This document shows, piece after piece, positions 1 through 64,000 of a stretch of DNA of 64,000 nt (position 1 is the first letter of the stretch; the number at the start of each line of letters is the position of its first letter). Made by a program: the position numbers and the translations under genes. The notes beneath the pieces are model-generated. The model made no database searches and was not told the origin of the DNA. It worked only from the letters and a program-made list of their open reading frames with translations. The stretch lies in the NCBI RefSeq assembly GCF_024298905.1, contig NZ_CP101154.1, positions 496,001 through 560,000 on the forward strand, in the 5' to 3' direction. Source of the stretch: Natronomonas marina (GTDB lineage: Archaea; Halobacteriota; Halobacteria; Halobacteriales; Haloarculaceae).

Positions 1-530
1 ACGACACACCTGTCGTCGCCGGGGTACTCGGCGAGAAACGAGACGATGCGCCGCCGGGAGTGGTCGTCGACGTCGGTCAGCGGTTCGTCCAGGAGGAGGT
101 AGGTCGGCCGCTTGACCATCGCCAGCGCCAAATCGAGTTTCGTCCGGAAACCGCCCGAGAGGTCGCTCGCGGTCCGGTGGGCGGCCGGTTCGAGCCGCAG
201 CTCCTCCAGGAGCGTCTCGGTCCACGACTCCGGCGGCGGGTCGGCGGCGAACGAACGGAACACCGAGAGGTTCTCCCGGACGGTGAGGTCGGGGTAGAAC
301 CGCGGCGTCTGGAAGCCGACGCCGACGGGGACGTCGGGCCGGTCGATCCGGCCGTCGGTCGGCCTGGCCAGGCCCGACAGCAGGTGAAACAGCGTCGTCT
401 TCCCGGAGCCGTTGGGCCCGACGAGGCCGTGGACGGTCCCCGGCCGCACGGCGACCGACACCGACGAGAGGGCGGTCACCGCGTCGTAGCGCTTCGTGAC
501 CCCCTCGACGACGAACTCCGCGTCACTCAT
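1..530 (-). CDS. ABC exporter ATP-binding subunit (partial)
   Basis: This is the nucleotide-binding subunit of an ABC-2 type exporter. The N-terminal 176 residues are visible; the C-terminus lies beyond the window edge. Translating the minus strand from the ATG at 530 gives Walker A GPNGSGKTT at about residues 38-46, an ABC signature LSGGF near residue 127 and Walker B YLLLDEP near residue 145, followed by the D-loop region. The start codon overlaps the last 8 bases of the upstream permease gene, so the two are co-transcribed and probably translationally coupled. The substrate cannot be read from the sequence; the partner permease has a large extracytoplasmic loop, as in haloarchaeal ABC-2 exporters. 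Confidence 0.9.
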   Translation of the reverse strand, partial: MSDAEFVVEGVTKRYDAVTALSSVSVAVRPGTVHGLVGPNGSGKTTLFHLLSGLARPTDGRIDRPDVPVGVGFQTPRFYPDLTVRENLSVFRSFAADPPPESWTETLLEELRLEPAAHRTASDLSGGFRTKLDLALAMVKRPTYLLLDEPLTDVDDHSRRRIVSFLAEYPGDDRCV

Positions 531-1599
531 GGACCCCACCCCGCTCGTAGTGTCTGATGGCGACCGCGAGCAGCACGAGTGCGCCGACGGCCGCCGCCGC
601 CATCCAGGTCAGGTACTCCGAGTAGAAGGACAGCGATTCCCCGCGCAGCATCGTCCCGCGAAGCGTCACCAGCGAGTAGTGGGTCGGCAGCGACCGGGAG
701 ATGCCTTTCCGGACCGCCGAGTAGAAGCCGACGGGGTAGACCAGCCCCGACAGCGTCAGCACGCCGACCGAGACGCCGAGGTTGACGAACACCGCCGCCT
801 GGCGGAGGCGCAGGAAGAAAAGCACCGCCAGTCCCGCGGCCGCCATGTAGAGGAAGGACAGTCCGAGCACCGCGAGCGTCTCGACGCCCAGCGCGCCGAA
901 GCCGTAGCCGTAGTAGCGGGCCGCCGCCGAGGCCGTCGCCGCCGGCACGACCACGAGGGCGCCGTAGAACAGCAGTTTGCTGGCGACGACGGTCTCCAGA
1001 CGCGTCTCGGTCCGGAGTCGGTCCATCACGCGGCGTTCCTCCCGGACCTGGTAGGGCAGGTACACGAGCGCGTAGAGGACGACCAGCGCGAACAGCGCCG
1101 ACGGCAGCATGAACTCCGAGAGCGTTCGCTCGGTGCCGACCGACTCCCGTTCGAGCGTGACGGTCGCGGGGAAGACGCTGTCGAACCGCGACTGCAGCAG
1201 GTCGAAGGTCAACGCGGCGGGGTCCGACAGCGGCGCGTTCGTCCGGTCGGTGACGACGGTCACCGTCGCCTCGGCGTCGTCGTCGGTGAGGTCCGGCGGG
1301 ACGACGAACGTCAGGTACACCTCCTCGCGCTCCATCGCCCGGACCGCGGCCGCCCGGCTGTCGTACTCGACGGGCGTCGAGAAGAAGCCCACCGCGCCGC
1401 GGACGAGCCGCACGTCCGACTCCGAGGTCGTATCGTCGGCGGGCGCGACCGCGACCGGGATGTCCTGGGGGATGGTCTGCTGGTAGACGGAGGTGCCGGC
1501 CGCGAGCGCCGCCGGCACGACGACCAGCAGGACGACGAACAGCCCGAGGTTCCGCCGGACGGTGATGGCCTCCTTCCGGAGGAGTGCGATGGGGTCCAC
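523..1599 (-). CDS. ABC-2 type transporter permease
   Basis: Membrane subunit of the exporter whose ATPase follows directly. The 358 residues show one N-terminal membrane helix (about 15-35), a long extracytoplasmic segment to about residue 165, then five or six hydrophobic helices ending near residue 350. This one-plus-five layout is typical of ABC-2/YhgE-like permeases. It starts one base after the lipoprotein gene that ends at 1601 and its 3-prime end overlaps the ATPase start, giving a three-gene transcription unit: lipoprotein, permease, ATPase. The family call rests on topology and the neighbouring ATPase; the cargo is unknown. Confidence 0.85.
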   Translation of the reverse strand: MDPIALLRKEAITVRRNLGLFVVLLVVVPAALAAGTSVYQQTIPQDIPVAVAPADDTTSESDVRLVRGAVGFFSTPVEYDSRAAAVRAMEREEVYLTFVVPPDLTDDDAEATVTVVTDRTNAPLSDPAALTFDLLQSRFDSVFPATVTLERESVGTERTLSEFMLPSALFALVVLYALVYLPYQVREERRVMDRLRTETRLETVVASKLLFYGALVVVPAATASAAARYYGYGFGALGVETLAVLGLSFLYMAAAGLAVLFFLRLRQAAVFVNLGVSVGVLTLSGLVYPVGFYSAVRKGISRSLPTHYSLVTLRGTMLRGESLSFYSEYLTWMAAAAVGALVLLAVAIRHYERGGVHE

Positions 1600-1600
1600 G

Positions 1601-2602
1601 CTACAGGTATCCCGCGAGGGTCGCCGCGCCCTCGACGTCGCTCCGGTAGCGGAGGGTCACGACCGACTCCTCCTGGTCTATCTCTATCTTTCCTAGCTCC
1701 TCGGCGACGGCCGCGTCGTCGACGTCGTTCCGCAGGAACGAGCGGGCGGCGACGGTCAGGTCCGCTATCCCGCGGGCGTCGCTCCGGTCGTCGGTCCGCA
1801 TCTCGGCGTCGATAGCGACCGTCGATTCGGCCGCCGCGTACGATACGGTGGCGACGTTGGCCTTCTCGTAGACGTCCAGGGAGACGATGTCGGGGACCCG
1901 CTCGCTGTCCTCCGAGGGGAGGTATGCTCGGGGGTCGTCGGTGGCCGCGGTGACGTAGGTCGTCCCCTCGGCGTCGGCCTCGCCGGCGTCCTCGAAGGCG
2001 TTCACGAGCGCCCCCGAGGCCGAAGCGCGGTCGGCCCGGGCCGTCTCGATGGCCGCCTCGACGGCGCCGACGCTGCCGATGGCGTAGCGCCCCTCGGCGA
2101 CGAACCCGAGGTAATCGGCTTCGTCGCCGCCGGTCGGCTCGTAGACCGTCCCGCCCTCGTGGTCCCTGGCCTCGTACTCGAGGTCCGTCGCCGATTCGAT
2201 CGACTCGACGACGGTCGACTCGGTCCACTCGCCCTCGACGACGTAGGCAGCGAACTCCCCCCGCGGCTCGTCGGCGAAGACGACGATCACGTCCGCGCTC
2301 TCCGCTTCGAGGCCGGTCCGACCCTCGAACTCGGCGACGAGGCCGGGACCGTCCGACCCCTCGTCGCTTCCGGTGCGGCCGCCGCCGTAGGCCTCCAGTA
2401 GTCGCTCGGTCCCGTCGTGGTCCAGAAGCGCCGTGTCCGCGCGAACGAGCACGCTCGTGTTGCCGGGCGCCTGCGAGATCGGCTCGCCGGGGTCGACCGG
2501 CTCCGTTCCCGAGGAGTCGTTACAGCCGGCGACCCCGGCGAGGAGGGTCGTCGCACCGGCCGCCAGCAGTCGCCGGCGGTCGAGCGAGGGGGTCCGAACC
2601 AT
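1601..2602 (-). CDS. Tat-exported lipoprotein next to ABC exporter
   Basis: A 333-residue protein with a twin-arginine signal (LDRRRLLAAG, residues 7-16) and a lipobox LAGVAGC, giving a lipidated Cys27. I chose the ATG at 2602 because the 14 upstream in-frame residues do not look like part of a signal peptide. After the lipobox comes an acidic Ser/Pro/Gly stretch, then a mixed alpha/beta region with no motif I recognise. It should be anchored to the outer face of the membrane. The gene ends one base before the permease starts, so it is likely the first gene of that operon and may be an accessory or substrate-contact part of the exporter; that role is inference. Confidence 0.8.
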   Translation of the reverse strand: MVRTPSLDRRRLLAAGATTLLAGVAGCNDSSGTEPVDPGEPISQAPGNTSVLVRADTALLDHDGTERLLEAYGGGRTGSDEGSDGPGLVAEFEGRTGLEAESADVIVVFADEPRGEFAAYVVEGEWTESTVVESIESATDLEYEARDHEGGTVYEPTGGDEADYLGFVAEGRYAIGSVGAVEAAIETARADRASASGALVNAFEDAGEADAEGTTYVTAATDDPRAYLPSEDSERVPDIVSLDVYEKANVATVSYAAAESTVAIDAEMRTDDRSDARGIADLTVAARSFLRNDVDDAAVAEELGKIEIDQEESVVTLRYRSDVEGAATLAGYL

Positions 2603-2640
2603 CGTGTGGGGCCACGGCAGGTCCGGGCAAAAGTTTTCGG

Positions 2641-3567
2641 TCACTCCGGGAACGGAACGTCGACCTCGTCGCCGTCGTCGGGAACGAACGCACGGTCCCC
2701 CTCGAAGACCGCCTGGGCCTCTGACTCGATGGGTGTCGGGTCACCCGCGTACCGCGAGGAGACGTGTACCAGTGCGAGCCGCCGGGCCCCGGCCCGGTTG
2801 GCTATCTCTGCGGCCCCCGCCGCCGTCGAGTGGGCCGTCCGGTCGGCGCGGTCGGCGTTGTCGGAGGCGAAGGTCGCGTCGTGGACGAGCAGGTCGGCGC
2901 CCGCCGCGGCCTCGGCGGTCGCCGCCGCCGGGCGCGTGTCCCCGGTGTAGACGATCCGCCGTCCGGGGCGGGGAGCGCCGACGACCTGGTCCGGTTCGAC
3001 GACCGTGCCGTCGTCGAGTTCGACCGGTTCGCCCGCGTGCAGTTGCTGGAACTTCGGGCCGACGGGCACGCCCAGTTCCTCGGCGCGCTCGCGGTCGAAG
3101 CGGCCCTTGCGCTCGTCCTCGACGAGAGCGTAGCCGACCGACCGGGCGTCGTGGTCCGTCTCGAAGGCCCGAACCTCGTAGTCGTCGGCCTCCAGCGCGA
3201 CGTCGCCGCCGTCGACGCCGTGAATCCGGACCGGGAAATCCGGCCGGGTCCCGGTGGCGCCGACCAGTCGCTCGATTGCCGTCTGTCTACCCGAGGGGAC
3301 GTGAATCGCCAGCGGTTCGGTCCGTTCGTTGAAGTCCATCGTCTGCAGCAGGCCGGGAATCCCGAGCGTGTGGTCGCCGTGGAGGTGCGTGACGAAGATC
3401 TGAGAGACGGCGAAGCCGGTGCCGAACCGCATCATCTGCCGCTGGGTACCCTCGCCGCAGTCGAACAGGAAGCGGTCGCCCTCCCGACGGAGGAAGACCG
3501 AACTCGTGTTCCGCTGGGTCGTCGGCACGGCCCCCCCAGTCCCGAGGAACGTCACACACAGCGACAT
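2641..3567 (-). CDS. rnz: Ribonuclease Z (tRNA 3-prime processing)
   Basis: Endonuclease that removes the 3-prime trailer from tRNA precursors in the cytoplasm. The 308-residue protein has the metallo-beta-lactamase fold with the zinc motif HLHGDH at residues 61-66, the N-terminal FLGTGGAVPT segment typical of tRNase Z, the DCGEGTQRQ motif near 36-44, and the later VYTGDTRP and LVHDATF stretches that supply metal ligands. Length matches the short form of RNase Z. It lies 38 bases ahead of the lipoprotein gene on the same strand, but function gives no reason to link them. Confidence 0.95.
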   Translation of the reverse strand: MSLCVTFLGTGGAVPTTQRNTSSVFLRREGDRFLFDCGEGTQRQMMRFGTGFAVSQIFVTHLHGDHTLGIPGLLQTMDFNERTEPLAIHVPSGRQTAIERLVGATGTRPDFPVRIHGVDGGDVALEADDYEVRAFETDHDARSVGYALVEDERKGRFDRERAEELGVPVGPKFQQLHAGEPVELDDGTVVEPDQVVGAPRPGRRIVYTGDTRPAAATAEAAAGADLLVHDATFASDNADRADRTAHSTAAGAAEIANRAGARRLALVHVSSRYAGDPTPIESEAQAVFEGDRAFVPDDGDEVDVPFPE

Positions 3568-3642
3568 ACCCGGAGGATGTGGCGACGCGAATAAACAGAC
3601 TTCGGTGTGGCGCCGCGGCGTGCGACGACCGCCCCGTCCGCC

Positions 3643-4572
3643 TCAGACGTAGTCGAACCACTCGTCGTAGCCGCCGAGCCGTCCCTCCACGAGGTCGAAG
3701 AACTGCTGTTGGATCTCCTCGGTCACCGGGCCACGGGAGCCGTTGCCGACCGTCGTGTCGTCGACGCTCCGGATGGGCGTGACCTCCGCGGCGGTGCCCG
3801 TGAAGAACAGTTCGTCCGCTGTGTACAGTTCGCCGCGGGAGATGGCGGCGTCGTCGTAGACCGTGTACCCGAGGTCGCGGGCGAGCTGGATGACCGTGTT
3901 GCGCGTGATGCCGTCGAGGATGGACTCCGCCAGCCCGGTCGTGTATATCTCGCCGTCGTTGACCATGAAGATGTTCTCGCCGGGACCCTCCGCGACCTTG
4001 CCCTCCTTGTTGAGGACGATGGCCTCGACGTAGCCGTTCCGGCGGGCCTCCTCGCCGGCCAGCATCGAGTTGAGGTACGGCCCGGTCGCCTTGACGTTGG
4101 TCGGAATCTGGCTGGAGGCGTGCTTGCGCCACGAGGAGACCATCACGTCGACGCCGTTCTCGATGGCGTCCTCGCCGAGGTAGGCGCCCCACGGCCAGCA
4201 GGCGACCATCGTCTCCGTCGGGCAGTCCTTCGGCGAGACGCCCAGGGAGTTGTAGCCGTAGTACACCAGCGGCCGGATGTAACACGAGCGGAGGTCCTGC
4301 CGGCGGATGAGCTCCATCGTCGCCTCCGTTATCTCCTCGCGGGTGTGTGCGATGTCGTGGTCGAGCACCTTCGCGGAGTCGAACAGCCGGTCGAGGTGTT
4401 CGTCCCACCGGAAGACCGCGGGACCGTCGACGGTGTCGTAGCAGCGTGCGCCCTCGAAGACCGCCGTCCCGTAGTGCAGCGAGTGGGTGAGAATGTGAGT
4501 CTGTGCGTCCTCCCACTCGACGAACTCCCCGTCCTGCCAGATGGTGTCGACGTCCATCTCCTCGAAAGACAT
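3643..4572 (-). CDS. ilvE: Branched-chain amino acid aminotransferase
   Basis: PLP-dependent class IV aminotransferase that interconverts branched-chain amino acids and their 2-oxo acids. The 309 residues match the family length. Visible marks are the N-terminal HYGTAVFEGARCY substrate loop (about 33-45), the PLP-binding lysine in NVKATGPYLNS (Lys161), and the phosphate-binding segment around EGPGENIFMV. The protein starts at the ATG at 4572. Neighbouring genes share strand but not pathway. Confidence 0.95.
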   Translation of the reverse strand: MSFEEMDVDTIWQDGEFVEWEDAQTHILTHSLHYGTAVFEGARCYDTVDGPAVFRWDEHLDRLFDSAKVLDHDIAHTREEITEATMELIRRQDLRSCYIRPLVYYGYNSLGVSPKDCPTETMVACWPWGAYLGEDAIENGVDVMVSSWRKHASSQIPTNVKATGPYLNSMLAGEEARRNGYVEAIVLNKEGKVAEGPGENIFMVNDGEIYTTGLAESILDGITRNTVIQLARDLGYTVYDDAAISRGELYTADELFFTGTAAEVTPIRSVDDTTVGNGSRGPVTEEIQQQFFDLVEGRLGGYDEWFDYV

Positions 4573-4654
4573 ACTCGACGTGTGGAGCGGCCCCGTAATG
4601 AGTCTTGACGATTTTCCACCCGAATCCGTTGCCGACGGCGACCGGGAACGCGCC

Positions 4655-4882
4655 TCACGCCTCCTCGGGGGAGTCCGGCGGTTCGTGGTCCGGGGCTTCG
4701 TCCTCTATCGCCTCGGCTCGCTCCTGGATGTCGGCGAGCGCCTTCTCCTGTTCGTCCACGGTGTGGCCGCCGGTGTGACTCTGCCAGCCGTCGTACTGCC
4801 AGGCGGGGATGAAGTCCCACACGCGGGTGTTCTCGTCGTCGTCTCCGCCGAACGGCCACAGCCGCGAGAGGAGCCCGAACAT
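4655..4882 (-). CDS. Small acidic protein, unknown function
   Basis: A 75-residue protein. The first 12 residues are hydrophobic with a WPFGGDDDEN turn, the middle holds a Trp/Tyr-rich patch (VWDFIPAWQYDGWQSHTGG), and the C-terminus is strongly acidic and likely helical or disordered. The acidic composition and third-position GC fit a real haloarchaeal gene. I do not recognise a characterised family. It sits alone between ilvE and ribB, on the same strand as both. Confidence 0.7.
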   Translation of the reverse strand: MFGLLSRLWPFGGDDDENTRVWDFIPAWQYDGWQSHTGGHTVDEQEKALADIQERAEAIEDEAPDHEPPDSPEEA

Positions 4883-4920
4883 TGTTCTCGTTTTCGAACT
4901 CGGAAATAAAAAGACTGTCG

Positions 4921-5646
4921 TCAGTCGAACCGCTCGACGAGGTCGGCGCCCTCGACGTAGACCAGGCCGTTGCGGTCGGCGTAGGCGCGGGCCGCCGTCG
5001 GCGACAGCGCGCCGCCGTCCTCGTCGTCGAGCATCTCACAGACGACCACGGCAGGTTCGACGCCGGCAGCGTCGGCCAGCGCCACCCCGAGTTCGGTGTG
5101 GCCCTTCCGGTCGTCGAGCAGGCCCGGTGCGGCCCGCAGCAGGTGAACGTGGCCGGGCGCCCGGAACTGCTCGGCGAACCCCTCGGGGCCGGCGGCGACG
5201 GCACCGCGAGCGCCGTCGCCGGCCAGCGCCGTCGCCCGCCGCACCTCGCCGGCGGCCGCCCCGAGCGCCGAGATGGTCAGCGCGCGGTCCTCGTCGGTGA
5301 TGCCCGTGAACGTGTCGCGGTGGTTGACCGTGATGGAGAACGACGAGCGGTCGTCGTAGGTGAGGTCGTGGGACGCGGCCGCGGGGTGGCGGGTCGCTTC
5401 CTGGGCAAAGGGCAGCCCCCACGTCTCACAGACGTCGTCCGGGAGCGCGACACAGACCAGTCCGCCGGCGTCGTTTCGCATTCGGGCGACATCCGACTCC
5501 GTGACCGCCGCGGCGGGGTAGACGAGGTCAACCTCGCCCTCGCGGTCGGCGGCGTCGTGGATCAAAACGGGGTCGCCGGCGGCGAAGGCCGCGACCGCGT
5601 CGTCGACGCCGCGTCGGACGTCGACGGTTTCGCTGCTCCGGGACAT
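4921..5646 (-). CDS. ribB: 3,4-dihydroxy-2-butanone 4-phosphate synthase
   Basis: Makes the four-carbon precursor of riboflavin from ribulose 5-phosphate. The 241-residue protein carries the acidic active-site loop DREGEVDLVYPA near the N-terminus, a STH-like substrate region, and the C-terminal GHTELGVALADAAG stretch with the conserved His-Thr-Glu. It directly follows ribK: a GTG at 5655 overlaps the ribK stop as GTGA, while an ATG at 5646 sits three codons later. I report the ATG, but the GTG would give tight translational coupling. The pair groups two steps of flavin synthesis. Confidence 0.93.
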   Translation of the reverse strand: MSRSSETVDVRRGVDDAVAAFAAGDPVLIHDAADREGEVDLVYPAAAVTESDVARMRNDAGGLVCVALPDDVCETWGLPFAQEATRHPAAASHDLTYDDRSSFSITVNHRDTFTGITDEDRALTISALGAAAGEVRRATALAGDGARGAVAAGPEGFAEQFRAPGHVHLLRAAPGLLDDRKGHTELGVALADAAGVEPAVVVCEMLDDEDGGALSPTAARAYADRNGLVYVEGADLVERFD

Positions 5647-5651
5647 GGATG

Positions 5652-6371
5652 TCACTGCTCCAGGACGTGGACGGTGAGACGGTCGCCGTCCTCGATTTTC
5701 AGTTCGTCGCGGAGCCGGTCCGGCGCGATGACCTCCAGTTGGTCCTCGCCGTGGTGGGTCCGTTCCGGTGCGATGACGTGCGCCGTCTCGTACCGGTCGA
5801 CGGCGCCCTCGTCGCTCCCGGCGGCGCGTTCGACGGCCGCCGGCCAGCAGAATGCCGGGCCGTAGGTCCGCTCGTCGTCCTCCCAGCCGTCAATCTCGAT
5901 GGGGTCCAGAGCGTCCATCCGTGCGCGGTCGCGGACGCTCTCGTCGTCGAGATCGACGTTGAGCGTTCCCGCGAACGGCTCGTAGCCAAGCCGTTCGCGG
6001 AACTGCCGCATGTAGCCCGGAAGCGAGATGTAGTGGCGCCCCTCACCCATCCCGCTCGTGACGACGCCGGACAGCTCGACGTCGGCGTCCCCCTCGAAGA
6101 GCCGGCGGTAGTCGGCGTACTCCCGCTGGAGGGCGCGTTCGCCCGTCTCGGTGACCGCGACGAGCTGGCCGTCGCCGGTCATCTCGCGTTCGAGGTAGTC
6201 GGCGTCTTCGAGCCGCTGGAGGCGTCTGGAAGCCGTCTGGTTCGAGGCGTCGAGCCGGTCGGCCAGCGACGAACACGTCACCGTCGTCCGACCGTCGAGC
6301 GCCCCGTCGAGCGCGACGAGCTTCAGCGTCGCCAGCTCGTCGTGACCGGCGCGCTCGGCAGTCCGTGCCAT
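5652..6371 (-). CDS. ribK: CTP-dependent riboflavin kinase with N-terminal HTH
   Basis: Archaeal riboflavin kinase that makes FMN using CTP. The 239 residues fall into a winged-helix DNA-binding domain (about 1-95, with the recognition-helix segment [19 protein letters not shown]) and the RibK barrel (about 100-239) showing [14 protein letters not shown], the FAGTLNVDL segment and the closing [15 protein letters not shown] and [11 protein letters not shown] motifs. The start at 6371 was chosen because upstream in-frame sequence is not coding-like and the HTH begins right after it. In related archaea the HTH form can also act as a transcriptional regulator of riboflavin genes, so self-regulation of ribK-ribB is plausible. 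Confidence 0.93.
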
Positions 6372-6717
6372 ACCCGCCGGTACGGGACTGCCCGGTATAA
6401 GCGTAACGAAAGTGGGAAGCATCCCAGAACTGAGGAGCAGCCGATCGCGGCTACCCAGACCTCCGGGCCGCCCACAGAAGAAACCGCGGTTTCGTGCGTC
6501 GATTGCCGGCTGTACGACGGGCGGAGCGCGATACCGCGGACGAAGCGAAAGTCCCGCCCCGACGATCGAGCGTCGGGGACCGGACCGCGGCCGTGTCGGT
6601 CGCCACGAGGGGGTCACGGGCGAGGCCGTCACTCGCGTTTCTGGACGCCCCTGGGTACTTAAACACCCGGGATTATCCTGAAAAAAATACTTGCTGATAT
6701 AGCGGTTCCCGTCGGAC
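6372..6717. other. Intergenic region, divergent promoters
   Basis: About 346 bases between the divergent ribK and protease genes. I see no gene here. The right end turns AT-rich from about 6655 (TACTTAAAC, then a run of seven A at about 6681) and probably holds the TATA region of the protease gene starting at 6718. The ribK promoter must lie in the left half but no strong TATA box stands out. Confidence 0.5.
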
Positions 6718-7644
6718 GTGACACGAGACAACGGATTCAGTCGACGGAACGTACTGCGATCGGCCGCTGCGCTCGCCGGGGTCGGCGGTCTCGGCGGCGT
6801 CGCCACGGCATCGGACGGCGAGTCACTCCGACAGATCGGTCCGGCGGACCTCTCGGACGTGCCGACGGACCTCGAGGCGGTACCGGCGGCGGCCGTCCCC
6901 GAGACGAGCAGCGGGATCGGTCCCGGGTCGATGCTGTTCATCACACCGCCAGGCGGCGGAGAGGCGGCCTGTACGGCCAACTTCGTCTGGACGGACGACT
7001 CGGGAACGACCTACCTCGGGGCGGCCGGCCACTGCTTCCTCGGCTCCTCGGCGGCCGGCGGCACCGAACTCGACGAGGGACCGGACCTCGCGGACGTCGA
7101 GGTGCGGGTCTGTGTCGACTGCCAGTTCGGCGGCCTGTCGGCGCTCGTCGGCGGCCTCCGCGGCGAAGTGGTCGAACTCGGAGACGTCGTCTACGCCCGC
7201 CAGCGGACCGACGACGGGACCGAGGTGGGTTTCGACTTCGGCCTCGTCGAGGTGCCGTCGTCGGCCGAAGGGCTGATCGATCCGTCGATGCCGACCTGGG
7301 ACGGTCCGAGCGAAACCGGCGAGATCAACGCCGGCGACACCGTCGTCCAGTACGGCAACGGCGTCGTCACCGGCGAGACGGTGCTGACGAAGAGCCGCGC
7401 CGGCAGCGGAACGGGCAACGACGACGCGAGCGGTAGCTGGACGGCCGCTCTCCTGGCGGCGCCGGGCGACTCCGGGTCGGCCGTCCAGGTCGGCGAACTC
7501 GGCGCTGGCGGGCTGACGGGCGTCGAGGCCGCCGGGATCCTCACGCACGTCGGCACCAGCGGAACCGCGGGAACGAACCTCCAGAAGGCAAAGGAGATGG
7601 CGACGGAGGCCGGCCTCTCCATCGAGGTCGTCTTGGCAGGGTAG
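6718..7644 (+). CDS. Tat-exported trypsin-like serine protease
   Basis: A 308-residue secreted protein starting at GTG 6718. Residues 7-31 form a Tat signal ([18 protein letters not shown]). The mature part carries an S1/chymotrypsin-like triad: His105 in GAAGHCFLG, Asp173 in GFDFGLVEV and Ser252 in [10 protein letters not shown]. Cys85 and Cys106 could pair around the catalytic His, and Cys132/Cys135 form a second close pair. The short region between the signal and residue 85 may be a propeptide. It should act outside the cell, folded before export. Triad spacing and motifs are seen directly; substrate is unknown. Confidence 0.85.
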
Positions 7645-7653
7645 CGGCGGTCG

Positions 7654-8616
7654 TCAGGACTCCGCGTAGGGGTCGGCGTCCCAGAAGTCGCTACCGCCCT
7701 TCAGTTTCGGTACCCAGGTGTCTTCCTCGCGGGCCAGCAGTGCGACCCGCGACTCGGGGACGTCCCGGACGACGGGGTGGGTCGGCAGGTACTCGCCGAC
7801 GGCCTCGGTGAACTCGACGACGTCGGCGTGGTCCGGCATGACCTCCCGATCCAGCCTGTCCCGGGAGTTACCGACGTGCATGAACGCCTTCATCTCGACG
7901 AAGTCGGCGTCGGCGCGGTCGAACATCGCGGCGTACCACTCGGGGTGGGTCATGTTGTAGCCGGCCAGTAGCGTCGTCCGCAGCACCGTCCGGGTCTCCT
8001 CCTTGCCGGCCAGCACGTCCAGCGTCTCCACGAGACGGTCCCAGGCGTCGTCCTCGACGGCCTTGACCACCTCGCCGAACGTCTTGCGGTCGGGCGCGTC
8101 GACGCTGACGTACAGCTGGGTCGGGTCACACTCGGCGAGCACCTCCGGACGGGTGCCGTTGGAGACGAGGAAGGTCGTGATGTCCCGGTCGTGGAACGCC
8201 TCGATGAGTTCCGGCAGGTAGGGGTACAGCGTGGGCTCGCCGTCCAGCGAGATGGCGACGTGGCGCGGCTCCATGGCCTCCTCGAAGGCCTCCCGGGGCA
8301 CGTCGTCGTTGCCGCCGAAGCCGGAGAGTAGCTTCCGCTGGAGGTCGATGGAGGCGTCGACGACGGCCTCGGGGTCGTCCCACTCGACGCCGTCGAGTTC
8401 GTAGGCGTGGCCCGCGTGGTCCCGCCAGCAGAAGACGCACCGCTCGTTGCACTTGACGACCGGCGTCATCTGGATGCAGCGGTGCGACTGGATGCCGTAG
8501 AAGGTGTTCTTGTAACAGCGGCCCTCCCCCCGGAGGGCGTTGGCCGTCCACCCGCAGGTCTGGGCGGCGGTGTGGTTCTCGCTGTGGTAGTCCGGGTCGC
8601 TGACCTGCTTGGGCAT
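7654..8616 (-). CDS. taw1: tRNA 4-demethylwyosine synthase
   Basis: Radical-SAM enzyme that forms the tricyclic base at G37 of tRNA-Phe from m1G and pyruvate. The 320 residues carry the radical-SAM cluster motif CNERCVFCW (C-x3-C-x2-C) at about residues 56-63, preceded by further cysteines (CGWTANALRGEGRCYKNTFYGI) that hold the second iron-sulfur cluster, and the characteristic ISLDGEPTLYPYLPELI segment. It is convergent with the protease gene, with 9 bases between their ends. Confidence 0.95.
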   Translation of the reverse strand: MPKQVSDPDYHSENHTAAQTCGWTANALRGEGRCYKNTFYGIQSHRCIQMTPVVKCNERCVFCWRDHAGHAYELDGVEWDDPEAVVDASIDLQRKLLSGFGGNDDVPREAFEEAMEPRHVAISLDGEPTLYPYLPELIEAFHDRDITTFLVSNGTRPEVLAECDPTQLYVSVDAPDRKTFGEVVKAVEDDAWDRLVETLDVLAGKEETRTVLRTTLLAGYNMTHPEWYAAMFDRADADFVEMKAFMHVGNSRDRLDREVMPDHADVVEFTEAVGEYLPTHPVVRDVPESRVALLAREEDTWVPKLKGGSDFWDADPYAES

Positions 8617-8784
8617 ACCCCGACGTTGTTCGGCGAGGCCCTAAAGAGCGCGGTTCGACCGCCGGCCGGTGCCGAACAGTGTGGGACGTTCACAGTGTTA
8701 TCGGTACGTTCGCCTACCGAATCACAACCTTGACCCCGGTTCACACGGACCATCCTAAAACAATTTGTATCCTTTCTACGGAAT

Positions 8785-8793
8785 CCTTTTAGG
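8785..8793 (+). promoter_or_regulatory. TATA-like element of paralogue A
   Basis: CCTTTTAGG lies about 25 bases before the ATG at 8815, inside an AT-rich patch that begins near 8755. The spacing fits a leaderless or very short-leader archaeal transcript. Confidence 0.5.
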
Positions 8794-8814
8794 TCGTCTC
8801 GAGAAGGTTCGCAC

Positions 8815-9279
8815 ATGCTCAGAGGGCTGGACGTGCCGGGTGTCAACGGCGACGAGGACGTACCGACCATCATCAAGGTCGCTGGCCGGACCGAACTGGA
8901 CGGCGACGTGACCGTCTACCTCCGGGAGTCGGTCTCGGGTGCCGAACGCGAGCGCCAGGCGGTCGTCGAGGAGGAGATAGAGCGTCTCGAGAACGCCGGC
9001 GTCCTCGGGTCGGTTTCCGTCGAGTCCTGGGCCGACGTACGTGCCGGCGACCGCTTCGAGGAGTTCGCCGAGGCCGTCGGTCCCGACGCCGTCGAACCGT
9101 TCTTCGAGGAGAAGGCTGGCGGGAACGCAATCGAGGTGCCCGCCGTCTGCATCGCCATCCGCCGGGACGGCGAGTTGACCGGTCTCTACCCGCGCCGCAA
9201 GGACGGCACCGACCAGACCGTCGGCGACTGCGTCCGCGCGCTCTGCTCCGGCGACCGCGTCGAGAACGTCACGAACTGA
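8815..9279 (+). CDS. Haloarchaeal HTH-like family protein, tandem paralogue A
   Basis: A 154-residue acidic protein. The N-terminal third reads as a beta strand plus helices (VTVYLRESVSGAERERQAVVEEEIERLENAGVL) resembling small haloarchaeal proteins annotated as HTH-domain. The C-terminal half has IEVPAVCIAIRRDGELTGLYPR and ends in DCVRALCSGDRVENV, with two cysteines. It is a clear paralogue of the next gene: both start MLRGLD and end RALCSGDR-x-ENV. A TATA-like CCTTTTAGG at 8785-8793 sits close enough for a leaderless transcript. I know no experimental function; a regulator or sensor is a guess. Confidence 0.75.
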   Translation: MLRGLDVPGVNGDEDVPTIIKVAGRTELDGDVTVYLRESVSGAERERQAVVEEEIERLENAGVLGSVSVESWADVRAGDRFEEFAEAVGPDAVEPFFEEKAGGNAIEVPAVCIAIRRDGELTGLYPRRKDGTDQTVGDCVRALCSGDRVENVTN

Positions 9280-9420
9280 CCGCGACCCACGGCCGCGTCC
9301 ACGCCCCGCTTCTCCGCCGCTCACCGTGCCGCCAGCGGCGCGCTCACCGCGAAACCCCACGTTCGGAAAGGAATATCCGTTCGAACCCGAATACCGAAAT
9401 CTAACGGACGAACGTGGTCA

Positions 9421-9470
9421 ATACGATAATATATCTTGTATTATTTCCACAGAACGCTTTTGTATTTGGT
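9421..9470 (+). promoter_or_regulatory. AT-rich promoter of paralogue B
   Basis: A sharply AT-rich block including GATAATATATC and TTTTGTATTTGG. The second element ends about 18-20 bases before the ATG at 9487 and is the better TATA candidate; the upstream part could be a regulator site. Confidence 0.5.
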
Positions 9471-9486
9471 CGTGTGTCTTCATAAC

Positions 9487-9990
9487 ATGCTACGAGGGCT
9501 CGACGCGCGGGGCTCCGAGGAGGACCCCATCGTGGTGAAGGTGGCCGACAGGGAACGGCTCGAGGGAACGGTGACGGCGTACCTCAGGACCGGGGTCTCG
9601 TCGGTCGTCCGGGACCGACAGTCCCGGGTCCGCGAGACGGTCGAACGGCTGGAGAGTTCCGGCGTCGTCGCCGACACCGAGGTCGTCGGCTGGCCCGAGC
9701 GGGCCCGGACGCCGCCGGACACCGACGTCGAGGCCGGTGCGGTCGCGCTGTACGACGAGTTCGTCGAGTCGGTCGGTGACGAGGCGCTGAACCCCTTCTT
9801 CGAGGCGCGCCCCGGGACCGGCGGCGACGACCGCGTCCTCGAGTTGCCCGCCATCTGCGTCGTCTACCGGGACGACGGGGCGTTGACGGGACTGTACCCC
9901 CGCTGGAGCGACGGCGACCACCACAGCATCGAGGACTGTCTCCGGGCGCTCTGTTCCGGCGACCGCATCGAGAACGTCGGGACCGCGTAG
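9487..9990 (+). CDS. Haloarchaeal HTH-like family protein, tandem paralogue B
   Basis: A 167-residue paralogue of the preceding gene, starting at the ATG at 9487 where the shared MLRGLDARG begin; 17 upstream in-frame residues (an AT-rich, hydrophobic stretch) are promoter sequence, not protein. Shared blocks are VTAYLRTGVSSVVRDRQ, LELPAICVVYRDDGALTGLYPR and DCLRALCSGDRIENV. The central linker is longer and more divergent than in copy A. A strongly AT-rich promoter (9421-9470) precedes it, so each copy seems to have its own promoter rather than forming an operon. Confidence 0.75.
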   Translation: MLRGLDARGSEEDPIVVKVADRERLEGTVTAYLRTGVSSVVRDRQSRVRETVERLESSGVVADTEVVGWPERARTPPDTDVEAGAVALYDEFVESVGDEALNPFFEARPGTGGDDRVLELPAICVVYRDDGALTGLYPRWSDGDHHSIEDCLRALCSGDRIENVGTA

Positions 9991-10048
9991 CCGCCCCCGC
10001 GCCGCGCGTTTCGGAAGGCCCTTTTGACCGCCCCGACGAAGGGGATGT

Positions 10049-11791
10049 ATGTTCCTGCAGTTCCGCGAGTCGGTCGCCGACGCGCTCCGGGCCACCCTCG
10101 ACGCCCGGGGGCTGCCGACCGACGACCTCGGCATCGAAGAGCCGCCCGAGGATGTCGACGCCGTGCTGGCCTCCAGCGTCGCATTCCGACTGGCCGGCGA
10201 ACTCGAGGCGCCGCCGCCGCAGGTGGCCGCCGATCTGGCCGGCGACATCGACGCCGACGCCCACGCGTACCTCGACCGCGTCGAACCGACCGGTCCCTAC
10301 CTGAACTTCTTCCCCGACGAGTCGTACTTCCGGGAGACCCTGGCGGCTGGACTGGACGACGACTACGGGCGACTGCCCGACCGTGACGTCTCCGTCGTCG
10401 TCGAGCACACCTCCGCGAACCCGACCGGGCCCGTCCACGTCGGCCGGGCGCGCAACCCGATCATCGGCGACGCCGTCGCCAACCTGCTCGATTTCGCCGG
10501 CTACGACGTCGACCGCCACTACTACGTCAACGACGCCGGCCGGCAGATCGCCGTCTTTACGTGGGCCTACGAGACCTTCGACGAGGCCGACCTCCCGGAA
10601 CCGGCCCGGGACCGCGCGGAGTACCGGATGGTCCGCTACTACCGGAAGGGCAACGAGTACCTCGAGAACGCCGACCCCGCCGAGGTCGAGGCCGCCGAAG
10701 CCGAGATTCAGGCCATCCTCCAGGGGCTGGAGGCGGGCGACGAGGCCGTCTACGAGCGCGTCGGCGAGGTCGTCGACACCGTCCTCGGCGGGATGAAGGA
10801 GTGTCTCGGCCGCCTGCCCGCCGAGTTCGACGAGTTCGTCAAGGAGACGCGGTTCATGCGCGACGGCTCGACCGACGACGTGATTGCCCGCCTGAAGGAC
10901 CACGAGCGGTCGGTCTACGAGGACGACGCCTGGCAACTCACCTTCGAGGACATCGAGAAGAACCTCGTCTTCCTGCGGGCCGACGGCACCTCGCTGTACA
11001 CCACCCGGGATCTGGCCCACCACGAGTGGAAGTTCGACAACTACGACCGCGCCGTGACGGTGCTCGGCGAGGACCACAAGCTCCAGGCCAACCAGCTCGG
11101 GGCGGCACTGGAGATGCTCGGCAACGACACCGACCGTCTGGAGAACGTCATCTACTCGTACGTCAACCTCCCGGAGGGGAAGATGTCGACCCGGGCGGGG
11201 ACGGGCGTCCAGCTGGACGACCTGCTCGACGAGGCCGTCTCGCGCGCACGCGAAGAAGTCGAGATCCGCCTCGACGACCGGCTCCGCGACGACGACCTGT
11301 CCGCCGAGGACGTCGACCGCATCGCCCGACAGGTCGGCGTCGGCGCCGTCCGCTACGACATCGTCGCAAAGCAGCCGACCAAGGGCATCACCTTCGAGTG
11401 GGATCGGGCGCTGGACTTCGAGGCGCAGTCGGCGCCCTACGTCCAGTACGTCCACGCGCGCTGCTGTGGGATCATGTCCGAGGCGGGCGACACGGAGCCG
11501 GTGGTCGACTCCTCGCTTCTGACGACCGACGCCGAACGGGACCTGCTGCGGACGGTGGCACGGCTGTCCGGCGTCGTCGAGGACGCCGCCGACGACCTCG
11601 AACCCCACCGGGTGGCGACCTACACGCGCGAACTCGGCGACCGGTTCAACGCCTTCTACCGGGAGTGTCCGGTCCTCGGGGCCGACGACCCCGAGACCAC
11701 CGCCGCGCGGCTGGCTCTCGTCGCCGCCGCCAGACACGCGATGGCCAACGCCCTCGACATCCTCGGTGTCGAGGCCCCCCGGTCGATGTAG
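10049..11791 (+). CDS. argS: Arginyl-tRNA synthetase
   Basis: Class I synthetase that charges tRNA-Arg. The 580 residues match the family: an N-terminal Add1 domain (about 1-110), the HIGH-equivalent HVGRARN near residue 129 within [19 protein letters not shown], the KMSKS-equivalent EGKMSTRAG near residue 377, and a C-terminal helical anticodon-binding (DALR) domain ending near residue 575. The start codon is the first ATG after a short AT-richer CTTTTGACC element near 10020. Confidence 0.97.
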
Positions 11792-11878
11792 CTACCCGAT
11801 GAGAAACGGAAACGTCGACCCCGCCACCATCGCCGCGAACAGCCAGAACACGAACAGGACGACCAGTGTGTCTTTCAT
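11792..11878 (-). CDS. Tiny single-pass membrane protein (28 aa)
   Basis: Reverse translation from the ATG at 11878 gives 28 residues: a short polar head (MKDT), one membrane helix rich in Val, Leu, Phe and Trp (LVVLFVFWLFAAMVAG), and a short tail ending FPFLIG. The stop codon directly follows the argS stop on the other strand. It is too short for normal gene calling, but the clean hydrophobic profile and two similar neighbours support it. No function is known to me. Confidence 0.5.
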   Translation of the reverse strand: MKDTLVVLFVFWLFAAMVAGSTFPFLIG

Positions 11879-11969
11879 CGTGGACGAGTGGACGGACGCC
11901 GCCACCACCAGCCCTCCTGCTAGTCGTATCGGTACCCGAAGAGTGCGGCCTATCAGTATAGCATCGGGC

Positions 11970-12059
11970 TCAGACGAACGCGAGGGTGGCGGTGGAGCCG
12001 AAGACCAGCGCCACGCCGAGGAAGAAGACGTAGAAGACGAACAGCGCGTCCGTGTTCAT
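11970..12059 (-). CDS. Tiny single-pass membrane protein (29 aa)
   Basis: From the ATG at 12059 the minus strand encodes 29 residues: MNTDA followed by a single hydrophobic helix with aromatic residues (LFVFYVFFLGVALVFG) and a short STATLAFV end. A T-rich TATA-like TTTTTGC lies about 25-30 bases ahead, near 12085, fitting leaderless transcription. The same design as the proteins at 11792-11878 and 12145-12285 suggests a local cluster of small membrane proteins. Confidence 0.5.
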   Translation of the reverse strand: MNTDALFVFYVFFLGVALVFGSTATLAFV

Positions 12060-12144
12060 GGACGCGATTGCGGCTACGGGGGCAAAAATCGACGTTCGGT
12101 TTCGGGACTCGAAAGTCGGGCGGCGTCGCGGGCGGCGGACGCGG

Positions 12145-12285
12145 TCAGACCGCCGGTGCGACGGTCGGCAGGATAGTGCCGCCGACGGCGAGCACCGCCG
12201 CGGCGCCGAGCCCCAGCGACAGAAGCAGGAAGATCAGTATCCAGGACAGCTTGACCGAGCTCTCGTCCGATTCCGTGGTTGCCAT
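12145..12285 (-). CDS. Small membrane protein (46 aa)
   Basis: I place the start at the ATG at 12285, giving 46 residues: an acidic cytoplasmic-looking head (MATTESDESSVK) and one membrane helix (LSWILIFLLLSLGLGAAAVLAVGG), ending TILPTVAPAV. The longer in-frame ORF adds a basic 19-residue stretch that overlaps the prf1 promoter region and is less likely. The gene is divergent from prf1. Function unknown. Confidence 0.6.
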   Translation of the reverse strand: MATTESDESSVKLSWILIFLLLSLGLGAAAVLAVGGTILPTVAPAV

Positions 12286-12380
12286 GTGCGAAGGTAGGGG
12301 CGAGACGCCGAAAACTCCTTTCGTTTTTCCCACGCCACGCAAAGGACGGATGCCGCTTTCTCGCGCCGACCAAAGGACGG

Positions 12381-12388
12381 AGTTTTAC
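12381..12388 (+). promoter_or_regulatory. TATA box of prf1
   Basis: AGTTTTAC lies about 25-32 bases before the prf1 ATG at 12413, in otherwise GC-rich DNA. Confidence 0.5.
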
Positions 12389-12412
12389 CGCACGGGCGTC
12401 AAACCCTCTCCA

Positions 12413-13654
12413 ATGAGCGACGACGATGGGGAGCCGTCCGACAGGCAGAAATACGAGTTCACGAAGGTGCTCGAGGAACTCGACGAGTACTCGGGTTCGG
12501 GCACCCAGCTCGTCTCCATCTACATCCCCGAAGACCGGCTGATAAGCGACGTGGTCGCCCACGTCACCCAGGAGCACAGCGAGGCCTCGAACATCAAGTC
12601 CAAGCAGACCCGCACCGCCGTCCAGGACGCCCTGACCAGCATCAAGGACCGCCTGAAGTACTACGACGTCCACCCACCGGAGAACGGGATGGTCATCTTC
12701 TCGGGCGCCGTCGACTCCGGCGGCGGCCAGACCGAGATGGTCACCGAGGTGCTGGAGTCGCCGCCCGAGCCGGTCCAGTCGTTCCGCTATCACTGCGACT
12801 CGCACTTCCTGACCGAGCCGCTGGCGGAGATGATGGGCGACAAGGGGCTGTACGGCCTCGTCGTGCTGGACCGACGGGAGGCCAACGTCGGGTGGCTGAA
12901 GGGCAAACGCGTCGAGCCCGTCAAGTCGGCCTCCTCGCTCGTGCCGGGGAAACAGCGGAAGGGCGGCCAGTCCGCCCAGCGGTTCGCCCGCCTTCGCCTG
13001 GAGGCCATCGACAACTTCTACCAGGAGGTCGCCGGCATGGCCGACGACCTCTTCGTCCCGAAGCGTCACGAGATGGACGGCATCCTCGTCGGCGGCCCCT
13101 CGCCGACCAAGGACGAGTTCCTCGACGGCGACTACCTCCACCACGAACTGCAGGACATGGTGCTGGGGAAGTTCGACGTCTCCTACACCGACGAGTCCGG
13201 CCTCTACGACCTCGTCGACGCCGCACAGGACGTCCTGGCCGAGACGGAGGTGATGAAGGACAAGTCCCAGATGGAGGAGTTCTTCGAACAGCTCCACGAC
13301 GGCGGGAAGGCCACCTACGGCTTCGACGCCACCCGACAGAACCTCCAGATGGGCGCCGTCGACCGCCTGCTCATCAGCGAGGACCTCCGGAAGGACGTCG
13401 TCACCTACGACTGCGACGGCCGCGAGGAGTTCGAACTCGTCGACAGCCGCGCCGACACCCCCGACCACACCTGCGACGGCGGCGGCGAGGCAGAGGTCGT
13501 CGAACGCGAGGACGCCATCGACCACCTGATGGAGCTGGCCGACGAGCGCGGCTCCGAGGTGAAGTTCATCTCGACGGACTTCGAGAAGGGCGAACAGTTG
13601 CTCACCGCCTTCGGCGGCATCGCCGGCATCTTGCGGTACTCGACGGGCGTCTAA
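12413..13654 (+). CDS. prf1: Peptide chain release factor aRF1
   Basis: Archaeal/eukaryotic-type release factor that reads all three stop codons and triggers peptide release. The 413 residues show the NIKS stop-recognition motif at 60-63 (SNIKSKQTR), the catalytic GGQ at about 184-186 (KQRKGGQSAQRF), and a C-terminal domain ending with FGGIAGILRYSTGV. Length is normal. The start is the ATG at 12413, 25-30 bases after the TATA box; the much longer upstream in-frame extension is not protein-like. Confidence 0.97.
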   Translation: MSDDDGEPSDRQKYEFTKVLEELDEYSGSGTQLVSIYIPEDRLISDVVAHVTQEHSEASNIKSKQTRTAVQDALTSIKDRLKYYDVHPPENGMVIFSGAVDSGGGQTEMVTEVLESPPEPVQSFRYHCDSHFLTEPLAEMMGDKGLYGLVVLDRREANVGWLKGKRVEPVKSASSLVPGKQRKGGQSAQRFARLRLEAIDNFYQEVAGMADDLFVPKRHEMDGILVGGPSPTKDEFLDGDYLHHELQDMVLGKFDVSYTDESGLYDLVDAAQDVLAETEVMKDKSQMEEFFEQLHDGGKATYGFDATRQNLQMGAVDRLLISEDLRKDVVTYDCDGREEFELVDSRADTPDHTCDGGGEAEVVEREDAIDHLMELADERGSEVKFISTDFEKGEQLLTAFGGIAGILRYSTGV

Positions 13655-13818
13655 CGACTATCTGATACCCTTTGTGGGCTGGACGCGAGTCATCGGGTGC
13701 TGTTCGTCTCCATACCAGTGATCGTCGTGATTGATACAGGTCGTTTTCTACCCGCCCGAGCGGTATCAATAATTACAGAGTGGAAAACCATTTATCAATT
13801 CGCTGTATACTGTTTTGT

Positions 13819-14460
13819 ATGAATCGACGGCAGCTATTACTTGGCCTTGCGGGCGGGCTGACCGGCGTTTCGGGCTGTTTTACTGGTGGCTCGCAACGTT
13901 CATCCCCATCGCCCACCCCAACGGGAACGCAGTCGTCCCCGACCAAGACGAACACTCCGCAAGGGACGGAGTCACCAGAGCCGACGGCATCCCCCGAACC
14001 GACGCCTGCCCGGACGATGACCAACACAGCGACGTTAAAATTCGAAACGCCTGAATCGGGTGAGCCCTTCGTTATCAATCCTCCTGAGGCGTACAAAACT
14101 GTAGATATTGGGAGTCGGGAGAATGTGGAGAATCCGGGGCGACAGAAAGGAAATGCGGTGTATATTTTTCGACAACCGGAGGAAGCGGCCACGTTCGAAG
14201 TACAGATCGCCGATCTGGAAACGAACACTGTTCTGGTCCATCAGATTTATCGGGTACCAACTGATGGTTCGTTGAAATTTGATTTCCACGAAAAGTCACA
14301 CTACGCCCTCAATCTCTACGATTTCAAATACGAGTTCGGCCGGTCACTCGACAATCAAGAGGTCTTCTTCGACTGTAACGGCCGCTACCATACCTTATTC
14401 AGCCACTCTAACGGAGAATACAACTGGAATACGACAGCAACTCGCAGGGATTGTGATTAG
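13819..14460 (+). CDS. Tat lipoprotein in AT-rich island
   Basis: A 213-residue protein starting at the ATG at 13819. It has a twin-arginine signal (NRRQLLLGLAGG) and lipobox TGVSGC with lipidated Cys20, then a Ser/Pro/Thr-rich linker (about 25-70), then a compact domain that starts TATLKFETPESGEPFVINPPE and ends with a Cys pair (FFDCNG, RRDCD). AT-rich codons (ATA, TTA, ATT) set it apart from its flanks and suggest recent acquisition. TATA-like TTTATCAATTC lies 20-30 bases ahead. It ends one base before the convergent protease gene. I recognise no domain family. Confidence 0.75.
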   Translation: MNRRQLLLGLAGGLTGVSGCFTGGSQRSSPSPTPTGTQSSPTKTNTPQGTESPEPTASPEPTPARTMTNTATLKFETPESGEPFVINPPEAYKTVDIGSRENVENPGRQKGNAVYIFRQPEEAATFEVQIADLETNTVLVHQIYRVPTDGSLKFDFHEKSHYALNLYDFKYEFGRSLDNQEVFFDCNGRYHTLFSHSNGEYNWNTTATRRDCD

Positions 14461-14461
14461 A

Positions 14462-15667
14462 TTATAGGTCAGTCCACCAGATGTTATTCCGGTCTTGAAT
14501 GGAATGACCTTGGGGACCGAAGACCCTTCCACCAGCTGCGCAAGCTCCTACAGAAATACAACCGATTGCATAATTATTCCCCCCGCTGGAGACCCACATT
14601 ACTGCTCCGCTATCACCATTTGTCTCATGGTTGTTATCCCAAATACACGCGACTTGTAATTTTGTAGAATCCCTACAATAATTCGCAACTTTTTTATCTA
14701 CATCCCGGAGGTCAACGTTACCCCCAGCAACTTCGCAGCTATTTATTCCGCGAAAGGTTAAATTCAAATTATCTGACATTACTGTGTCAAGTCCAGAATC
14801 AGAAACAGTGTCCGTGATATGGACCTTGTCCGAATGGTCCGAGGGTAAAACGATCTCGGATTCTGGACTGGATGTTGCGTCTTGTTCTATATGTGTGAAA
14901 TCAAGTGCTTCATCATAGCATACACTTGTGCCGATGGAAACACTATTGTGGAAGATATCCTCTTCTACGTCGGGCGAACAAACCCGCGTATTCGTACAAC
15001 TGCCGGGCTCCCCTGAAACGTCGTGACAGGCAGTTAAACAGTGGACCGGTAAGGACCACCCAGTATCGAATGGCTTGCAGCTGCCAGCTATCGTCCTAGA
15101 TCCAAGCGTGCACTCTTCTGATAGAAACGGCCCCGCTTTTACACCACCAGGTACTGATGAATTCCCGGTCGTTTGATCATTACAGGTGCCGCTGTGGCTA
15201 CTACACCCGGTACCACTGTGTCTCGGGGAGGGGTTTCCACTGCGTTCTTCTATTTTAATCCGAACGTCGTTTTGTCGTTCTGGCAATTCGCCTCTCCGCT
15301 CGTCCTTCTCGGGACTGTTTGCATCTAAAGTTACCAACACATGGTGTTCGCCATCGTTTGCGATTCCGATACCCGATATTGCTTCCCTCCCGAAATGTTT
15401 CGAGGAGATTTTATCTCGGACCCGTTTTGCCTTTTGAGCGTGATCGTAAAACGCAGCGTCTACTTGGACTTTGTGGCGGCCGCTGACGTCAAACGATATT
15501 GTAACTTGGTCTGAGTCACTCGCCTTCACGTCTTCCGGCGTCATCGCTAAGGCTGTCGTAGTCGGAAAGCCAGCTGCAGCAGCTAGCTTTACCACCCGAC
15601 GCCGGGTTAATTTATTGGCTTTTTTCGGTTTATGGAACTCGGTTTCCGTTCCATGGACCGTAAACAA
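14462..15667 (-). CDS. Cysteine-rich Tat-exported trypsin-like protein
   Basis: A 401-residue protein with a Tat motif (LTRRRVVKLAAAAG, 20-33), a likely propeptide to about residue 140, and a C-terminal region resembling S1 peptidases: His215 in LTACHD (or His209 in PVHC), Asp256 in LDFTHI and Ser353 in NGDSGAV. The mature part has 14 cysteines, rare for haloarchaeal proteins, so disulfides are likely. The only usable start is TTG at 15667: an in-frame TAA lies upstream and no ATG or GTG precedes the Tat motif. A TATA box (TATAAATTT, minus strand, about 15697-15705) fits a near-leaderless transcript. Activity is inferred from motifs only. Confidence 0.65.
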   Translation of the reverse strand: MFTVHGTETEFHKPKKANKLTRRRVVKLAAAAGFPTTTALAMTPEDVKASDSDQVTISFDVSGRHKVQVDAAFYDHAQKAKRVRDKISSKHFGREAISGIGIANDGEHHVLVTLDANSPEKDERRGELPERQNDVRIKIEERSGNPSPRHSGTGCSSHSGTCNDQTTGNSSVPGGVKAGPFLSEECTLGSRTIAGSCKPFDTGWSLPVHCLTACHDVSGEPGSCTNTRVCSPDVEEDIFHNSVSIGTSVCYDEALDFTHIEQDATSSPESEIVLPSDHSDKVHITDTVSDSGLDTVMSDNLNLTFRGINSCEVAGGNVDLRDVDKKVANYCRDSTKLQVACIWDNNHETNGDSGAVMWVSSGGNNYAIGCISVGACAAGGRVFGPQGHSIQDRNNIWWTDL

Positions 15668-15763
15668 AACGTAAGTATTTAATAGTTATTGAGTTAAATT
15701 TATATGTTTGTCCAGGACACTGCTCAGCGCTAACTGCCGTTTCGTTTGGGAGCATTTGAACTA

Positions 15764-15910
15764 GTGCTACGGCTGTCCCGAGTCGAGACCCTTTTAGTCG
15801 AGTTCGACGGCGACCTCGACGTCGACGAGTCGGTACGGGCCGAACTGCACGCCCTCACGCCGGCTGACTACACCGGGCTCGGCGCCGAGCTGGTCGAGGA
15901 ACTGGACTGA
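15764..15910 (+). pseudogene. C-terminal gene remnant, possibly adenylosuccinate lyase
   Basis: In-frame with the TGA at 15908-15910, about 45 residues have normal acidic haloarchaeal composition and end LTPADYTGLGAELVEELD. An in-frame TAA at 15731 closes it upstream, so only the tail of a gene is left. The pattern Pro-x2-Tyr-x-Gly-x2-x-Glu-Leu-Val resembles the C-terminus of archaeal PurB proteins, but this is from memory and weak. The remnant is GC-rich like the chromosome, unlike the AT-rich genes on its left. Confidence 0.4.
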
Positions 15911-15919
15911 GGACGGCGC

Positions 15920-15939
15920 CCGGAACGTTATTATTCCGG
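15920..15939 (+). terminator. Inverted repeat after gene remnant
   Basis: CCGGAA and TTCCGG flank an 8-base AT-rich loop just 10 bases after the remnant's stop codon. It may be the old gene's transcription end signal. Confidence 0.35.
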
Positions 15940-15964
15940 CTCGGGAACGTCAGCCAGTAAGCTA

Positions 15965-15984
15965 CCACGGCCTTCAGGCCGTGG
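15965..15984. repeat. IS200/IS605-like end hairpin
   Basis: A perfect hairpin, stem CCACGGCC / GGCCGTGG with loop TTCA. Subterminal hairpins of this sort mark the ends of IS200/IS605 (IS1341-type, TnpB-bearing) elements and their MITE derivatives, which are common in haloarchaea. No tnpA or tnpB gene is present nearby, so this would be a solo end or decayed element. Confidence 0.45.
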
Positions 15985-15994
15985 CATTTCCGCC

Positions 15995-16363
15995 ATGATG
16001 GTGCTGACTGCCGAGGAATCGCCGTGTGGAGGGACGATGATTGAATATCTAGTGTACACGGAAGCTTACAACGGGAATCTTGTATGGGACGGCACCTCGT
16101 ATCGTGTCTGTAACGAGGGAATCCCACCGAAAGGAGACGTACAGCCGGTGACGCCAACCGAGACACCTGAACCGACGGTGACACCGGCGGCTACAAACTC
16201 ACCAACTATCTCCCCAACACGAAATCGCACTCGAACAGCCGCATCATCGGTGTCGGACTCCGATGATGATTGGGGTCCGCCGCTAATGTCACCCCAGCGC
16301 GTATCCTCCACGCTATCGGTTCATTCGCACACGCCTGCTTACGGGACGGGCAACGAAACGTAG
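15995..16363 (+). pseudogene. Pro/Thr-rich open frame, probable gene fragment
   Basis: An open frame of up to 122 residues; a later ATG at 16037 would give about 108. It reads EYLVYTEAYNGNLVWDG, then SYRVCNEG, then a Thr/Pro repeat (TPTETPEPTVTPAAT) like the linkers of haloarchaeal secreted or S-layer-type proteins, and ends without a membrane anchor. The absence of a signal peptide and the position next to an IS-like hairpin suggest a broken secreted-protein gene. It could also be a chance frame. Confidence 0.3.
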
Positions 16364-16408
16364 ATGAACGCATTCCCGGACGGGATTCATGCCACCCTCG
16401 GCTGACAC

Positions 16409-16798
16409 TTACTCGAGGAGCTGTTCGAGCTGGTGGCGCCGCCGGTCGAGGTCGAAATCGGGCTGGACGCCGCCCTGGGCGTGCAGCCGGTCCAGCACGA
16501 GCAGCGGGTCGACGCCGCCCCGCTCGGCAGCCACGAGCAGCTCCTCCAGGGCCGCCCGGTGAAGCGCCAGCGAGTCCAACAGTCCGACGGCGATGGCCAT
16601 CGGGACGGCCGCCTCCCCCGTCGGGAAGGCGTCGCTGATGCGGTCGAACCGCGGTTCCTCGGGCGTCGTCGTCGCCGCCGTCAGCGTGAGACAGGCCGGA
16701 CACAGCGCCGCCTGTGCCGACGACTCGGGGACGTACTCGCGGTACTCCAGCGGTACGTCGAAGGCCACCATCGACGCGCCGCAACTGGGACAGTCCAT
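16409..16798 (-). CDS. Zinc-ribbon protein (DUF6276-like)
   Basis: A 129-residue protein whose N-terminal half holds two CxxC pairs (CPSCGASMVAF at 3-6 and CPACLTL near 33-36), the ligand set of a zinc ribbon. The C-terminal half is helical and acidic with no motif. The layout matches haloarchaeal proteins I recall as DUF6276. It lies 39 bases downstream of the acyltransferase gene on the same strand and may be co-transcribed, but no shared function is evident. Confidence 0.7.
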   Translation of the reverse strand: MDCPSCGASMVAFDVPLEYREYVPESSAQAALCPACLTLTAATTTPEEPRFDRISDAFPTGEAAVPMAIAVGLLDSLALHRAALEELLVAAERGGVDPLLVLDRLHAQGGVQPDFDLDRRRHQLEQLLE

Positions 16799-16837
16799 GT
16801 CCGGCCTACGAACCCGCGGGCAAAAGAGCGGTCGGTC

Positions 16838-18265
16838 TCAGCCGGCGTCGGCCTCGTCGGCCAGCGCCTCGATTTCCGTCCGGAAGGCGTCGGCCAGTTC
16901 GTCGGTGTCGGGCAGGAGGTTCGCGTCGGCCGCGATGCCCAGCCGGACGCCGCCGTCGTAGCTGAAGATGCTGATGCCGAGTCCCTGGTCGTTGGCCTGC
17001 GGCACCCAGAACATCACGTCCGTGACCTCCCGGCCCGCGAACTCGACGGTGTCGGTCGGTCCCGGCACGTTCGTCACCACGCCCGTCGCGCGGTCCTCGA
17101 ACTGCGCCATCAGCCAGTCCAGGACGGGCTCCGGCGAGCGCCCCCCGAACGTCAGCGTCAGATACATCAAAAACGCCTCGACGCCGGCCCTCTCGGCGCT
17201 CATCCGGTCGTGGATGATACGGATGCGCTCCTCGAGGTCGGGCGTCCCGATGGGCAGCGGGACGAAGGCCAGCCCGAAGTAGTTGCCCAGCGAGGCGTCC
17301 CGCTTCTCCATCGGCTTGAGGTTGACCGGCACCGTCACCCGGAGTTCGCGCCCGTCGACGGGTTCGCCGCGCTCGGAGAGCAGTCGACGGAAGGCGCCCG
17401 CGAGCGCCCCCATCAGTACGTCGTTGACCGTCGCGTCGTTCGCCCGGCCGATGGCCTTCACCGTCGCGAGGTCGATCTCGTCGGTCCAGCCGGCCCGCTT
17501 TGCGGTCCCGAGTTCGCCCCGGAGCGACGTCTCTATCTCGTCGTCCTGGGTCAGGAGGTTCACGCCCGTCTTCAGCGCCGTCCCCGCGAGCGAGACGGTA
17601 TCGAGGACGCCGCCACCGCCCAGCGACAGCCCGGTGTCGTCCCCGCCGCCCCGGTCGGTGTCGGTCTCGCGTTCGGCCGGGGTCGTCTCCGTCGCCTCGA
17701 CCGCCGTCCCCGCGCCGTCGGTGGCCGCCGCGTCGTCGAACTCGTCGACGCTCGGCGGGTCCGGGACGATGCCCATCGGCATCTCGATTTCGTCCGGGTC
17801 GTCAACCAGCCCGAACATGACGTACATCAGCGCGAACCCGTCGCCGATGCTGTGGTTGATGCGGAACGCGACCGCGTTGCCGTCGCCCGACCCGGCGCCG
17901 TCGATGAGGTACGCCTCCCACAGCGGCCGGCTCTCCTCCAGCGGCTGGCTCATCAGTCGGCTGACGAACCGCTGGAACGTCCCGTTGTCCTGCGGCTCCG
18001 GCAGCGCGACGTGCTGGACGTGGGTCTCGATGTCGAAGTCCTCGACCGTCTCCCAGTAGGGCCGACCGAGGAGCCGGTTGTGGCCGGCGACCCGCTGTTC
18101 GAACCGGTCGAACCGGAGCAGCCTCGCCTCGAGGCGCTCGCACAGTTCCTCGTAGCTGATGGCCTCGTCGAACCACAGGACCCCGGTGATGGTCGTCAGG
18201 TTGTCTATCGAGCCGATTCGCCGCCAGGCGTTGTCGGTCCCGGAGACCGGGTCGCGGTCGGTCAC
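16838..18265 (-). CDS. Wax ester synthase/diacylglycerol acyltransferase-like protein
   Basis: A protein of 475 residues from the GTG at 18265, resembling the WS/DGAT family that esterifies fatty alcohols or diacylglycerol with acyl-CoA. It begins with the typical N-terminal VSGTDNAWRRIG segment, has an active-site region NHSIGDG at about 133-139 in place of HHxxxDG (the second His, Asp and Gly are kept), and a C-terminal DUF1298-like block with NVPGPTDTVEFAG. I chose GTG because the 65 upstream in-frame residues are a basic, Arg-rich run unlike the rest, and GGGGGTG sits just ahead as a ribosome-binding site. An acidic low-complexity insert lies around residues 165-220. Confidence 0.8.
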   Translation of the reverse strand: MTDRDPVSGTDNAWRRIGSIDNLTTITGVLWFDEAISYEELCERLEARLLRFDRFEQRVAGHNRLLGRPYWETVEDFDIETHVQHVALPEPQDNGTFQRFVSRLMSQPLEESRPLWEAYLIDGAGSGDGNAVAFRINHSIGDGFALMYVMFGLVDDPDEIEMPMGIVPDPPSVDEFDDAAATDGAGTAVEATETTPAERETDTDRGGGDDTGLSLGGGGVLDTVSLAGTALKTGVNLLTQDDEIETSLRGELGTAKRAGWTDEIDLATVKAIGRANDATVNDVLMGALAGAFRRLLSERGEPVDGRELRVTVPVNLKPMEKRDASLGNYFGLAFVPLPIGTPDLEERIRIIHDRMSAERAGVEAFLMYLTLTFGGRSPEPVLDWLMAQFEDRATGVVTNVPGPTDTVEFAGREVTDVMFWVPQANDQGLGISIFSYDGGVRLGIAADANLLPDTDELADAFRTEIEALADEADAG

Positions 18266-18487
18266 CAGCGCACCCCCGACGGCCGGAGACGTCGCTCGAC
18301 CGCGCCGGTTCGTTCGCCCGGCGGGACGCCGTCGACGTGCGAGCCAGCCCGTACCATTTGGTTTCCGTTCGAACAGACGGGTGATGAAACTACTGCCGGA
18401 AAATAGCGGGTCCATACGGTCCGCTGTAACTGCTCCCCGGTGTGACCGGGGGTCGGTCACGCCGGAAACGACGTACGGCAGTCCGTA

Positions 18488-19186
18488 TCAGTCGTCGGCC
18501 GAGAGCCGCTCGGCGTCTTCGCTCGTCTCCGCCGTCTCGACGGCCCGCGCTTCGTCCTCCTCCCGTTCCTTCTTCGCCTTGATCTTCTTCATGCGGAATA
18601 TCTCCTCGCGCTCCTGCTCTTCGAGTTTCTGCTCGATGTACTCCTGGGCGTCCCGCAGTTCGGGCAGCAGTTTGAACTCCAGGGCGTTGACCCGGCGCTT
18701 GGTCTTCTCTATCTCCTCGAGCATCTTCTTCATCGCCGTCTCGACCTCGGCGGCGAGGATGATCGTCTCCAGCAGTTCCTCGTAGGCGTCGGCGGCCTCG
18801 TCGATGCGGGCGGAGGTGCCCACGAGCCCGTAGCCCCGCTGGTCGAGGCTCTTTTTGACCTTCGTCGACTCGATCTGCGGGACGACCACGCCCATGATGT
18901 TCTTCGACTGGGTCGTTATCTCGGGGTGTTCCTTCAGCGCGGCGGCGGCGCCCCGGACCGCCACGTCGCCCTCCATGGCCCGCGCCATGTTGATGGAGCG
19001 CTGGGCCCGCTCGTAGTCGTCGTCGAGGTCCGACCGGACGTCCTGGGCCTGGTCGAGGATGTCCATGAACTCCATGATGAGGCCGTCCCGCTTCTTCTCG
19101 AGCGTGTCGTGGCCCCGCTCGGAGAGCTCGATGCGGTCCTCGATGGCCATGAGGTTCTTCCGCGTCGGCTTGACGTCCTTGCTCAT
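18488..19186 (-). CDS. atpD: A-type ATP synthase subunit D
   Basis: Central-stalk subunit of the archaeal ATP synthase, connecting the catalytic A3B3 head to the membrane rotor. The 232 residues start [19 protein letters not shown] and form the long antiparallel coiled coil typical of subunit D, with a Glu/Lys-rich helix (about 170-215) and a short acidic tail. The ATG at 19186 is the family start; the longer open frame upstream is antisense noise over the preceding gene. It is the last gene of the operon, 29 bases after the RecA/KaiC-like gene. Confidence 0.95.
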
Positions 19187-19215
19187 CCTTGTGGTCGGGT
19201 TTCGGCCGAACGGGG

Positions 19216-19740
19216 TTAATCTTTTCCAGTTAGCTCCGGACGGACCCGAACCTCGTCGTCCTCGACGCGGACGACGGCGTCCATCAGCGTCGACAGCGCC
19301 GAAACCGTCCGCTCGTCGACCGCCGCCGGATCGAGGTGGAAGTGCATCGACGCCGACGACTCCGCACACCGCTCGGCGAGGCTGTGGACGAACTGGAAGA
19401 CCTGCTCGCGGTCGACGTACTGCAACAGCGCGCCGACGGAGTCGAAACACACCGCCGTCCCCGGCGACAGCGCCTCCTCGATGGTGATGCCCTGGCCGGT
19501 CAGATCGCCCGGCTCGACCCCCTCGCCGACGCCGAGCGAGCGGATCGGCGGCGCCTCCGCGAGTCGCTCCTCGAACCGTTCGCGGAGGTCGGCCTCCGTG
19601 AGCCCCCCGTAGCCGACGAACAGGACGCGGTCGCCCCGCCCCGAGAGCGCAGCACACGCGTCCGCGCCGGCCATCGTCGGTGCGAGAACCAGAACCGTCC
19701 TCGCGGATTCGGGCAGTCCCGGCTCGTCGGTCCCCCACAT
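19216..19740 (-). CDS. RecA/KaiC-like protein inside ATP synthase operon
   Basis: A 174-residue protein starting at the ATG at 19740. The central strand [30 protein letters not shown] resembles the Walker B and following helix of KaiC/RecA-like proteins, matching haloarchaeal DUF7504-type proteins, but no Walker A (GxxGxGKT) is visible, so ATP binding is doubtful. It sits between atpB and atpD on the same strand with gaps of 52 and 29 bases, so it is very probably transcribed with the ATP synthase. Function unknown. Confidence 0.7.
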
Positions 19741-19792
19741 GATGGTACAGTTCGGTCGAACAATCAAGAAGGCGTTGACTGTTTCGGCCGGC

Positions 19793-21211
19793 TCAGTCGG
19801 CCGCCTCGGCGACCTGCTCGTCGTCGACGTAGTACTCCTCGATGAGCTCCTCGTCGATGCGGTTCAGCTCCTCCTTGGGGAGTTCGCTGAGCAGGTCCCA
19901 GCCGATGTCCAGCGTCTCGCCGACGTCGCGGTCGGTGTCGTAGCCCTGCTGGACGAACTCCTCCTCGAAGGCGTCCGCGAAGTCGAGGTACTTGTTGTCA
20001 CGCTCGCTGAGTGCCTCCCGACCGACGATGTTCACGAGGTCCCGCAGGTCCTCGCCCTCCGCGTAGGCCGCGTACAGCTGGTCGGAGACGTCGGCGTGGT
20101 CCTCGCGGGTGTACCCCTCGCCGATGCCGTCGTCCATCAGCCGTGAGAGGCTCGGCAGCACGTTGACCGGCGGTTCGATGCCCTGGCTGTTGAGGTCCCG
20201 ATCGATGTAGATCTGCCCCTCCGTGATGTAGCCGGTCAGGTCCGGGATGGGGTGGGTGTCGTCGTCGCCCGGCATCGTCAGGATGGGAATCTGCGTGACC
20301 GACCCCTCCCGGCCCTCGATACGCCCGGCACGCTCGTACAGCGTCGCCAGGTCGGTGTACATGTATCCCGGATAGCCACGGCGACCCGGGACCTCCTCGC
20401 GGGCGGCGCCGATCTCACGGAGCGCCTCGCAGTAGTTGGTCATGTCCGTCAGGATGACCAGGACGTGGTACCCCTTGTCGAAGGCGAGGTACTCCGCCGT
20501 CGTCAGGGCCAGTCGCGGGGTGACCGTCCGCTCGACTGCGGGGTCGTCCGCGAGGTTCATGAAGACGACCGACCGCTCGAGGGCGCCCGTGCGCTCGAAG
20601 TCGTCCATGAACTCGTTGGCCTCCTCGGCCGTGATGCCCATCGCGCCGAAGATGACGGCGAACTCCGAGCCCTCGTCGTCGCCGCCCGATTCCGCTTCTT
20701 CGGGCACCGTCGCCTGGCGTGCGATCTGGAGTGCGAGTTCGTTGTGCGGCAGCCCCGACCCCGAGAAGATGGGGAGCTTCTGGCCGCGGATGAGCGTGTT
20801 CATCCCGTCGATGGCCGACACGCCCGTCTGGATGAACTCCTCGGGGTACTCGCGGGCCGTCGGGTTGATGGCCGCACCGACGATCTCGCGTTCCTCGTCG
20901 GGTTCGATCTCGGGACCGCCGTCGATGGGTTCGCCCGACCCCGACAGCACGCGACCGAGCAGTTCCTCGGTCAGCGGCATCTGCAGCGTCTCGCCGAGGA
21001 ACCGGACCGACGAGTTGCGGTCGATGCCCGAGGTTCCCTCGAAGACCTGGATGGCGACGTACTCGGAGGTCGTCTCCAGGACCTGGCCACGGCGGACGTC
21101 GCCGTTCGGCGTCTCGATCTCGACGATTTCGTCGTAGCCGACCGGTTCGTCGATCTCGGCGAACACCAGCGGACCGCTTATCTCCGTGATGGTCTTGTAT
21201 TCCTTCTGCAT
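19793..21211 (-). CDS. atpB: A-type ATP synthase subunit B
   Basis: Regulatory, non-catalytic nucleotide-binding subunit of the A3B3 head. The 472 residues open with the beta-barrel domain ([27 protein letters not shown]), keep the degenerate P-loop region [17 protein letters not shown] near 150 and the [20 protein letters not shown] segment near 325. Length and order are standard. It follows atpA with two bases between stop and start. Confidence 0.97.
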
Positions 21212-21213
21212 GG

Positions 21214-22971
21214 TTAGTACATCTCCCGGAGCTGCTCGGTGATGTCGTCCTTCAGCTCCTCGATGTAGGCCTCGTAGTCGTCCTGGGTGTTCATCCGGTT
21301 GAGCCGCGAGACGGCGTCGATGTCGATGATCTCCTCGACGGGGACGCCGGCCTCCAGCGCCTCGAAGGCCTGGTCGTTGAAGTGCTGGATGGCCGTCAGC
21401 ATCAGGTGGGTCTTCTCCGGTTCACAGTAGGTGTCGACGTCGTGGAACGCGTTCTGCTGGAGCCACCCCTCGCGGATGTACCGGGCGACCTCCAGGGTCA
21501 GCTGCTGGTCTTCGGGCAGCGCGTCCTTGCCGACGAGCTGGACGATCTCCTGCAGTTCCGTCTCCTCGTCGAGGACGTCGACGGCCCACTGCCGCACCTC
21601 GGGGAACTCCTCGTCGACGTTCTCGCGCCACCAGGGGTCCAGCTGTTCGGTGTACAGCGAGTAGGACTCGTTCCAGTTGATCGAGGGGAAGTGCCGGCGC
21701 TCGGCGAGGTCGGCGTCCAGCGCCCAGAAGCACTTCACGATGCGGAGCGTGTTCTGGGTGACCGGCTCCGAGAAGTCACCGCCGGGCGGCGACACCGCGC
21801 CGATGACCGAGATGGAGCCCTCCGTGCCGTTGATGTTCTGGAACTTGCCGGCACGCTCGTAGAACTCGCTGAGTCGTGCCGCGAGGTAGGCCGGGTAGCC
21901 CTCCTCGCCGGGCATCTCCTCGAGCCGCGAGGAGATCTCGCGCATGGCCTCGGCCCACCGCGAGGTGGAGTCGGCCATCAGCGCGACGTCGTAGCCCATG
22001 TCGCGGTAGTACTCGGCGATGGTGATGCCGGTGTACACGCAGGATTCGCGGGCCGCGACCGGCATGTTCGAGGTGTTGGCGATGAGACACGTCCGACTCA
22101 TCAGCGGCTTGCCGGTCTTGGGGTCCTCCAGTTCCGGGAAGTCCTCGATGACCTCGGTCATCTCGTTGCCGCGCTCGCCGCAGCCGACGTAGACGACGAT
22201 GTCGGCGTCGGCCCACTTGGCGAGCTGGTGCTGGGTGACCGTCTTCCCGGAGCCGAACGGCCCCGGAATCGCCGCGGTGCCGCCCTTGGCGATGGGGAAG
22301 AGGCCGTCCAGCACGCGCTGGCCGCTGACGAGCGGCGTCGTCGGCGTCTCCTTCTCGACGGTCGGGCGGGGCTCCCGGACGGGCCACTCCTGGCGCATCC
22401 GAATCTCCTCGCCGCTCGACAGTTCGACGACCGTCTCGTCGACGGTGAAGTCCCCGGACTCGACCGAAGTGACCTCGCCGCCCTCGTAGTCCGGCGGCAC
22501 CAGCACTTTGTGGTCGATGCTCTCGGTCTCGGGGACGGTACCGACGACGTCGCCCGACGAGACCTCCTCGCCCTCGGAGACCTCGGGTTCGAACTCCCAG
22601 GTCTTCTCGAGGTCGATGCCCGGCGCGTCGACGCCGCGGTCGAGGAAGGCTCCCATCTGCTCTTCGAGGACGTCCAGCGGGCGCTGGACGCCGTCGTAGA
22701 TACTGTCCATCATGCCGGGGCCGAGGTCGACGGTCAGCGGCTCGCCGGTGTTTGCGACCGGTTCGCCGGGGGCGACGTCGGAGGTCTCCTCGTAGACCTG
22801 GATGGTGGTGATGTTGCCCTCGATTTCGATGACCTCGCCCATCAGCCCCTCGTCGCCGACGTAGACGACGTCGTTCATGCGGGCGTCGAGGTCGACGGCG
22901 GTCACGACCGGACCGCTGACGCTCTCGATGACGCCCTCGCTCGTGGTTTCGGTGTCGGTTGCTTGACTCAT
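21214..22971 (-). CDS. atpA: A-type ATP synthase subunit A (catalytic)
   Basis: Catalytic subunit that makes or hydrolyses ATP. The 585 residues include the N-terminal barrel, the non-homologous insert, Walker [10 protein letters not shown] near residue 238, the [32 protein letters not shown] block near 335, and a helical C-terminal domain. No intein is present, although this gene carries one in some archaea. The start at 22971 lies two bases after the atpF stop. Confidence 0.98.
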
Positions 22972-22973
22972 GA

Positions 22974-23294
22974 TTAATCTTCCATCAGGTCGATGCCGAT
23001 GGCGCGTTTGATCTGCTCGCGCAGGTTGCCCGAACCGGTGCCGCCGCCCAGCGTGACGACGACCGGTTCGACGCTCGTTTCGACGCGCTGTCGAACTGTA
23101 CGGGAGAGTCGCTCGACGTCCTCGTCGTGCATCACGACGATGCCGACCTCGGCGTCGTCGAGCACGGCTTCGACGGCGTCGTCGAGGCGTTCTTCCTTCT
23201 CGGCGTCCGGCACGTTCTCGAACCGGCGGACGCCCGCCAGCCGGAAGCCGGTCGTGAAGTCCGGACTGCCGACGACGGCGATTTCCTGGCTCAT
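22974..23294 (-). CDS. atpF: A-type ATP synthase subunit F
   Basis: Small central-stalk subunit (106 residues) with a CheY-like fold: [19 protein letters not shown] at the N-terminus and [15 protein letters not shown] in the middle, closing with an amphipathic helix ([17 protein letters not shown]) that contacts the catalytic head. It starts at the ATG at 23294, overlapping the atpC stop by four bases (ATGA), so the two are translationally coupled. Confidence 0.95.
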
Positions 23295-24352
23295 TCTATC
23301 ACCAGTTCCTCCTCGATTTCCTCGACGGACAGCCCTGCCTCGCGACCGCGGGCGACCGCCCGGACGTTCTCGACCTCGCGCTCCTTTGCGAGCACGTACG
23401 ACAGCACCGGACATATCGACAGCGGATAGCGGTTCGACAGCTTCCCGGAGTACTGCAGCAGCGCCGCGTCCAGGGCGTGCTCGAACCCGATGAGCGACTC
23501 GGCGTCGGCCAGTTCGTCCAGCGCCGTCGAGAGGTCGTCCCCGTAGGGACTCTCCCGGATGCGCTCGACCAGTTCGTCGACGTTCGTCGCGAGCTGTCGG
23601 AGCTCGTCGGGGCCGAACAGCTGCCCGCCCTCGATGAAGTACTCGGCGGGGTCGATGTCGGCGCCGCTTCGGGCCAGCCGGAGCGCGTTCCGGACGTTCC
23701 GGAAGTCGATTTCGGCCTCGAGGAACTCGCGGTACAGCGCCCGCGGCGAGTCCGGCTCGGGGATTCCGGTGTCGTCCAGCAGGTGCGCGTAGAAGGCGCG
23801 GTCGACGGCGTTCTCCAGCGGGACGAGGACGCCCTCGCTCTCGAAGTCGGGCATGGCCTCGGCGAGGGGGTCGCCGAAGATGGTGTTCGAGAGGCTCTCG
23901 ACGACCTCTTCGATGCGAGTCGACTCCACCAGCCGGTCGAGGAAGTCGTCGGAGAACTCGCCCGTCCGGATGAGGTCGTCCTCGACATCCGCGGAGTCGG
24001 CGTCGGTGTAGACGCCCCGAATGACCGTCTTGACGTTCCAGGCGTCGAACTTCCGGAGGTAGTTGGCGATGTAGCCGTACAGCGGCCCCTCCGCCCACGA
24101 CAACAGGTCGTCGAAGTGCTTGGCGAGGTTCCGGTTCAGGGCGTACTCGACGAGGTCGACGCCCGAGTGCCGCGCACCCAGGGCGTTCATCTCCGTCTCG
24201 TACTCCGTCTCCTCCATGAACCGGGCGATCTCGCTGGGGCCCATTCGGACCAGCTTCCGGTAGTCGTCGGCGTCGAAGAGCTTCGCCTTCCGCGAGCGGA
24301 CTCGCGCCGTGACGTATTCGTAGTTCGAACTCCCTTCGGTTCTGACGCTCAT
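23291..24352 (-). CDS. atpC: A-type ATP synthase subunit C
   Basis: Socket protein (353 residues) that docks the central stalk onto the c-ring, homologous to eukaryotic V-ATPase subunit d. It is mostly helical and acidic and shows the N-terminal [25 protein letters not shown] and later [14 protein letters not shown] typical of the family. It overlaps both atpE and atpF by four bases. Confidence 0.95.
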
Positions 24353-24930
24353 TCTTCGAAGAGACGCGCGCTGATCTCGCGCAGGTTCTCCTCCCAGACG
24401 TCGTCGAGGACGGAGTCGAACGTGTTGTTCACCCGGACCCGCGACTCGTCGGACTCGACGACGACGCCGCCGAGACAGTCGACGGGGTCGCCGACGGAGA
24501 AGCCCCCGAAGTCGTCGACCACGGTTTCGAGCAACTCGGCGTCGTCGGCGCGGCCGTGGACGCGGACCGTCTCCTGGTCGTCGAACTCCTCGGCTGCGGC
24601 CTCGAGCAACGCCCGGGTCAGCTGTTCGCGCTCGTCGCCGTCGATGTCGGCGATGCGAGCTTCCACGTCGTCGCGGACATCCTCGAGCACCTCGCGGCGT
24701 GCCTCGAGGCGCTCCTGTTTGGCCTCGAGCTTCGCACTGGAGAGCTTCTGCTCGCGCTCCTGGGAGATCTCCCGTTCGACCTCGCGTTCGGCCTCCTCGT
24801 GAATCTCCTCGGCGTCGCGCTCGGCGTCCTCGATGATCTCCTCGGCGCGGCGCTCGCCGTCCGTGCGAATCTCCTCCGCACGCGCGCGGGCTTCGTCTCG
24901 GATGTCCTCTACGACCGTATCAAGGCTCAT
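24349..24930 (-). CDS. atpE: A-type ATP synthase subunit E
   Basis: Peripheral-stalk subunit (193 residues). Residues about 1-90 form a long Glu/Arg/Ala coiled coil that pairs with subunit H; the C-terminal globular part binds the catalytic head. It starts at 24930 and overlaps atpC by four bases. Family length is normal. Confidence 0.95.
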   Translation of the reverse strand: MSLDTVVEDIRDEARARAEEIRTDGERRAEEIIEDAERDAEEIHEEAEREVEREISQEREQKLSSAKLEAKQERLEARREVLEDVRDDVEARIADIDGDEREQLTRALLEAAAEEFDDQETVRVHGRADDAELLETVVDDFGGFSVGDPVDCLGGVVVESDESRVRVNNTFDSVLDDVWEENLREISARLFEE

Positions 24931-24952
24931 AGTGGTGAAAGAACGGCGGGGG

Positions 24953-25204
24953 TTACCCGACCAGGAAGATGGTGACGAACGCGATGATGATCAGCGTCTC
25001 GGGCAGCGCCGTGAAGATGAGACCGGGGACGAACATGTCGTCGTCCTCGGCGACGGCGCCGACCGCGGCCGACCCGATGCCGCGCTGGGCGTAGCCGGTA
25101 CCGAGAGCGCCGAGGCCGACCGCGATGGCCGCCGCCCCGTTCTCCGACAGTGCCGGTCCACCGTTCTGCAGTACCACGTTGGCGAGTTCGGTTGCTTCGA
25201 GCAT
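24953..25204 (-). CDS. atpK: A-type ATP synthase subunit K (c-ring proteolipid)
   Basis: Rotor-ring subunit of 83 residues with two membrane helices: GGPALSENGAAAIAVGLGALGTGYAQRGIGSAAVGAV and FVPGLIFTALPETLIIIAFVTIFLVG have between them the polar loop. The carboxylate in ALPETL on helix 2 is the expected ion-binding Glu. One hairpin per subunit means the single, not duplicated, form. Confidence 0.95.
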   Translation of the reverse strand: MLEATELANVVLQNGGPALSENGAAAIAVGLGALGTGYAQRGIGSAAVGAVAEDDDMFVPGLIFTALPETLIIIAFVTIFLVG

Positions 25205-25372
25205 AGTTTGTAGGTCCCGATTACTGCGTTTCGGACAGTTCGATTTGCTCCCTTCGGAGCTATAAAGCTTCCCAAATACGACTACCGAGACCCTCGATTA
25301 CGGGGGATACGGAGCGACCGCTGTCCGCCCGAGAACCCGCGACCTGTCCGATTTCGATGATAGTTGGTGAGC

Positions 25373-27616
25373 CTATTCCTCGGCCGTGAACGTCCGGTCG
25401 TAGCCGAACGGCGAGTAGTCCTCGCCGCCGTCCTCGTAGAACTTCGAGAAGAACTCGAAGTACTCCAGTCGGACGCTCTGGATGCCCGCCGAGGTGATGC
25501 CGAGCAACAGTACCACGAGGTGACCGACGAGCAGCACGAGCACGCCACCCAGGAGCGCGCCGGCACCGCCGTGGAGCAGCCCGGGGAACATCACGGCCTC
25601 GGCGCCGTACTCGGTCCGGGCGTACTCCGGCCCGTGGGTGAGCAGGAAGTGGAACTCGCCGTCGTGCTCGTAGGCGCCGAAGAACAGGAGGTTGACCGCG
25701 AAGGCCATCCCCGCCTTGGCGAGCAGCACCGCGGCGATGCGGAGGTACGAGAGGACGTGAGCGAGCACCTGGTGGGCCTCGACGAGTTCGTGCGTCGGGC
25801 CGATGGCGAGAAGCACCAGCCCCAGGACGGCCAGCCCGATGCCGACGAACCCGACGACCGGTGGGAAGCCGGCGAAGCCGAGTTCGAAGGCCGCTCCCTC
25901 GCCGCTGTTGAAGACCGTGAACAGCAGGTCCGGCTTGGGGCCGCCGCTTCCGTACGGCTCGGGGGCGCCGACGGTGCTGAAGATGAACAGCCACAGGCCG
26001 TTCAGCGTCAGCAGCCAGGCGCCGACCTCCTCGATAGCGGCCCGGAGCCCGTGGAACGTGTACTCCTCGATGAACTCGAAGGTCCACGCGAGGTTCAGGT
26101 GGAAGACGCCGAACAGGGCGGTGAGGACGAACCAGGCCTCGGCGTAGAACGACTTCGCCGGCTGGAGGCCCTTCTTGATGAAGGGCGCCGTGTACACCGA
26201 ACTGATGGCGGGGAGCGTGTCGAGGTGGAGACCGAACACCTCACCGTAGAGGATGCCGAAGACGAACGTCGAGATGCCGGCCGCTGCGGCGACCTTCCCG
26301 AAGTTCTGGAAGGTCTCCGAGTCGAAGTTCCGGATCATGTAGTAGCCGATGGCCGTGTAGATGAGTCCGTAGCCGATGTCCCCGATCATGAAGCCGAACA
26401 TGAGCGGGAACGTCAGGAAGAGGACGAACGTCGGGTCCAGTTCCGTGTACTTCGGCTTGCCGACCGCCTGGGTCAGCAGTTCGAAGGGCCGGACGCCCGA
26501 GGGGTTGTCCTGCTCTGTCGGCGGCTCGCTGTCGCTCATCGCGCGGTCGCCGGTGGCGTGGCCGCCGTCGGCCCGGACCTCGTCGTCGCCGGCGCCGTCG
26601 GTTGCGACCGGCTCGCCGACGCCCGGCTCCTGGGTGTCGTCGTCGTGGTCGGTCTCGCCGTGGTCGACGAAGGAACTGTCGCGGTAGTCGGCCCGTTCCA
26701 GTTCCTCGACCTCGACGTGGTCGCCGACCGACGACTGCAGCGCCTCCGCGAGGTCGGTGAACCGCTCGCTGGGAATCCACCCCTCGGAGACGAAAGCGTT
26801 GTCGGTCGTCGCGAAGTTCAGCGGTGCCTCGCTCTTCTGGACCCCGACGGCGAGTTTCTCCTCGGCGGCGAGCAGGAAGTCCGCGACCTCGTGTTTCAGG
26901 TCCTCGAGTTCGTTCTCGACGGTCTCGAGCTTCGATTCGACCTCGGTTCGTCGGCTCTGGAGGTCGTCGATGTAGGCTCCGGGACTCGTCGCCTCCCCGC
27001 CGTCTCCGAGGTCGGGAATGTCGTACTCCGTGAACGGCGTCCCGACCAGGGCGTCCTCGATGTCGACGGCCGGCGAGACGAAGAGGGCGACGTACTCGTC
27101 TTCGGAGAAGACGTCGAAGGCGTCGACATCCTCGGCGTCGACGAGCGCACGCCGGAGCTCCTCGGCGTCGCCCTCGCCGACGGCGGTCGAAAGCGTTTCG
27201 TAGCCGGAGAGCAGGTCGAGGTCGATGCCCAGTTCCGCGAACGGGCGGGCCGTCTCGATCTTCTCGTCGATGTCGCGCAGTTCGTCCTCCAGATTCGAGC
27301 GACGGTCGTCGAGTTCGTTGACCCTCGTCCGGGTCCGCTCGAGTTCCTCGTCGAGTTCGTCGTCCTCGAGGATGCGGACGCGGCCCGCGTCCTCGTCGGA
27401 CACCTCGAGGGTACTCTTCAGCGCCCGGACGGTGACGAGTTTCTCGGAGGCCTCGTCGGCGCCCTCGACGGGGTCGCCGACGGAGAAGCCCTCCCAGGCG
27501 TCGTCGTAATCGGTGACGTGCAGCAGGTTCAGGTCGTGAATGGTCTCGACGGTCTCGTCCATCACGCGCTTGGATCCCGTCACCGAGACCCGGCTCATCC
27601 GCTTAGGTCTGAGCAT
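25373..27616 (-). CDS. atpI: A-type ATP synthase subunit I (membrane a subunit)
   Basis: Large membrane subunit (747 residues) that forms the ion path next to the c-ring. The N-terminal half is cytoplasmic and rich in coiled coil; the C-terminal half from about residue 395 has seven or so membrane helices with the conserved LTYL-like and ATHVLSYLRIAAVLLAKAGMAFAVN helix. Between about 305 and 375 lies a very acidic His/Asp/Gly-rich insert. The ATG at 27616 overlaps atpH; a second ATG at 27598 (MSRVSVTG) lies just after the atpH stop, and either could be used. Confidence 0.95.
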   Translation of the reverse strand: MLRPKRMSRVSVTGSKRVMDETVETIHDLNLLHVTDYDDAWEGFSVGDPVEGADEASEKLVTVRALKSTLEVSDEDAGRVRILEDDELDEELERTRTRVNELDDRRSNLEDELRDIDEKIETARPFAELGIDLDLLSGYETLSTAVGEGDAEELRRALVDAEDVDAFDVFSEDEYVALFVSPAVDIEDALVGTPFTEYDIPDLGDGGEATSPGAYIDDLQSRRTEVESKLETVENELEDLKHEVADFLLAAEEKLAVGVQKSEAPLNFATTDNAFVSEGWIPSERFTDLAEALQSSVGDHVEVEELERADYRDSSFVDHGETDHDDDTQEPGVGEPVATDGAGDDEVRADGGHATGDRAMSDSEPPTEQDNPSGVRPFELLTQAVGKPKYTELDPTFVLFLTFPLMFGFMIGDIGYGLIYTAIGYYMIRNFDSETFQNFGKVAAAAGISTFVFGILYGEVFGLHLDTLPAISSVYTAPFIKKGLQPAKSFYAEAWFVLTALFGVFHLNLAWTFEFIEEYTFHGLRAAIEEVGAWLLTLNGLWLFIFSTVGAPEPYGSGGPKPDLLFTVFNSGEGAAFELGFAGFPPVVGFVGIGLAVLGLVLLAIGPTHELVEAHQVLAHVLSYLRIAAVLLAKAGMAFAVNLLFFGAYEHDGEFHFLLTHGPEYARTEYGAEAVMFPGLLHGGAGALLGGVLVLLVGHLVVLLLGITSAGIQSVRLEYFEFFSKFYEDGGEDYSPFGYDRTFTAEE

Positions 27617-27935
27617 CCACCGCCTCCGTGAACAGCTCCACTACGTACTCGGCCGCCTCGTCGCGCTGGTCGTCGGCGCGGGCCTCGAGGGCCTCCCGCT
27701 CCTCGTGACCCTGCTCGAGAATCTCCTCGCGTTCGGCCTCGATCTCCTCGCGGGCCTCGGCGAGTCGTTCCTCCTTGTGCTCGCTGGCTTCCTCGCGGGC
27801 CTGCTCGCGGATCTCCTCGGCCTCCTCGCGGGCCGCCGCGATCCGCTCTTCGCGGGCCTCCTCCGCGTCGGCCACGATCTCGTCGGCCTCGCGTTCGGCC
27901 TCCTTGATTCGGTCGAGAACCTCTGGCCTGGCCAT
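27603..27935 (-). CDS. atpH: A-type ATP synthase subunit H
   Basis: Peripheral-stalk subunit of 110 residues, almost entirely a Glu/Ala/Arg coiled coil, pairing with subunit E. It is the first gene of the operon H-I-K-E-C-F-A-B-x-D. A good ribosome-binding site lies just ahead of the start. Confidence 0.93.
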   Translation of the reverse strand: MARPEVLDRIKEAEREADEIVADAEEAREERIAAAREEAEEIREQAREEASEHKEERLAEAREEIEAEREEILEQGHEEREALEARADDQRDEAAEYVVELFTEAVDAQT

Positions 27936-27942
27936 GGTTATA

Positions 27943-27975
27943 TCACCTGAAACTTCGGAAAGGGCCTATTTGGTA
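27943..27975 (-). promoter_or_regulatory. Ribosome-binding site and TATA region of atp operon
   Basis: On the minus strand AGGTGA (27943-27948) sits seven bases ahead of the atpH ATG, a near-perfect match to the 16S rRNA 3-prime end. An AAATAGG element around 27966-27973 is the best TATA candidate. Confidence 0.55.
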
Positions 27976-28083
27976 GTTGCGAAACCCGACCGACGGGCGC
28001 TCGGGACGACCCCTGGCCGGACGCCCCCTCACGGTCGCCGACGAATCCGGGGAGTTATGGCCGGACCGTCCCAAGAGCCGTCG

Positions 28084-28749
28084 ATGGGACTGCTCGAAGA
28101 CAAGGCTCGCGCGCGGGTGTTCTACAGGTACCTCTCGAAGGTGTACGACACCATCAATCCCTTCATCTGGAACGAGGAGATGCGCGACGAGGCACTGGAG
28201 TGGTTCGGCGTCGAGGCCGGCGACCGCGTGCTCGACGTCGGCTGTGGCACCGGCTTTGCGACCGAGGGGCTGTTGCGGCAGACCGACGACGTCTGGGGGC
28301 TCGATCAGTCGGCCCACCAACTGGAGAAAGCCTACGCGAAGTTCGGCAAGCGGGGCGACGTGACGTTCACGCGCGGCGACGCCGAACGGCTGCCATTCGC
28401 CGACGACAGTTTCGACGGCTACTGGTCGTCGGGCTCCATCGAGTACTGGCCCGACCCCGTCGCCGCTCTGCGAGAGGCCCGACGGGTGACCAAGCCCGGC
28501 CGCCCCGTCCTCGTCGTCGGCCCGGACTACCCCAAATCCTCGGTGTTCCAGAAACTCGCCGACGCCATCATGCTGTTCTACGACGAGGGGGAGGCCGACC
28601 GGATGTTCGCCGAGGCGGGCTTCGAAGAGTTCGAACACCACATCCAGCAGCGGGCCCCCGGGACGCCGCGGGCCATCACCACCGTCGCCTACGTGCCGGA
28701 GGAGGACGGAGAAACGACCGACAGCGAGGTCGGCGTTGAGGCCGTCTAG
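28084..28749 (+). CDS. UbiE/MenG-like SAM methyltransferase
   Basis: A 221-residue class I methyltransferase. Motif I is LDVGCGTGFATEG near residue 55, followed by GDAERLPFADDSFDGYW (motif II region) and EARRVTKPGRPVLVVG (post-II). The N-terminal FYRYLSKVYDTINPFIWNEEMR is typical of UbiE/MenG and plastoquinone-type quinone methyltransferases, so a role in menaquinone methylation is likely. An alternative ATG at 28057 with GGAG just ahead would add nine residues. Its stop overlaps the convergent pilin gene's stop in the palindrome CTAG. Confidence 0.8.
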   Translation: MGLLEDKARARVFYRYLSKVYDTINPFIWNEEMRDEALEWFGVEAGDRVLDVGCGTGFATEGLLRQTDDVWGLDQSAHQLEKAYAKFGKRGDVTFTRGDAERLPFADDSFDGYWSSGSIEYWPDPVAALREARRVTKPGRPVLVVGPDYPKSSVFQKLADAIMLFYDEGEADRMFAEAGFEEFEHHIQQRAPGTPRAITTVAYVPEEDGETTDSEVGVEAV

Positions 28750-29201
28750 GCGGTCGTCTCCAGAACGGCGATCCGCCGGTCGCCGACGTACATCCGTATC
28801 TCGACGCTCGCGCCCGCCCGGATCGCCGGCGCGTTCGTCGAGGCCACTCGCAGCGACGCCGTCTCGCCCGCCGTCCACGACCCCGAGTACGCGCTGTTGA
28901 ACGGGCCCGTCGGCCCGCTGTGGAACCCCGTCGCCGAGAAGAACGGGACCGGCGGCTGCTCGGCCAGTCGCCGGCCGCCGACGCTGATTCGGACACGGAG
29001 CCGTTCGGGATCGACGGCGCCGCCGCCCCGGTGGGTCACCGTCACCGTGCCGTCCGGGGCGGCCGTACAGTCGAAGGCGGCTACCGTCGTGCCGTCGGGC
29101 GGGGTCGCCGAGAGGAGGGCGCCGACGCCGGCCGCCGTGACGACGGTCAACGCGACGAGCAGGACGACGCCGACGACCGGCACGGCGGCGCGATCCGACA
29201 T
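28746..29201 (-). CDS. Type IV pilin-like protein
   Basis: A 151-residue protein with a class III (prepilin-type) N-terminus: the short head MSDRAAVP followed by one hydrophobic helix (VVGVVLLVALTVVTAAGVGALL). The rest is a beta-rich head with the GSWTAGETASLRV segment found in haloarchaeal pilin-domain (DUF1628) proteins. It would be cleaved by PibD and assembled or held in the membrane. It lies downstream of the secreted-protein gene at 29239 on the same strand. Confidence 0.75.
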   Translation of the reverse strand: MSDRAAVPVVGVVLLVALTVVTAAGVGALLSATPPDGTTVAAFDCTAAPDGTVTVTHRGGGAVDPERLRVRISVGGRRLAEQPPVPFFSATGFHSGPTGPFNSAYSGSWTAGETASLRVASTNAPAIRAGASVEIRMYVGDRRIAVLETTA

Positions 29202-29238
29202 GCGGTCGGTGGCCGCGGCTTCCTACAAGAGGGTTCGG

Positions 29239-30447
29239 CTACGAGACGGTCGTCTCGACGACGACCGTCTCTCCATCGTGGGTGACGGTCGCGTTGATCT
29301 GCCCCCGCGGGGCGACGGTCCAGAGGCGCTGGCCACCCGTTCGGCCGACGTGGTCGCCGTTGACGGTGACGCTGGCGTCGACCGGCTGGCCCGTCGCCGT
29401 ATCGTAGGCCGTCACGCCGAGCGGCCCACTGGCGTAGGTGGTGTCGACCCGCACCCGGAGACTGTCGGCGCCATTCGTCCTGTTGAAGCTCTCGGTCGGA
29501 ACCCGGTCGACGTGCTTTCGCTGTGTCTCCTTGACGACCCGGCCGGTGCCGCCGTCGAGGTACGGCGTCAGTTCCCCGTGGTCGTAGCGGTAGACGATGC
29601 TGTACAGCCGGGCTCCCTCGGTCCCGATGCGGTCCGGATCGTCGACGCCCGGGTTCCCCTCGTTCACCCAGGGGTAGATCTCGGTGAGACGGCTGAAGAC
29701 CTCCACGAAGTTGCCGTACCTGTCGGAGTCGCGGACGTTCCTGATCCCTGGGGTGTACGCCTCGCGGACGTAGACGTACCTGCCGTCCTCCTGGCGCTGT
29801 ACCGTCGCGAGAACGAGCCCGCCCCCGGCGGTCTCGGCGTGGACGCGGGTCGTCTTGGTCCCGTCGAGTCCCTCGATGATGTCGTCCCGGACCGGACCCT
29901 CCAGCGGGGTCAGCCGAATCCGCAACGTCGACAGCCGGGCGGCCTCCTCGCTCATCCCGAGTTCGCCCGCCCGGTTCTGGAGCCATCTCGCGGTCTCGGC
30001 CCGCTGTTCTGCCTCGGCGTGAATCCCCGAGAGGATGCGGAACAGGTCCGCTTCCTCGATCTCGCCGCCTGCGTACCGGTCGATGGAATCTATCTCCCGG
30101 CTCTCGAGGGCATCGACGCGCCCGGCGAGCCGGTCGGTCCCGTTGCGGACGACGGTTCGCCGGGCCTCCTCGGAGCCGGCGTCGTCGTACTTGCGCTGGA
30201 GCGAGACCATCGAGAACGTCGATCTGACCTCGCCGCCGTTGGCGCTGACTGTCGCCGCGACGTCGATCGACGTCGTCTCCTGGCCGCTGCGGTCGACGTC
30301 GCTGGCGTTCGGTCCCAGATAGTTGGAGGTGTTCTCGGCGGTCTGGACCACCATGGGCGACCCCGTCCCCTGCTGGAGGGCGCCCGCAGCCCCGACCGAA
30401 CCGAGACAGACGAGGAGGGCGAGTGCGACTGCCCGGAGACCCTGCAT
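29239..30447 (-). CDS. Secreted protein, DUF7096-like
   Basis: A 402-residue exported protein starting at the ATG at 30447, where a Sec signal (MQGLRAVALALLVCLGSVGAAGA) begins; the 48 residues of open frame upstream are promoter. The mature part is helical (about 60-170), then beta-rich, ending with an Ig-like or carboxypeptidase-regulatory-like fold around YDTATGQPVDASVTVNGDHVG. The architecture matches haloarchaeal proteins I recall as DUF7096. It is divergent from the membrane-anchored regulator at 30601, and the shared 153-base gap suggests joint control. Confidence 0.65.
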   Translation of the reverse strand: MQGLRAVALALLVCLGSVGAAGALQQGTGSPMVVQTAENTSNYLGPNASDVDRSGQETTSIDVAATVSANGGEVRSTFSMVSLQRKYDDAGSEEARRTVVRNGTDRLAGRVDALESREIDSIDRYAGGEIEEADLFRILSGIHAEAEQRAETARWLQNRAGELGMSEEAARLSTLRIRLTPLEGPVRDDIIEGLDGTKTTRVHAETAGGGLVLATVQRQEDGRYVYVREAYTPGIRNVRDSDRYGNFVEVFSRLTEIYPWVNEGNPGVDDPDRIGTEGARLYSIVYRYDHGELTPYLDGGTGRVVKETQRKHVDRVPTESFNRTNGADSLRVRVDTTYASGPLGVTAYDTATGQPVDASVTVNGDHVGRTGGQRLWTVAPRGQINATVTHDGETVVVETTVS

Positions 30448-30600
30448 ACGACCCACCTCGAACCGGGCAAGTAAAAATCCGACCGTCTCGTACGCTGGTA
30501 CAAAAACGGCCTCAAAGCGAACGAGAGGTAGTATAAAGACTGCAGACGTTTTATCGCGTGATAGAAAGCGTTTTCCCGTATCGGTGTGCATGCCCCAGGT

Positions 30601-31707
30601 ATGCGGTGTCGGGTCCCCCTCCTGCTCTGTGGTCTCCTGGTGGCCGCCCTGGTTTTCGGTGCCGTTCCGGCGGGCGCACAGCCGTCGGCGGAGGAAACCC
30701 GGCTCGAACTCCAGCTTCAGGACGACGGCGACGGCCGCTGGACCATCGTCGCCACCGTCCCGCTGGACGATCGGGAGGACGTCGAGAACTTCCGGTCGTT
30801 CGCCGAGGCCTACGAGCAGGGCGATCAGGACTTCCGACTGGGAGTCGACGCGTTCAGACGGGCCGCCTCGGAGGCTTCCCGGACGACCGGCCGGGAGATG
30901 ACGGTCGGGTCGGCGAACCGGTCGGCCGAACTGGTCAACGGGACGACCGACAACGGAACGGTCGACCGATACGGGGAGTTGCAGGTGTCTTTCACCTGGG
31001 AATCGTTCGCCCGTATCGACGAGAACGGGACGATGTACGTCGGGGACGCGTTCAAAACCACGAACGGGACGTGGCTCTCCGGCATCGGCCCGAACCAGAC
31101 TCTCGTCATCCGGTCGCCGCCGGGCTACACTGCGCCGACGACGTCGCCCATCGGCGCCGAGGACGGCGATCTCAGGTGGGAGGGCCCGCAGACCTTCGAG
31201 CCGGGCTACTTCGAGATCGTCTACCAGCCCGACCCCGCAGGACCGGGCGACGGCCTGGGGGCCTCGACGCTGCTCTTGATCGGGGCGCTCGTCTTGAGCG
31301 GCGCGGCGCTCCTCCTCGGGCTGTACCTGCTGTGGCGCCGCCGGGACGGCACGACCTCCGACGAGGAGCCGCCGGCGGCGGCCAACCCCGGGCCGGACGC
31401 CACCGCGGCGCCCGACGAGGAGGCGAAACCGGACGACCCCGACGAGGCCGAACCGGACGACGAGCCGGACCTGGAGTTACTCTCCGACGAGGAACGCGTC
31501 GAGTACCTCCTCGAGCAGAACGGCGGCCGGATGAAGCAGGCCAACATCGTCAAGGAGACCGGCTGGTCGAACGCCAAGGTCTCACAGCTGCTGTCCTCGA
31601 TGGAGGAGGCCGACCGCATCGACAAGCTCCGAATCGGTCGGGAGAACCTCATCAGCTTCCCGGACGAGGGAGTCACCGACCTCGAGTCCGGCTCCGAGGA
31701 CGCCTGA
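30601..31707 (+). CDS. Membrane-anchored winged-helix regulator
   Basis: A 368-residue protein: Sec signal (1-27), extracytoplasmic domain (about 30-215) with several N-glycosylation sequons (for example NGT at 113 and 118), one membrane helix (about 220-246) followed by WRRR, a Pro/Glu/Asp-rich cytoplasmic linker (250-290) and a C-terminal winged helix (about 295-360) with KQANIVKETGWSNAKVSQLLSSM as the recognition helix. This is the DUF7343/DUF7345-type layout as I recall it. It could sense an outside signal and act on DNA, perhaps with the divergent secreted protein. An ATG at 30586 would add five residues. Confidence 0.8.
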   Translation: MRCRVPLLLCGLLVAALVFGAVPAGAQPSAEETRLELQLQDDGDGRWTIVATVPLDDREDVENFRSFAEAYEQGDQDFRLGVDAFRRAASEASRTTGREMTVGSANRSAELVNGTTDNGTVDRYGELQVSFTWESFARIDENGTMYVGDAFKTTNGTWLSGIGPNQTLVIRSPPGYTAPTTSPIGAEDGDLRWEGPQTFEPGYFEIVYQPDPAGPGDGLGASTLLLIGALVLSGAALLLGLYLLWRRRDGTTSDEEPPAAANPGPDATAAPDEEAKPDDPDEAEPDDEPDLELLSDEERVEYLLEQNGGRMKQANIVKETGWSNAKVSQLLSSMEEADRIDKLRIGRENLISFPDEGVTDLESGSEDA

Positions 31708-31735
31708 CCCTCGAGTCCGGCTCCGAGGACGCCTG
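31680..31735 (+). repeat. 27-base tandem duplication across a stop codon
   Basis: Bases 31680-31706 are repeated exactly at 31709-31735, with a period of 29. The first copy holds the last codons of the regulator gene (LESGSEDA) and the TGA follows at once; the second copy is untranslated. Confidence 0.9.
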
Positions 31736-31810
31736 TCGGTCGAATCCACGCTCGGGACTGGACAGTGTTCACTCCAGTACGGCGTTGCGACAAACGCTGT
31801 ACGATTCGGA

Positions 31811-31820
31811 AACGTTTAAC
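31811..31820 (+). promoter_or_regulatory. BRE/TATA element of etfBA
   Basis: AACGTTTAAC lies 35-44 bases before the etfB ATG at 31855, preceded by GGAA as a possible BRE. It is the strongest AT element between the regulator gene and etfB. Confidence 0.55.
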
Positions 31821-31854
31821 CGAGAACGGTCGTCATATCCAACGACTAGCCGTT

Positions 31855-32649
31855 ATGAAAATACTCGTCACCGTCAAAGAGGTAGCCGAGGTCGACGACG
31901 AGTTCCGCATCTCCGGGCTCGACATCGACGAAAGCTCCCTCGAATACGACCTCAACGAGTGGGACGACTACGCCGTTGAGGAAGCCGTACAGATCTCGGA
32001 GGAGAACGACGACGTCGAGGTGGTCACCGTCACCATCGGTCCCGAGCGCGCCGAAGAGACCATCAGGATGGCCCTGGCGAAGGGCGCCGACCGCGCGGTG
32101 CGCGTCTGGGACGACTCCCTGGAGTCGGCGCAGTTCCTCGACATCGACACGAAGGCCGAACTGCTCGCGGCCGTCGCCGAACAGGAGGACCCCGACTTCG
32201 TCCTCTCGGGCGTGCAGGCCGGCGACGACGCCAACGGTGCGACCGGCGTCGCGCTGGCCGAACGGCTCGGCTTCGAGTGGGCCGCCGTCGTCAACTCGCT
32301 GGATCTGGACGCCGACGCCGGCCTCGCCAGCGTCCGCCGTGAACTCGAGGGCGGCGTCGAGGAGCTGACCGACGTCGACCTGCCGGCGGTGCTCACCATC
32401 CAGACCGGCATCAACGAGCCTCGCTACGCCAGCCTGCGCGGCATCCGGCAGGCCCAGCGGAAGCCGCTCGAAGTCCAGGGCCTCGACGACATCGGGCTCG
32501 ACGACTCCGTCGTCGACTCGCCCGTCGAGCGGACCGAGATGTACGAACCCGAATCCGAGGGCGACGCCACCTACTGGGAGGGTAGCCCCGAGGAGACCGC
32601 CGGCGAACTGGCCGAGTTCCTCCGCGACAAGGGAGTGGTCGAAGGATGA
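31855..32649 (+). CDS. etfB: Electron transfer flavoprotein beta subunit
   Basis: Beta subunit (264 residues) of the ETF heterodimer, which carries electrons from acyl-CoA and other dehydrogenases. It begins MKILVTVKEVAEVDDEFRI and has the AMP/FAD-associated segments VLSGVQAGDDANGATGVALAERLG and AVLTIQTGINEPRYASLRGI. It overlaps etfA by four bases (ATGA). The start at 31855 follows the TATA box by 35 bases. Confidence 0.95.
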   Translation: MKILVTVKEVAEVDDEFRISGLDIDESSLEYDLNEWDDYAVEEAVQISEENDDVEVVTVTIGPERAEETIRMALAKGADRAVRVWDDSLESAQFLDIDTKAELLAAVAEQEDPDFVLSGVQAGDDANGATGVALAERLGFEWAAVVNSLDLDADAGLASVRRELEGGVEELTDVDLPAVLTIQTGINEPRYASLRGIRQAQRKPLEVQGLDDIGLDDSVVDSPVERTEMYEPESEGDATYWEGSPEETAGELAEFLRDKGVVEG

Positions 32650-33611
32650 CGGTACTGGCAGTCGCCGAGCACCGTCGCGGCGAGGTCCGCGACGTCTCCT
32701 TCGAACTCGTCACCGCCGGTCGTCGGCTGGCCGACGACCTCGGAACCGACCTCTCGCTGCTCGTCGTCGGCGGCGACGTCGACGGCTTCGCCGAGGACCT
32801 GAACCGCGACGGCGTCGACACCATCTACACCGTCGACGAGGGCGAGGAGTTCAACCACGGCGTCTACACGCAGGCCATCGAGCAACTGCACGCCGAACTC
32901 GACCCCACCGCGCTCGTGACGCCGAACTCGGTCAACGCGCTGGACTACGCCCCCGCCGTCGCCGAGAGCCTCGACATCCCGCTGGTCACCGACGTCATCG
33001 ACTTCGAGGCCGACGGGACCGTCGAGGTGACGCGAGAGCAGTACGGCGGCAAGGTCGAGACCACCTACGACGTCGACGCCGACCAGTACGCCATCACCAT
33101 CCGGCCGGCCGAGTGGCCGAAGGCCGAGGAGACCGGCGACGCCGCTATCGAGGCCTTCGACGCGGACATCGACGCCGACCTCGGCACGACCGTCAACGGC
33201 TTCGAGGAGGTCGGCGGCGGCGACGTCGACATCACCGAGGCCGACGTGCTCGTCTCCATCGGCCGCGGCATCGAGGAGGAGGAGAACCTCCCGCTGGTCG
33301 AGGAACTGGCCGACGCGCTGGGCGCGACGCTGTCCTCGTCGCGGCCCATCGTCGACAACGGCTGGCTGCCGAAGAACCGCCAGGTCGGCCAGTCCGGCAA
33401 GGTCGTGACGCCCGACATCTACATCGCCATCGGCATCTCCGGCGCCGTCCAGCACGTCGCCGGCATGAAGGGCGCCGACACCATCGTCGCCATCAACACC
33501 GACCCCAACGCGCCCATCTACGACATCGCCGATTACGGCATCGTCGACGACTTATTCGAGGTCGTGCCCGAACTCATCGAGGAGTTCGGCGGCGAAGCTC
33601 CCGACATCTGA
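32646..33611 (+). CDS. etfA: Electron transfer flavoprotein alpha subunit
   Basis: FAD-binding subunit of ETF, 321 residues. The C-terminal FAD domain shows [22 protein letters not shown], then [15 protein letters not shown] and the [18 protein letters not shown] block. No fixC/etf-quinone oxidoreductase lies next to it, so its electron acceptor is not shown here. Confidence 0.96.
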
Positions 33612-33689
33612 ACGCCACCCCGGCGTTCCGGTAGTACCCCTTTCGTCGGCATCCGTCACGTACTTCCGGGGACCGACCCTACGCGTTTT

Positions 33690-34565
33690 ATGGAGTATCT
33701 CGAGCGGCGTCGAGCGCTCGTCGAGGGGCGACTGGAGCCCGTCCTCGACGCCACCGAGCCGGACGCGATGACCGAGCGTCTGGAACACGTCTCGCTGTCG
33801 GGGGGCAAGCGGGTCCGACCGATGGTGACGCTGCTGGCCTTCGAGGCCGCCGGCGGCGAACTGGCAGGCGAGGACGGCCGCTCGACGCCGCCGTCCAGCA
33901 CGGCCGTCGACTTCGCGGTCGGCATCGAACTCGTCCACAACGCCTCGCTCGTCGTCGACGACATCATCGACGAGTCCGAACTGCGCCGCGGCGTCGACAG
34001 CGCGTGGGCGGCCTTCGGCCACGGGCCCGCCATCGTCACCAGCGACGGCCTGCTGGGTGAGGCGTTCGCGCTCTTCTCGGCCGACGAGCGCGCGATGCAG
34101 GTCGTCAGCGAGTCGATGGTCGAACTCGGCGAGGGGGAGGCGACCGAACTGGTCGCACAGCCGACGACCGAGGGGGAGTACATGGAACTGGCCCGCCGGA
34201 AGACGGGCGCGCTGTTCCGGGCCGCGGCGGAACTGGGCGCCATCGCCGCCGACGCCGACGCCTACTCCGTCGAGGCGTTCGGCCGGTACGCCGAACGGGT
34301 CGGCATCGCCTTCCAGATACGCGACGACGTGCTCGACGCGACGGCCGACCCCGCGGAACTCGGCAAGCCGACCGGACAGGACGAAGCCATGGAGCGGCCC
34401 TCGCTGGTCCAGATAACCGACATGACGCCCGAGGAGGCCAACGAGCGGGCACGTCGGGAGTCCGAGGCGGCACTGGAGGCACTGGAGGCGACCGACGCCG
34501 TCGGTTCGGAGGCCGCCGGCTACCTCCAGGACCTCGCGGAGTTCGTCGTCGTCCGCGAGCGGTGA
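33690..34565 (+). CDS. Polyprenyl diphosphate synthase
   Basis: A 291-residue trans-prenyl transferase that elongates isoprenoid chains with isopentenyl diphosphate. The first Asp-rich motif is VVDDIIDES (about 91) and the second is IRDDVLDATAD (about 210), each with the DDxxD pattern. Length is a little short compared with archaeal GGPP synthases (about 330-350), so it may be a second paralogue rather than the main GGPP synthase. Product chain length cannot be read safely. Confidence 0.88.
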   Translation: MEYLERRRALVEGRLEPVLDATEPDAMTERLEHVSLSGGKRVRPMVTLLAFEAAGGELAGEDGRSTPPSSTAVDFAVGIELVHNASLVVDDIIDESELRRGVDSAWAAFGHGPAIVTSDGLLGEAFALFSADERAMQVVSESMVELGEGEATELVAQPTTEGEYMELARRKTGALFRAAAELGAIAADADAYSVEAFGRYAERVGIAFQIRDDVLDATADPAELGKPTGQDEAMERPSLVQITDMTPEEANERARRESEAALEALEATDAVGSEAAGYLQDLAEFVVVRER

Positions 34566-34610
34566 CGGAAAACAGCAACGCGTTTACCGACGGACGATAG
34601 AAAGCCGCCA

Positions 34611-35444
34611 ATGATAGTGCCCGGCGTCGCCTCCCAGGAGATTGCGGCCGCACTCTCGGTGGAACTCGACGAACCGCTCGCGGCCGTCGAGTACGACCGC
34701 TTCGCCGACGGCGAACGCCTCGTTCGCGTCCCCGGGACCGACGAACGTGCCGTCGTGGTCGCCTCGACGGTCTCCGACCGCGCCCACGTCGAGTTGCTCC
34801 AGTTGCAGGACGCCGTCCGCCAGCGGGCCGAGGAGGTGGTGACCGTCCTGCCGTACATGGGGTACGCCCGCCAGGACGAGGCCTTCGAGACCGGCGAACC
34901 CGTCTCGGCGCGCGCCGTGGCGCGGGCCATCTCGACCGGCACCGACCGCGTCGTGACCGTCAACCCCCACGAGTCGGCCGTCTGTGACTTCTTCGAGGTC
35001 CCCTGCGAGACCGTCGACGCCGCGGCCCGGCTGGCCGACCCGCTGCCGTCGCTTTCGGACCCGCTCTTTCTGTCGCCGGACGCCGGCGCCGTCGCGCTGG
35101 CCGAGACCGTCCGGGACGCCCACGGGTCCGGCGAGACGGACTACTTCGAGAAGCACCGTGTCTCCGACACGGAGGTCGAAATCCGACCGAGCGACGCCGC
35201 CACCGCCGGCCGGGACGTGGTTCTCGTCGACGACATCGTGGCGACCGGGTCGACGATGAGCACCGCCATCGAACAGCTGTCGGGGCCCGAACGGGTCTTC
35301 GTCACCTGCGTCCACCCGATGCTCGCCGGCAGCGCCCGGACGAAACTCGCAAACGCCGGCGCCGACGCGGTGTACGGCACCGACACCGTCGAACGGGCCG
35401 TCTCCGAGGTCAGCGCCGCGCCCGCCATCGCCGCCGCGCTGTAG
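34611..35444 (+). CDS. prs: Ribose-phosphate pyrophosphokinase (PRPP synthetase)
   Basis: Makes PRPP from ribose 5-phosphate and ATP. The 277 residues show the GYARQDEAFETGEPVSARA flexible-loop region near 83 and the PRPP-binding DVVLVDDIVATGSTMSTA motif near 202-219, plus VTCVHPML. Archaeal enzymes of this short form match. It ends immediately before the convergent zinc-ribbon gene. Confidence 0.95.
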   Translation: MIVPGVASQEIAAALSVELDEPLAAVEYDRFADGERLVRVPGTDERAVVVASTVSDRAHVELLQLQDAVRQRAEEVVTVLPYMGYARQDEAFETGEPVSARAVARAISTGTDRVVTVNPHESAVCDFFEVPCETVDAAARLADPLPSLSDPLFLSPDAGAVALAETVRDAHGSGETDYFEKHRVSDTEVEIRPSDAATAGRDVVLVDDIVATGSTMSTAIEQLSGPERVFVTCVHPMLAGSARTKLANAGADAVYGTDTVERAVSEVSAAPAIAAAL

Positions 35445-35651
35445 TCAGGTCTCCTCGGCGGTCTCGGCGTCCAGTTTGACGTACGCCTCGCTCGCCGCGT
35501 CCGGCAGCGCGGACTCGTGGTGCCGGTAGGCTCGCGCCGACCCGCACTCAGGGCAGGTCGTTCCCTCGTCGTCGGCCGCCTCGTCACCCCCGTCGAGCCG
35601 CTGGCTGTGCTCGCAGGCCGGACACACCAGATACGGCGGGTCGGCGGTCAC
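35445..35651 (-). CDS. RPA12/TFS-like zinc-ribbon protein
   Basis: A 68-residue protein with two CxxC pairs: CPAC at 10-13 and CPECGSARAYRHHE at 33-46. The second knuckle resembles the C-terminal ribbon of RPB9/TFIIS (CPECG-x-x-x-AY), but the acidic Asp-Glu hairpin needed for RNA cleavage is not present. It starts at GTG 35651, overlapping the metalloprotease stop as GTGA, so translation should be coupled to that gene. An RNA-polymerase role is possible but not shown. Confidence 0.7.
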   Translation of the reverse strand: MTADPPYLVCPACEHSQRLDGGDEAADDEGTTCPECGSARAYRHHESALPDAASEAYVKLDAETAEET

Positions 35652-37609
35652 GGGTATCGCCTGCCCAGGAGCGCGAGCGTTCCGGCCAGCGCCGCGGCGA
35701 CGACGACGACGCCCGGTCCCGACCCGTCGGCTCTCGTCGGGGTCGTCTCTCCTCCGCCGCCGGGCGGCGACCCGGTACCGCCGTCGCCGCTCTCGGCGGC
35801 GGTCGAGCGCCCGGACGTGGGCGTCTCGTCGCGGACCGTCACCGTCGCCGTCCGTTCGCCCGCCCGAATCGTGTGCTCGCCCGGCGAGTCGAACGTCGCG
35901 TTCGCCGTGACCGCGGTCGTTCCCGCAAAGGCGACGCGCTCGCTCGTAACGGTTCGGCCGCCTGCGGTGACGGTGACCGGTCCGGCCGCGGGGCGGTCGG
36001 CTCCCGACGCCACGTCGACGCGAAGCCGGACCCGCTCGCCGAGCGCGGCACTGTCGGGGACCGCCGAGACGCCCGTCACCTGCGGCTCGGCCGGTTCCTC
36101 GACGACCGCGGTCGCCGTCGCGGTGCCCGCCCGGAGCTCGTACTCGCCGGCCGCCTCGAACCGCCGCGTGAACGACAGCGTCGTCGATTCGCCCGGCTCG
36201 AGGGTGCCGCGCCGGGAGGCGATGCGAGTGCCGTCGACCCGGAACGCGACGTCGAACTCGCCGGTCTCGGTGCCGGCGTTGCGGACGGCGACGGTTACTT
36301 CGAGGCGCTCGCCGGCCACGACCCGCGGCGCCGCGAGTCCCGCCGACCGGTAGGGGCCCGCGACGGCGAACCCCTCGAAGGACCCCCGCAGGAGCGGACC
36401 GCCGAAGGCCGCGACGTGTGCCGAGCGGTTCCAGACCTGCGGGGTCGCCGTCGTCTCGGTGTACCGCCGGGCGTCCTCGCGGGTTTCGGGGGCGCCGGTC
36501 TCCCCGACCGCCTCGAGGAACGCCGACTGGGAGACCTCCCGGTCGCCGAAGGACGCGACGACCCCGTCCATCGAGGCGCCCTCGCTCGCGCGGAGTCGCC
36601 GGTCGAGCGCGCCGAAGACGAGCGCGCCCTTCACGTAGTCGCCCTCGTTGGCCCGCCAGGTGTCCGGGTCGACCAGCCGGACGTCCTCGTACTCGGGGCG
36701 GGTCCCCCGCTGCATCTTCTCGCGGAACGCTCCGTAGTCGATGCGGTCGGCCTCGTAGGGGAGCAGCGCCGCGTAGTACTCCGCCATCCCCTCTATCGTC
36801 CACCGGGTCGCCTCCGTCGCCTCGTAGTCCTGGCGGGTGTGGACGTACTCGTGGACCCAGGCGTTCCGGGCGGTGTCGACCCGCTGGACGTCCCGGACCC
36901 ACATGTCGGCGTCGCCGCCCTGGAGGCCGGTCGCCGCCCACTCGACGGTCGTGGGGGCGACGACGACGAACACCGTCTCGTCGCGCTCGCCGAACGGGAC
37001 CCGGCGGGAGGCGGCCGAAAGCGAGTCCAGCGCCGCCCCCGGCGACGCCGTCATCTCCGCCGCTTCCGGGACGACCAGCCGGAACCGCTGTCCTGCGGCG
37101 GTCTGCGCCCGCTCGCGGTGGGGGCCGAGGTACGTGATGTTCGGCCCGGCGGCGCCCTCGCCCTCGACGGCGTACCGCTGGTCGGCCTCGACGGACCTCC
37201 CCGGTTCCCGGAGGAAGACACGCGGCGAACGGACGATGGCCCACTCGTCGGTGACCGCAAAGAGGTGTCGCTGCCCCGCCCCGCGGTCGACGGTGACGTT
37301 GCCCCCCATCGTGTAGGAGAGGGACGGCTCGTCGGTCGAGCGGGTCCACTCGTAGGTCCGGTCGTTCACCCGGGTGAAACCCTCGGTCTCGTAGACGTCG
37401 GTCCGCTCGGGGATCGTCACCCGGAGTCCGGGCGTGCCGTCCGGCACGTCCACCCGCGTCGTCACGTCCACCCGCCCGGGGTCGTCGGCCATCCCGACCG
37501 TGTGGTCGACGTCGACGCCGTCGGCGGCGGCCGTCCCGGCGACGGCGGCGGTCCCGGTCGCCACGAGCACGACGAGGAGCGCGACCCGGAGGACCGCCCG
37601 ACCGTTCAT
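35648..37609 (-). CDS. Exported gluzincin metalloprotease (M61-like)
   Basis: A 653-residue secreted protein. After a Sec signal (1-29) come an N-terminal beta domain, then the zinc motif HEYVH at 253-257 with the third-ligand glutamate in WTIEGMAEYY (Glu273), as in M1/M61 gluzincins; two CARDB/Ig-like beta domains (about 430-590) and a Gly/Ser/Thr-rich stalk before a C-terminal membrane helix (VVVVAAALAGTLALLGRRYP). It should sit on the cell surface, anchored at its C-terminus. Its ATG directly follows the ileS stop, and the zinc-ribbon gene overlaps its end. Confidence 0.8.
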   Translation of the reverse strand: MNGRAVLRVALLVVLVATGTAAVAGTAAADGVDVDHTVGMADDPGRVDVTTRVDVPDGTPGLRVTIPERTDVYETEGFTRVNDRTYEWTRSTDEPSLSYTMGGNVTVDRGAGQRHLFAVTDEWAIVRSPRVFLREPGRSVEADQRYAVEGEGAAGPNITYLGPHRERAQTAAGQRFRLVVPEAAEMTASPGAALDSLSAASRRVPFGERDETVFVVVAPTTVEWAATGLQGGDADMWVRDVQRVDTARNAWVHEYVHTRQDYEATEATRWTIEGMAEYYAALLPYEADRIDYGAFREKMQRGTRPEYEDVRLVDPDTWRANEGDYVKGALVFGALDRRLRASEGASMDGVVASFGDREVSQSAFLEAVGETGAPETREDARRYTETTATPQVWNRSAHVAAFGGPLLRGSFEGFAVAGPYRSAGLAAPRVVAGERLEVTVAVRNAGTETGEFDVAFRVDGTRIASRRGTLEPGESTTLSFTRRFEAAGEYELRAGTATATAVVEEPAEPQVTGVSAVPDSAALGERVRLRVDVASGADRPAAGPVTVTAGGRTVTSERVAFAGTTAVTANATFDSPGEHTIRAGERTATVTVRDETPTSGRSTAAESGDGGTGSPPGGGGETTPTRADGSGPGVVVVAAALAGTLALLGRRYP

Positions 37610-40600
37610 TTACTCGTCAGGTACGGGCTCGATACCTATCCGCATGTCGGTGCCCTCGACGTCCCAGGTCCGGCGGTGTCCGTCCGCGACCGGGCCGAAG
37701 GCGGCCGCGCGGACCTCTTCGGCGATGAGCGCCTCGCGCTCCCGCACGAGGTCGGCGACCCGATCGTCGGCGACGTCGAGGTCGACGCGAATCTCGGCCT
37801 CGATGTCGAGGTCCAGTTCCTTGCGCATCTCCTGGACACGGCGGACGACCTCGCGGGCGTAGCCCTCCGACTCGATGTCCTCGGTCAGCGTCGTGTCGAC
37901 GTAGACGACGCCGCGGTCCTCGCCGTCGACCGCGAAGGGCGTCCCCTCGACGCCCGCGGGGGTCTCGGCGTTGAACGACACCATCTCCTCCGTCAACTCG
38001 ACCTCGCGGCCGAGTTCGTCCGCGACGGCGGCTTCCAGGGCGTCGACGCTGGCCTCCGCCAGCGTGACGGCGTTCAGTGCGTCCATCACCTCGCCGGCAT
38101 CCTCGCCGAAGGCGGGCCCCAGCACCGACATGTCGGCGCGGGCGCTGTACCGAAGTTCCTCCCAGTCGGCGCCGGTCTCGACGAGTTCGATCTCGCGGGC
38201 GTTGAGCCGGTCCCGCAGCAGCGGGCGGTGGCGGTCGACCGCCGCGGCCGCCTCGGCGTCGTCGGCCGCGACGACGACCCGCTGGACGGGCCACCGGAGC
38301 TTCCGCTCGGCCTGCTGGCGGGCGTTCGAGCCGGCCTCCTCGACGGCCGCCACGACCTCGATGTCGGTCTCCAGTTGCGGGTCACGGAGCGTCTCGTCGA
38401 CCTCGGGCCAGTCGCACATGTGGACCGTGTCGTACCCCTCCTCGCCGGCCAGCGTCCCGTAAATCTCGTCGGCGACGAACGGGCCGAACGGCGCCAGCAA
38501 CTTCGTCGTCTCCACGAGGACGTGGTACAGCGTCTCGTAGGCGGCCCGCTTGCTCGTCGACTCTTCCTCTTCCCACATCCGCTCGCGGACGACCTGGATG
38601 TAGAACCGGGAGACGTCCTCGACGACGAACGACAGAAGCGCGTCGAGCGCCTTGTCCTGCCGGAAGTCCTCCCAGTGATCCGTCATCTCGGCGACGACGG
38701 TCTGGAGCCGCGACAGCACCCACTCGTCGACCGTCTCCAGTTCGAGGGTCCCGAACCCGTCGGCAGCGTCGCCGCTCGGGGTCGCCACCTGGGGCTCGAA
38801 GTCGTCCAGCCGCATGTACGGCAGCGGGAACCGGAAGACGTTCCAGAGGATGTTGAGATCGCGGGTCCGGTTCTCCATCTCGTCCCACGAGAAGCGCATG
38901 TCGTCGCCCTGTGGGGTCTGCCCGAGCAGGAACAGCCGCATCGGGTCGACGCCGTACTCCTCGATGACCTCCTGTGGGTCGACGAGGATGCCCTTCGACT
39001 TCGACATCGTCCGGCCGTCCGGCATCAGCGCCCACCCGTGCATCAGCACCTCCCGGTAGGGGACCTCCCCGAGCGCCGCGGTGCCCATCCCGAGTTGCGA
39101 CCAGAACCACCCGCGCGTCTGGTCGTGGGCCTCCATGATGAGGTCGGCGGGCCACAGCTCCTCGAAGGCCTCGTCGCTCTCCGGGAAGCCGATGGTCCCC
39201 CACGACGCCACCGAGGAGTCCAGCCAGACGTCGAACACGTCGGGGACCCGGCTGTAGGTCGTGCCGTCCTCGGTGATGGTCAGCTCGTCGACGGTGTCCT
39301 TGTGGAGGTCGACCGCGTCGGGGTTGACGTCCTGGTCGACCCGCTCGGCCAGTTCCTCGCGGGTGGCGACGACGATGGCGTCCTCGACGTCACCGGACCA
39401 CTCTTCCGGCGTCCAGATTGGGATGGGGATGCCCCAGTAGCGCTGTCGGGAGACGTTCCAGTCCGGCGACTCCTCGACGAAGTCCCGGAAGCGGTTGTCG
39501 CGGGCCTCCGCGGGGTGCCACTCCGTGTCCTCGATGTTGTCCAGCAGTTCCTCCTTGATGTCGGTGACCGTGATGAACCACTGGTCGGTCACCATCTGGA
39601 TGACGGGCGTGTCGCAGCGCCAGCAGTGCCCGTAGTCGTGGTGGTACGTGTCCCGCGAGAGCATCAGGCCCTTCGCCTCGAGGTCGTCCATGATGTCCGG
39701 GTCGGCGTCCTTGACGAACTGGCCGGCGTACTCGCCCGCCGCCTCGCCGTAGACGCCGTCGGGGTCGACCGGACAGAAGATGTCCAGGCCGAGTCCCCGA
39801 CCCCGCTCGAAGTCCTCCTCGCCGTGGCCGGGCGCGGAGTGGACCAGGCCGGTCCGGTCGGCCTCGACGTAGTCGGCGGTGTAGACCTGCAGTGCGCCCT
39901 CGAAGTCGGGGGCGTCGGGGACCTCCTCCCGGAGCGGGTGCTCGTAGGTCCAGCCGACCATTTCCTCGCCGGTCAGTTCCTCGCGGACCTCGTAGTCGTC
40001 GTAGCCGCCGACCTCGACGACGTCCTCGACGCAGGAGGCCTCGAGATACAGCAGGTCGGTCTCGTCGCCGCGACGAGCCTCGACGGCCTGGTAGGTGGCG
40101 TCGCCGTCGACGGCGACGAAGGTGTTGGCCGGGATGGTCCACGGGGTCGTCGTCCAGATGACCAGCGATCCCTCTCGTCCGGAGAGGGGGAACTTCACGT
40201 AGATGGAGGGGTCCTCGACGTGTTCGTACTCGACCTCGTTGTTGGCGATGGCGGTCTCACACCGCGGGCACTGCGAGATGGAGCGCTGGCCCTGCTCGAC
40301 GAGGCCGCGGTCGTGGGCCTTCGAAAAGCCCCACCACGCAGCCTCCATGTAGGAGGGGTCGACCGTCTTGTAGGGATTGTCCCAGTCCATCCAGACGCCG
40401 AAGGATTTGAAGTCCTTCTGGAGGCCCTCGAGTTGCTCGTCGGCGAAGGCCTTGCACTCCTCGATGAACTTCTGCTCGCCGAACTCCTCGATGTCCTTCT
40501 TGTTCTCGAAGCCGAGTTCCTCCTCGACGCGGGTCTCGATGGGGAGCCCGTGCATGTCGTAGCCGGGACGGTCGGTGACGTCGTAGCCGCACATTCGCAG

Positions 40601-40819
40601 ATACCGGATGTAGGCGTCCTTGAGGGTCTTGTTCCAGGTCGTCCCCATGTGGGCCGCCCCGGAGGTGTACGGCGGCCCGTCGACGAAGAAGAAGTCCTCG
40701 CCGTCGGCACGGTGCTCCTTCGTCTTCTCGTAGGCGTCGACCGCGTCCCAGTGCTCGAAGACGCGGTCCTCGACCTCGTGGGCCTCGTACTGGTCGTCGA
40801 CCGCTTCGAACCTGCTCAT
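37610..40819 (-). CDS. ileS: Isoleucyl-tRNA synthetase
   Basis: Class I synthetase charging tRNA-Ile, 1069 residues from the ATG at 40819 (an ATG at 40828 would add three). The HIGH-type motif is HMGTTWNK near residue 57, the KMSKS motif is TMSKSKG near 605, and a CP1 editing domain sits between them with YVHSAPGHGEEDF-like segments. The large size matches the archaeal/eukaryotic form. The long C-terminal helical domain ends in MRIGIEPVPDE. Confidence 0.97.
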   Translation of the reverse strand: MSRFEAVDDQYEAHEVEDRVFEHWDAVDAYEKTKEHRADGEDFFFVDGPPYTSGAAHMGTTWNKTLKDAYIRYLRMCGYDVTDRPGYDMHGLPIETRVEEELGFENKKDIEEFGEQKFIEECKAFADEQLEGLQKDFKSFGVWMDWDNPYKTVDPSYMEAAWWGFSKAHDRGLVEQGQRSISQCPRCETAIANNEVEYEHVEDPSIYVKFPLSGREGSLVIWTTTPWTIPANTFVAVDGDATYQAVEARRGDETDLLYLEASCVEDVVEVGGYDDYEVREELTGEEMVGWTYEHPLREEVPDAPDFEGALQVYTADYVEADRTGLVHSAPGHGEEDFERGRGLGLDIFCPVDPDGVYGEAAGEYAGQFVKDADPDIMDDLEAKGLMLSRDTYHHDYGHCWRCDTPVIQMVTDQWFITVTDIKEELLDNIEDTEWHPAEARDNRFRDFVEESPDWNVSRQRYWGIPIPIWTPEEWSGDVEDAIVVATREELAERVDQDVNPDAVDLHKDTVDELTITEDGTTYSRVPDVFDVWLDSSVASWGTIGFPESDEAFEELWPADLIMEAHDQTRGWFWSQLGMGTAALGEVPYREVLMHGWALMPDGRTMSKSKGILVDPQEVIEEYGVDPMRLFLLGQTPQGDDMRFSWDEMENRTRDLNILWNVFRFPLPYMRLDDFEPQVATPSGDAADGFGTLELETVDEWVLSRLQTVVAEMTDHWEDFRQDKALDALLSFVVEDVSRFYIQVVRERMWEEEESTSKRAAYETLYHVLVETTKLLAPFGPFVADEIYGTLAGEEGYDTVHMCDWPEVDETLRDPQLETDIEVVAAVEEAGSNARQQAERKLRWPVQRVVVAADDAEAAAAVDRHRPLLRDRLNAREIELVETGADWEELRYSARADMSVLGPAFGEDAGEVMDALNAVTLAEASVDALEAAVADELGREVELTEEMVSFNAETPAGVEGTPFAVDGEDRGVVYVDTTLTEDIESEGYAREVVRRVQEMRKELDLDIEAEIRVDLDVADDRVADLVREREALIAEEVRAAAFGPVADGHRRTWDVEGTDMRIGIEPVPDE

Positions 40820-40924
40820 ATCACCCATGTTCGGCCGCGCTGTTAAAGGAGAATCGGTAGCGTGTCAACGGTTCCGGTGGCCCGAAACGGCGTACGACCG
40901 CCGCAACGGTCGGCGTTGGCTCGG

Positions 40925-41428
40925 TCACTCCAGTTCGATCTTGCGGACGAACGCCAGGGAGCGAATCTCGTTTATCACCTCGCCGTCCAGTTCCTCGTCG
41001 GTGATGAGGTAGAGCTTCGGCTCGTCGGTGAACTCCGGGTCCTCGCTTATCGTCTGCCGGATGGATATGCCCCGGTCGGCGAGGACTCCCGTCACCGCCG
41101 CGACGATACCGGGCTTGTCGGCATCCTCGGGAAGGATCGTGAGGACCGTCAGATCGAGCACCGGCGCCAAATCCATCAGCGAGGGGATCGCGGAGATGTT
41201 CTGGAAGATGCGGCGTAGCTGTTCGTCCTCGAGAATGGCGTCGGTCGTCGCGTCGACGACCCGCCGGTCGACGTCTATCTCCCGGGCGATGCCGGTGTTG
41301 GGGATCTCGATGCCGCCGGAGACCACCCGCCCCTCGTCGTTGACCGAGAAGCCCCGCTCGAGCAGAAGCCGGATGACAGCCTGCTGGCTCGGGCTGTCCT
41401 CGAACTTCCGCATGATCTCGTCGAACAT
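40925..41428 (-). CDS. ACT-domain regulator of amino acid metabolism
   Basis: A 167-residue protein of the COG2150 type. The N-terminal part (about 1-75) looks like an HTH region (SPSQQAVIRLLLERGFSVNDEGRV); the C-terminal part (about 90-167) is an ACT domain: LTVLTILPEDADKPGIVAAVTGVLADRGISIRQT. It should bind an amino acid and adjust gene expression or an enzyme; the ligand is unknown. An unusual long leader with a hairpin touching the start codon lies ahead of it. Confidence 0.85.
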   Translation of the reverse strand: MFDEIMRKFEDSPSQQAVIRLLLERGFSVNDEGRVVSGGIEIPNTGIAREIDVDRRVVDATTDAILEDEQLRRIFQNISAIPSLMDLAPVLDLTVLTILPEDADKPGIVAAVTGVLADRGISIRQTISEDPEFTDEPKLYLITDEELDGEVINEIRSLAFVRKIELE

Positions 41429-41760
41429 ACACGCCCCTCGAAGGGAGGGGTGTTGTCAGTTACGCCGCCGGGGACACGACAGTTCGGACGAACGTTCGAC
41501 ACGGGGGCACGGACGAGGAGGGAACGGCCGTCGCCACCGCCCGCGGGGCCTACGGGACGAGGAACGGAAGCGTGACGTAGCTCGATGTCACCGGAGTAGC
41601 GAACAGGCGGTGCGGGCGGAACGGACGCCGACCGGCGATGCACCGCGCTCCCGCGAGGCGCCGGTCGGTCGCGGTCACAGCACACGGTCGGTGGTCCCGT
41701 TCCGGTATTTAAATCCAGGGGGCCCGGCTCGGACGAACGCCCGCGTCCGTCGGGCGGGGT
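41429..41760. other. Intergenic region with TATA box and leader
   Basis: 332 bases with no supported gene. A clear TATA-type ATTTAAAT (about 41705-41713) reads toward the ACT-domain gene on the minus strand but lies about 280 bases from its start, which implies a long untranslated leader or a small RNA. Open frames in the leader overlap the ACT gene out of frame and do not look like protein. Confidence 0.5.
41431..41455 (-). promoter_or_regulatory. Hairpin touching the ACT-gene start codon
   Basis: On the plus strand CGCCCCT and AGGGGTG pair (one G-T) around a 7-base loop. In the mRNA the stem ends a few bases before the ATG at 41428, where it could block ribosome access. Confidence 0.5.
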
Positions 41761-43455
41761 TCAGTCGTCGGCCGGGGCGGCACCGGACCCGCCGACGGCG
41801 CCGTCGGGGACGGTGCCGTCGTCGTTCCAGCCGCGCCGTTCGTAGTAGTTCGACAGTTCGGCGTCGAGCCCCTCCAGCTCGTACGGCAGGTCGGCGTCGT
41901 CCGACCGGTCGAAGCCGCGCTGGTTGTTGAAGTGCCGCTCGAGTTCGACGATGCGGCCGCCGACGTCCATCAGCGTCTCCCAGTCGGCGTCGAACAGCCG
42001 GGCGTACCGCTCGTGGGTCATGCTGGAGAAGGCGAACTTGCAGAGCACGCCGGAGTCGTGGACGGCGTTCTTGTTCTCCATCTCGACGAGCCGTTCGGAC
42101 TTGCCCTCGACGCCGTCGGAGTCCAGCGCCTGCTCGGGGGCGACGAGGGGGTACTCCAGCTGGTACATCTCGGCGTACATGTGGTCGGCGCCGCGGTTCG
42201 ACGTGGCGAAGGAGAGCCCCTGGCCGTTGAGCGTCCGGCCGTCGTGGGCGGCGAACTCCATGCCTTTCATCGTCCAGTTCTCGACGCCGAGTTCGTCGTG
42301 GAAGCGGTCGATGCCCTCCGCCAGCGTGTCGCCGACGCCCTCGCGGTAGGCGATCTTCTCGACGAGCTCGTGGATGAGGTCGGCGTTGCCGAACTCGTCG
42401 TTGGCGGCGAGGTAGGCGGCGACGGCGTCGCCACAGGAGATAGTGTCCAGCCCGTACTGGTCGCACAGTTCGTTCGACTTCATGATGGCGACGAAGTCGT
42501 CGACCAGGGCGTTCGAGCCGAACGACATCATCGTCTCGTACTCGGGGCCCTCCGTCTCGAGACCCGATTCCTCGTCGCGGGTCGGCAGTTTGCAGGCGAA
42601 GGCACACGACGAACACGTTCCCTTCTTGTACTTGTGCTCGATGACGGCCGCCGAGCCGATGTCGTCGACGGCGTCGTAACTGAGTTCCTGGAAGTACTTC
42701 GTCGGGAGCGCGCCGACCGCGTTGGCGTAGTCGGAGACGGAGACGGTGCCGGCGTCCTTCATCGGGCTGCCGGACTCGGAGGCTTCCCGGTGAATCTCCC
42801 GGACGAGTTCGTCGTCCAGTCCCTCGATTTCGGGGCGGGAGTCGCCGTCGACGGTGAGGAACTTGACGTTCTTGGCGCCGAGGACGGCCCCGAGGCCGCC
42901 GCGACCGAACGCCCGCGACCCGGAGGTGATGATGGCGGCGAAGCGAACCTCGTTGTCGCCGGCGGGACCGACGACGGCGGTGTGCTCCTTGTCGAGGCCG
43001 GCGGATTCTCCGACGTAGTCGGTGGTCTCCTCGACGGTCGCCTCCTCGAGGTCGGGGACGGGTTCGAACTCGACGCCCTCGTCGGTGACGTGGACGCCGA
43101 CGAGTTCGTCGCTCGCGCCGGTTATCTCGATCGCCGAGTAGCCGGTGTCGACGAAGGGCCGGGACATGAAGCCGCCGGCGTTCGAGGAGAGCAACCCGTC
43201 GGTCAGCGGCGACAGCCCCGTACACGAGAGCCGGCCGGTGTAACTCATCATCGAGGTCTGTAGCGGCCCGGCAGCGAACACGAGGCTGTTGTCGGGGCCG
43301 AGCGGGTCGGCGTCGAACGGGATCCGGTCGTGGGCGAGTTTCGTCCCGACGCCGCGCCCGCCGACGAACGACTCGAGTACGTCGTCGATTTTCTCCTCGG
43401 TCGTCTCTCGCGACCCGATGTCGACGGACAGGAGCGGACCCTCTGCGTGTATCAT
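41761..43455 (-). CDS. Aldehyde ferredoxin oxidoreductase (tungsten)
   Basis: Oxidises aldehydes to acids and passes electrons to ferredoxin using tungstopterin. The 564 residues start at the ATG at 43455 (nine extra residues upstream are less family-like). The N-terminal block has the FVGGRGVGTKL pterin-binding segment, the GNS/GRGGLGAVLG region near 175, the cluster motif CSSCAFACK (C-x2-C-x3-C, about 279-286) and a fourth cysteine in VLCKFAF near 490, giving the four ligands of the [4Fe-4S] cluster. The specific substrate and paralogue identity are not resolved. Confidence 0.92.
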   Translation of the reverse strand: MIHAEGPLLSVDIGSRETTEEKIDDVLESFVGGRGVGTKLAHDRIPFDADPLGPDNSLVFAAGPLQTSMMSYTGRLSCTGLSPLTDGLLSSNAGGFMSRPFVDTGYSAIEITGASDELVGVHVTDEGVEFEPVPDLEEATVEETTDYVGESAGLDKEHTAVVGPAGDNEVRFAAIITSGSRAFGRGGLGAVLGAKNVKFLTVDGDSRPEIEGLDDELVREIHREASESGSPMKDAGTVSVSDYANAVGALPTKYFQELSYDAVDDIGSAAVIEHKYKKGTCSSCAFACKLPTRDEESGLETEGPEYETMMSFGSNALVDDFVAIMKSNELCDQYGLDTISCGDAVAAYLAANDEFGNADLIHELVEKIAYREGVGDTLAEGIDRFHDELGVENWTMKGMEFAAHDGRTLNGQGLSFATSNRGADHMYAEMYQLEYPLVAPEQALDSDGVEGKSERLVEMENKNAVHDSGVLCKFAFSSMTHERYARLFDADWETLMDVGGRIVELERHFNNQRGFDRSDDADLPYELEGLDAELSNYYERRGWNDDGTVPDGAVGGSGAAPADD

Positions 43456-43514
43456 TGACGGTCGAGTAGGGGCGTCCCGCACCTATAAAACGTCTGCCAC
43501 GGATCCTCGGGGGG

Positions 43515-45407
43515 TTAATCCCCGCGGCAGACCGCCATCGCCTCGCGGACCGCGTCGTGTTCGCCGACGACGGTGATCCTGTCGTCGCGGTCGAGGACGT
43601 AGTCGCCGTCGGGAACGAAGGTGTCCTCGCCGTGGGTCACCAGGGCGATGAGACACCGGCCCGGCAGTTCCGCGCCGACCTCGTCGACGGTCCGCCCGAC
43701 GAACTCGTCGCTTTCGATCGCTATCTCCTGAACGTCGCCGCCGTCCTCGATGTTCTCGGACCAGCGCTGCATCGCGGGCCGCTCGATGACGTTGTCGATG
43801 GCCTGTGCCACCGCGTGCGACGAGGAGATGACGTCGACGTCGAGGTCCTCGAACGCTTCGAGGTTCTCCGGCTGGTTCGCCCGGCAGATGACCCGCTCGG
43901 TGTCGAACTTGGTGGCCGCGAGCCGACCGATGAGCAGGTTCGTATCGTCGTCGCCGGTCGCGGCGATTATCGTGCTGGCGTTGGACCCGCCGGCCGAGCG
44001 CAACGCCTCCAGGTTGGTCCCGTCGCCGATCTGGACCGTAAAGCCCTCCTCGCGGGCCTGTTCGACTGCTTCCTCGTCGTTCTCGATGACGACGACGTTC
44101 TCTCCTCTGTCTTCGAGGCGGCGAGCGAGTTCACGGCCGACCCGTCCGCCGCCGATGATGAGTACACGCATTGGTATCACGTCCAGTCGTTCCGCGATGT
44201 AGCGGGCGAACCCGCCCTGCAGGGCGACCGTCGAGAGGATGACGAGAAAGACCGTCCCGACGAGCAGCGTCGCGTTGGTCTCCAGTTGTGCCGCCCGGGC
44301 CACCTCGCCGGCCGCCCGGAGTTCGGCAGCCTGGTTCTGCAACTCGACGGCGAACAGGGTAGCGACCGACGCGGGGATGATGCCGCGCGGCCCGACGAAG
44401 CCGACGAAGAGCCGTTCCCGGAGGCTGAAGTCGCCGCCGACCGTCGAGACGTAGACCAGGAGCGGCCGAATGACGAAGATGACCGCGAAGACGACGACCA
44501 CTCCGCCGACGCCGAGCGCGAGCAGGTCCTCGAGTTCCAGCAGCGCGGCCAGTGCGATGAAGACGAACGACAGCACGATGAGCGTGACGTCGCCCTTGAA
44601 ATCGGATATCTGCTGCTCGTAGGGGACGTCGAGGTTGCCGAGCACCACGCCGGCGGTCGCGGCGGCGGCGACGCCGGCCTCGCTGGCTATCGTCTCGCCT
44701 GTCCCGAACGCCACCAGCGCCCCCGCCAGGACCACCAGCCGGGCGTTCCGCGGCGCGTCGCCCGGCGAGAGGTCGATGTACCGGAGGACGAACCAGACGA
44801 CGACGGCGACGACGACGCCGACCAGGACGCCGCCGCCGAACCGTTCGACGAACAGCCCCAGGAACGCCGCCAGCGTCGGCTCCTCCAGCTGGAGGGTCTT
44901 GAACACGACCACCGCGAGGATGGCGGCGGTCACGTCGTTGACGATGCCCTCGGTCTCCAGGGCCACCGCGACCCGGTCGCGGACGGGAACGACCCGGAGG
45001 ATGGGGGTGATGACCGTCGGCCCGGTCGCCACCAGCAGTGCGCCGATGAGGAAGGCGAGCCCCCAGCCCGTGCCGACAGCGTACCGAACCACGATCGCGG
45101 TGCCGACGAGCGCGATGGCGGCGCCGACGGTGACGAGCCGGAGGCTCTCGCTCGTCGCCTGCCGAATCTTCTCGATCCGCAGGTGGAAGGCGCCCTCGAA
45201 GACGATGATGGCGACCGACAGCCCGACGATGGCCGGCAGCGACGCGAACGAATCCCGCGTGATGACGCCCAGCCCCTCGGGACCGAGCGCGATGCCGGCC
45301 GCCAGCAGGAAGACGATACTCGGGACCTCGAAGCGGTCGGCGAGTATCTGGGCGGCGACCCCGATGGCGATTATCGCCGCGACGAGCGGAATCAGTTGAC
45401 TCGCCAC
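43515..45407 (-). CDS. Monovalent cation:proton antiporter with TrkA domains
   Basis: A 630-residue CPA1/NhaP-type antiporter. About twelve membrane helices fill residues 1-400, with the ND ion-binding pair in EGIVNDVTAA near 150. Then come a TrkA_N (RCK) domain starting IIGGGRVGRELARRL (about 415-530), with a Rossmann GxGxxG motif, and a TrkA_C domain (about 550-625). The RCK domains suggest control by NAD(H) or another nucleotide. It should export sodium or potassium in exchange for protons. Confidence 0.9.
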   Translation of the reverse strand: MASQLIPLVAAIIAIGVAAQILADRFEVPSIVFLLAAGIALGPEGLGVITRDSFASLPAIVGLSVAIIVFEGAFHLRIEKIRQATSESLRLVTVGAAIALVGTAIVVRYAVGTGWGLAFLIGALLVATGPTVITPILRVVPVRDRVAVALETEGIVNDVTAAILAVVVFKTLQLEEPTLAAFLGLFVERFGGGVLVGVVVAVVVWFVLRYIDLSPGDAPRNARLVVLAGALVAFGTGETIASEAGVAAAATAGVVLGNLDVPYEQQISDFKGDVTLIVLSFVFIALAALLELEDLLALGVGGVVVVFAVIFVIRPLLVYVSTVGGDFSLRERLFVGFVGPRGIIPASVATLFAVELQNQAAELRAAGEVARAAQLETNATLLVGTVFLVILSTVALQGGFARYIAERLDVIPMRVLIIGGGRVGRELARRLEDRGENVVVIENDEEAVEQAREEGFTVQIGDGTNLEALRSAGGSNASTIIAATGDDDTNLLIGRLAATKFDTERVICRANQPENLEAFEDLDVDVISSSHAVAQAIDNVIERPAMQRWSENIEDGGDVQEIAIESDEFVGRTVDEVGAELPGRCLIALVTHGEDTFVPDGDYVLDRDDRITVVGEHDAVREAMAVCRGD

Positions 45408-45476
45408 TGGAACCTCTCCATCGTCCCGCGATTCGACCGCCTCCCGAATAAAACCCCCGAGACGCCCTGCCGGAGG

Positions 45477-46376
45477 CTACGTCTCGCGCTCGTCGAGGTA
45501 CCGGAGGACGCCGCGGACGTTCATCGCCACCTCGCCGTCGGCCTTCTCCTCGCCCCACACCTCGTCGATGTCCGCCGTCTCGACGAAGTGCTCGACGACG
45601 GCCTCGTCGTCTAGCTCCTCGCGCTTCTCGGCGACCGCCTCGACCCAGCGGGTGACGACGTCGACGTACTCGGCGAGGCGGTCGTCGGCCGGAACGTCCC
45701 CGAAGTGGGCGTAACAGAGTGTTTCCGGCGCCATGCGAGCTATCGAGCGGGCGTCGGCGACGACCTGTTCGAGGTCGAACCCCGGCGGCGGCGACGTCTC
45801 CCGGACCGCGTCGCGTTCGGGGACGTAGATGCCGGCCGCGTCGGCGGTGAAGACGGCGTCGGCGGCCCGCTCGTGGAAGACGACCTGATGGAAGGCGTGG
45901 CCGGGCGCGTGGTGGACGTCGAGGTCGAGGCCGCCGAGGTCGACGGTCGCACCGTCGTGGATCGGTTCGACGGCGTCGACGGGGACCGGCTTCGGCTCCG
46001 TGTAGTACCGTATCTGGTCGCCGACGGCGGCCTTGGTGCCCTCCCAGATGCGCCCGGGGTCGGTGAGGAACTTCGCACCGCTCTCGTGGACGTAGACGTC
46101 GGCGCCGGTCTCGGCGTGGATGAACCCCGCGCCGCCGGCGTGATCGAGGTGGACGTGCGTCAGCGCGATGACTTCGAGATCCTCGGGCGCGATGCCGACC
46201 GTCTCCAGACTCGCCAGCACGCGCTCGTAGTTCGTGCCGATACCCGAGTCGACGATCGCCGGTCGCTCGGTGTCGAGCAGGTAGACCGCTCCGTACTCCG
46301 GGACGTCGTACATCCCGGTATCGACGTAGTAACAATTCGGCACCGCATCGACCTCGTAGACGTCGCCGATGGCCAT
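45477..46376 (-). CDS. Metallo-beta-lactamase-fold hydrolase
   Basis: A 299-residue hydrolase with the zinc motif THVHLDHAG (His74-Asp78-His79) and later ligands in HAPGHAFHQ and DAVFTADAAG. A helical C-terminal extension (about 210-299) is typical of larger MBL-fold proteins of the glyoxalase II/RNase group, but the substrate is unknown. It lies upstream of the antiporter on the same strand with a 69-base gap. Confidence 0.85.
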   Translation of the reverse strand: MAIGDVYEVDAVPNCYYVDTGMYDVPEYGAVYLLDTERPAIVDSGIGTNYERVLASLETVGIAPEDLEVIALTHVHLDHAGGAGFIHAETGADVYVHESGAKFLTDPGRIWEGTKAAVGDQIRYYTEPKPVPVDAVEPIHDGATVDLGGLDLDVHHAPGHAFHQVVFHERAADAVFTADAAGIYVPERDAVRETSPPPGFDLEQVVADARSIARMAPETLCYAHFGDVPADDRLAEYVDVVTRWVEAVAEKREELDDEAVVEHFVETADIDEVWGEEKADGEVAMNVRGVLRYLDERET

Positions 46377-46406
46377 GGCGGGGGCTACCGCCCCGGACGG
46401 TAAAAC

Positions 46407-47267
46407 CTAGAGGGTACTCCGCAGGATGCTCCAGAGGTCCTGCTGTCGCTTCTGCAGCACCGCGACGGGCGAGGCGACGCTGTACTCGCCGTCGCCGTTC
46501 CGCTCGGCGATGCCCTCGCTCTCGAAGTCCTCGAGCGTCGACCGGACGGTGCTCTCCGGCAGGACCGTCCGGCCCGCGATCCGTTCGGGCGTCCCCGAAC
46601 CGAGCGTCTGGACGGTCAGGTACACCGAGACCCGCTGTGGCGACTCCAGCACCTCCACGAGCAGGTCGTTGACGAGGTTGCTGCCGGTGTCCTTGGTCGT
46701 CGGCTCCGAGCGGACCATCTCCTCTTCGGTCAGCGGTTCGGCGGCCTCGAGGCGCTCCTCGATGGTCTCGACGGCGGTCGTCCGGTCCTTGCCCTCGCGC
46801 TCGCGGTCGAGCAGCCGCTTCAGGGACTCGGGTTCGGTCACGTCGGCGACGAGTTCGCGGAGCTCGGCGACGGTGTAGTCGGCGGGGTCGACGTCGACCA
46901 GGTCCTCCGTCCGTATCTCGTCGTCGGTGGTGAAACTGACGTCGCCGTACCCCTCGACGCGGAGGCCCAGTTCGAGTTCGTGGACGCCCGCGCGGAGCCG
47001 CTCGCGGTCGAGGACGACCCGGACCGTCTCCGCGAGGTCCAGTTCCAGGGGGTGTTCCGGCGTTATCTCCTCGGCGGTGTAGCGCTCGTCCTCCGAGAGT
47101 TCGAGCGTGATGTCCTCGGCGTCGACGGCCTCCCCGTCTATCTTCGCCATCGTGACCCCCTCGAACTCGGCCTCGATGAGCCGGTTCTTCAGCTCGAACT
47201 CGACGCCGCGCTCGGTGTTCTCAAGGCTCTCCCAGGTGAAGAGTCGCTCGAGGTACTGCTCTATCAT
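46407..47267 (-). CDS. HTH-domain protein, unknown
   Basis: A 286-residue acidic protein starting at the ATG at 47267. The N-terminal half is beta-rich (EFELKNRLIEAEFEGVTMAKIDGEAVD, then LDLAETVRVVLDRERLRAGVHELELGLRVEG). A Lys/Glu helix region follows, and the C-terminal 80 residues form a winged helix (VYLTVQTLGSGTPERIAGRTVLPESTVRSTLEDFESEGIA). A regulator role is likely from the HTH; the N-terminal domain is unfamiliar to me. Confidence 0.7.
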   Translation of the reverse strand: MIEQYLERLFTWESLENTERGVEFELKNRLIEAEFEGVTMAKIDGEAVDAEDITLELSEDERYTAEEITPEHPLELDLAETVRVVLDRERLRAGVHELELGLRVEGYGDVSFTTDDEIRTEDLVDVDPADYTVAELRELVADVTEPESLKRLLDREREGKDRTTAVETIEERLEAAEPLTEEEMVRSEPTTKDTGSNLVNDLLVEVLESPQRVSVYLTVQTLGSGTPERIAGRTVLPESTVRSTLEDFESEGIAERNGDGEYSVASPVAVLQKRQQDLWSILRSTL

Positions 47268-47469
47268 GGGCGGGGCAACGCCGGCCCCACACTTTGGTCT
47301 GTCGTCAACGCGACAGGCCACGTTAGGCGTTTACTGCGCCCTCGCGGGGGTCTCGGGAAGGCGGCTCCGATACGAAGCCGACGGACGACCTCGCCCGCCG
47401 AGCGACCGCGAGCGATTCGTTCCCACGGTACCGACACGACTTTGCCCGGGCCAGTCGAACCGCCGGCAA

Positions 47470-48843
47470 ATGCTATCGAGGCAGTTCGTCAGGGAGAACC
47501 CCGACGAGGTACGGCGCGCCCTCGACACGAAGGGCGTCGATGTCGACCTCGATCGGATTCTCGAGATCGACGCGGAGTGGCGTGAACTGAAAGCCGAGGG
47601 GGACGATCTCCGCCACCGGCGCAACGAGGTCTCCAGCGAGATCGGCGAACTCAAGCGCGAGGGCAAAGAGGAGGCGGCCGAGGCAGCCATCGAGCGTTCC
47701 CAGGAGCTGAAGGAGGACCTCGAGGCCGTCGAGGAACGGGCCGACGAACTCGAGGCGGAACTGGAGCGGGCGCTGCTGGAGTTGCCGAACGTGCCCCACC
47801 CCGAGGCACCGGTCGGCGACGACGAGTCCGACAACGTCGAGGCCGAGCGGTGGGGCTTCGAGGACCGTCGGGCGTTGCCCGACGACGTCGTCCCCCACTA
47901 CGACCTCGGCGAGGAACTGGACGTACTGGACTTCGAGCGCGGCGCGAAGGTCTCCGGCGGCGGCTTCTACTTTGCGAAGGGCGAGGGCGCCCGCCTCGAG
48001 CACGCGCTGGTGCAGTTCATGCTGGAGTTGCACCGCACCGAACACGACTACACCGACGTCTTCCCGCCCATCCCGGTCAACTCGGCGTCGATGCGGGGCA
48101 CCGGCCAGTTCCCGAAGTTCGTCGAGGACGCCTACCGCCTCGGCGGCGACAACGACGACCCCTACGACGACGACGACCTCTGGCTGCTGCCGACGGCGGA
48201 GGTGCCGGTCACGAACATGTACCGCGACGAGATCCTGCTCGACGACGACCTGCCCATCAAGCACCAGGCCTACACCCCGAACTTCCGGCGGGAGGCCGGC
48301 GAGCACGGCACCGAGACCCGCGGCATCGTCCGGGTCCACCAGTTCAACAAGGTCGAGTTGGTCAACTTCGTCCGTCCCGAGGACAGCTACGACCGCCTCG
48401 AGGAACTCCTCGACGAGGCGACGGCGGTGCTGGAACGGCTCGGACTCCCGTATCGCGTGCTGGAGATGTGCACGGGCGACATGGGATTCACCCAGGCGAA
48501 GAAGTACGACGTCGAGGTGTGGGCGCCGGCCGACGACATGGATGACGGTCCCGAGGCCGGCGGCCGGTGGCTCGAGGTTTCGTCGGTGTCGAACTTCGAG
48601 GAGTTCCAGGCACGGCGTGCGGGCATCCAGTACCGGCCGGAACAGCACGAGTCCGCGGAGTACCTCCACACCCTGAACGGGTCGGGCGTGGCGGTTCCCC
48701 GCGTCGTCGTCGCCATCATGGAGTACTACCAGAACGACGACGGCACGGTCGAGGTGCCGGAACCGCTGCGCCCCTACATGGGCGGGACGGAACGAATCGA
48801 GGGCCAGGACGCGGTCGGCGAGTCCGCCGTCGGCGACGAGTGA
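47470..48843 (+). CDS. serS: Seryl-tRNA synthetase
   Basis: Class II synthetase charging tRNA-Ser and tRNA-Sec types, 457 residues. It has the N-terminal tRNA-binding coiled coil (about 30-105, Glu/Arg-rich), motif 2 in FRREAGEHGTETRGIVRVHQF near 275 and motif 3 near the end (GSGVAVPRVVVAIMEYYQN). The start is the ATG at 47470, with a weak TATA-like element in the GC-rich upstream DNA. This is the common bacterial-type form rather than the rare methanogen type. Confidence 0.96.
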   Translation: MLSRQFVRENPDEVRRALDTKGVDVDLDRILEIDAEWRELKAEGDDLRHRRNEVSSEIGELKREGKEEAAEAAIERSQELKEDLEAVEERADELEAELERALLELPNVPHPEAPVGDDESDNVEAERWGFEDRRALPDDVVPHYDLGEELDVLDFERGAKVSGGGFYFAKGEGARLEHALVQFMLELHRTEHDYTDVFPPIPVNSASMRGTGQFPKFVEDAYRLGGDNDDPYDDDDLWLLPTAEVPVTNMYRDEILLDDDLPIKHQAYTPNFRREAGEHGTETRGIVRVHQFNKVELVNFVRPEDSYDRLEELLDEATAVLERLGLPYRVLEMCTGDMGFTQAKKYDVEVWAPADDMDDGPEAGGRWLEVSSVSNFEEFQARRAGIQYRPEQHESAEYLHTLNGSGVAVPRVVVAIMEYYQNDDGTVEVPEPLRPYMGGTERIEGQDAVGESAVGDE

Positions 48844-48852
48844 TACCCGCGC

Positions 48853-49191
48853 TCACCCGTTGTGGACGTCCGTGTAGGTCCGAATCCTGCGGATGCCGCG
48901 GTCGCCGACCGCGAAGGTGTCCACGAAGCCGAACCACTCGGTGCCGTCGGCCCGGACGAGCCGACCCTCGACGGCGGCGCCGTCCCCGTTCTCGTAGACG
49001 GTCTCGACGACGTGTTCGGTGTCGGTCTCCGGGCGACCCGACCGCATGAACGCGACGAACTCCTCGCGCCCCTCGATGGTCCTGTCGGGACGCTCGTGGA
49101 CGAACCCGCCGGCGAGGACGTCCGACAGCGCCGCGTAATCCCCGTCGTCTATCGCGCGGTAGTACTCCCGGGCTGCCTCGACGCCGTCCAT
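48853..49191 (-). CDS. SnoaL/NTF2-like protein
   Basis: A 112-residue protein of the nuclear-transport-factor-2 superfamily: helices in [23 protein letters not shown], then the curved sheet [26 protein letters not shown] and [23 protein letters not shown]. Such proteins act as small isomerases, hydrolases or ligand binders; the actual role is not visible. It is convergent with serS. Confidence 0.75.
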
Positions 49192-49273
49192 ACCGGACCG
49201 AGGACCCCCGTCCCGAAATAGCCGGCGGCGGAGACGGCGAGTGACTTTTGCCCGCCGTCGCCCAAGGACGGGC

Positions 49274-49771
49274 GTGGAACTGCACGTCCGCTACGAGGGG
49301 GACGACGACCCCGAGAAGTGTTCGGCGCGGAAACTCGCCCGGTTCGACCTGGCGGAACTGCACCGCTCGGTCCGGGCGACGCCGCCGGGACTCGTCCTGG
49401 ACCCCCACGCCGACGTGGCGCTGTCGCCGGCAGACGAGCCCCCGGACGACCGGCTGGTGGCGCTGGACTGCTCGTGGGAGACCGCCGACGCCGAGGCGTT
49501 CCGGCTCGACGGCCCGCACCGCGCGCTGCCCTTCCTCGTGGCCGCCAACCCGGTCAGCTACGGGACGCCGTTCCGACTCAACACCGTCGAGGCTTTCGCC
49601 GGCGCGCTGTGTATCCTCGGCCACCGCGAGCACGCCGAGGAGATACTCGGCAAGTTCAGGTGGGGCCACACGTTCCTCGAGTTGAACGAGGAGCCCCTCC
49701 GTCGGTACGCCGACTGTGCCGACTCCGGGGCGGTCGTCGCGGTGCAGTCGGAGTACCTCGACGCCGACTGA
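49274..49771 (+). CDS. 16S rRNA aminocarboxypropyltransferase Tsr3
   Basis: SPOUT-like enzyme (DUF367) that adds the aminocarboxypropyl group to a pseudouridine of small-subunit rRNA, working with SAM. The 165 residues begin at GTG 49274 with [22 protein letters not shown], and keep [20 protein letters not shown] and the [17 protein letters not shown] block of the family. The upstream open frame is not protein-like. Confidence 0.9.
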
Positions 49772-49838
49772 GGTCGCCGATCTCGACGACCGCCGTTCCG
49801 CTGTGGTCGACGACAACGGTCGTCGCGGGATGTTGTGC

Positions 49839-50879
49839 CTACGACCAACGGTAGCCGACGGGGTCTGCGGGCGGCCGGAGCGGGCTGGTCGGAAGGTCGC
49901 CCTCCAGCGTCGCCGCGTTGTAGGCGCCCGGGGCGACGTCGTTGGGTGCGTCGGGGTAGAACAGCGACGCCAGGGCCTGTATCTGCCCGCGCCCGACGCC
50001 GAGTTCGAACTGGCCGCCGCCGTACATCCGGACGTCGTTTTCCTCGCAGTACTCGACGGTCTCCAGCAGCGACCGGACCGTCCCGAACCGGGAGGGTTTG
50101 ATGTTGAGCCAGTCGGGTTCGAACGGCAGCGCCTCGACGCTGTCGAGTCCCGTTATGGGGGCGTCCCAGGCGACCCGGTCGCGGACCGACTCGACGACCG
50201 GCCGGGTCCCGTCGGTCAGTGCCGGGTCCTCGACGATCGCGTCGGGGAACGCCTCGACGAGCCGGCGGTACAGCGCGGGGTCGGTCGGGCCGTCGACGTC
50301 GGTCCCCTCGTAGTGGCCCTTCATGTCGAGCACGCGGACGCCGCCGCGGTCGGCGACCGCCTCGACGAAGGCCTCGTCCCACGCCTCGGTCGGGTCGAGT
50401 TTGAACTCCGCGTCGGGGTGGACGGCGCGGATCTCGTCGAGTCGGGCCGGCGACTCCAGGCGCGTGCTGACGACGAACCGGACGGGGTCCCACGAGCGCC
50501 CCAGCGCGCTCCCGAGGTCGGTGTCGGCCTGCCGGAGCGCGAGGTCCAGCGCGGCGCTCTCGAGGGCCCACCGCCGGTAGTGGCGGTCGCTCTCGTTGGT
50601 CGCGGGCGCCGGGAAGAGTTCGACGCCGTCGAGGTACTCGGAGAAGGACGCGAGCGTGTACTCGCCCGCGAGGTCTAGGCCACCGTCGCCGTAGGCGCGC
50701 TGGAACCGCCGCTGGTCGTCGGCGTCGTACCCCACGTCCTCGCCGCGGCCGACGGCGCCGTCGCCGGACAGCACCACGGTCGTCGAGACCCGCGTGAAGT
50801 CACTCGAGGTCTCCAGCGAGGCCGACTCCAGGGCGTAGTCGTCGACGACGAGCGAGAGATCGGCCAGTCGGTCGTACAT
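49839..50879 (-). CDS. menC: o-Succinylbenzoate synthase-like enolase-family enzyme
   Basis: A 346-residue member of the enolase superfamily (MLE/OSBS subgroup). A capping domain occupies about 1-110; the barrel shows [12 protein letters not shown], then an acidic ligand in VLDMKG, Glu in AIVEDPAL, Asp in ITGLDS and the Lys in NIKPSRFG, in the order expected for metal and base residues. The likely reaction is in menaquinone synthesis, which fits a respiring haloarchaeon, but OSBS versus N-acylamino acid racemase or muconate cyclase cannot be separated by sequence reading. Confidence 0.75.
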
Positions 50880-51003
50880 ACGGGGACGTGGCGCCCCCGA
50901 TCAATAAGACGGACGGTCGGGTCTCGGCCGACGGGGACGGATCTCGGGCCGAGCCACGTCGTCGGGCAGACCTCGGGCCGAGCGCCGTCGGAGCGAACGG
51001 TTA

Positions 51004-51010
51004 GGTTTAT
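51004..51010 (+). promoter_or_regulatory. TATA-like element of rpl40e
   Basis: GGTTTAT lies about 26-32 bases before the L40e ATG at 51036, between two GC-rich flanks. Confidence 0.45.
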
Positions 51011-51035
51011 CCGACGGCATCGCCTCCCGTCGCGT

Positions 51036-51185
51036 ATGGCTAGCTTCGACGAGGCCGAAAAGCGGACCCTCGAGAAGATGATCTGCATGCGCTGTAACGC
51101 CCGGAACCCCAAGCGAGCCGACAGCTGTCGGAAGTGCGGCTACAAGAACCTCCGGCCGAAGGCCAAAGAGCGCCGCGCGGCCTGA
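51036..51185 (+). CDS. rpl40e: 50S ribosomal protein L40e
   Basis: A 49-residue zinc-ribbon ribosomal protein. It has a CMRC and a CRKC pair (residues 17-20 and 31-34) and ends with a basic tail ([13 protein letters not shown]), with an overall basic charge that stands out from the acidic proteome. Length and motif spacing match archaeal L40e. Confidence 0.93.
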
Positions 51186-51230
51186 CCCGACTCGTTTCTC
51201 GCCGACGCCGCCCGCGAGCGGCCGCGCCGC

Positions 51231-51842
51231 CTACTCGTCGGGGTACTTCGGTTCCCGCTTTTCGGCCCGTCCGAGCGCCGTCTCGACGACGTCGCGGACG
51301 TCGCCGTGGAACTCGTCACCGTGACCGGCGTACATGTGCTCGACGCCGTCGGGCATCCGTTCCAGCAGCGTCTCGATGCTCTCGATGAGCGTCTCGCGGG
51401 ACTGTCCGGCCATGTCGGTCCGGCCGAAACTCCCGTAGTCGAAGGCGCCGTCGTCGTGGACGACCACGTCGCCGCTGAACAGCGTCGTGGCGGAGACGAA
51501 CGAGACGTGGTCGTCGGCGTGGCCCGGCGTGTGGACGACGTCGAAGGCCTCGTCGCCGGCGAACACCTGGTCGCCGTCCACCAGTTCGTGCGTCCGTCGG
51601 GGATGGTCGCCGTAGGCGTACAGCGGCGCGTCGAAGGCGTCCAGCACCGCGTCGAGTCGGGCGACGTGGTCGCCGTGCTGGTGGGTCAACAGCACGGCGT
51701 CGAGACCGGCGGTGTGGTTCCGGACGACGTCGACCACCCCCTCCATCGCGCCCGCGTCGATCAGCACTGTGCGGTCGCCCTCCACGAGGTAGGCGTTGCA
51801 GGTGAACGACTCCGCACCGCTGGTCACGTTCGTGACGTGCAT
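51231..51842 (-). CDS. Metallo-beta-lactamase-fold hydrolase
   Basis: A 203-residue short MBL-fold hydrolase starting at the ATG at 51842; the 27 residues of open frame upstream are Gly/Arg/Pro-rich and unlikely. The zinc motif is THQHGDH (54-60), with later ligands in TPGHADDHVSF and SGDVV, resembling glyoxalase II-like enzymes. It follows the histidine kinase gene after 25 bases on the same strand. Confidence 0.85.
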   Translation of the reverse strand: MHVTNVTSGAESFTCNAYLVEGDRTVLIDAGAMEGVVDVVRNHTAGLDAVLLTHQHGDHVARLDAVLDAFDAPLYAYGDHPRRTHELVDGDQVFAGDEAFDVVHTPGHADDHVSFVSATTLFSGDVVVHDDGAFDYGSFGRTDMAGQSRETLIESIETLLERMPDGVEHMYAGHGDEFHGDVRDVVETALGRAEKREPKYPDE

Positions 51843-51867
51843 GCCTGCTCGTTGGCGGCCACCGCCT

Positions 51868-53328
51868 TCACCCTGACGCCCGGGGGCGCTGGAGGCGGAG
51901 CCTGACGGTTGTTCCATCCTCACGATCGTCGAACCGGAGGCGCCCGCCCACCCCCTCGACGACCCAGCGGGCGACCCACAGCCCCAGGCCCATGCTGTGG
52001 TCCAACTGGGTTATCTCCCGCTCGCCGCTCAGAATCCGTCGTTCGCGCTCCGGGATGCCCGGGCCGTCGTCGCTCACGACGACGTCGACCCACCGGTCGC
52101 CGTGCGGTTCGACCGTCGCCTCCACCGCCGGTGTCCCGTCGTGGTGTTCGAAGGCGTTCTCGACGACGGCGTCGACGGCCCGTTCGAGCAACCGGTCGGC
52201 CAGCGCCATCGGGGCGTCGTCGGGCGCCGAGAACTCGACCGTCGCCGCCGGGTGTTCCTCGCGGTACCGGGCGAGTACGGTCCCCGCGACGGCGGCCGGG
52301 TCGACGGCGGACTTCACGCGGTGCTCCTCGTCGAAGGCCTCCTCGATGTGCTGTGCCTGCTCGCCCAGCGCCGCGATACTCTCGGCGCGGCCGCGGAGTC
52401 CCTCGACGTAGCGTTCCGTCTCGGGCGCCTCGGCCACCTCCTCGAGCAGGTCGATGTACCCCGTCATCGCGGTTATTTCGTTGCGGAGGTTGTGACGGAG
52501 GACCCGATGGAGGACTCGGAGGCGGCGTTGCTGGCGCTTGCGGCGGGTAACGTCGGTGTAGATGCCGAACCCTCGCCTCGCGTCGCCGGCCGTCGGATAG
52601 CGGAGCCACCTGAACAGGAACGTCCGGCGCCCCCGGTCGGTCAGCCGTTCGACCTCGTTGATGCTGTGGCCGGCGGTCGCCGCCCGCCTGTCGATGCGGC
52701 TGGCCTCCTCGGCGTACTCCTCGGGGACGAGGAGGGCGTTGACCGATTCGCCGCGAACGTCGGCGGCGTCGTATCCGAATATCTCCTCGAAGGCGTCGTT
52801 CACCGACCGAACGACCGGCTGGCCGTCGACGAACTCGGCGTCGACGACCGCGTCCGGGAGCCCGTCGAACAGCCGAGCGAACTGCCGGTGGTCGCCACTA
52901 CCACCCGCGTCCGGCGGTCCACCGGGGTCGGTCGTCGCCGCACATCGGCCGCCCTCGACCCCACTGCCGGAAGCGACCGCGGCCTCGACGACCCGGTCGG
53001 CGACCGTCTCGCCGTCCAGCGCCGCGGGCGTGACGTACTCGGCCGCGCCGGCCCGGGTCGCCTCGGCGGCCCGACTCGCCACCCCTTCCGGGTCGAGGAC
53101 GACCACGGGGACCCCCGACTGGACGCCCGAGGCGACGGCCTCCAGGGGCGCGTCGTGGACATCCCACTCGACGAGAAGGCACTCGAGGTCGGCGTCGGCG
53201 ACCCGACGGTCGACCGCCCGCGGGACGCAACGCTCGTCGGCCGCGAGGCCGTCGACCGCACCCCCGCCGTAGTGGCCGACACGAAGCCGCCGCTGGAGCG
53301 TGGAACGGGTGGCACGTTCCGGTGCCAT
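51868..53328 (-). CDS. PAS-domain histidine kinase
   Basis: A 486-residue sensor kinase: a receiver-like domain without a clear phospho-Asp site (about 15-125), a PAS domain (about 148-262, with NDAFEEIFGYDAADVRGES), a dimerisation region with His279 in LRHNLRNEI, and an HATPase domain with VENAFEHHDG and DDGPGIPERE. There is no membrane segment, so it senses something inside the cell. It likely shares a transcript with the MBL hydrolase. No partner response regulator lies nearby, as is usual in haloarchaea. Confidence 0.88.
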   Translation of the reverse strand: MAPERATRSTLQRRLRVGHYGGGAVDGLAADERCVPRAVDRRVADADLECLLVEWDVHDAPLEAVASGVQSGVPVVVLDPEGVASRAAEATRAGAAEYVTPAALDGETVADRVVEAAVASGSGVEGGRCAATTDPGGPPDAGGSGDHRQFARLFDGLPDAVVDAEFVDGQPVVRSVNDAFEEIFGYDAADVRGESVNALLVPEEYAEEASRIDRRAATAGHSINEVERLTDRGRRTFLFRWLRYPTAGDARRGFGIYTDVTRRKRQQRRLRVLHRVLRHNLRNEITAMTGYIDLLEEVAEAPETERYVEGLRGRAESIAALGEQAQHIEEAFDEEHRVKSAVDPAAVAGTVLARYREEHPAATVEFSAPDDAPMALADRLLERAVDAVVENAFEHHDGTPAVEATVEPHGDRWVDVVVSDDGPGIPERERRILSGEREITQLDHSMGLGLWVARWVVEGVGGRLRFDDREDGTTVRLRLQRPRASG

Positions 53329-53424
53329 CTACCGACATGTCGGACGAGTTAATGTAAATGTCTGGTGGCCGCAGGTGGGCCGGCGTGGCGTTTAACTCGG
53401 AGCAGTCGTTACGAACAGACGAGT

Positions 53425-53598
53425 ATGGGATTCGGGAGCTACGACGAATCCGAACAGGACAACCAGGAGCTCGACACCGACCTCGAAGAGGGCGACGGTT
53501 CGACGCTCGCGGCCCACGACGGCGACGTCGAGTTCGAGTACGACGACGCTTCCAGCGAGGACCTGCTCGAGACGTTCGAGGAAATCCAGGAGCAGTGA
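53425..53598 (+). CDS. Small acidic protein (DUF5786-like)
   Basis: A 57-residue, very acidic protein (MGFGSYDESEQDNQ-), starting at the ATG at 53425 after a TATA-like GTTTAAC (53390-53396). The sequence matches the haloarchaeal DUF5786 family as I recall it. Its stop TGA overlaps the GTG start of the DUF99 gene, so the two are coupled. Function unknown. Confidence 0.75.
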   Translation: MGFGSYDESEQDNQELDTDLEEGDGSTLAAHDGDVEFEYDDASSEDLLETFEEIQEQ

Positions 53599-54155
53599 AG
53601 CCCGGCCGCCGCGCCCTCGGGGTGGCGGAATCGTATCGCGGGACCGACGACGGGACGACGACGAGCACGCTCGCGGGCGCGGTCGTCCGCGTCGACCGGA
53701 CGGTCGACGACTTCGTCTTCGGGGAGTGTACGGTCGGCGGTACCGACGCGACCGACGCCGTCGTCGATTGCTGGCGGCGCCTCGACCGCGAGGACGTCGC
53801 CTACCTGTTTCTGTCCGGCGTCGCCCCCGCCTGGTACAACGTCGTCGACGTCGAACGACTCGCGGAGGCGGTCGAGCGGCCGGTCGTCGCCGTCTCCGAC
53901 GGGGAGAGCGAGGGGCTGTCCGAGGCGATTCGTGCGGCCTTCGACTCGCCGGAACGGGAGGCCAGACTCGAAACCTACGAGCGGTTGCCCGACCGCCGTC
54001 GCCTCCCCGGGACGGACCGCTTCGTCCGGAGCGTCGGCGTCGACGACGACGAGGCCGACCGCGCCGTCGCCGCCTTCACCCACGAGCACCGCCCCGAACC
54101 GCTCCGGGTGGCGAAACTGGCCGCCCGACGGGTCGACGCCTTCCGGCGGGGTTAA
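53595..54155 (+). CDS. DUF99 (endonuclease V-like) protein
   Basis: A 186-residue COG1628-type protein starting at GTG 53595. Family marks are GVAESYRGT-, AGAVVRVDRTVDDFVFGECTVGGTDATDAVVD and LFLSGVAPAWYNVVD. The fold is related to endonuclease V, but the reaction is not established and key catalytic residues cannot be checked by eye. The gene is translationally joined to the DUF5786 gene through a GTGA overlap. Confidence 0.85.
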   Translation: MKPGRRALGVAESYRGTDDGTTTSTLAGAVVRVDRTVDDFVFGECTVGGTDATDAVVDCWRRLDREDVAYLFLSGVAPAWYNVVDVERLAEAVERPVVAVSDGESEGLSEAIRAAFDSPEREARLETYERLPDRRRLPGTDRFVRSVGVDDDEADRAVAAFTHEHRPEPLRVAKLAARRVDAFRRG

Positions 54156-54179
54156 CTCCCCGCGACCCGACCGACGCCC

Positions 54180-54764
54180 ATGAGCGACGACATCGACGTC
54201 CGGGCGTGTACGCGGTGTCCGGCGCTGTGTGACTCCCGGAGCCGCATCGTCAACGGCGTCGGCCCGACCGACGCCGACCTCTGTTTCGTCGGCGAGGCCC
54301 CCGGCGAGAACGAGGACAGCGAGGGCGAACCGTTCGTCGGCCGCTCCGGTGACGTCCTCGACGACGCGCTCCGGGACCGGGGGCTCTCGCGGCGCGACGT
54401 CCGCATCACGAACTGCGTGCGCTGCCGGCCGCCCGACAACCGCGACCCCACGACCGAGGAACTCGACAACTGCCGGGCGTACCTCGAGGCCGAACTCGAC
54501 GGCGTCGACCCCGAGGTGGTCGTCGCACTGGGGAAGGTCCCCGCCGAGCACCTCCTGGGACGGTCCGTGGCGGTGACCGAGGAGGCCGGGACGCTCCACG
54601 ACGCCAGAATCGCCGGACAGTCGCGGCGCGTGCTGGTCTGTGTCCACCCGGCGGCGACGCTGTACGACCCGGGACAGCGGGAGACGTTCGCGGCGGCGCT
54701 GGACGAGGCCGTCGCGTTTGTCGACGAGGAAGGCGGTGGGCAGTCGCGACTCGGGGAGTTCTGA
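54180..54764 (+). CDS. Uracil-DNA glycosylase, family 4/5 [4Fe-4S]
   Basis: Removes uracil from DNA in base excision repair. The 194 residues include the cluster cysteines CTRCPALC (10-17) and NCVRC (about 79-83), the active-site GEAPGENED near 39, and the HPAAT motif near 157. The gene lies directly after the DUF99 gene on the same strand. Confidence 0.92.
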   Translation: MSDDIDVRACTRCPALCDSRSRIVNGVGPTDADLCFVGEAPGENEDSEGEPFVGRSGDVLDDALRDRGLSRRDVRITNCVRCRPPDNRDPTTEELDNCRAYLEAELDGVDPEVVVALGKVPAEHLLGRSVAVTEEAGTLHDARIAGQSRRVLVCVHPAATLYDPGQRETFAAALDEAVAFVDEEGGGQSRLGEF

Positions 54765-54768
54765 GGAG

Positions 54769-55797
54769 CTACTCCTCCTTCTCGTCGCGGTCTTCCTCGC
54801 GGTCCGTCTCGCCCCTGTTGACGCCGAGCCAGCGCTCGACGTCGCCGAGGCTCCTGACGACGTCGAGGAAGCCGCGGCCCTCGTGTTCGCCCGGCCGCAG
54901 GCGGGCCCGGAGCCGCGATGACAGCAGTTCGACGGAGACGACCATGATGAAGACCATCACGATACCGGCCGCCATCGCCTGCGTGTCGAGGGTCTGCTTG
55001 CTGTCGATGTAGAATCCGACGCCGCCGGCGCCGACGATACCGAGACCGATGGCGATTCGGACGTTGATCTCCAGGATGTACAGCGTCCAGGCGATGAACG
55101 ACCGGGAGACCTGGCTCAACATCCCGAAGGAGATGACCTGCGGCCGGCTGGCACCCGTCGACCGGATGGCCTCGATGGGCCCCTCGTCGATCTCCTCCAG
55201 CTCGTCGGTGAACAGCCGTCCGAGGTTCCCGATGGTGTCGGTCGCGATTGCCAGCACCGCACCGCTCGGGTTGATCCCGACGAGCGGCGCGTAGATGAAC
55301 ACCCACACGAGCGCCGGGATCGACCGGATGCCGCTCATCGTGCCGCGGAAGACGAAGTTGAACGGGAACGGCGTGACCCGTTCGCTACCCAGGACGCCGA
55401 ACATCAGCGCGAGCGGGAACCCGATGACGGTTCCGAGGAAGCCCAGCAACAGCGTCACGAACGAACTCCGGACGAGCGTCAGCTCCCGCGAGGCGAAGGT
55501 GTCGACGAACGCCTCCGGGAAGTTCCGGAAGCTCTCGATGACGGCCTGGAAGCCCCGAATCTCCTCGTTTTTGCTGTAGATCGTGAAGTCGACGAAGTCG
55601 ATCGGGAAGAACTTCGAGACGAAACTCGTCCCCGAGGTCAGTTGGATGATCAACGACGTCACCTCGAACCGGATGAACAGAAGACCCAGAACCGTCGCCG
55701 CGACGATGACCACGAAGAACAGCACGGCCGCGATGCTGCGGAGGAACCTCGCCCGCGAGATCGCCGCGAGCTTCTCGTCGACCCGGGAGGAACTCAT
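54769..55797 (-). CDS. phnE: Phosphonate-type ABC importer permease
   Basis: Membrane subunit of a phosphonate (or phosphite/phosphate analogue) importer. The 342 residues carry five or six membrane helices and the EAA-loop region with GPIEAIRSTGASRPQVISFGML near 210. A Glu/Lys/Asp-rich tail closes it. It overlaps the ATPase gene by four bases, and ends the operon phnD-phnC-phnE. Confidence 0.9.
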   Translation of the reverse strand: MSSSRVDEKLAAISRARFLRSIAAVLFFVVIVAATVLGLLFIRFEVTSLIIQLTSGTSFVSKFFPIDFVDFTIYSKNEEIRGFQAVIESFRNFPEAFVDTFASRELTLVRSSFVTLLLGFLGTVIGFPLALMFGVLGSERVTPFPFNFVFRGTMSGIRSIPALVWVFIYAPLVGINPSGAVLAIATDTIGNLGRLFTDELEEIDEGPIEAIRSTGASRPQVISFGMLSQVSRSFIAWTLYILEINVRIAIGLGIVGAGGVGFYIDSKQTLDTQAMAAGIVMVFIMVVSVELLSSRLRARLRPGEHEGRGFLDVVRSLGDVERWLGVNRGETDREEDRDEKEE

Positions 55798-56621
55798 GCG
55801 CTCTCCCCCTCGTGCGTCGGCGTCTCCGGGTCACCCTCCTCCGCGGCAGCCGGGTCGTCCCGTTCGGGTCCGTCTCCCCCGGCACCGTAGTAGATGTCGT
55901 CGACGACCTCCATCGTCAGGTCGTCGCCGTCGCCGTCGAAGATGACCTCGCCGTCCCGGATGCCGACGAACCGATCGCCGAACTCCCTGGCGATGTTGAC
56001 CTGATGCAGGCTGGTCACGGTGGTGAGGTTCCGTTCCTCGGCGGCCTGCTTCAGGTAACCCATGACGTCGCGGGCCGCCTTGGGGTCCAGACTCGAGACG
56101 GGCTCGTCGGCCAACAGCAGGTCCGGGTTCTGGACGAGGGCACGGGCGATACCGACTCGCTGCTTCTGTCCACCGCTCATCGAACCGGCCCGCTGTGTCG
56201 CCTCGTCGAACAGTCCCACCGTATCGAGCGCCTCGAGTGCAGCTCGTTTCGAGGCCCGGTCGTAGAGCGTGAAGATGCTGCGGAGGATCCCCGTGCGGCC
56301 AAGGGCACCGGTCAGGGTGTTTCGGTAGGCCGACATGCTCTCGATGAGGTAGTGCATCTGGAACACCATCCCGACCGTCTCGCCGGATCGGTCCAGCGGA
56401 TCGGTACCCATGATCTCCACCGACCCCTCCGTCGGCGGCGTCAGGCCGTTGAGAATGCGCAACAGCGTGGACTTGCCGGCACCGGACGGTCCCAGCAGGA
56501 CGACGAACTCGCCCTCCTCGATGGACAGCGAGATCTCCTCTAGTGCGACCGTGTCCTCACCGTACACCTTCCGCACGCTCGACAGTTCGACGGCGTTGTC
56601 GTACTCGGGTTCATCTACCAT
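55794..56621 (-). CDS. phnC: Phosphonate-type ABC importer ATPase
   Basis: ATP-binding subunit (275 residues) from the ATG at 56621. It shows Walker A GPSGAGKST near 42-50, signature MSGGQKQRVG near 146 and Walker B LLLADEPVSSLDP near 165. The C-terminal tail is acidic and low-complexity. It overlaps phnE by four bases and follows phnD by 36. Confidence 0.92.
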   Translation of the reverse strand: MVDEPEYDNAVELSSVRKVYGEDTVALEEISLSIEEGEFVVLLGPSGAGKSTLLRILNGLTPPTEGSVEIMGTDPLDRSGETVGMVFQMHYLIESMSAYRNTLTGALGRTGILRSIFTLYDRASKRAALEALDTVGLFDEATQRAGSMSGGQKQRVGIARALVQNPDLLLADEPVSSLDPKAARDVMGYLKQAAEERNLTTVTSLHQVNIAREFGDRFVGIRDGEVIFDGDGDDLTMEVVDDIYYGAGGDGPERDDPAAAEEGDPETPTHEGESA

Positions 56622-56657
56622 ACCAAGAATCACTCAATAACGTAACTCGTTTGCCGC

Positions 56658-57611
56658 TCAGGAGTCGTCGCCGGACTCGAAGATTTCGGCTCCGACGCCG
56701 AGTTCGGTTGCGACGTCGATGACGCTCTGGTACTTGTCGACGCCCGCCTCTCGGACATCGTTGAACCAGAGGTCGTCGTCGGTGCCCTCTTCACCGTCCT
56801 GGCCGTAGTAGATGCTGTCGGGCGCGTCGATGAACGCCTGCTGGAGTGCGTCCTTGCGGTCGTCGGACAGTTCCGGGCTGACGACGATTGGCGCCCGGGG
56901 CAGCCCCGTCGACTCCTGGAGGGTGCGGGCGGTACTCTCGAACTCGTCGGGGGTCGGACCGGTACTGGTGTCGCGGACGAACCCACCCATGCCGGCGGCG
57001 TCGACCTGCCCATCGGCCAGCTGTTCGTACGAACTGACGTGCCCACCGGCGAACACGGCATCGAAGGCGGCCTGGGAGCCGTTGCCTTCGGGCAGGTTGC
57101 CGATGTTCACGCCGGCCTGACTGATGTTGTACAGCGGGTACAGCGCGCCGCTGGTCGACAGCGGGTCGGAGAACGCCACCGACTTGCCCTCCAGGTCGGA
57201 CACCTCCTCGATGTCGCTGTCGTTCGGAACCGCGATGATGCTCTTGTACGTCCAGGTACCGTAGCCCTTCCGCTGGAGGATGACCTCGGCATCACCCTCG
57301 TTGACGCCCAGGGCGGCGGCGAACGGACCCGTCTCGGCGATGTCGGTCGTGCCCGAACCAAGCGCCTCGATGACGGAGGCGTAGTTGTTCGCGATGTTCA
57401 TTTTCGTGGTCCGGTCGAACTCGTTGCTGATGTACTCCCGGATCGGCCCGTACTGCGGCTGGAGGTCCTCCGTCGGCACGCTCGGCGAGATGTTCATGTC
57501 GATCTCGCCGTCGTTGAACGGCTGGGAACCGCCGATGCCCAGACAGCCGGTCAGTGCCCCTATACTCCCCACCGCGCCAGCGGTCTTGAGAAAGTCACGA
57601 CGTCGTGTCAT
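56658..57611 (-). CDS. phnD: Phosphonate-type substrate-binding lipoprotein
   Basis: Periplasmic-face binding protein of 317 residues, starting at the ATG at 57611. It has a Tat signal (RRRDFLKTAGAVG) and lipobox GALTGC (Cys23), and the PhnD-type layout: INISPSVPTEDLQ near 40, and SDLEGKSVAFSDPLSTSGALYPLY near 145. The ligand (phosphonate, phosphite or phosphate) cannot be told; no C-P lyase or phosphonatase genes lie in the window. Confidence 0.9.
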   Translation of the reverse strand: MTRRRDFLKTAGAVGSIGALTGCLGIGGSQPFNDGEIDMNISPSVPTEDLQPQYGPIREYISNEFDRTTKMNIANNYASVIEALGSGTTDIAETGPFAAALGVNEGDAEVILQRKGYGTWTYKSIIAVPNDSDIEEVSDLEGKSVAFSDPLSTSGALYPLYNISQAGVNIGNLPEGNGSQAAFDAVFAGGHVSSYEQLADGQVDAAGMGGFVRDTSTGPTPDEFESTARTLQESTGLPRAPIVVSPELSDDRKDALQQAFIDAPDSIYYGQDGEEGTDDDLWFNDVREAGVDKYQSVIDVATELGVGAEIFESGDDS

Positions 57612-57662
57612 ACGTCCCTCTGGACCCACTCGACAGGGCCATCTAAAACTTTCCAATCGGCG

Positions 57663-57670
57663 ATATATAG
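57663..57670 (-). promoter_or_regulatory. TATA box of phnDCE
   Basis: CTATATAT, read on the minus strand, lies about 50 bases ahead of the phnD start at 57611. It is the strongest TATA match in this intergenic region; the leader would be about 25 bases. Confidence 0.6.
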
Positions 57671-57897
57671 CGGTCCGTTCCACAATAGAGCGATTCGGAC
57701 CGATCGGCGAAGTTCGGGGCGTTGCCGGCGCTGTTGGCCGCCCACAGGGACCGCCGATCCGAGGTATTACCGGTATCGAAAGGACAGGCGGAATCGACGG
57801 GACCGTCTCGTCGCCTCGCCACCGGCGTCGCTTCCGCTCCCCATCCAACCGATCTCGGTACCGAAAACGACTCGGTGGGGTACACCCAACCGCCAGT

Positions 57898-58593
57898 GTG
57901 AGCTCTGGAACTTCGCCGGTCGCGGTCAGCGTCGTCGACTACGGGCTGGGAAACCTCCGCAGCGTCACGCGCGGCCTCGAGCGGGCCGGCGCCGAGGTGA
58001 CGCTGACGGACGACCCCGCCGACCTCGACACCGCCGACGGCATCGTCCTGCCGGGCGTCGGCGCCTTCAGCGAGGGCATGGACAACGCCGGCCCGTTCCG
58101 GTCGGCACTGACCGACGCCGCCGCCGAGGGGCGGCCGCTTTTCGGCATCTGTCTCGGCATGCAGATGCTTCTGACCTCCAGCGAGGAGGCCGACCACGTC
58201 GGCCAGGGCGACGTCGAGGGGCTGGACCTCGTCCCCGGCCGCAACGTCAGGTTCGACGTCGGGCAGACGGTCCCGCACATGGGCTGGAACGAACTGCACG
58301 TCGAGCGCGAGCACCCCATCGTCGACGGGATAGACGGCGGGACATCGGAGACGTCCCGGGCAAACGAAGCCGGCGGCTCCGTGGACGGCGAGTACGCCTA
58401 CTTCGTCCACTCCTACTACGCCCGTCCGGACGACGAGAGCGCGGTCGTTGCGACGACCGACTACGGCGTCGACTTCCCCTCCATCGTCGCCAGCGAGGCG
58501 GGCAACGTCTTCGGCACGCAGTTCCACCCCGAGAAGTCCGGCGAGACCGGACTGAAAATCCTGCGGAACTTCGTCGACTACTGCCGGCGATAG
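57898..58593 (+). CDS. hisH: Imidazole glycerol phosphate synthase, glutaminase subunit
   Basis: Glutaminase that feeds ammonia to HisF in histidine synthesis. The 231 residues from GTG 57898 show the class I amidotransferase triad: Cys in GICLGMQMLL, His and Glu in QFHPEKSGE at the end, and the family start VVDYGLGNLRSV. A small acidic insert (GGTSETSRANEAGGS-) lies near residue 150. hisF is not next to it. Confidence 0.95.
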   Translation: MSSGTSPVAVSVVDYGLGNLRSVTRGLERAGAEVTLTDDPADLDTADGIVLPGVGAFSEGMDNAGPFRSALTDAAAEGRPLFGICLGMQMLLTSSEEADHVGQGDVEGLDLVPGRNVRFDVGQTVPHMGWNELHVEREHPIVDGIDGGTSETSRANEAGGSVDGEYAYFVHSYYARPDDESAVVATTDYGVDFPSIVASEAGNVFGTQFHPEKSGETGLKILRNFVDYCRR

Positions 58594-58608
58594 CCCGCGA
58601 CGGGCCGG

Positions 58609-59109
58609 TCAGGGACAGCCGTAGGTACCGGTACTGTCGGGCGGGGACTCGATTTCGATCTCCGCGAGCACCGTCGAGCTGTCGGTCCCGTTCGGCGCGT
58701 AGACCACGCGGTAAATCTCGCCCTCGGTGACCGCGTTCAGCGCGCAGTCACTGTCCTTCCCGTCGATGTGGACGTACTCGCCGGGTTCGATGGTGTCGCC
58801 GCCGGTCCAGACGTCCTTCCACAGCACCTCGTTGCCGTTCGAGTCACGGATGTACACCTCGTCGCCGTCCAGCACGTCTCCGCTCTCGTGAGTGATGTTC
58901 ACGTAGGCGACGCCGCCGTTGGCGGCGCCGGAGGGGGCGTAGGTCGTCGAGACGCTGGCGTACTCGGTCGGCGCGCCGAGTTCGCCGCCGAACCCCAGCG
59001 CCATCGTTCCGACGAGGGCAGCCAGGAGAGTCGTGATGGCGACGAGGAGAACCACGCCGATGACCGGCGACACCCCCCGTTCGTTCGTGGACACGGATCG
59101 ATCCTCCAA
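58609..59109 (-). CDS. Type IV pilin-like protein
   Basis: A 166-residue protein with a pilin-type N-terminus: NERGVSPVIGVVLLVAITTLLAALVG, a charged head, Gly-Val-Ser-Pro and one hydrophobic helix, as in archaeal pilins and archaellins cleaved by PibD. The rest is a beta-rich head with two cysteines (DSDCALN and TYGCP). A GTG at 59094 is an alternative start. It is a single copy here, not a pilin operon, so a surface or adhesion role is likely rather than archaella. Confidence 0.8.
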   Translation of the reverse strand: MEDRSVSTNERGVSPVIGVVLLVAITTLLAALVGTMALGFGGELGAPTEYASVSTTYAPSGAANGGVAYVNITHESGDVLDGDEVYIRDSNGNEVLWKDVWTGGDTIEPGEYVHIDGKDSDCALNAVTEGEIYRVVYAPNGTDSSTVLAEIEIESPPDSTGTYGCP

Positions 59110-59283
59110 CGTCCGTACGTTACGTCCCTACACGGTAAACGGCCGCGAGCGTTTTCTCGTCGTGAAAACCGCGACCGAAATGCACCTTCTCCAGTATCGA
59201 CGACCAGCGCTACCGCAGCGTCGCCACTGACAGCGATACGACCCCTCGGCGACGGCGTCGTGACCGCTCTCGCCCCGACGTGG

Positions 59284-59397
59284 CTACTCCGATGGCGACT
59301 CGACTCGCTCGTCCGCGTCGTCCTCGGGCACCCCGGCCCCGTCCGGCGGGTCGGCCAGTTCCCAGTGAACGAGTTCCTCGGTGAGCTGGTTGGTCAT
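59284..59397 (-). CDS. 37-residue acidic protein
   Basis: From the ATG at 59397: MTNQLTEELVHWELADPP followed by an acidic tail, 37 residues. The longer open frame upstream would run through the palindromic operator and is unlikely. The start codon is three bases from a 24-base inverted repeat, which supports a real, regulated gene. No family is known to me. Confidence 0.5.
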   Translation of the reverse strand: MTNQLTEELVHWELADPPDGAGVPEDDADERVESPSE

Positions 59398-59399
59398 GG

Positions 59400-59423
59400 T
59401 ATGGTGCGTAATATCACACCATA
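59400..59423 (-). promoter_or_regulatory. Palindromic operator over small gene's promoter
   Basis: TATGGTG and CACCATA flank a 10-base AT-rich spacer just ahead of the 37-residue gene. An AT-rich TATA-like element (TTTATGATG on the minus strand, about 59427-59435) lies immediately upstream, so a bound protein would block transcription or translation starts. Confidence 0.6.
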
Positions 59424-59588
59424 GTTCATCATAAACATTTCCGTAGATGCGGGAATTGTGAGAAGAACCGCCCACGGCAGGCTGTCGGTGTCGCCGCGAA
59501 GGGCCCACGGGAACCGCCGTGACTGGCCGTCAGTGCCGCGGCGTCTCCGCGTCCGGGGCGGTCACGTCGTTCCGGTCCGCCGGCGGTC

Positions 59589-60041
59589 TCAGTAGTCCAG
59601 GTCGAACTGCTGGTGTTCGACGACGGTGTTCAGCACGACGGAGGTGTTGGACTCCTTGATGTCGGGGTCGATGAGCAGTTCCTTGATGCCCTCGTTCATG
59701 TGGTCGGTGTCGGTGAACTTGCCGATGGCGACGATGTCGTGGTCGCCGGTGACCTCGTAGACCGACACCATGTGCGTGTGTTCGCTGAGGCGGTCGGTTA
59801 TCTCCGGGAGCGCGCTCCCCTCGACCTTCAGCTGGATGATGGCGGTCACGTCGTAGCCCAACTCGCCGTAGTTGACCTCGGGGACGTAGCCCTCGATGAT
59901 ACCCTGCTCTTCGAGGTCGGAGATGTGGTTCGAGACGGTCGTCACCGACACGTCGAGGTCCTCGCCGAGCGAGCGGAGCGAGGCGCGGCCGTCGTCCAGT
60001 AGCGCGTTCACCAACTTGCGGTCGAGATTTTCGTACGTCAT
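59589..60041 (-). CDS. lrp: Lrp/AsnC-family regulator
   Basis: A 150-residue transcription factor: HTH (about 1-55, with [22 protein letters not shown]) and an AsnC-type ligand-binding sheet (about 65-145, [26 protein letters not shown]). It is divergent from glnA with a 127-base gap containing two palindromes, the known haloarchaeal lrp-glnA arrangement, so it probably controls glnA and itself in response to an amino acid or nitrogen signal. Confidence 0.93.
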
Positions 60042-60068
60042 TACACTCCGCTACCACCCCCAGGGTTT

Positions 60069-60092
60069 AGAAGTTTACGAATATTCACTTCT
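60069..60092. promoter_or_regulatory. Palindrome A in lrp-glnA gap
   Basis: AGAAGT and ACTTCT are inverted around a 12-base AT-rich centre that contains GAATATTC. It lies 30-50 bases from the lrp start, over its likely TATA region, consistent with self-control by Lrp. Confidence 0.5.
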
Positions 60093-60108
60093 ATGGGCTA
60101 GCGGGGCA

Positions 60109-60122
60109 GATTTGCGCAAATC
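60109..60122. promoter_or_regulatory. Palindrome B (GATTTGCGCAAATC)
   Basis: A perfect 14-base palindrome 47 bases ahead of glnA, just upstream of its TATA-like CTTTAGTAG (60129-60137). It is a good candidate for Lrp or another nitrogen regulator binding. Confidence 0.55.
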
Positions 60123-60168
60123 AGTAACGCTTTAGTAGAAGCACTCGTCGTTTCGCCCGTCGAGAAAG

Positions 60169-61542
60169 ATGACGAGCGACAACGTAGCCACCGACGGTGG
60201 CCTTTCAGTAGAGGCACAGAACGTCCTCGACGAGATAGACGAAAAGAACGTCGACTTCCTGCGTCTGCAGTTTACCGACATCCTCGGGACGGTGAAGAAC
60301 GTCTCCGTTCCCGCCGACCAGGCCGAGAAGGCGTTCACCGAGGGCATCTACTTCGACGGCTCCTCAATCGAGGGGTTCGTCCGCATCCAGGAGTCCGACA
60401 TGCGGCTCATGCCCGACCCGCGCACGTTCGCCGTGCTGCCGTGGCGGGACCGCGAGTCCGGCGCCTCCGCCCGGATGATCTGCGACGTCTACGACACTTC
60501 CACGGGCGAACCCTTCGAGGGCGACCCCCGGTACGTGCTCAAGCAGGCGCTCGAACGGGCCCACGAGATGGGATACACCGTCAACGCCGCGCCCGAACCC
60601 GAGTTCTTCCTCTTCGAGGAGGACGACGAGGGCCGCGCCACCACCAAGACCGGCGACCATGGCGGCTACTTCGACCTCGCGCCGAAGGACCTCGCCAGTG
60701 ACGTCCGCCGCGACATCATCTACGGTCTCGAGGAGATGGGCTTCGAGATCGAGGCCAGCCACCACGAGGTCGCCCGCGGCCAACACGAGATCAACTTCGA
60801 GTACGACGACGCCCTGACGACCGCCGACAACGTCGGCACCTTCCGGACGGTCGTCCGCGCCATCGCCGCCCAGCACGACCTCCACGCCACGTTCATGCCC
60901 AAGCCCATCCCGAAGATCAACGGCTCCGGCATGCACACCCACATTTCGCTCTTCACCGAGGACGGCGACAACGCCTTCCACGACGGCGCCGACGAGTTCG
61001 ACCTCTCGGAGACCGCAAAGCAGTTCCTCGGCGGCATCCTCGAGCACGCGCCCGCCATCACCGCCGTCACGAACCCGACGGTCAACTCCTACAAGCGCCT
61101 CGTCCCCGGCTACGAGGCGCCCGTCTACGTCGCCTGGTCGGACCGCAACCGGTCTGCGCTCATCCGCAAGCCCGCCGCCCGCATCCCCGCCGCCTCCCGC
61201 ATCGAGGCGCGGTTCCCCGACCCCTCGTGTAACCCCTACCTCGCCTTCGCCGCGCTCATCCACGCCGGCCTCGACGGCATCGAGAAGGGCATCGAGGCGC
61301 CCGACCCCATCCGGGAGAACATCTACGAGTTCGACGAGGAGAAACGCGAGGAGTACGGTATCGAGACGCTGCCGGAGAACCTCGGCGGGGCCATCGACGC
61401 CCTCGAGGACGACCCCGTCATCTACGACGCGCTCGGCGAACACGTCGGCCCGAAGTTCGTCGAGGCCAAGCGCCAGGAACACACCGAGTACCTCGTCGAC
61501 GTCTCCCAGTGGGAACTGGACCGCTACCTCGAGACGTTCTAA
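60169..61542 (+). CDS. glnA: Glutamine synthetase, type I
   Basis: Makes glutamine from glutamate and ammonia. The 457 residues show [14 protein letters not shown] and [10 protein letters not shown] near the N-terminus, the ATP-binding region [16 protein letters not shown] (about 245), and [19 protein letters not shown] near 350. The adenylylation loop of bacterial type I-beta enzymes (Tyr near 400) is not evident. Regulated together with lrp. Confidence 0.97.
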
Positions 61543-61545
61543 CCC

Positions 61546-61574
61546 ACTTTTTACACGACCCCCGGAGGGGGTCG
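61546..61574 (+). terminator. Probable glnA terminator
   Basis: A run of five T (ACTTTTTAC) follows the glnA stop at once, then a perfect 8-base stem hairpin (CGACCCCC / GGGGGTCG). In archaea the T-run alone can stop transcription. Confidence 0.5.
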
Positions 61575-61639
61575 CGCGGCGGCGTTACCGCCCGGAAAAT
61601 ATGCGCGCGTGCTCCTGCGGCGCTCTCCCTGCGGTCGAG

Positions 61640-61780
61640 CGCGGGAGTCCGGGCACGCTACGGCGACTCGCTCACTTCGCTCACGGCTCACTGCGTTCGT
61701 CGTTCGCTTCGAGGGCTCTCGCTTCGCTCGAACCCTCGCACCGCTCGTCGCCGGAGAAGCCTCGTTTCGGACCGCGAGTC
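61640..61780. repeat. TCGCT-rich haloarchaeal intergenic repeat
   Basis: A stretch built from repeats of TCGCT and TTCGCT (for example CTCGCTCACTTCGCTCACG and CTCGCTTCGCTCG), with the inverted arms CGAGGG / CCCTCG. Repeats of this composition are seen after genes in many haloarchaea and open reading frames across it are not real. Confidence 0.6.
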
Positions 61781-61791
61781 GGCCGCCGGCC

Positions 61792-62406
61792 TCACTCACA
61801 TTCGATGCTCGAGTGCGAACGTGGTTGTCCTGCACCGTCGCTCTCGAGTCCGCCGACCTGGAGTTCGAAACGCTCGAGCGTCGGAAACGGTCGGTCACAC
61901 TCGACGACGGTGACCGCGAAGAGGTGCTCGGAACGCGGCTGCCGCAGAACCACCAGATACGTGGCGTTCGGGTGAGAGGCCACCGTCGGCAACGAGAGCG
62001 TTTCGTTGCGTTCGAGGACCGTCGACCACCGGGCCACTTCGGTCACGTTCGCCGGTTCGGCGGCAGTAACCTCGTCGCTGGGTAGGATGTACGGCCAGCC
62101 ACCCCCACTCTCGTTCGTCGGGCGGGACAGGGTCCGTGTCGAACCGTTCTCGTACGTGACCGTGAACGACTCGATCCGACCGTCGACCGCGCCGAGCGTC
62201 ACGACCATCTCGTCGAACCCCTCGTTGGTGATCGAGAGGTTCCGCGTCTCGTGGTTCGTCTGTGACGGGGCCTCGTCCGTTGCAGTCGGCGTCGGTTCGT
62301 CGGGACCGGCCGGGGTCGCCGTGTCGGGACCGGCGAACCCCCCGGAGCACCCTGCGAGGACCGCCATCGTTGCTACGACCGCGATGGGTGGGATACGACC
62401 CAGCAT
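61792..62406 (-). CDS. Lipoprotein, unknown function
   Basis: A 204-residue lipoprotein: a Sec-type hydrophobic signal and lipobox VLAGC (Cys20), then a Thr/Pro/Glu linker (to about 50) and a beta-rich domain with N-glycosylation sequons (NLS, NES, NVT, NET, NAT). Two cysteines at the C-terminus (VVECDRP and SIECE) may pair. There is no Tat motif. Two TATA boxes (62438-62445 and 62451-62459) precede it. Confidence 0.75.
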   Translation of the reverse strand: MLGRIPPIAVVATMAVLAGCSGGFAGPDTATPAGPDEPTPTATDEAPSQTNHETRNLSITNEGFDEMVVTLGAVDGRIESFTVTYENGSTRTLSRPTNESGGGWPYILPSDEVTAAEPANVTEVARWSTVLERNETLSLPTVASHPNATYLVVLRQPRSEHLFAVTVVECDRPFPTLERFELQVGGLESDGAGQPRSHSSIECE

Positions 62407-62437
62407 GTCTTCAAGCGGTATTATTTCTCACTCACAG

Positions 62438-62459
62438 ATATAAATCCACTAGATATAAA
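62438..62459 (-). promoter_or_regulatory. Two TATA boxes of lipoprotein gene
   Basis: GATATAAAT and AGATATAAAA (plus-strand reading) lie about 33 and 46 bases ahead of the ATG at 62406. The region is strongly AT-rich. Confidence 0.55.
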
Positions 62460-62596
62460 AAGAATAAATACGGGTTTCACTGTCGGTTCGAGAGCGGGGC
62501 GGGAGGCACGGCAGCGTCCGACGAGCGGTTCGTAGAGCGGGAAGAAAGCGCGTTCACCGTCGACCGAACGGGAACCGTGGCGAGGCGAGACTCGCC

Positions 62597-63031
62597 TCAC
62601 TCGATGTCGATGACGGTTCCGCTGTCGTCGACGGACTCCTCGGTCGGGACGTGGACCTCGAGGACGCCGTTGGTGTAACTGGCGGTGATGTCGTCGACCA
62701 GCACCGTCCCGGGGAGGCGGACCCGCTCGAACGTCCGGCGGTTGCGGGTGGTGGCGAGGCGGCCGATGCCGACATCCATCTCCTCTTCGGTCTCGTGTTC
62801 GGCGTCGGTGACGAGCACGCCGTCGTCGAACCGGAGGTCGATTTCCTCGGTCTCGAAGCCCGGGAGGTCGGCCACGACGAGGTAGCCGTCGTCGCCGGCC
62901 TCGACGCTGACGTGAGTGTCGTAGCGGGACCCCGAATCGCCGGCCGTCTCGGGTCCGTCTCCGAACATCGCGTGTCGCATCTCGTTCATCATTCGTTCCA
63001 TCTCCTCGAAGGGGGTTCGACGGATTGCCAT
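62597..63031 (-). CDS. Small heat-shock protein Hsp20
   Basis: A 144-residue alpha-crystallin-type chaperone. It has a short N-terminal region (MERMMNEMRHAMFGDG), the alpha-crystallin domain (about 40-135; VSVEAGDDGYLVVADLPGFETEEIDLRF, then RTFERVRLPGTVLVDDITASYTNGVLEVHVP) and a short C-terminal tail. It holds unfolding proteins under stress. Confidence 0.92.
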   Translation of the reverse strand: MAIRRTPFEEMERMMNEMRHAMFGDGPETAGDSGSRYDTHVSVEAGDDGYLVVADLPGFETEEIDLRFDDGVLVTDAEHETEEEMDVGIGRLATTRNRRTFERVRLPGTVLVDDITASYTNGVLEVHVPTEESVDDSGTVIDIE

Positions 63032-63100
63032 GGGAGAAAGAAGGTTCCGGGCGGGGATAAGCCGAGCGTGAGCCGTGCAAGCAGCCGTTTCGCGGGGGCG

Positions 63101-63994
63101 TCAGACGCGGCGAGCGACCGCCTCGCCTGCCAGGGGCGCCGCGAGGACGCCCGCTAGCACCACGCCCATCGACAGGAAGGCGACGTGTGGGGCCGGTTCG
63201 AGGGCGTAGACGACGCCGAACAGGACGCCGAAGGCCGCCCCGACGCCGGCGGAAACGGCGCCGCCCCCTCGCGTGGTCGCCTCGCGGACGACGGCGTCGC
63301 CGACGACGCCCCAGGCGATGCGGGCGCCCAGCGCGGCGCCCAGCGCGGCCATCGTGTCGAAGTTGTACTCGCCGACGACCGGGCCCAGCAGGGCGGCAGC
63401 GACAGCCAGCATCAGAGCGCGACCGGGGTTCGAACCGCGGCCACAGAGCCGGTAGACGACCGCCAGGAAGGCCGCGCCGACGGCGGCGCCGACGACCACG
63501 TCGACGAGGTAGTGGACCCCGAGGACGACCCGCGTGAGCGCGACGACGACGGTGACGGCGGCCGCGGTGACGTAGGCGCGGCGGGTCCCGACGACGAGCG
63601 CTAGCCCCCCGTAGACGGCCGCCGTCCCGAGGGCGTGGCCGCTCGGGAAGCCGAAGCCCGTGCCGGTGGCCGCGGCGACGTACAGCGAGTCCACGGCCTC
63701 CGGCACCGCGGCGGGAGCGGTCGCGGTGCCGGCACCCGGCGGACGCGGACGGGCCAGCCACTCCTTCAGCGTGGTCACGAGCGCGTTCGCGCCGAGACCG
63801 AGCGCGACGACGAAGGCGGCCCGGCGGCGGCCGAGCGCCACGGGTGCGGGAAGCGCCCCGCCGAACCAGTACAGCAGCCCGACGAGGCCGAAGAGGAACC
63901 AGACGTCGCCGAGTTGGGTCAGGAGGGCGGCCGCGACGACGACGGCCTCGGGCAGCGCCTCGACGGCGGCGAGTTCGCCGACGCCGCGGCTCAT
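63101..63994 (-). CDS. PAP2-family membrane phosphatase
   Basis: A 297-residue integral membrane phosphatase of the PAP2 type, with six or more helices. Motif 1 is KEWLARPRP (77-85), motif 2 GFPSGH (115-120) and motif 3 RVVLGVHYLVD (155-165), which together form the active site. It may remove phosphate from lipid or isoprenoid phosphates. The gene is complete and starts six bases from the window end. Confidence 0.9.
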   Translation of the reverse strand: MSRGVGELAAVEALPEAVVVAAALLTQLGDVWFLFGLVGLLYWFGGALPAPVALGRRRAAFVVALGLGANALVTTLKEWLARPRPPGAGTATAPAAVPEAVDSLYVAAATGTGFGFPSGHALGTAAVYGGLALVVGTRRAYVTAAAVTVVVALTRVVLGVHYLVDVVVGAAVGAAFLAVVYRLCGRGSNPGRALMLAVAAALLGPVVGEYNFDTMAALGAALGARIAWGVVGDAVVREATTRGGGAVSAGVGAAFGVLFGVVYALEPAPHVAFLSMGVVLAGVLAAPLAGEAVARRV

Positions 63995-64000
63995 CGGCTC

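Follow-up and report, generated by a model that had tools for sequence, protein, structure and literature searches.

A divergent, cysteine-rich representative of an unannotated family of probable trypsin-fold serine proteases in haloarchaea

The minus strand of a 64,000-nucleotide stretch of the Natronomonas marina genome, here called the window, carries an open reading frame (ORF) with an unusual start, a Tat-like signal and motifs of trypsin-type proteases. A first-pass annotation had left two readings of this cysteine-rich protein side by side, a new disulfide-stabilised protease family or a degraded one, and the locus raises the question of which kind of protein it encodes and whether the gene is intact. 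We consider it very probable that the locus encodes an S1-type serine protease (trypsin fold, PA clan), as a divergent representative of a haloarchaeal family that lacks annotation, and this is the best explanation of the evidence described below (Table 1). The ORF is a real coding frame, since the chance probability of a ~390-codon open stretch at a GC content of 0.488 (0.676 for the window) is arithmetically near 1e-8 and the ORF scores 129 bits with a hidden Markov model (HMM) of 34 relatives from which the query was excluded. A profile that includes the query recovers the ORF at E 1.3e-103, and a genome search found one copy only of the gene in its own genome.

Table 1. Features of the protease locus, with positions counted from the first letter of the window
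Feature	Position	Strand	Basis
ORF of trypsin-like protease	14462..15667	-	401 codons and a stop; TTG as nominal start
TATA-box-like element TATTAAATA	15676..15684	-	Sequence
ATG, probable original start (MERKPSSINRK...)	15652..15654	-	Neighbouring frame; 25 nt below TATA-box centre
A6 run, one-base length difference between ATG frame and protease frame	15620..15625	-	Sequence and frame comparison
Tat-like signal TRRRVVKLAAAAGFPTTTALA, residues 21-41	15545..15607	-	Twin Arg conserved across the family; export predicted
N-terminal beta-alpha-beta-beta-alpha-beta domain, ~residues 66-142, probable propeptide	15242..15472	-	Models
S1-type protease domain, ~residues 172-401	14465..15154	-	Profile matches and Foldseek of family model
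His215 (LTACHD), proposed catalytic base	15023..15025	-	Invariant 19/19 and 16/16
Asp256 (LDFTH), proposed catalytic acid	14900..14902	-	Invariant 19/19 and 16/16
GDSG 351-354 with Ser353, proposed nucleophile	14606..14617	-	Invariant; aligns with NARROW LEAF 1 GDSG

The motifs noted at the outset (LTACHD, PVHC, LDFTH and NGDSGAV) are all found in the ORF. In an alignment of 19 sequences, His215, Asp256 and GDSG 351-354 are invariant, as are Gly246, Cys331 and Gly384, and the triad columns are again invariant in a second set (n = 16); outside the catalytic positions and GDSG, the query is only 18-28% identical to its relatives in the 19-sequence alignment. The catalytic residues follow the order His, Asp, Ser with GDSG at the nucleophile in all 19 sequences, which is the arrangement expected of S1 proteases of the PA clan. 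Either His215 or His209 had been put forward as the catalytic His; the former is invariant in the family, whereas His209 (PVHC) is not conserved, sits at an insertion in the query and was rejected. In the relatives, the His lies within ATCQHIF, ATAGHIF or FATANHVF, the Asp within EDFAM or DDIAL and the Ser within GDSGS. By their sequence, these are ordinary trypsin-fold motifs, and the contexts in the query read as atypical versions of them.

The fold is indicated by the family rather than by the query alone. As a single sequence, the query matches nothing in Pfam, in NCBIfam above cut-off or among PDB sequences, whereas a profile of the family (A2, which includes the query) finds rice NARROW LEAF 1 (NAL1; 7y77) at E 1.2e-5, the His, Asp and GDSG motifs lining up in the same order, and, at a weaker E of 0.0035, alpha-lytic protease and streptogrisin B; the anticipated profile match to S1 peptidases was thus obtained for the family and not for the query by itself. 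The AlphaFold model of the query, based on 16 sequences, an alignment depth limited by the exclusion of loci obtained through the genome search alone, has an unusably low pLDDT of 42, and that of a Halorussus relative a pLDDT of 51, with the first barrel half at 65-85 and the second half, which bears the Ser, below 50. When the partial Halorussus model was compared with the PDB using Foldseek, the top 20 matches were all NAL1 (best E 4.7e-5, prob 1.00, TM only ~0.27), a serine proteinase of S. fradiae ranked next, and TFPA and SGPB followed. Together, the invariant His215, Asp256 and GDSG and the profile and structural matches to NAL1 point to a divergent S1-type serine protease, and the trypsin-like character first proposed for the protein is upheld by the invariant triad columns and by the match of the family profile to S1-fold proteases. 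These results make a trypsin fold likely for the family and putative for the query itself. The low-confidence query model and the Halorussus model also have in common the order of elements in the N-terminal domain, and part of the Halorussus model weakly matches the alpha-lytic pro region (Foldseek E 0.58, prob 0.84). By position and element order this domain is propeptide-like and probably acts as a propeptide; the earlier impression of a propeptide-like N-terminus is compatible with these models, although the structural evidence is weak.

The family appears to be widespread in one archaeal class. A profile of 13 rows (A3, query included) identified members in 170 of the 391 sampled Halobacteria genomes and in 62 of 86 genera; the underlying alignment was too diverse to serve as a seed for pattern scans. 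Matches outside Halobacteria were few, weak and mostly limited to the protease domain. The single-sequence query matched only seven of the 145 other genomes of its taxonomic family and then more across the class, and a single-sequence scan of genome contigs found no relatives. None of the 26 relatives scanned against Pfam and none of the ten scanned against NCBIfam reaches a cut-off; for the Pfam models Trypsin (PF00089) and Trypsin_2 (PF13365) the query has no match, and the best relatives score 15-16 bits against cut-offs of 20.6 and 27.6. In the plasmid records that were checked, relatives are entered as 'hypothetical protein' (two with a second label) or correspond to no listed gene. Because of this wide distribution, the lack of Pfam and NCBIfam matches and the 'hypothetical protein' labels, the family is to be regarded as common yet unnamed in the libraries checked (Pfam, NCBIfam), and no paper describing it was found among open-licence papers. 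The proposal of a new family is therefore borne out as a lead, in that no Pfam or NCBIfam model recognises the members: what is new is the family in annotation, within which the Cys-rich branch is unusual, whereas the fold and the chemistry are already known. In the phylogeny, the query falls into a clade, supported at 98/98, with homologues from the genomes G390 and G284 and from the same-genus genome G117; its own branch is very long, at 2.15 changes per column. Elsewhere, in genome G050, two members lie near each other on a single contig (L077:7432-8514 and 10705-11604), the second with an internal TAG.

The 14 cysteines of the query (residues 155, 162, 186, 197, 210, 214, 224, 230, 250, 311, 331, 341, 370 and 376) amount to 3.5% of its 401 amino acids, against a mean of 0.8% in 170 neighbouring haloarchaeal ORFs, one of which reaches 3.5%. 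Among 34 family members, the number per protein ranges from 2 to 10 with a mean of 5, and the count that was initially singled out as unusual is indeed exceptional with respect to both the neighbouring ORFs and its own family. Of 19 sequences, all have Cys331 and 12 have Cys311, and in several relatives a Cys two residues before the catalytic His co-occurs with one three residues before the Asp; the remaining cysteines are mostly private to the query. Judging from the sequence, the extra cysteines in the query lineage probably form private disulfides. Disulfide stabilisation as a hallmark of the family, as suggested by the first-pass annotation, is not supported, because most members carry only 2-8 cysteines and the richness is private to the query.

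The RRR motif is kept across the family in both alignments. With the NCBIfam model TAT_signal_seq, the query scores 8.4 bits against a cut-off of 16.7, and one relative, at 16.1, falls just under it; on the strength of the conserved motif, the family proteins are predicted to be exported via Tat. We hypothesize that the protein is made with its Tat signal and then exported in a folded state, that the small N-terminal domain functions as a propeptide or folding chaperone, which may be cleaved later or kept, and that the two-barrel domain cleaves extracellular or envelope proteins using the His215-Asp256-Ser353 triad, while the extra cysteines of this lineage would be engaged in private disulfides. 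The broader proposal that this is an unnamed exported trypsin-fold family with a Tat signal and a propeptide-like domain, consisting of archaeal cousins of plant NAL1 and representing a common haloarchaeal extracellular protease beside the halolysins, with private disulfides in the query lineage, has in our estimate an even chance of being correct.

The start of the gene requires separate consideration. It had been reported to have no ATG or GTG start, which is true of the protease frame but not of the next frame, opened by an ATG at 15654-15652. The TTG lies only ~12-14 nt below the centre of the TATA-like box. Haloarchaeal transcripts start at a set usual distance below the TATA box, and since the TTG falls short of this distance it would sit above the transcript start. 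The sequence KPSSIH occurs in two relatives (L012 and L014) in the same region as the MERKPSSINRK of the ATG frame, and in four (L006, L007, L011 and L012) the distance from I (or V) to (S/T/N)RRR is eight residues, as in the joined reading of the query. The query-free HMM assigns 134.7 bits to the joined ATG reading, 128.8 to the TTG reading and 126.0 to the protein without its N-terminus, placing the ATG-frame peptide ~6 bits above the TTG-frame N-terminus, a modest gap. Because the KPSSI motif and the TATA spacing add to this modest difference, a frame break of one base shortly after the start, in the A6 run, is most likely the correct reading, with the ATG at 15654 as the putative original start. 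The TTG start is then probably an artefact that most likely reflects a difference of one base in the A6 run, due either to a sequencing error or to a recent mutation.

The gene is located in a low-GC islet (13500-16400; GC 0.45-0.59 against 0.68 for the window) that was probably acquired and that also holds a gene for a Tat-type lipoprotein (MNRRQLLLGLAGGLTGVSGC; 13819-14460, plus strand) convergent with the protease gene. Full-length close relatives of the lipoprotein were found only in two genomes of the same genus (G125 and G126), once beside a protease remnant, in G126. An operon partner was rejected: no neighbour is widely shared across the loci of 21 relatives, and G126 is the only same-genus genome in which the lipoprotein gene adjoins a remnant of the protease. 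At 15791-15911 (plus strand) there is a copy of ~100 bp from the 3' end of a gene identified by its sequence as purB, coding for adenylosuccinate lyase; it shares 89% identity with the end of the resident purB gene (G000:C1, 3667.7 kb) and is possibly the trace of an integration event next to the protease gene. An anti-phage role was rejected (no PADLOC match), as was a phage origin, with no PHROGs match for the query and no relative in viral contigs or phage records; one relative has a weak PHROGs 'protease' match (E 0.0076). Within the genus, a frameshift in the N-domain divides the homologue in G117 (L003/L010) in two and that in G126 (L004) is reduced to a 3' remnant, and gene loss in the genus is therefore plausible.

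The query copy itself may be a young pseudogene, that is, a member of the same protease family silenced by its frameshifted start, to which we assign somewhat less than an even chance. The offset of one base between the ATG and protease frames at the A6 run, the position of the TTG above the predicted transcript start, the broken homologues in G117 and G126 and the low-GC islet are all in line with such a fate. However, ~390 codons are still open with a full triad, and any break must therefore be recent; moreover, a miscounted homopolymer in the assembled sequence would explain the break equally well. The initial idea of a degraded protein is thus retained in part, as the start seems frameshifted and the same-genus relatives are broken, but the triad is intact. 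The break falls exactly within a homopolymer run, 10 codons past the ATG, as would be expected if the length of the run were a functional switch, with transcription slippage or phase variation joining the two frames; yet six A residues make a short run and an assembly error is simpler, and we regard a switch as decidedly improbable.

A different objection concerns catalysis. The atypical contexts TACHD and LDFTH, the long branch and the many private cysteines beside the catalytic His could be those of a catalytically dead, disulfide-stabilised S1 homologue with a binding or scaffold function, but all three catalytic positions and GDSG have been retained despite the low identity elsewhere, and a dead homologue is unlikely. 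It is hardly credible that the protein is not a trypsin-fold protease and its motifs are coincidental: single-sequence searches gave no match and the models are weak, but the triad columns are invariant family-wide and S1 proteases are matched by both the profile and Foldseek. Membership of the S1-type family is hence preferred, although the lack of a match for the query alone, its low pLDDT, the poorly modelled, Ser-bearing second barrel of the Halorussus relative and the long branch count against it.

Among known systems, NAL1 (7y77, 8pmg and 8has) is the best match in both profile and structure, with the three catalytic motifs aligned in order. NAL1 is a longer, intracellular trypsin-like serine protease of plants, whereas the haloarchaeal proteins have ~400 amino acids and a Tat-like signal. 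Because the Tat-like RRR motif is conserved, while NAL1-like proteases are defined as having no export signal, the sequences identify the haloarchaeal family as a relative, and not a member, of the NAL1-like proteases. With S1 proteases of the alpha-lytic/streptogrisin type, the family shares a likely trypsin-fold domain (profile E 0.0035) and a probable exported pre-pro layout, and the alpha-lytic pro region bears a weak structural likeness to the haloarchaeal N-domain. However, this similarity is remote, the length of the N-domain and the Cys pattern differ, and the haloarchaeal signal is Tat-like, whereas alpha-lytic/streptogrisin-type proteases have a Sec signal.

Secreted proteolysis in haloarchaea is known mainly from the subtilisin-like halolysins. 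A trypsin-fold family with members in about two fifths of the Halobacteria genomes sampled would stand beside them as a second class of proteases that are probably exported. Such a family would offer salt-tolerant enzymes for testing and provide examples of plant NAL1 relatives that carry an export signal, and its Cys-rich branch would test the use of disulfides outside the haloarchaeal cell. Halolysins such as SptA are haloarchaeal extracellular subtilisins of the S8 type (PMC3158780, PMC6085418), and the C-terminal extension of SptA has two cysteines (PMC3158780). The present family would have in common with them that its members are exported haloarchaeal serine proteases, but the query has no match to the Peptidase_S8 (subtilisin) profile, and the two groups differ in their fold and in the order of their motifs.
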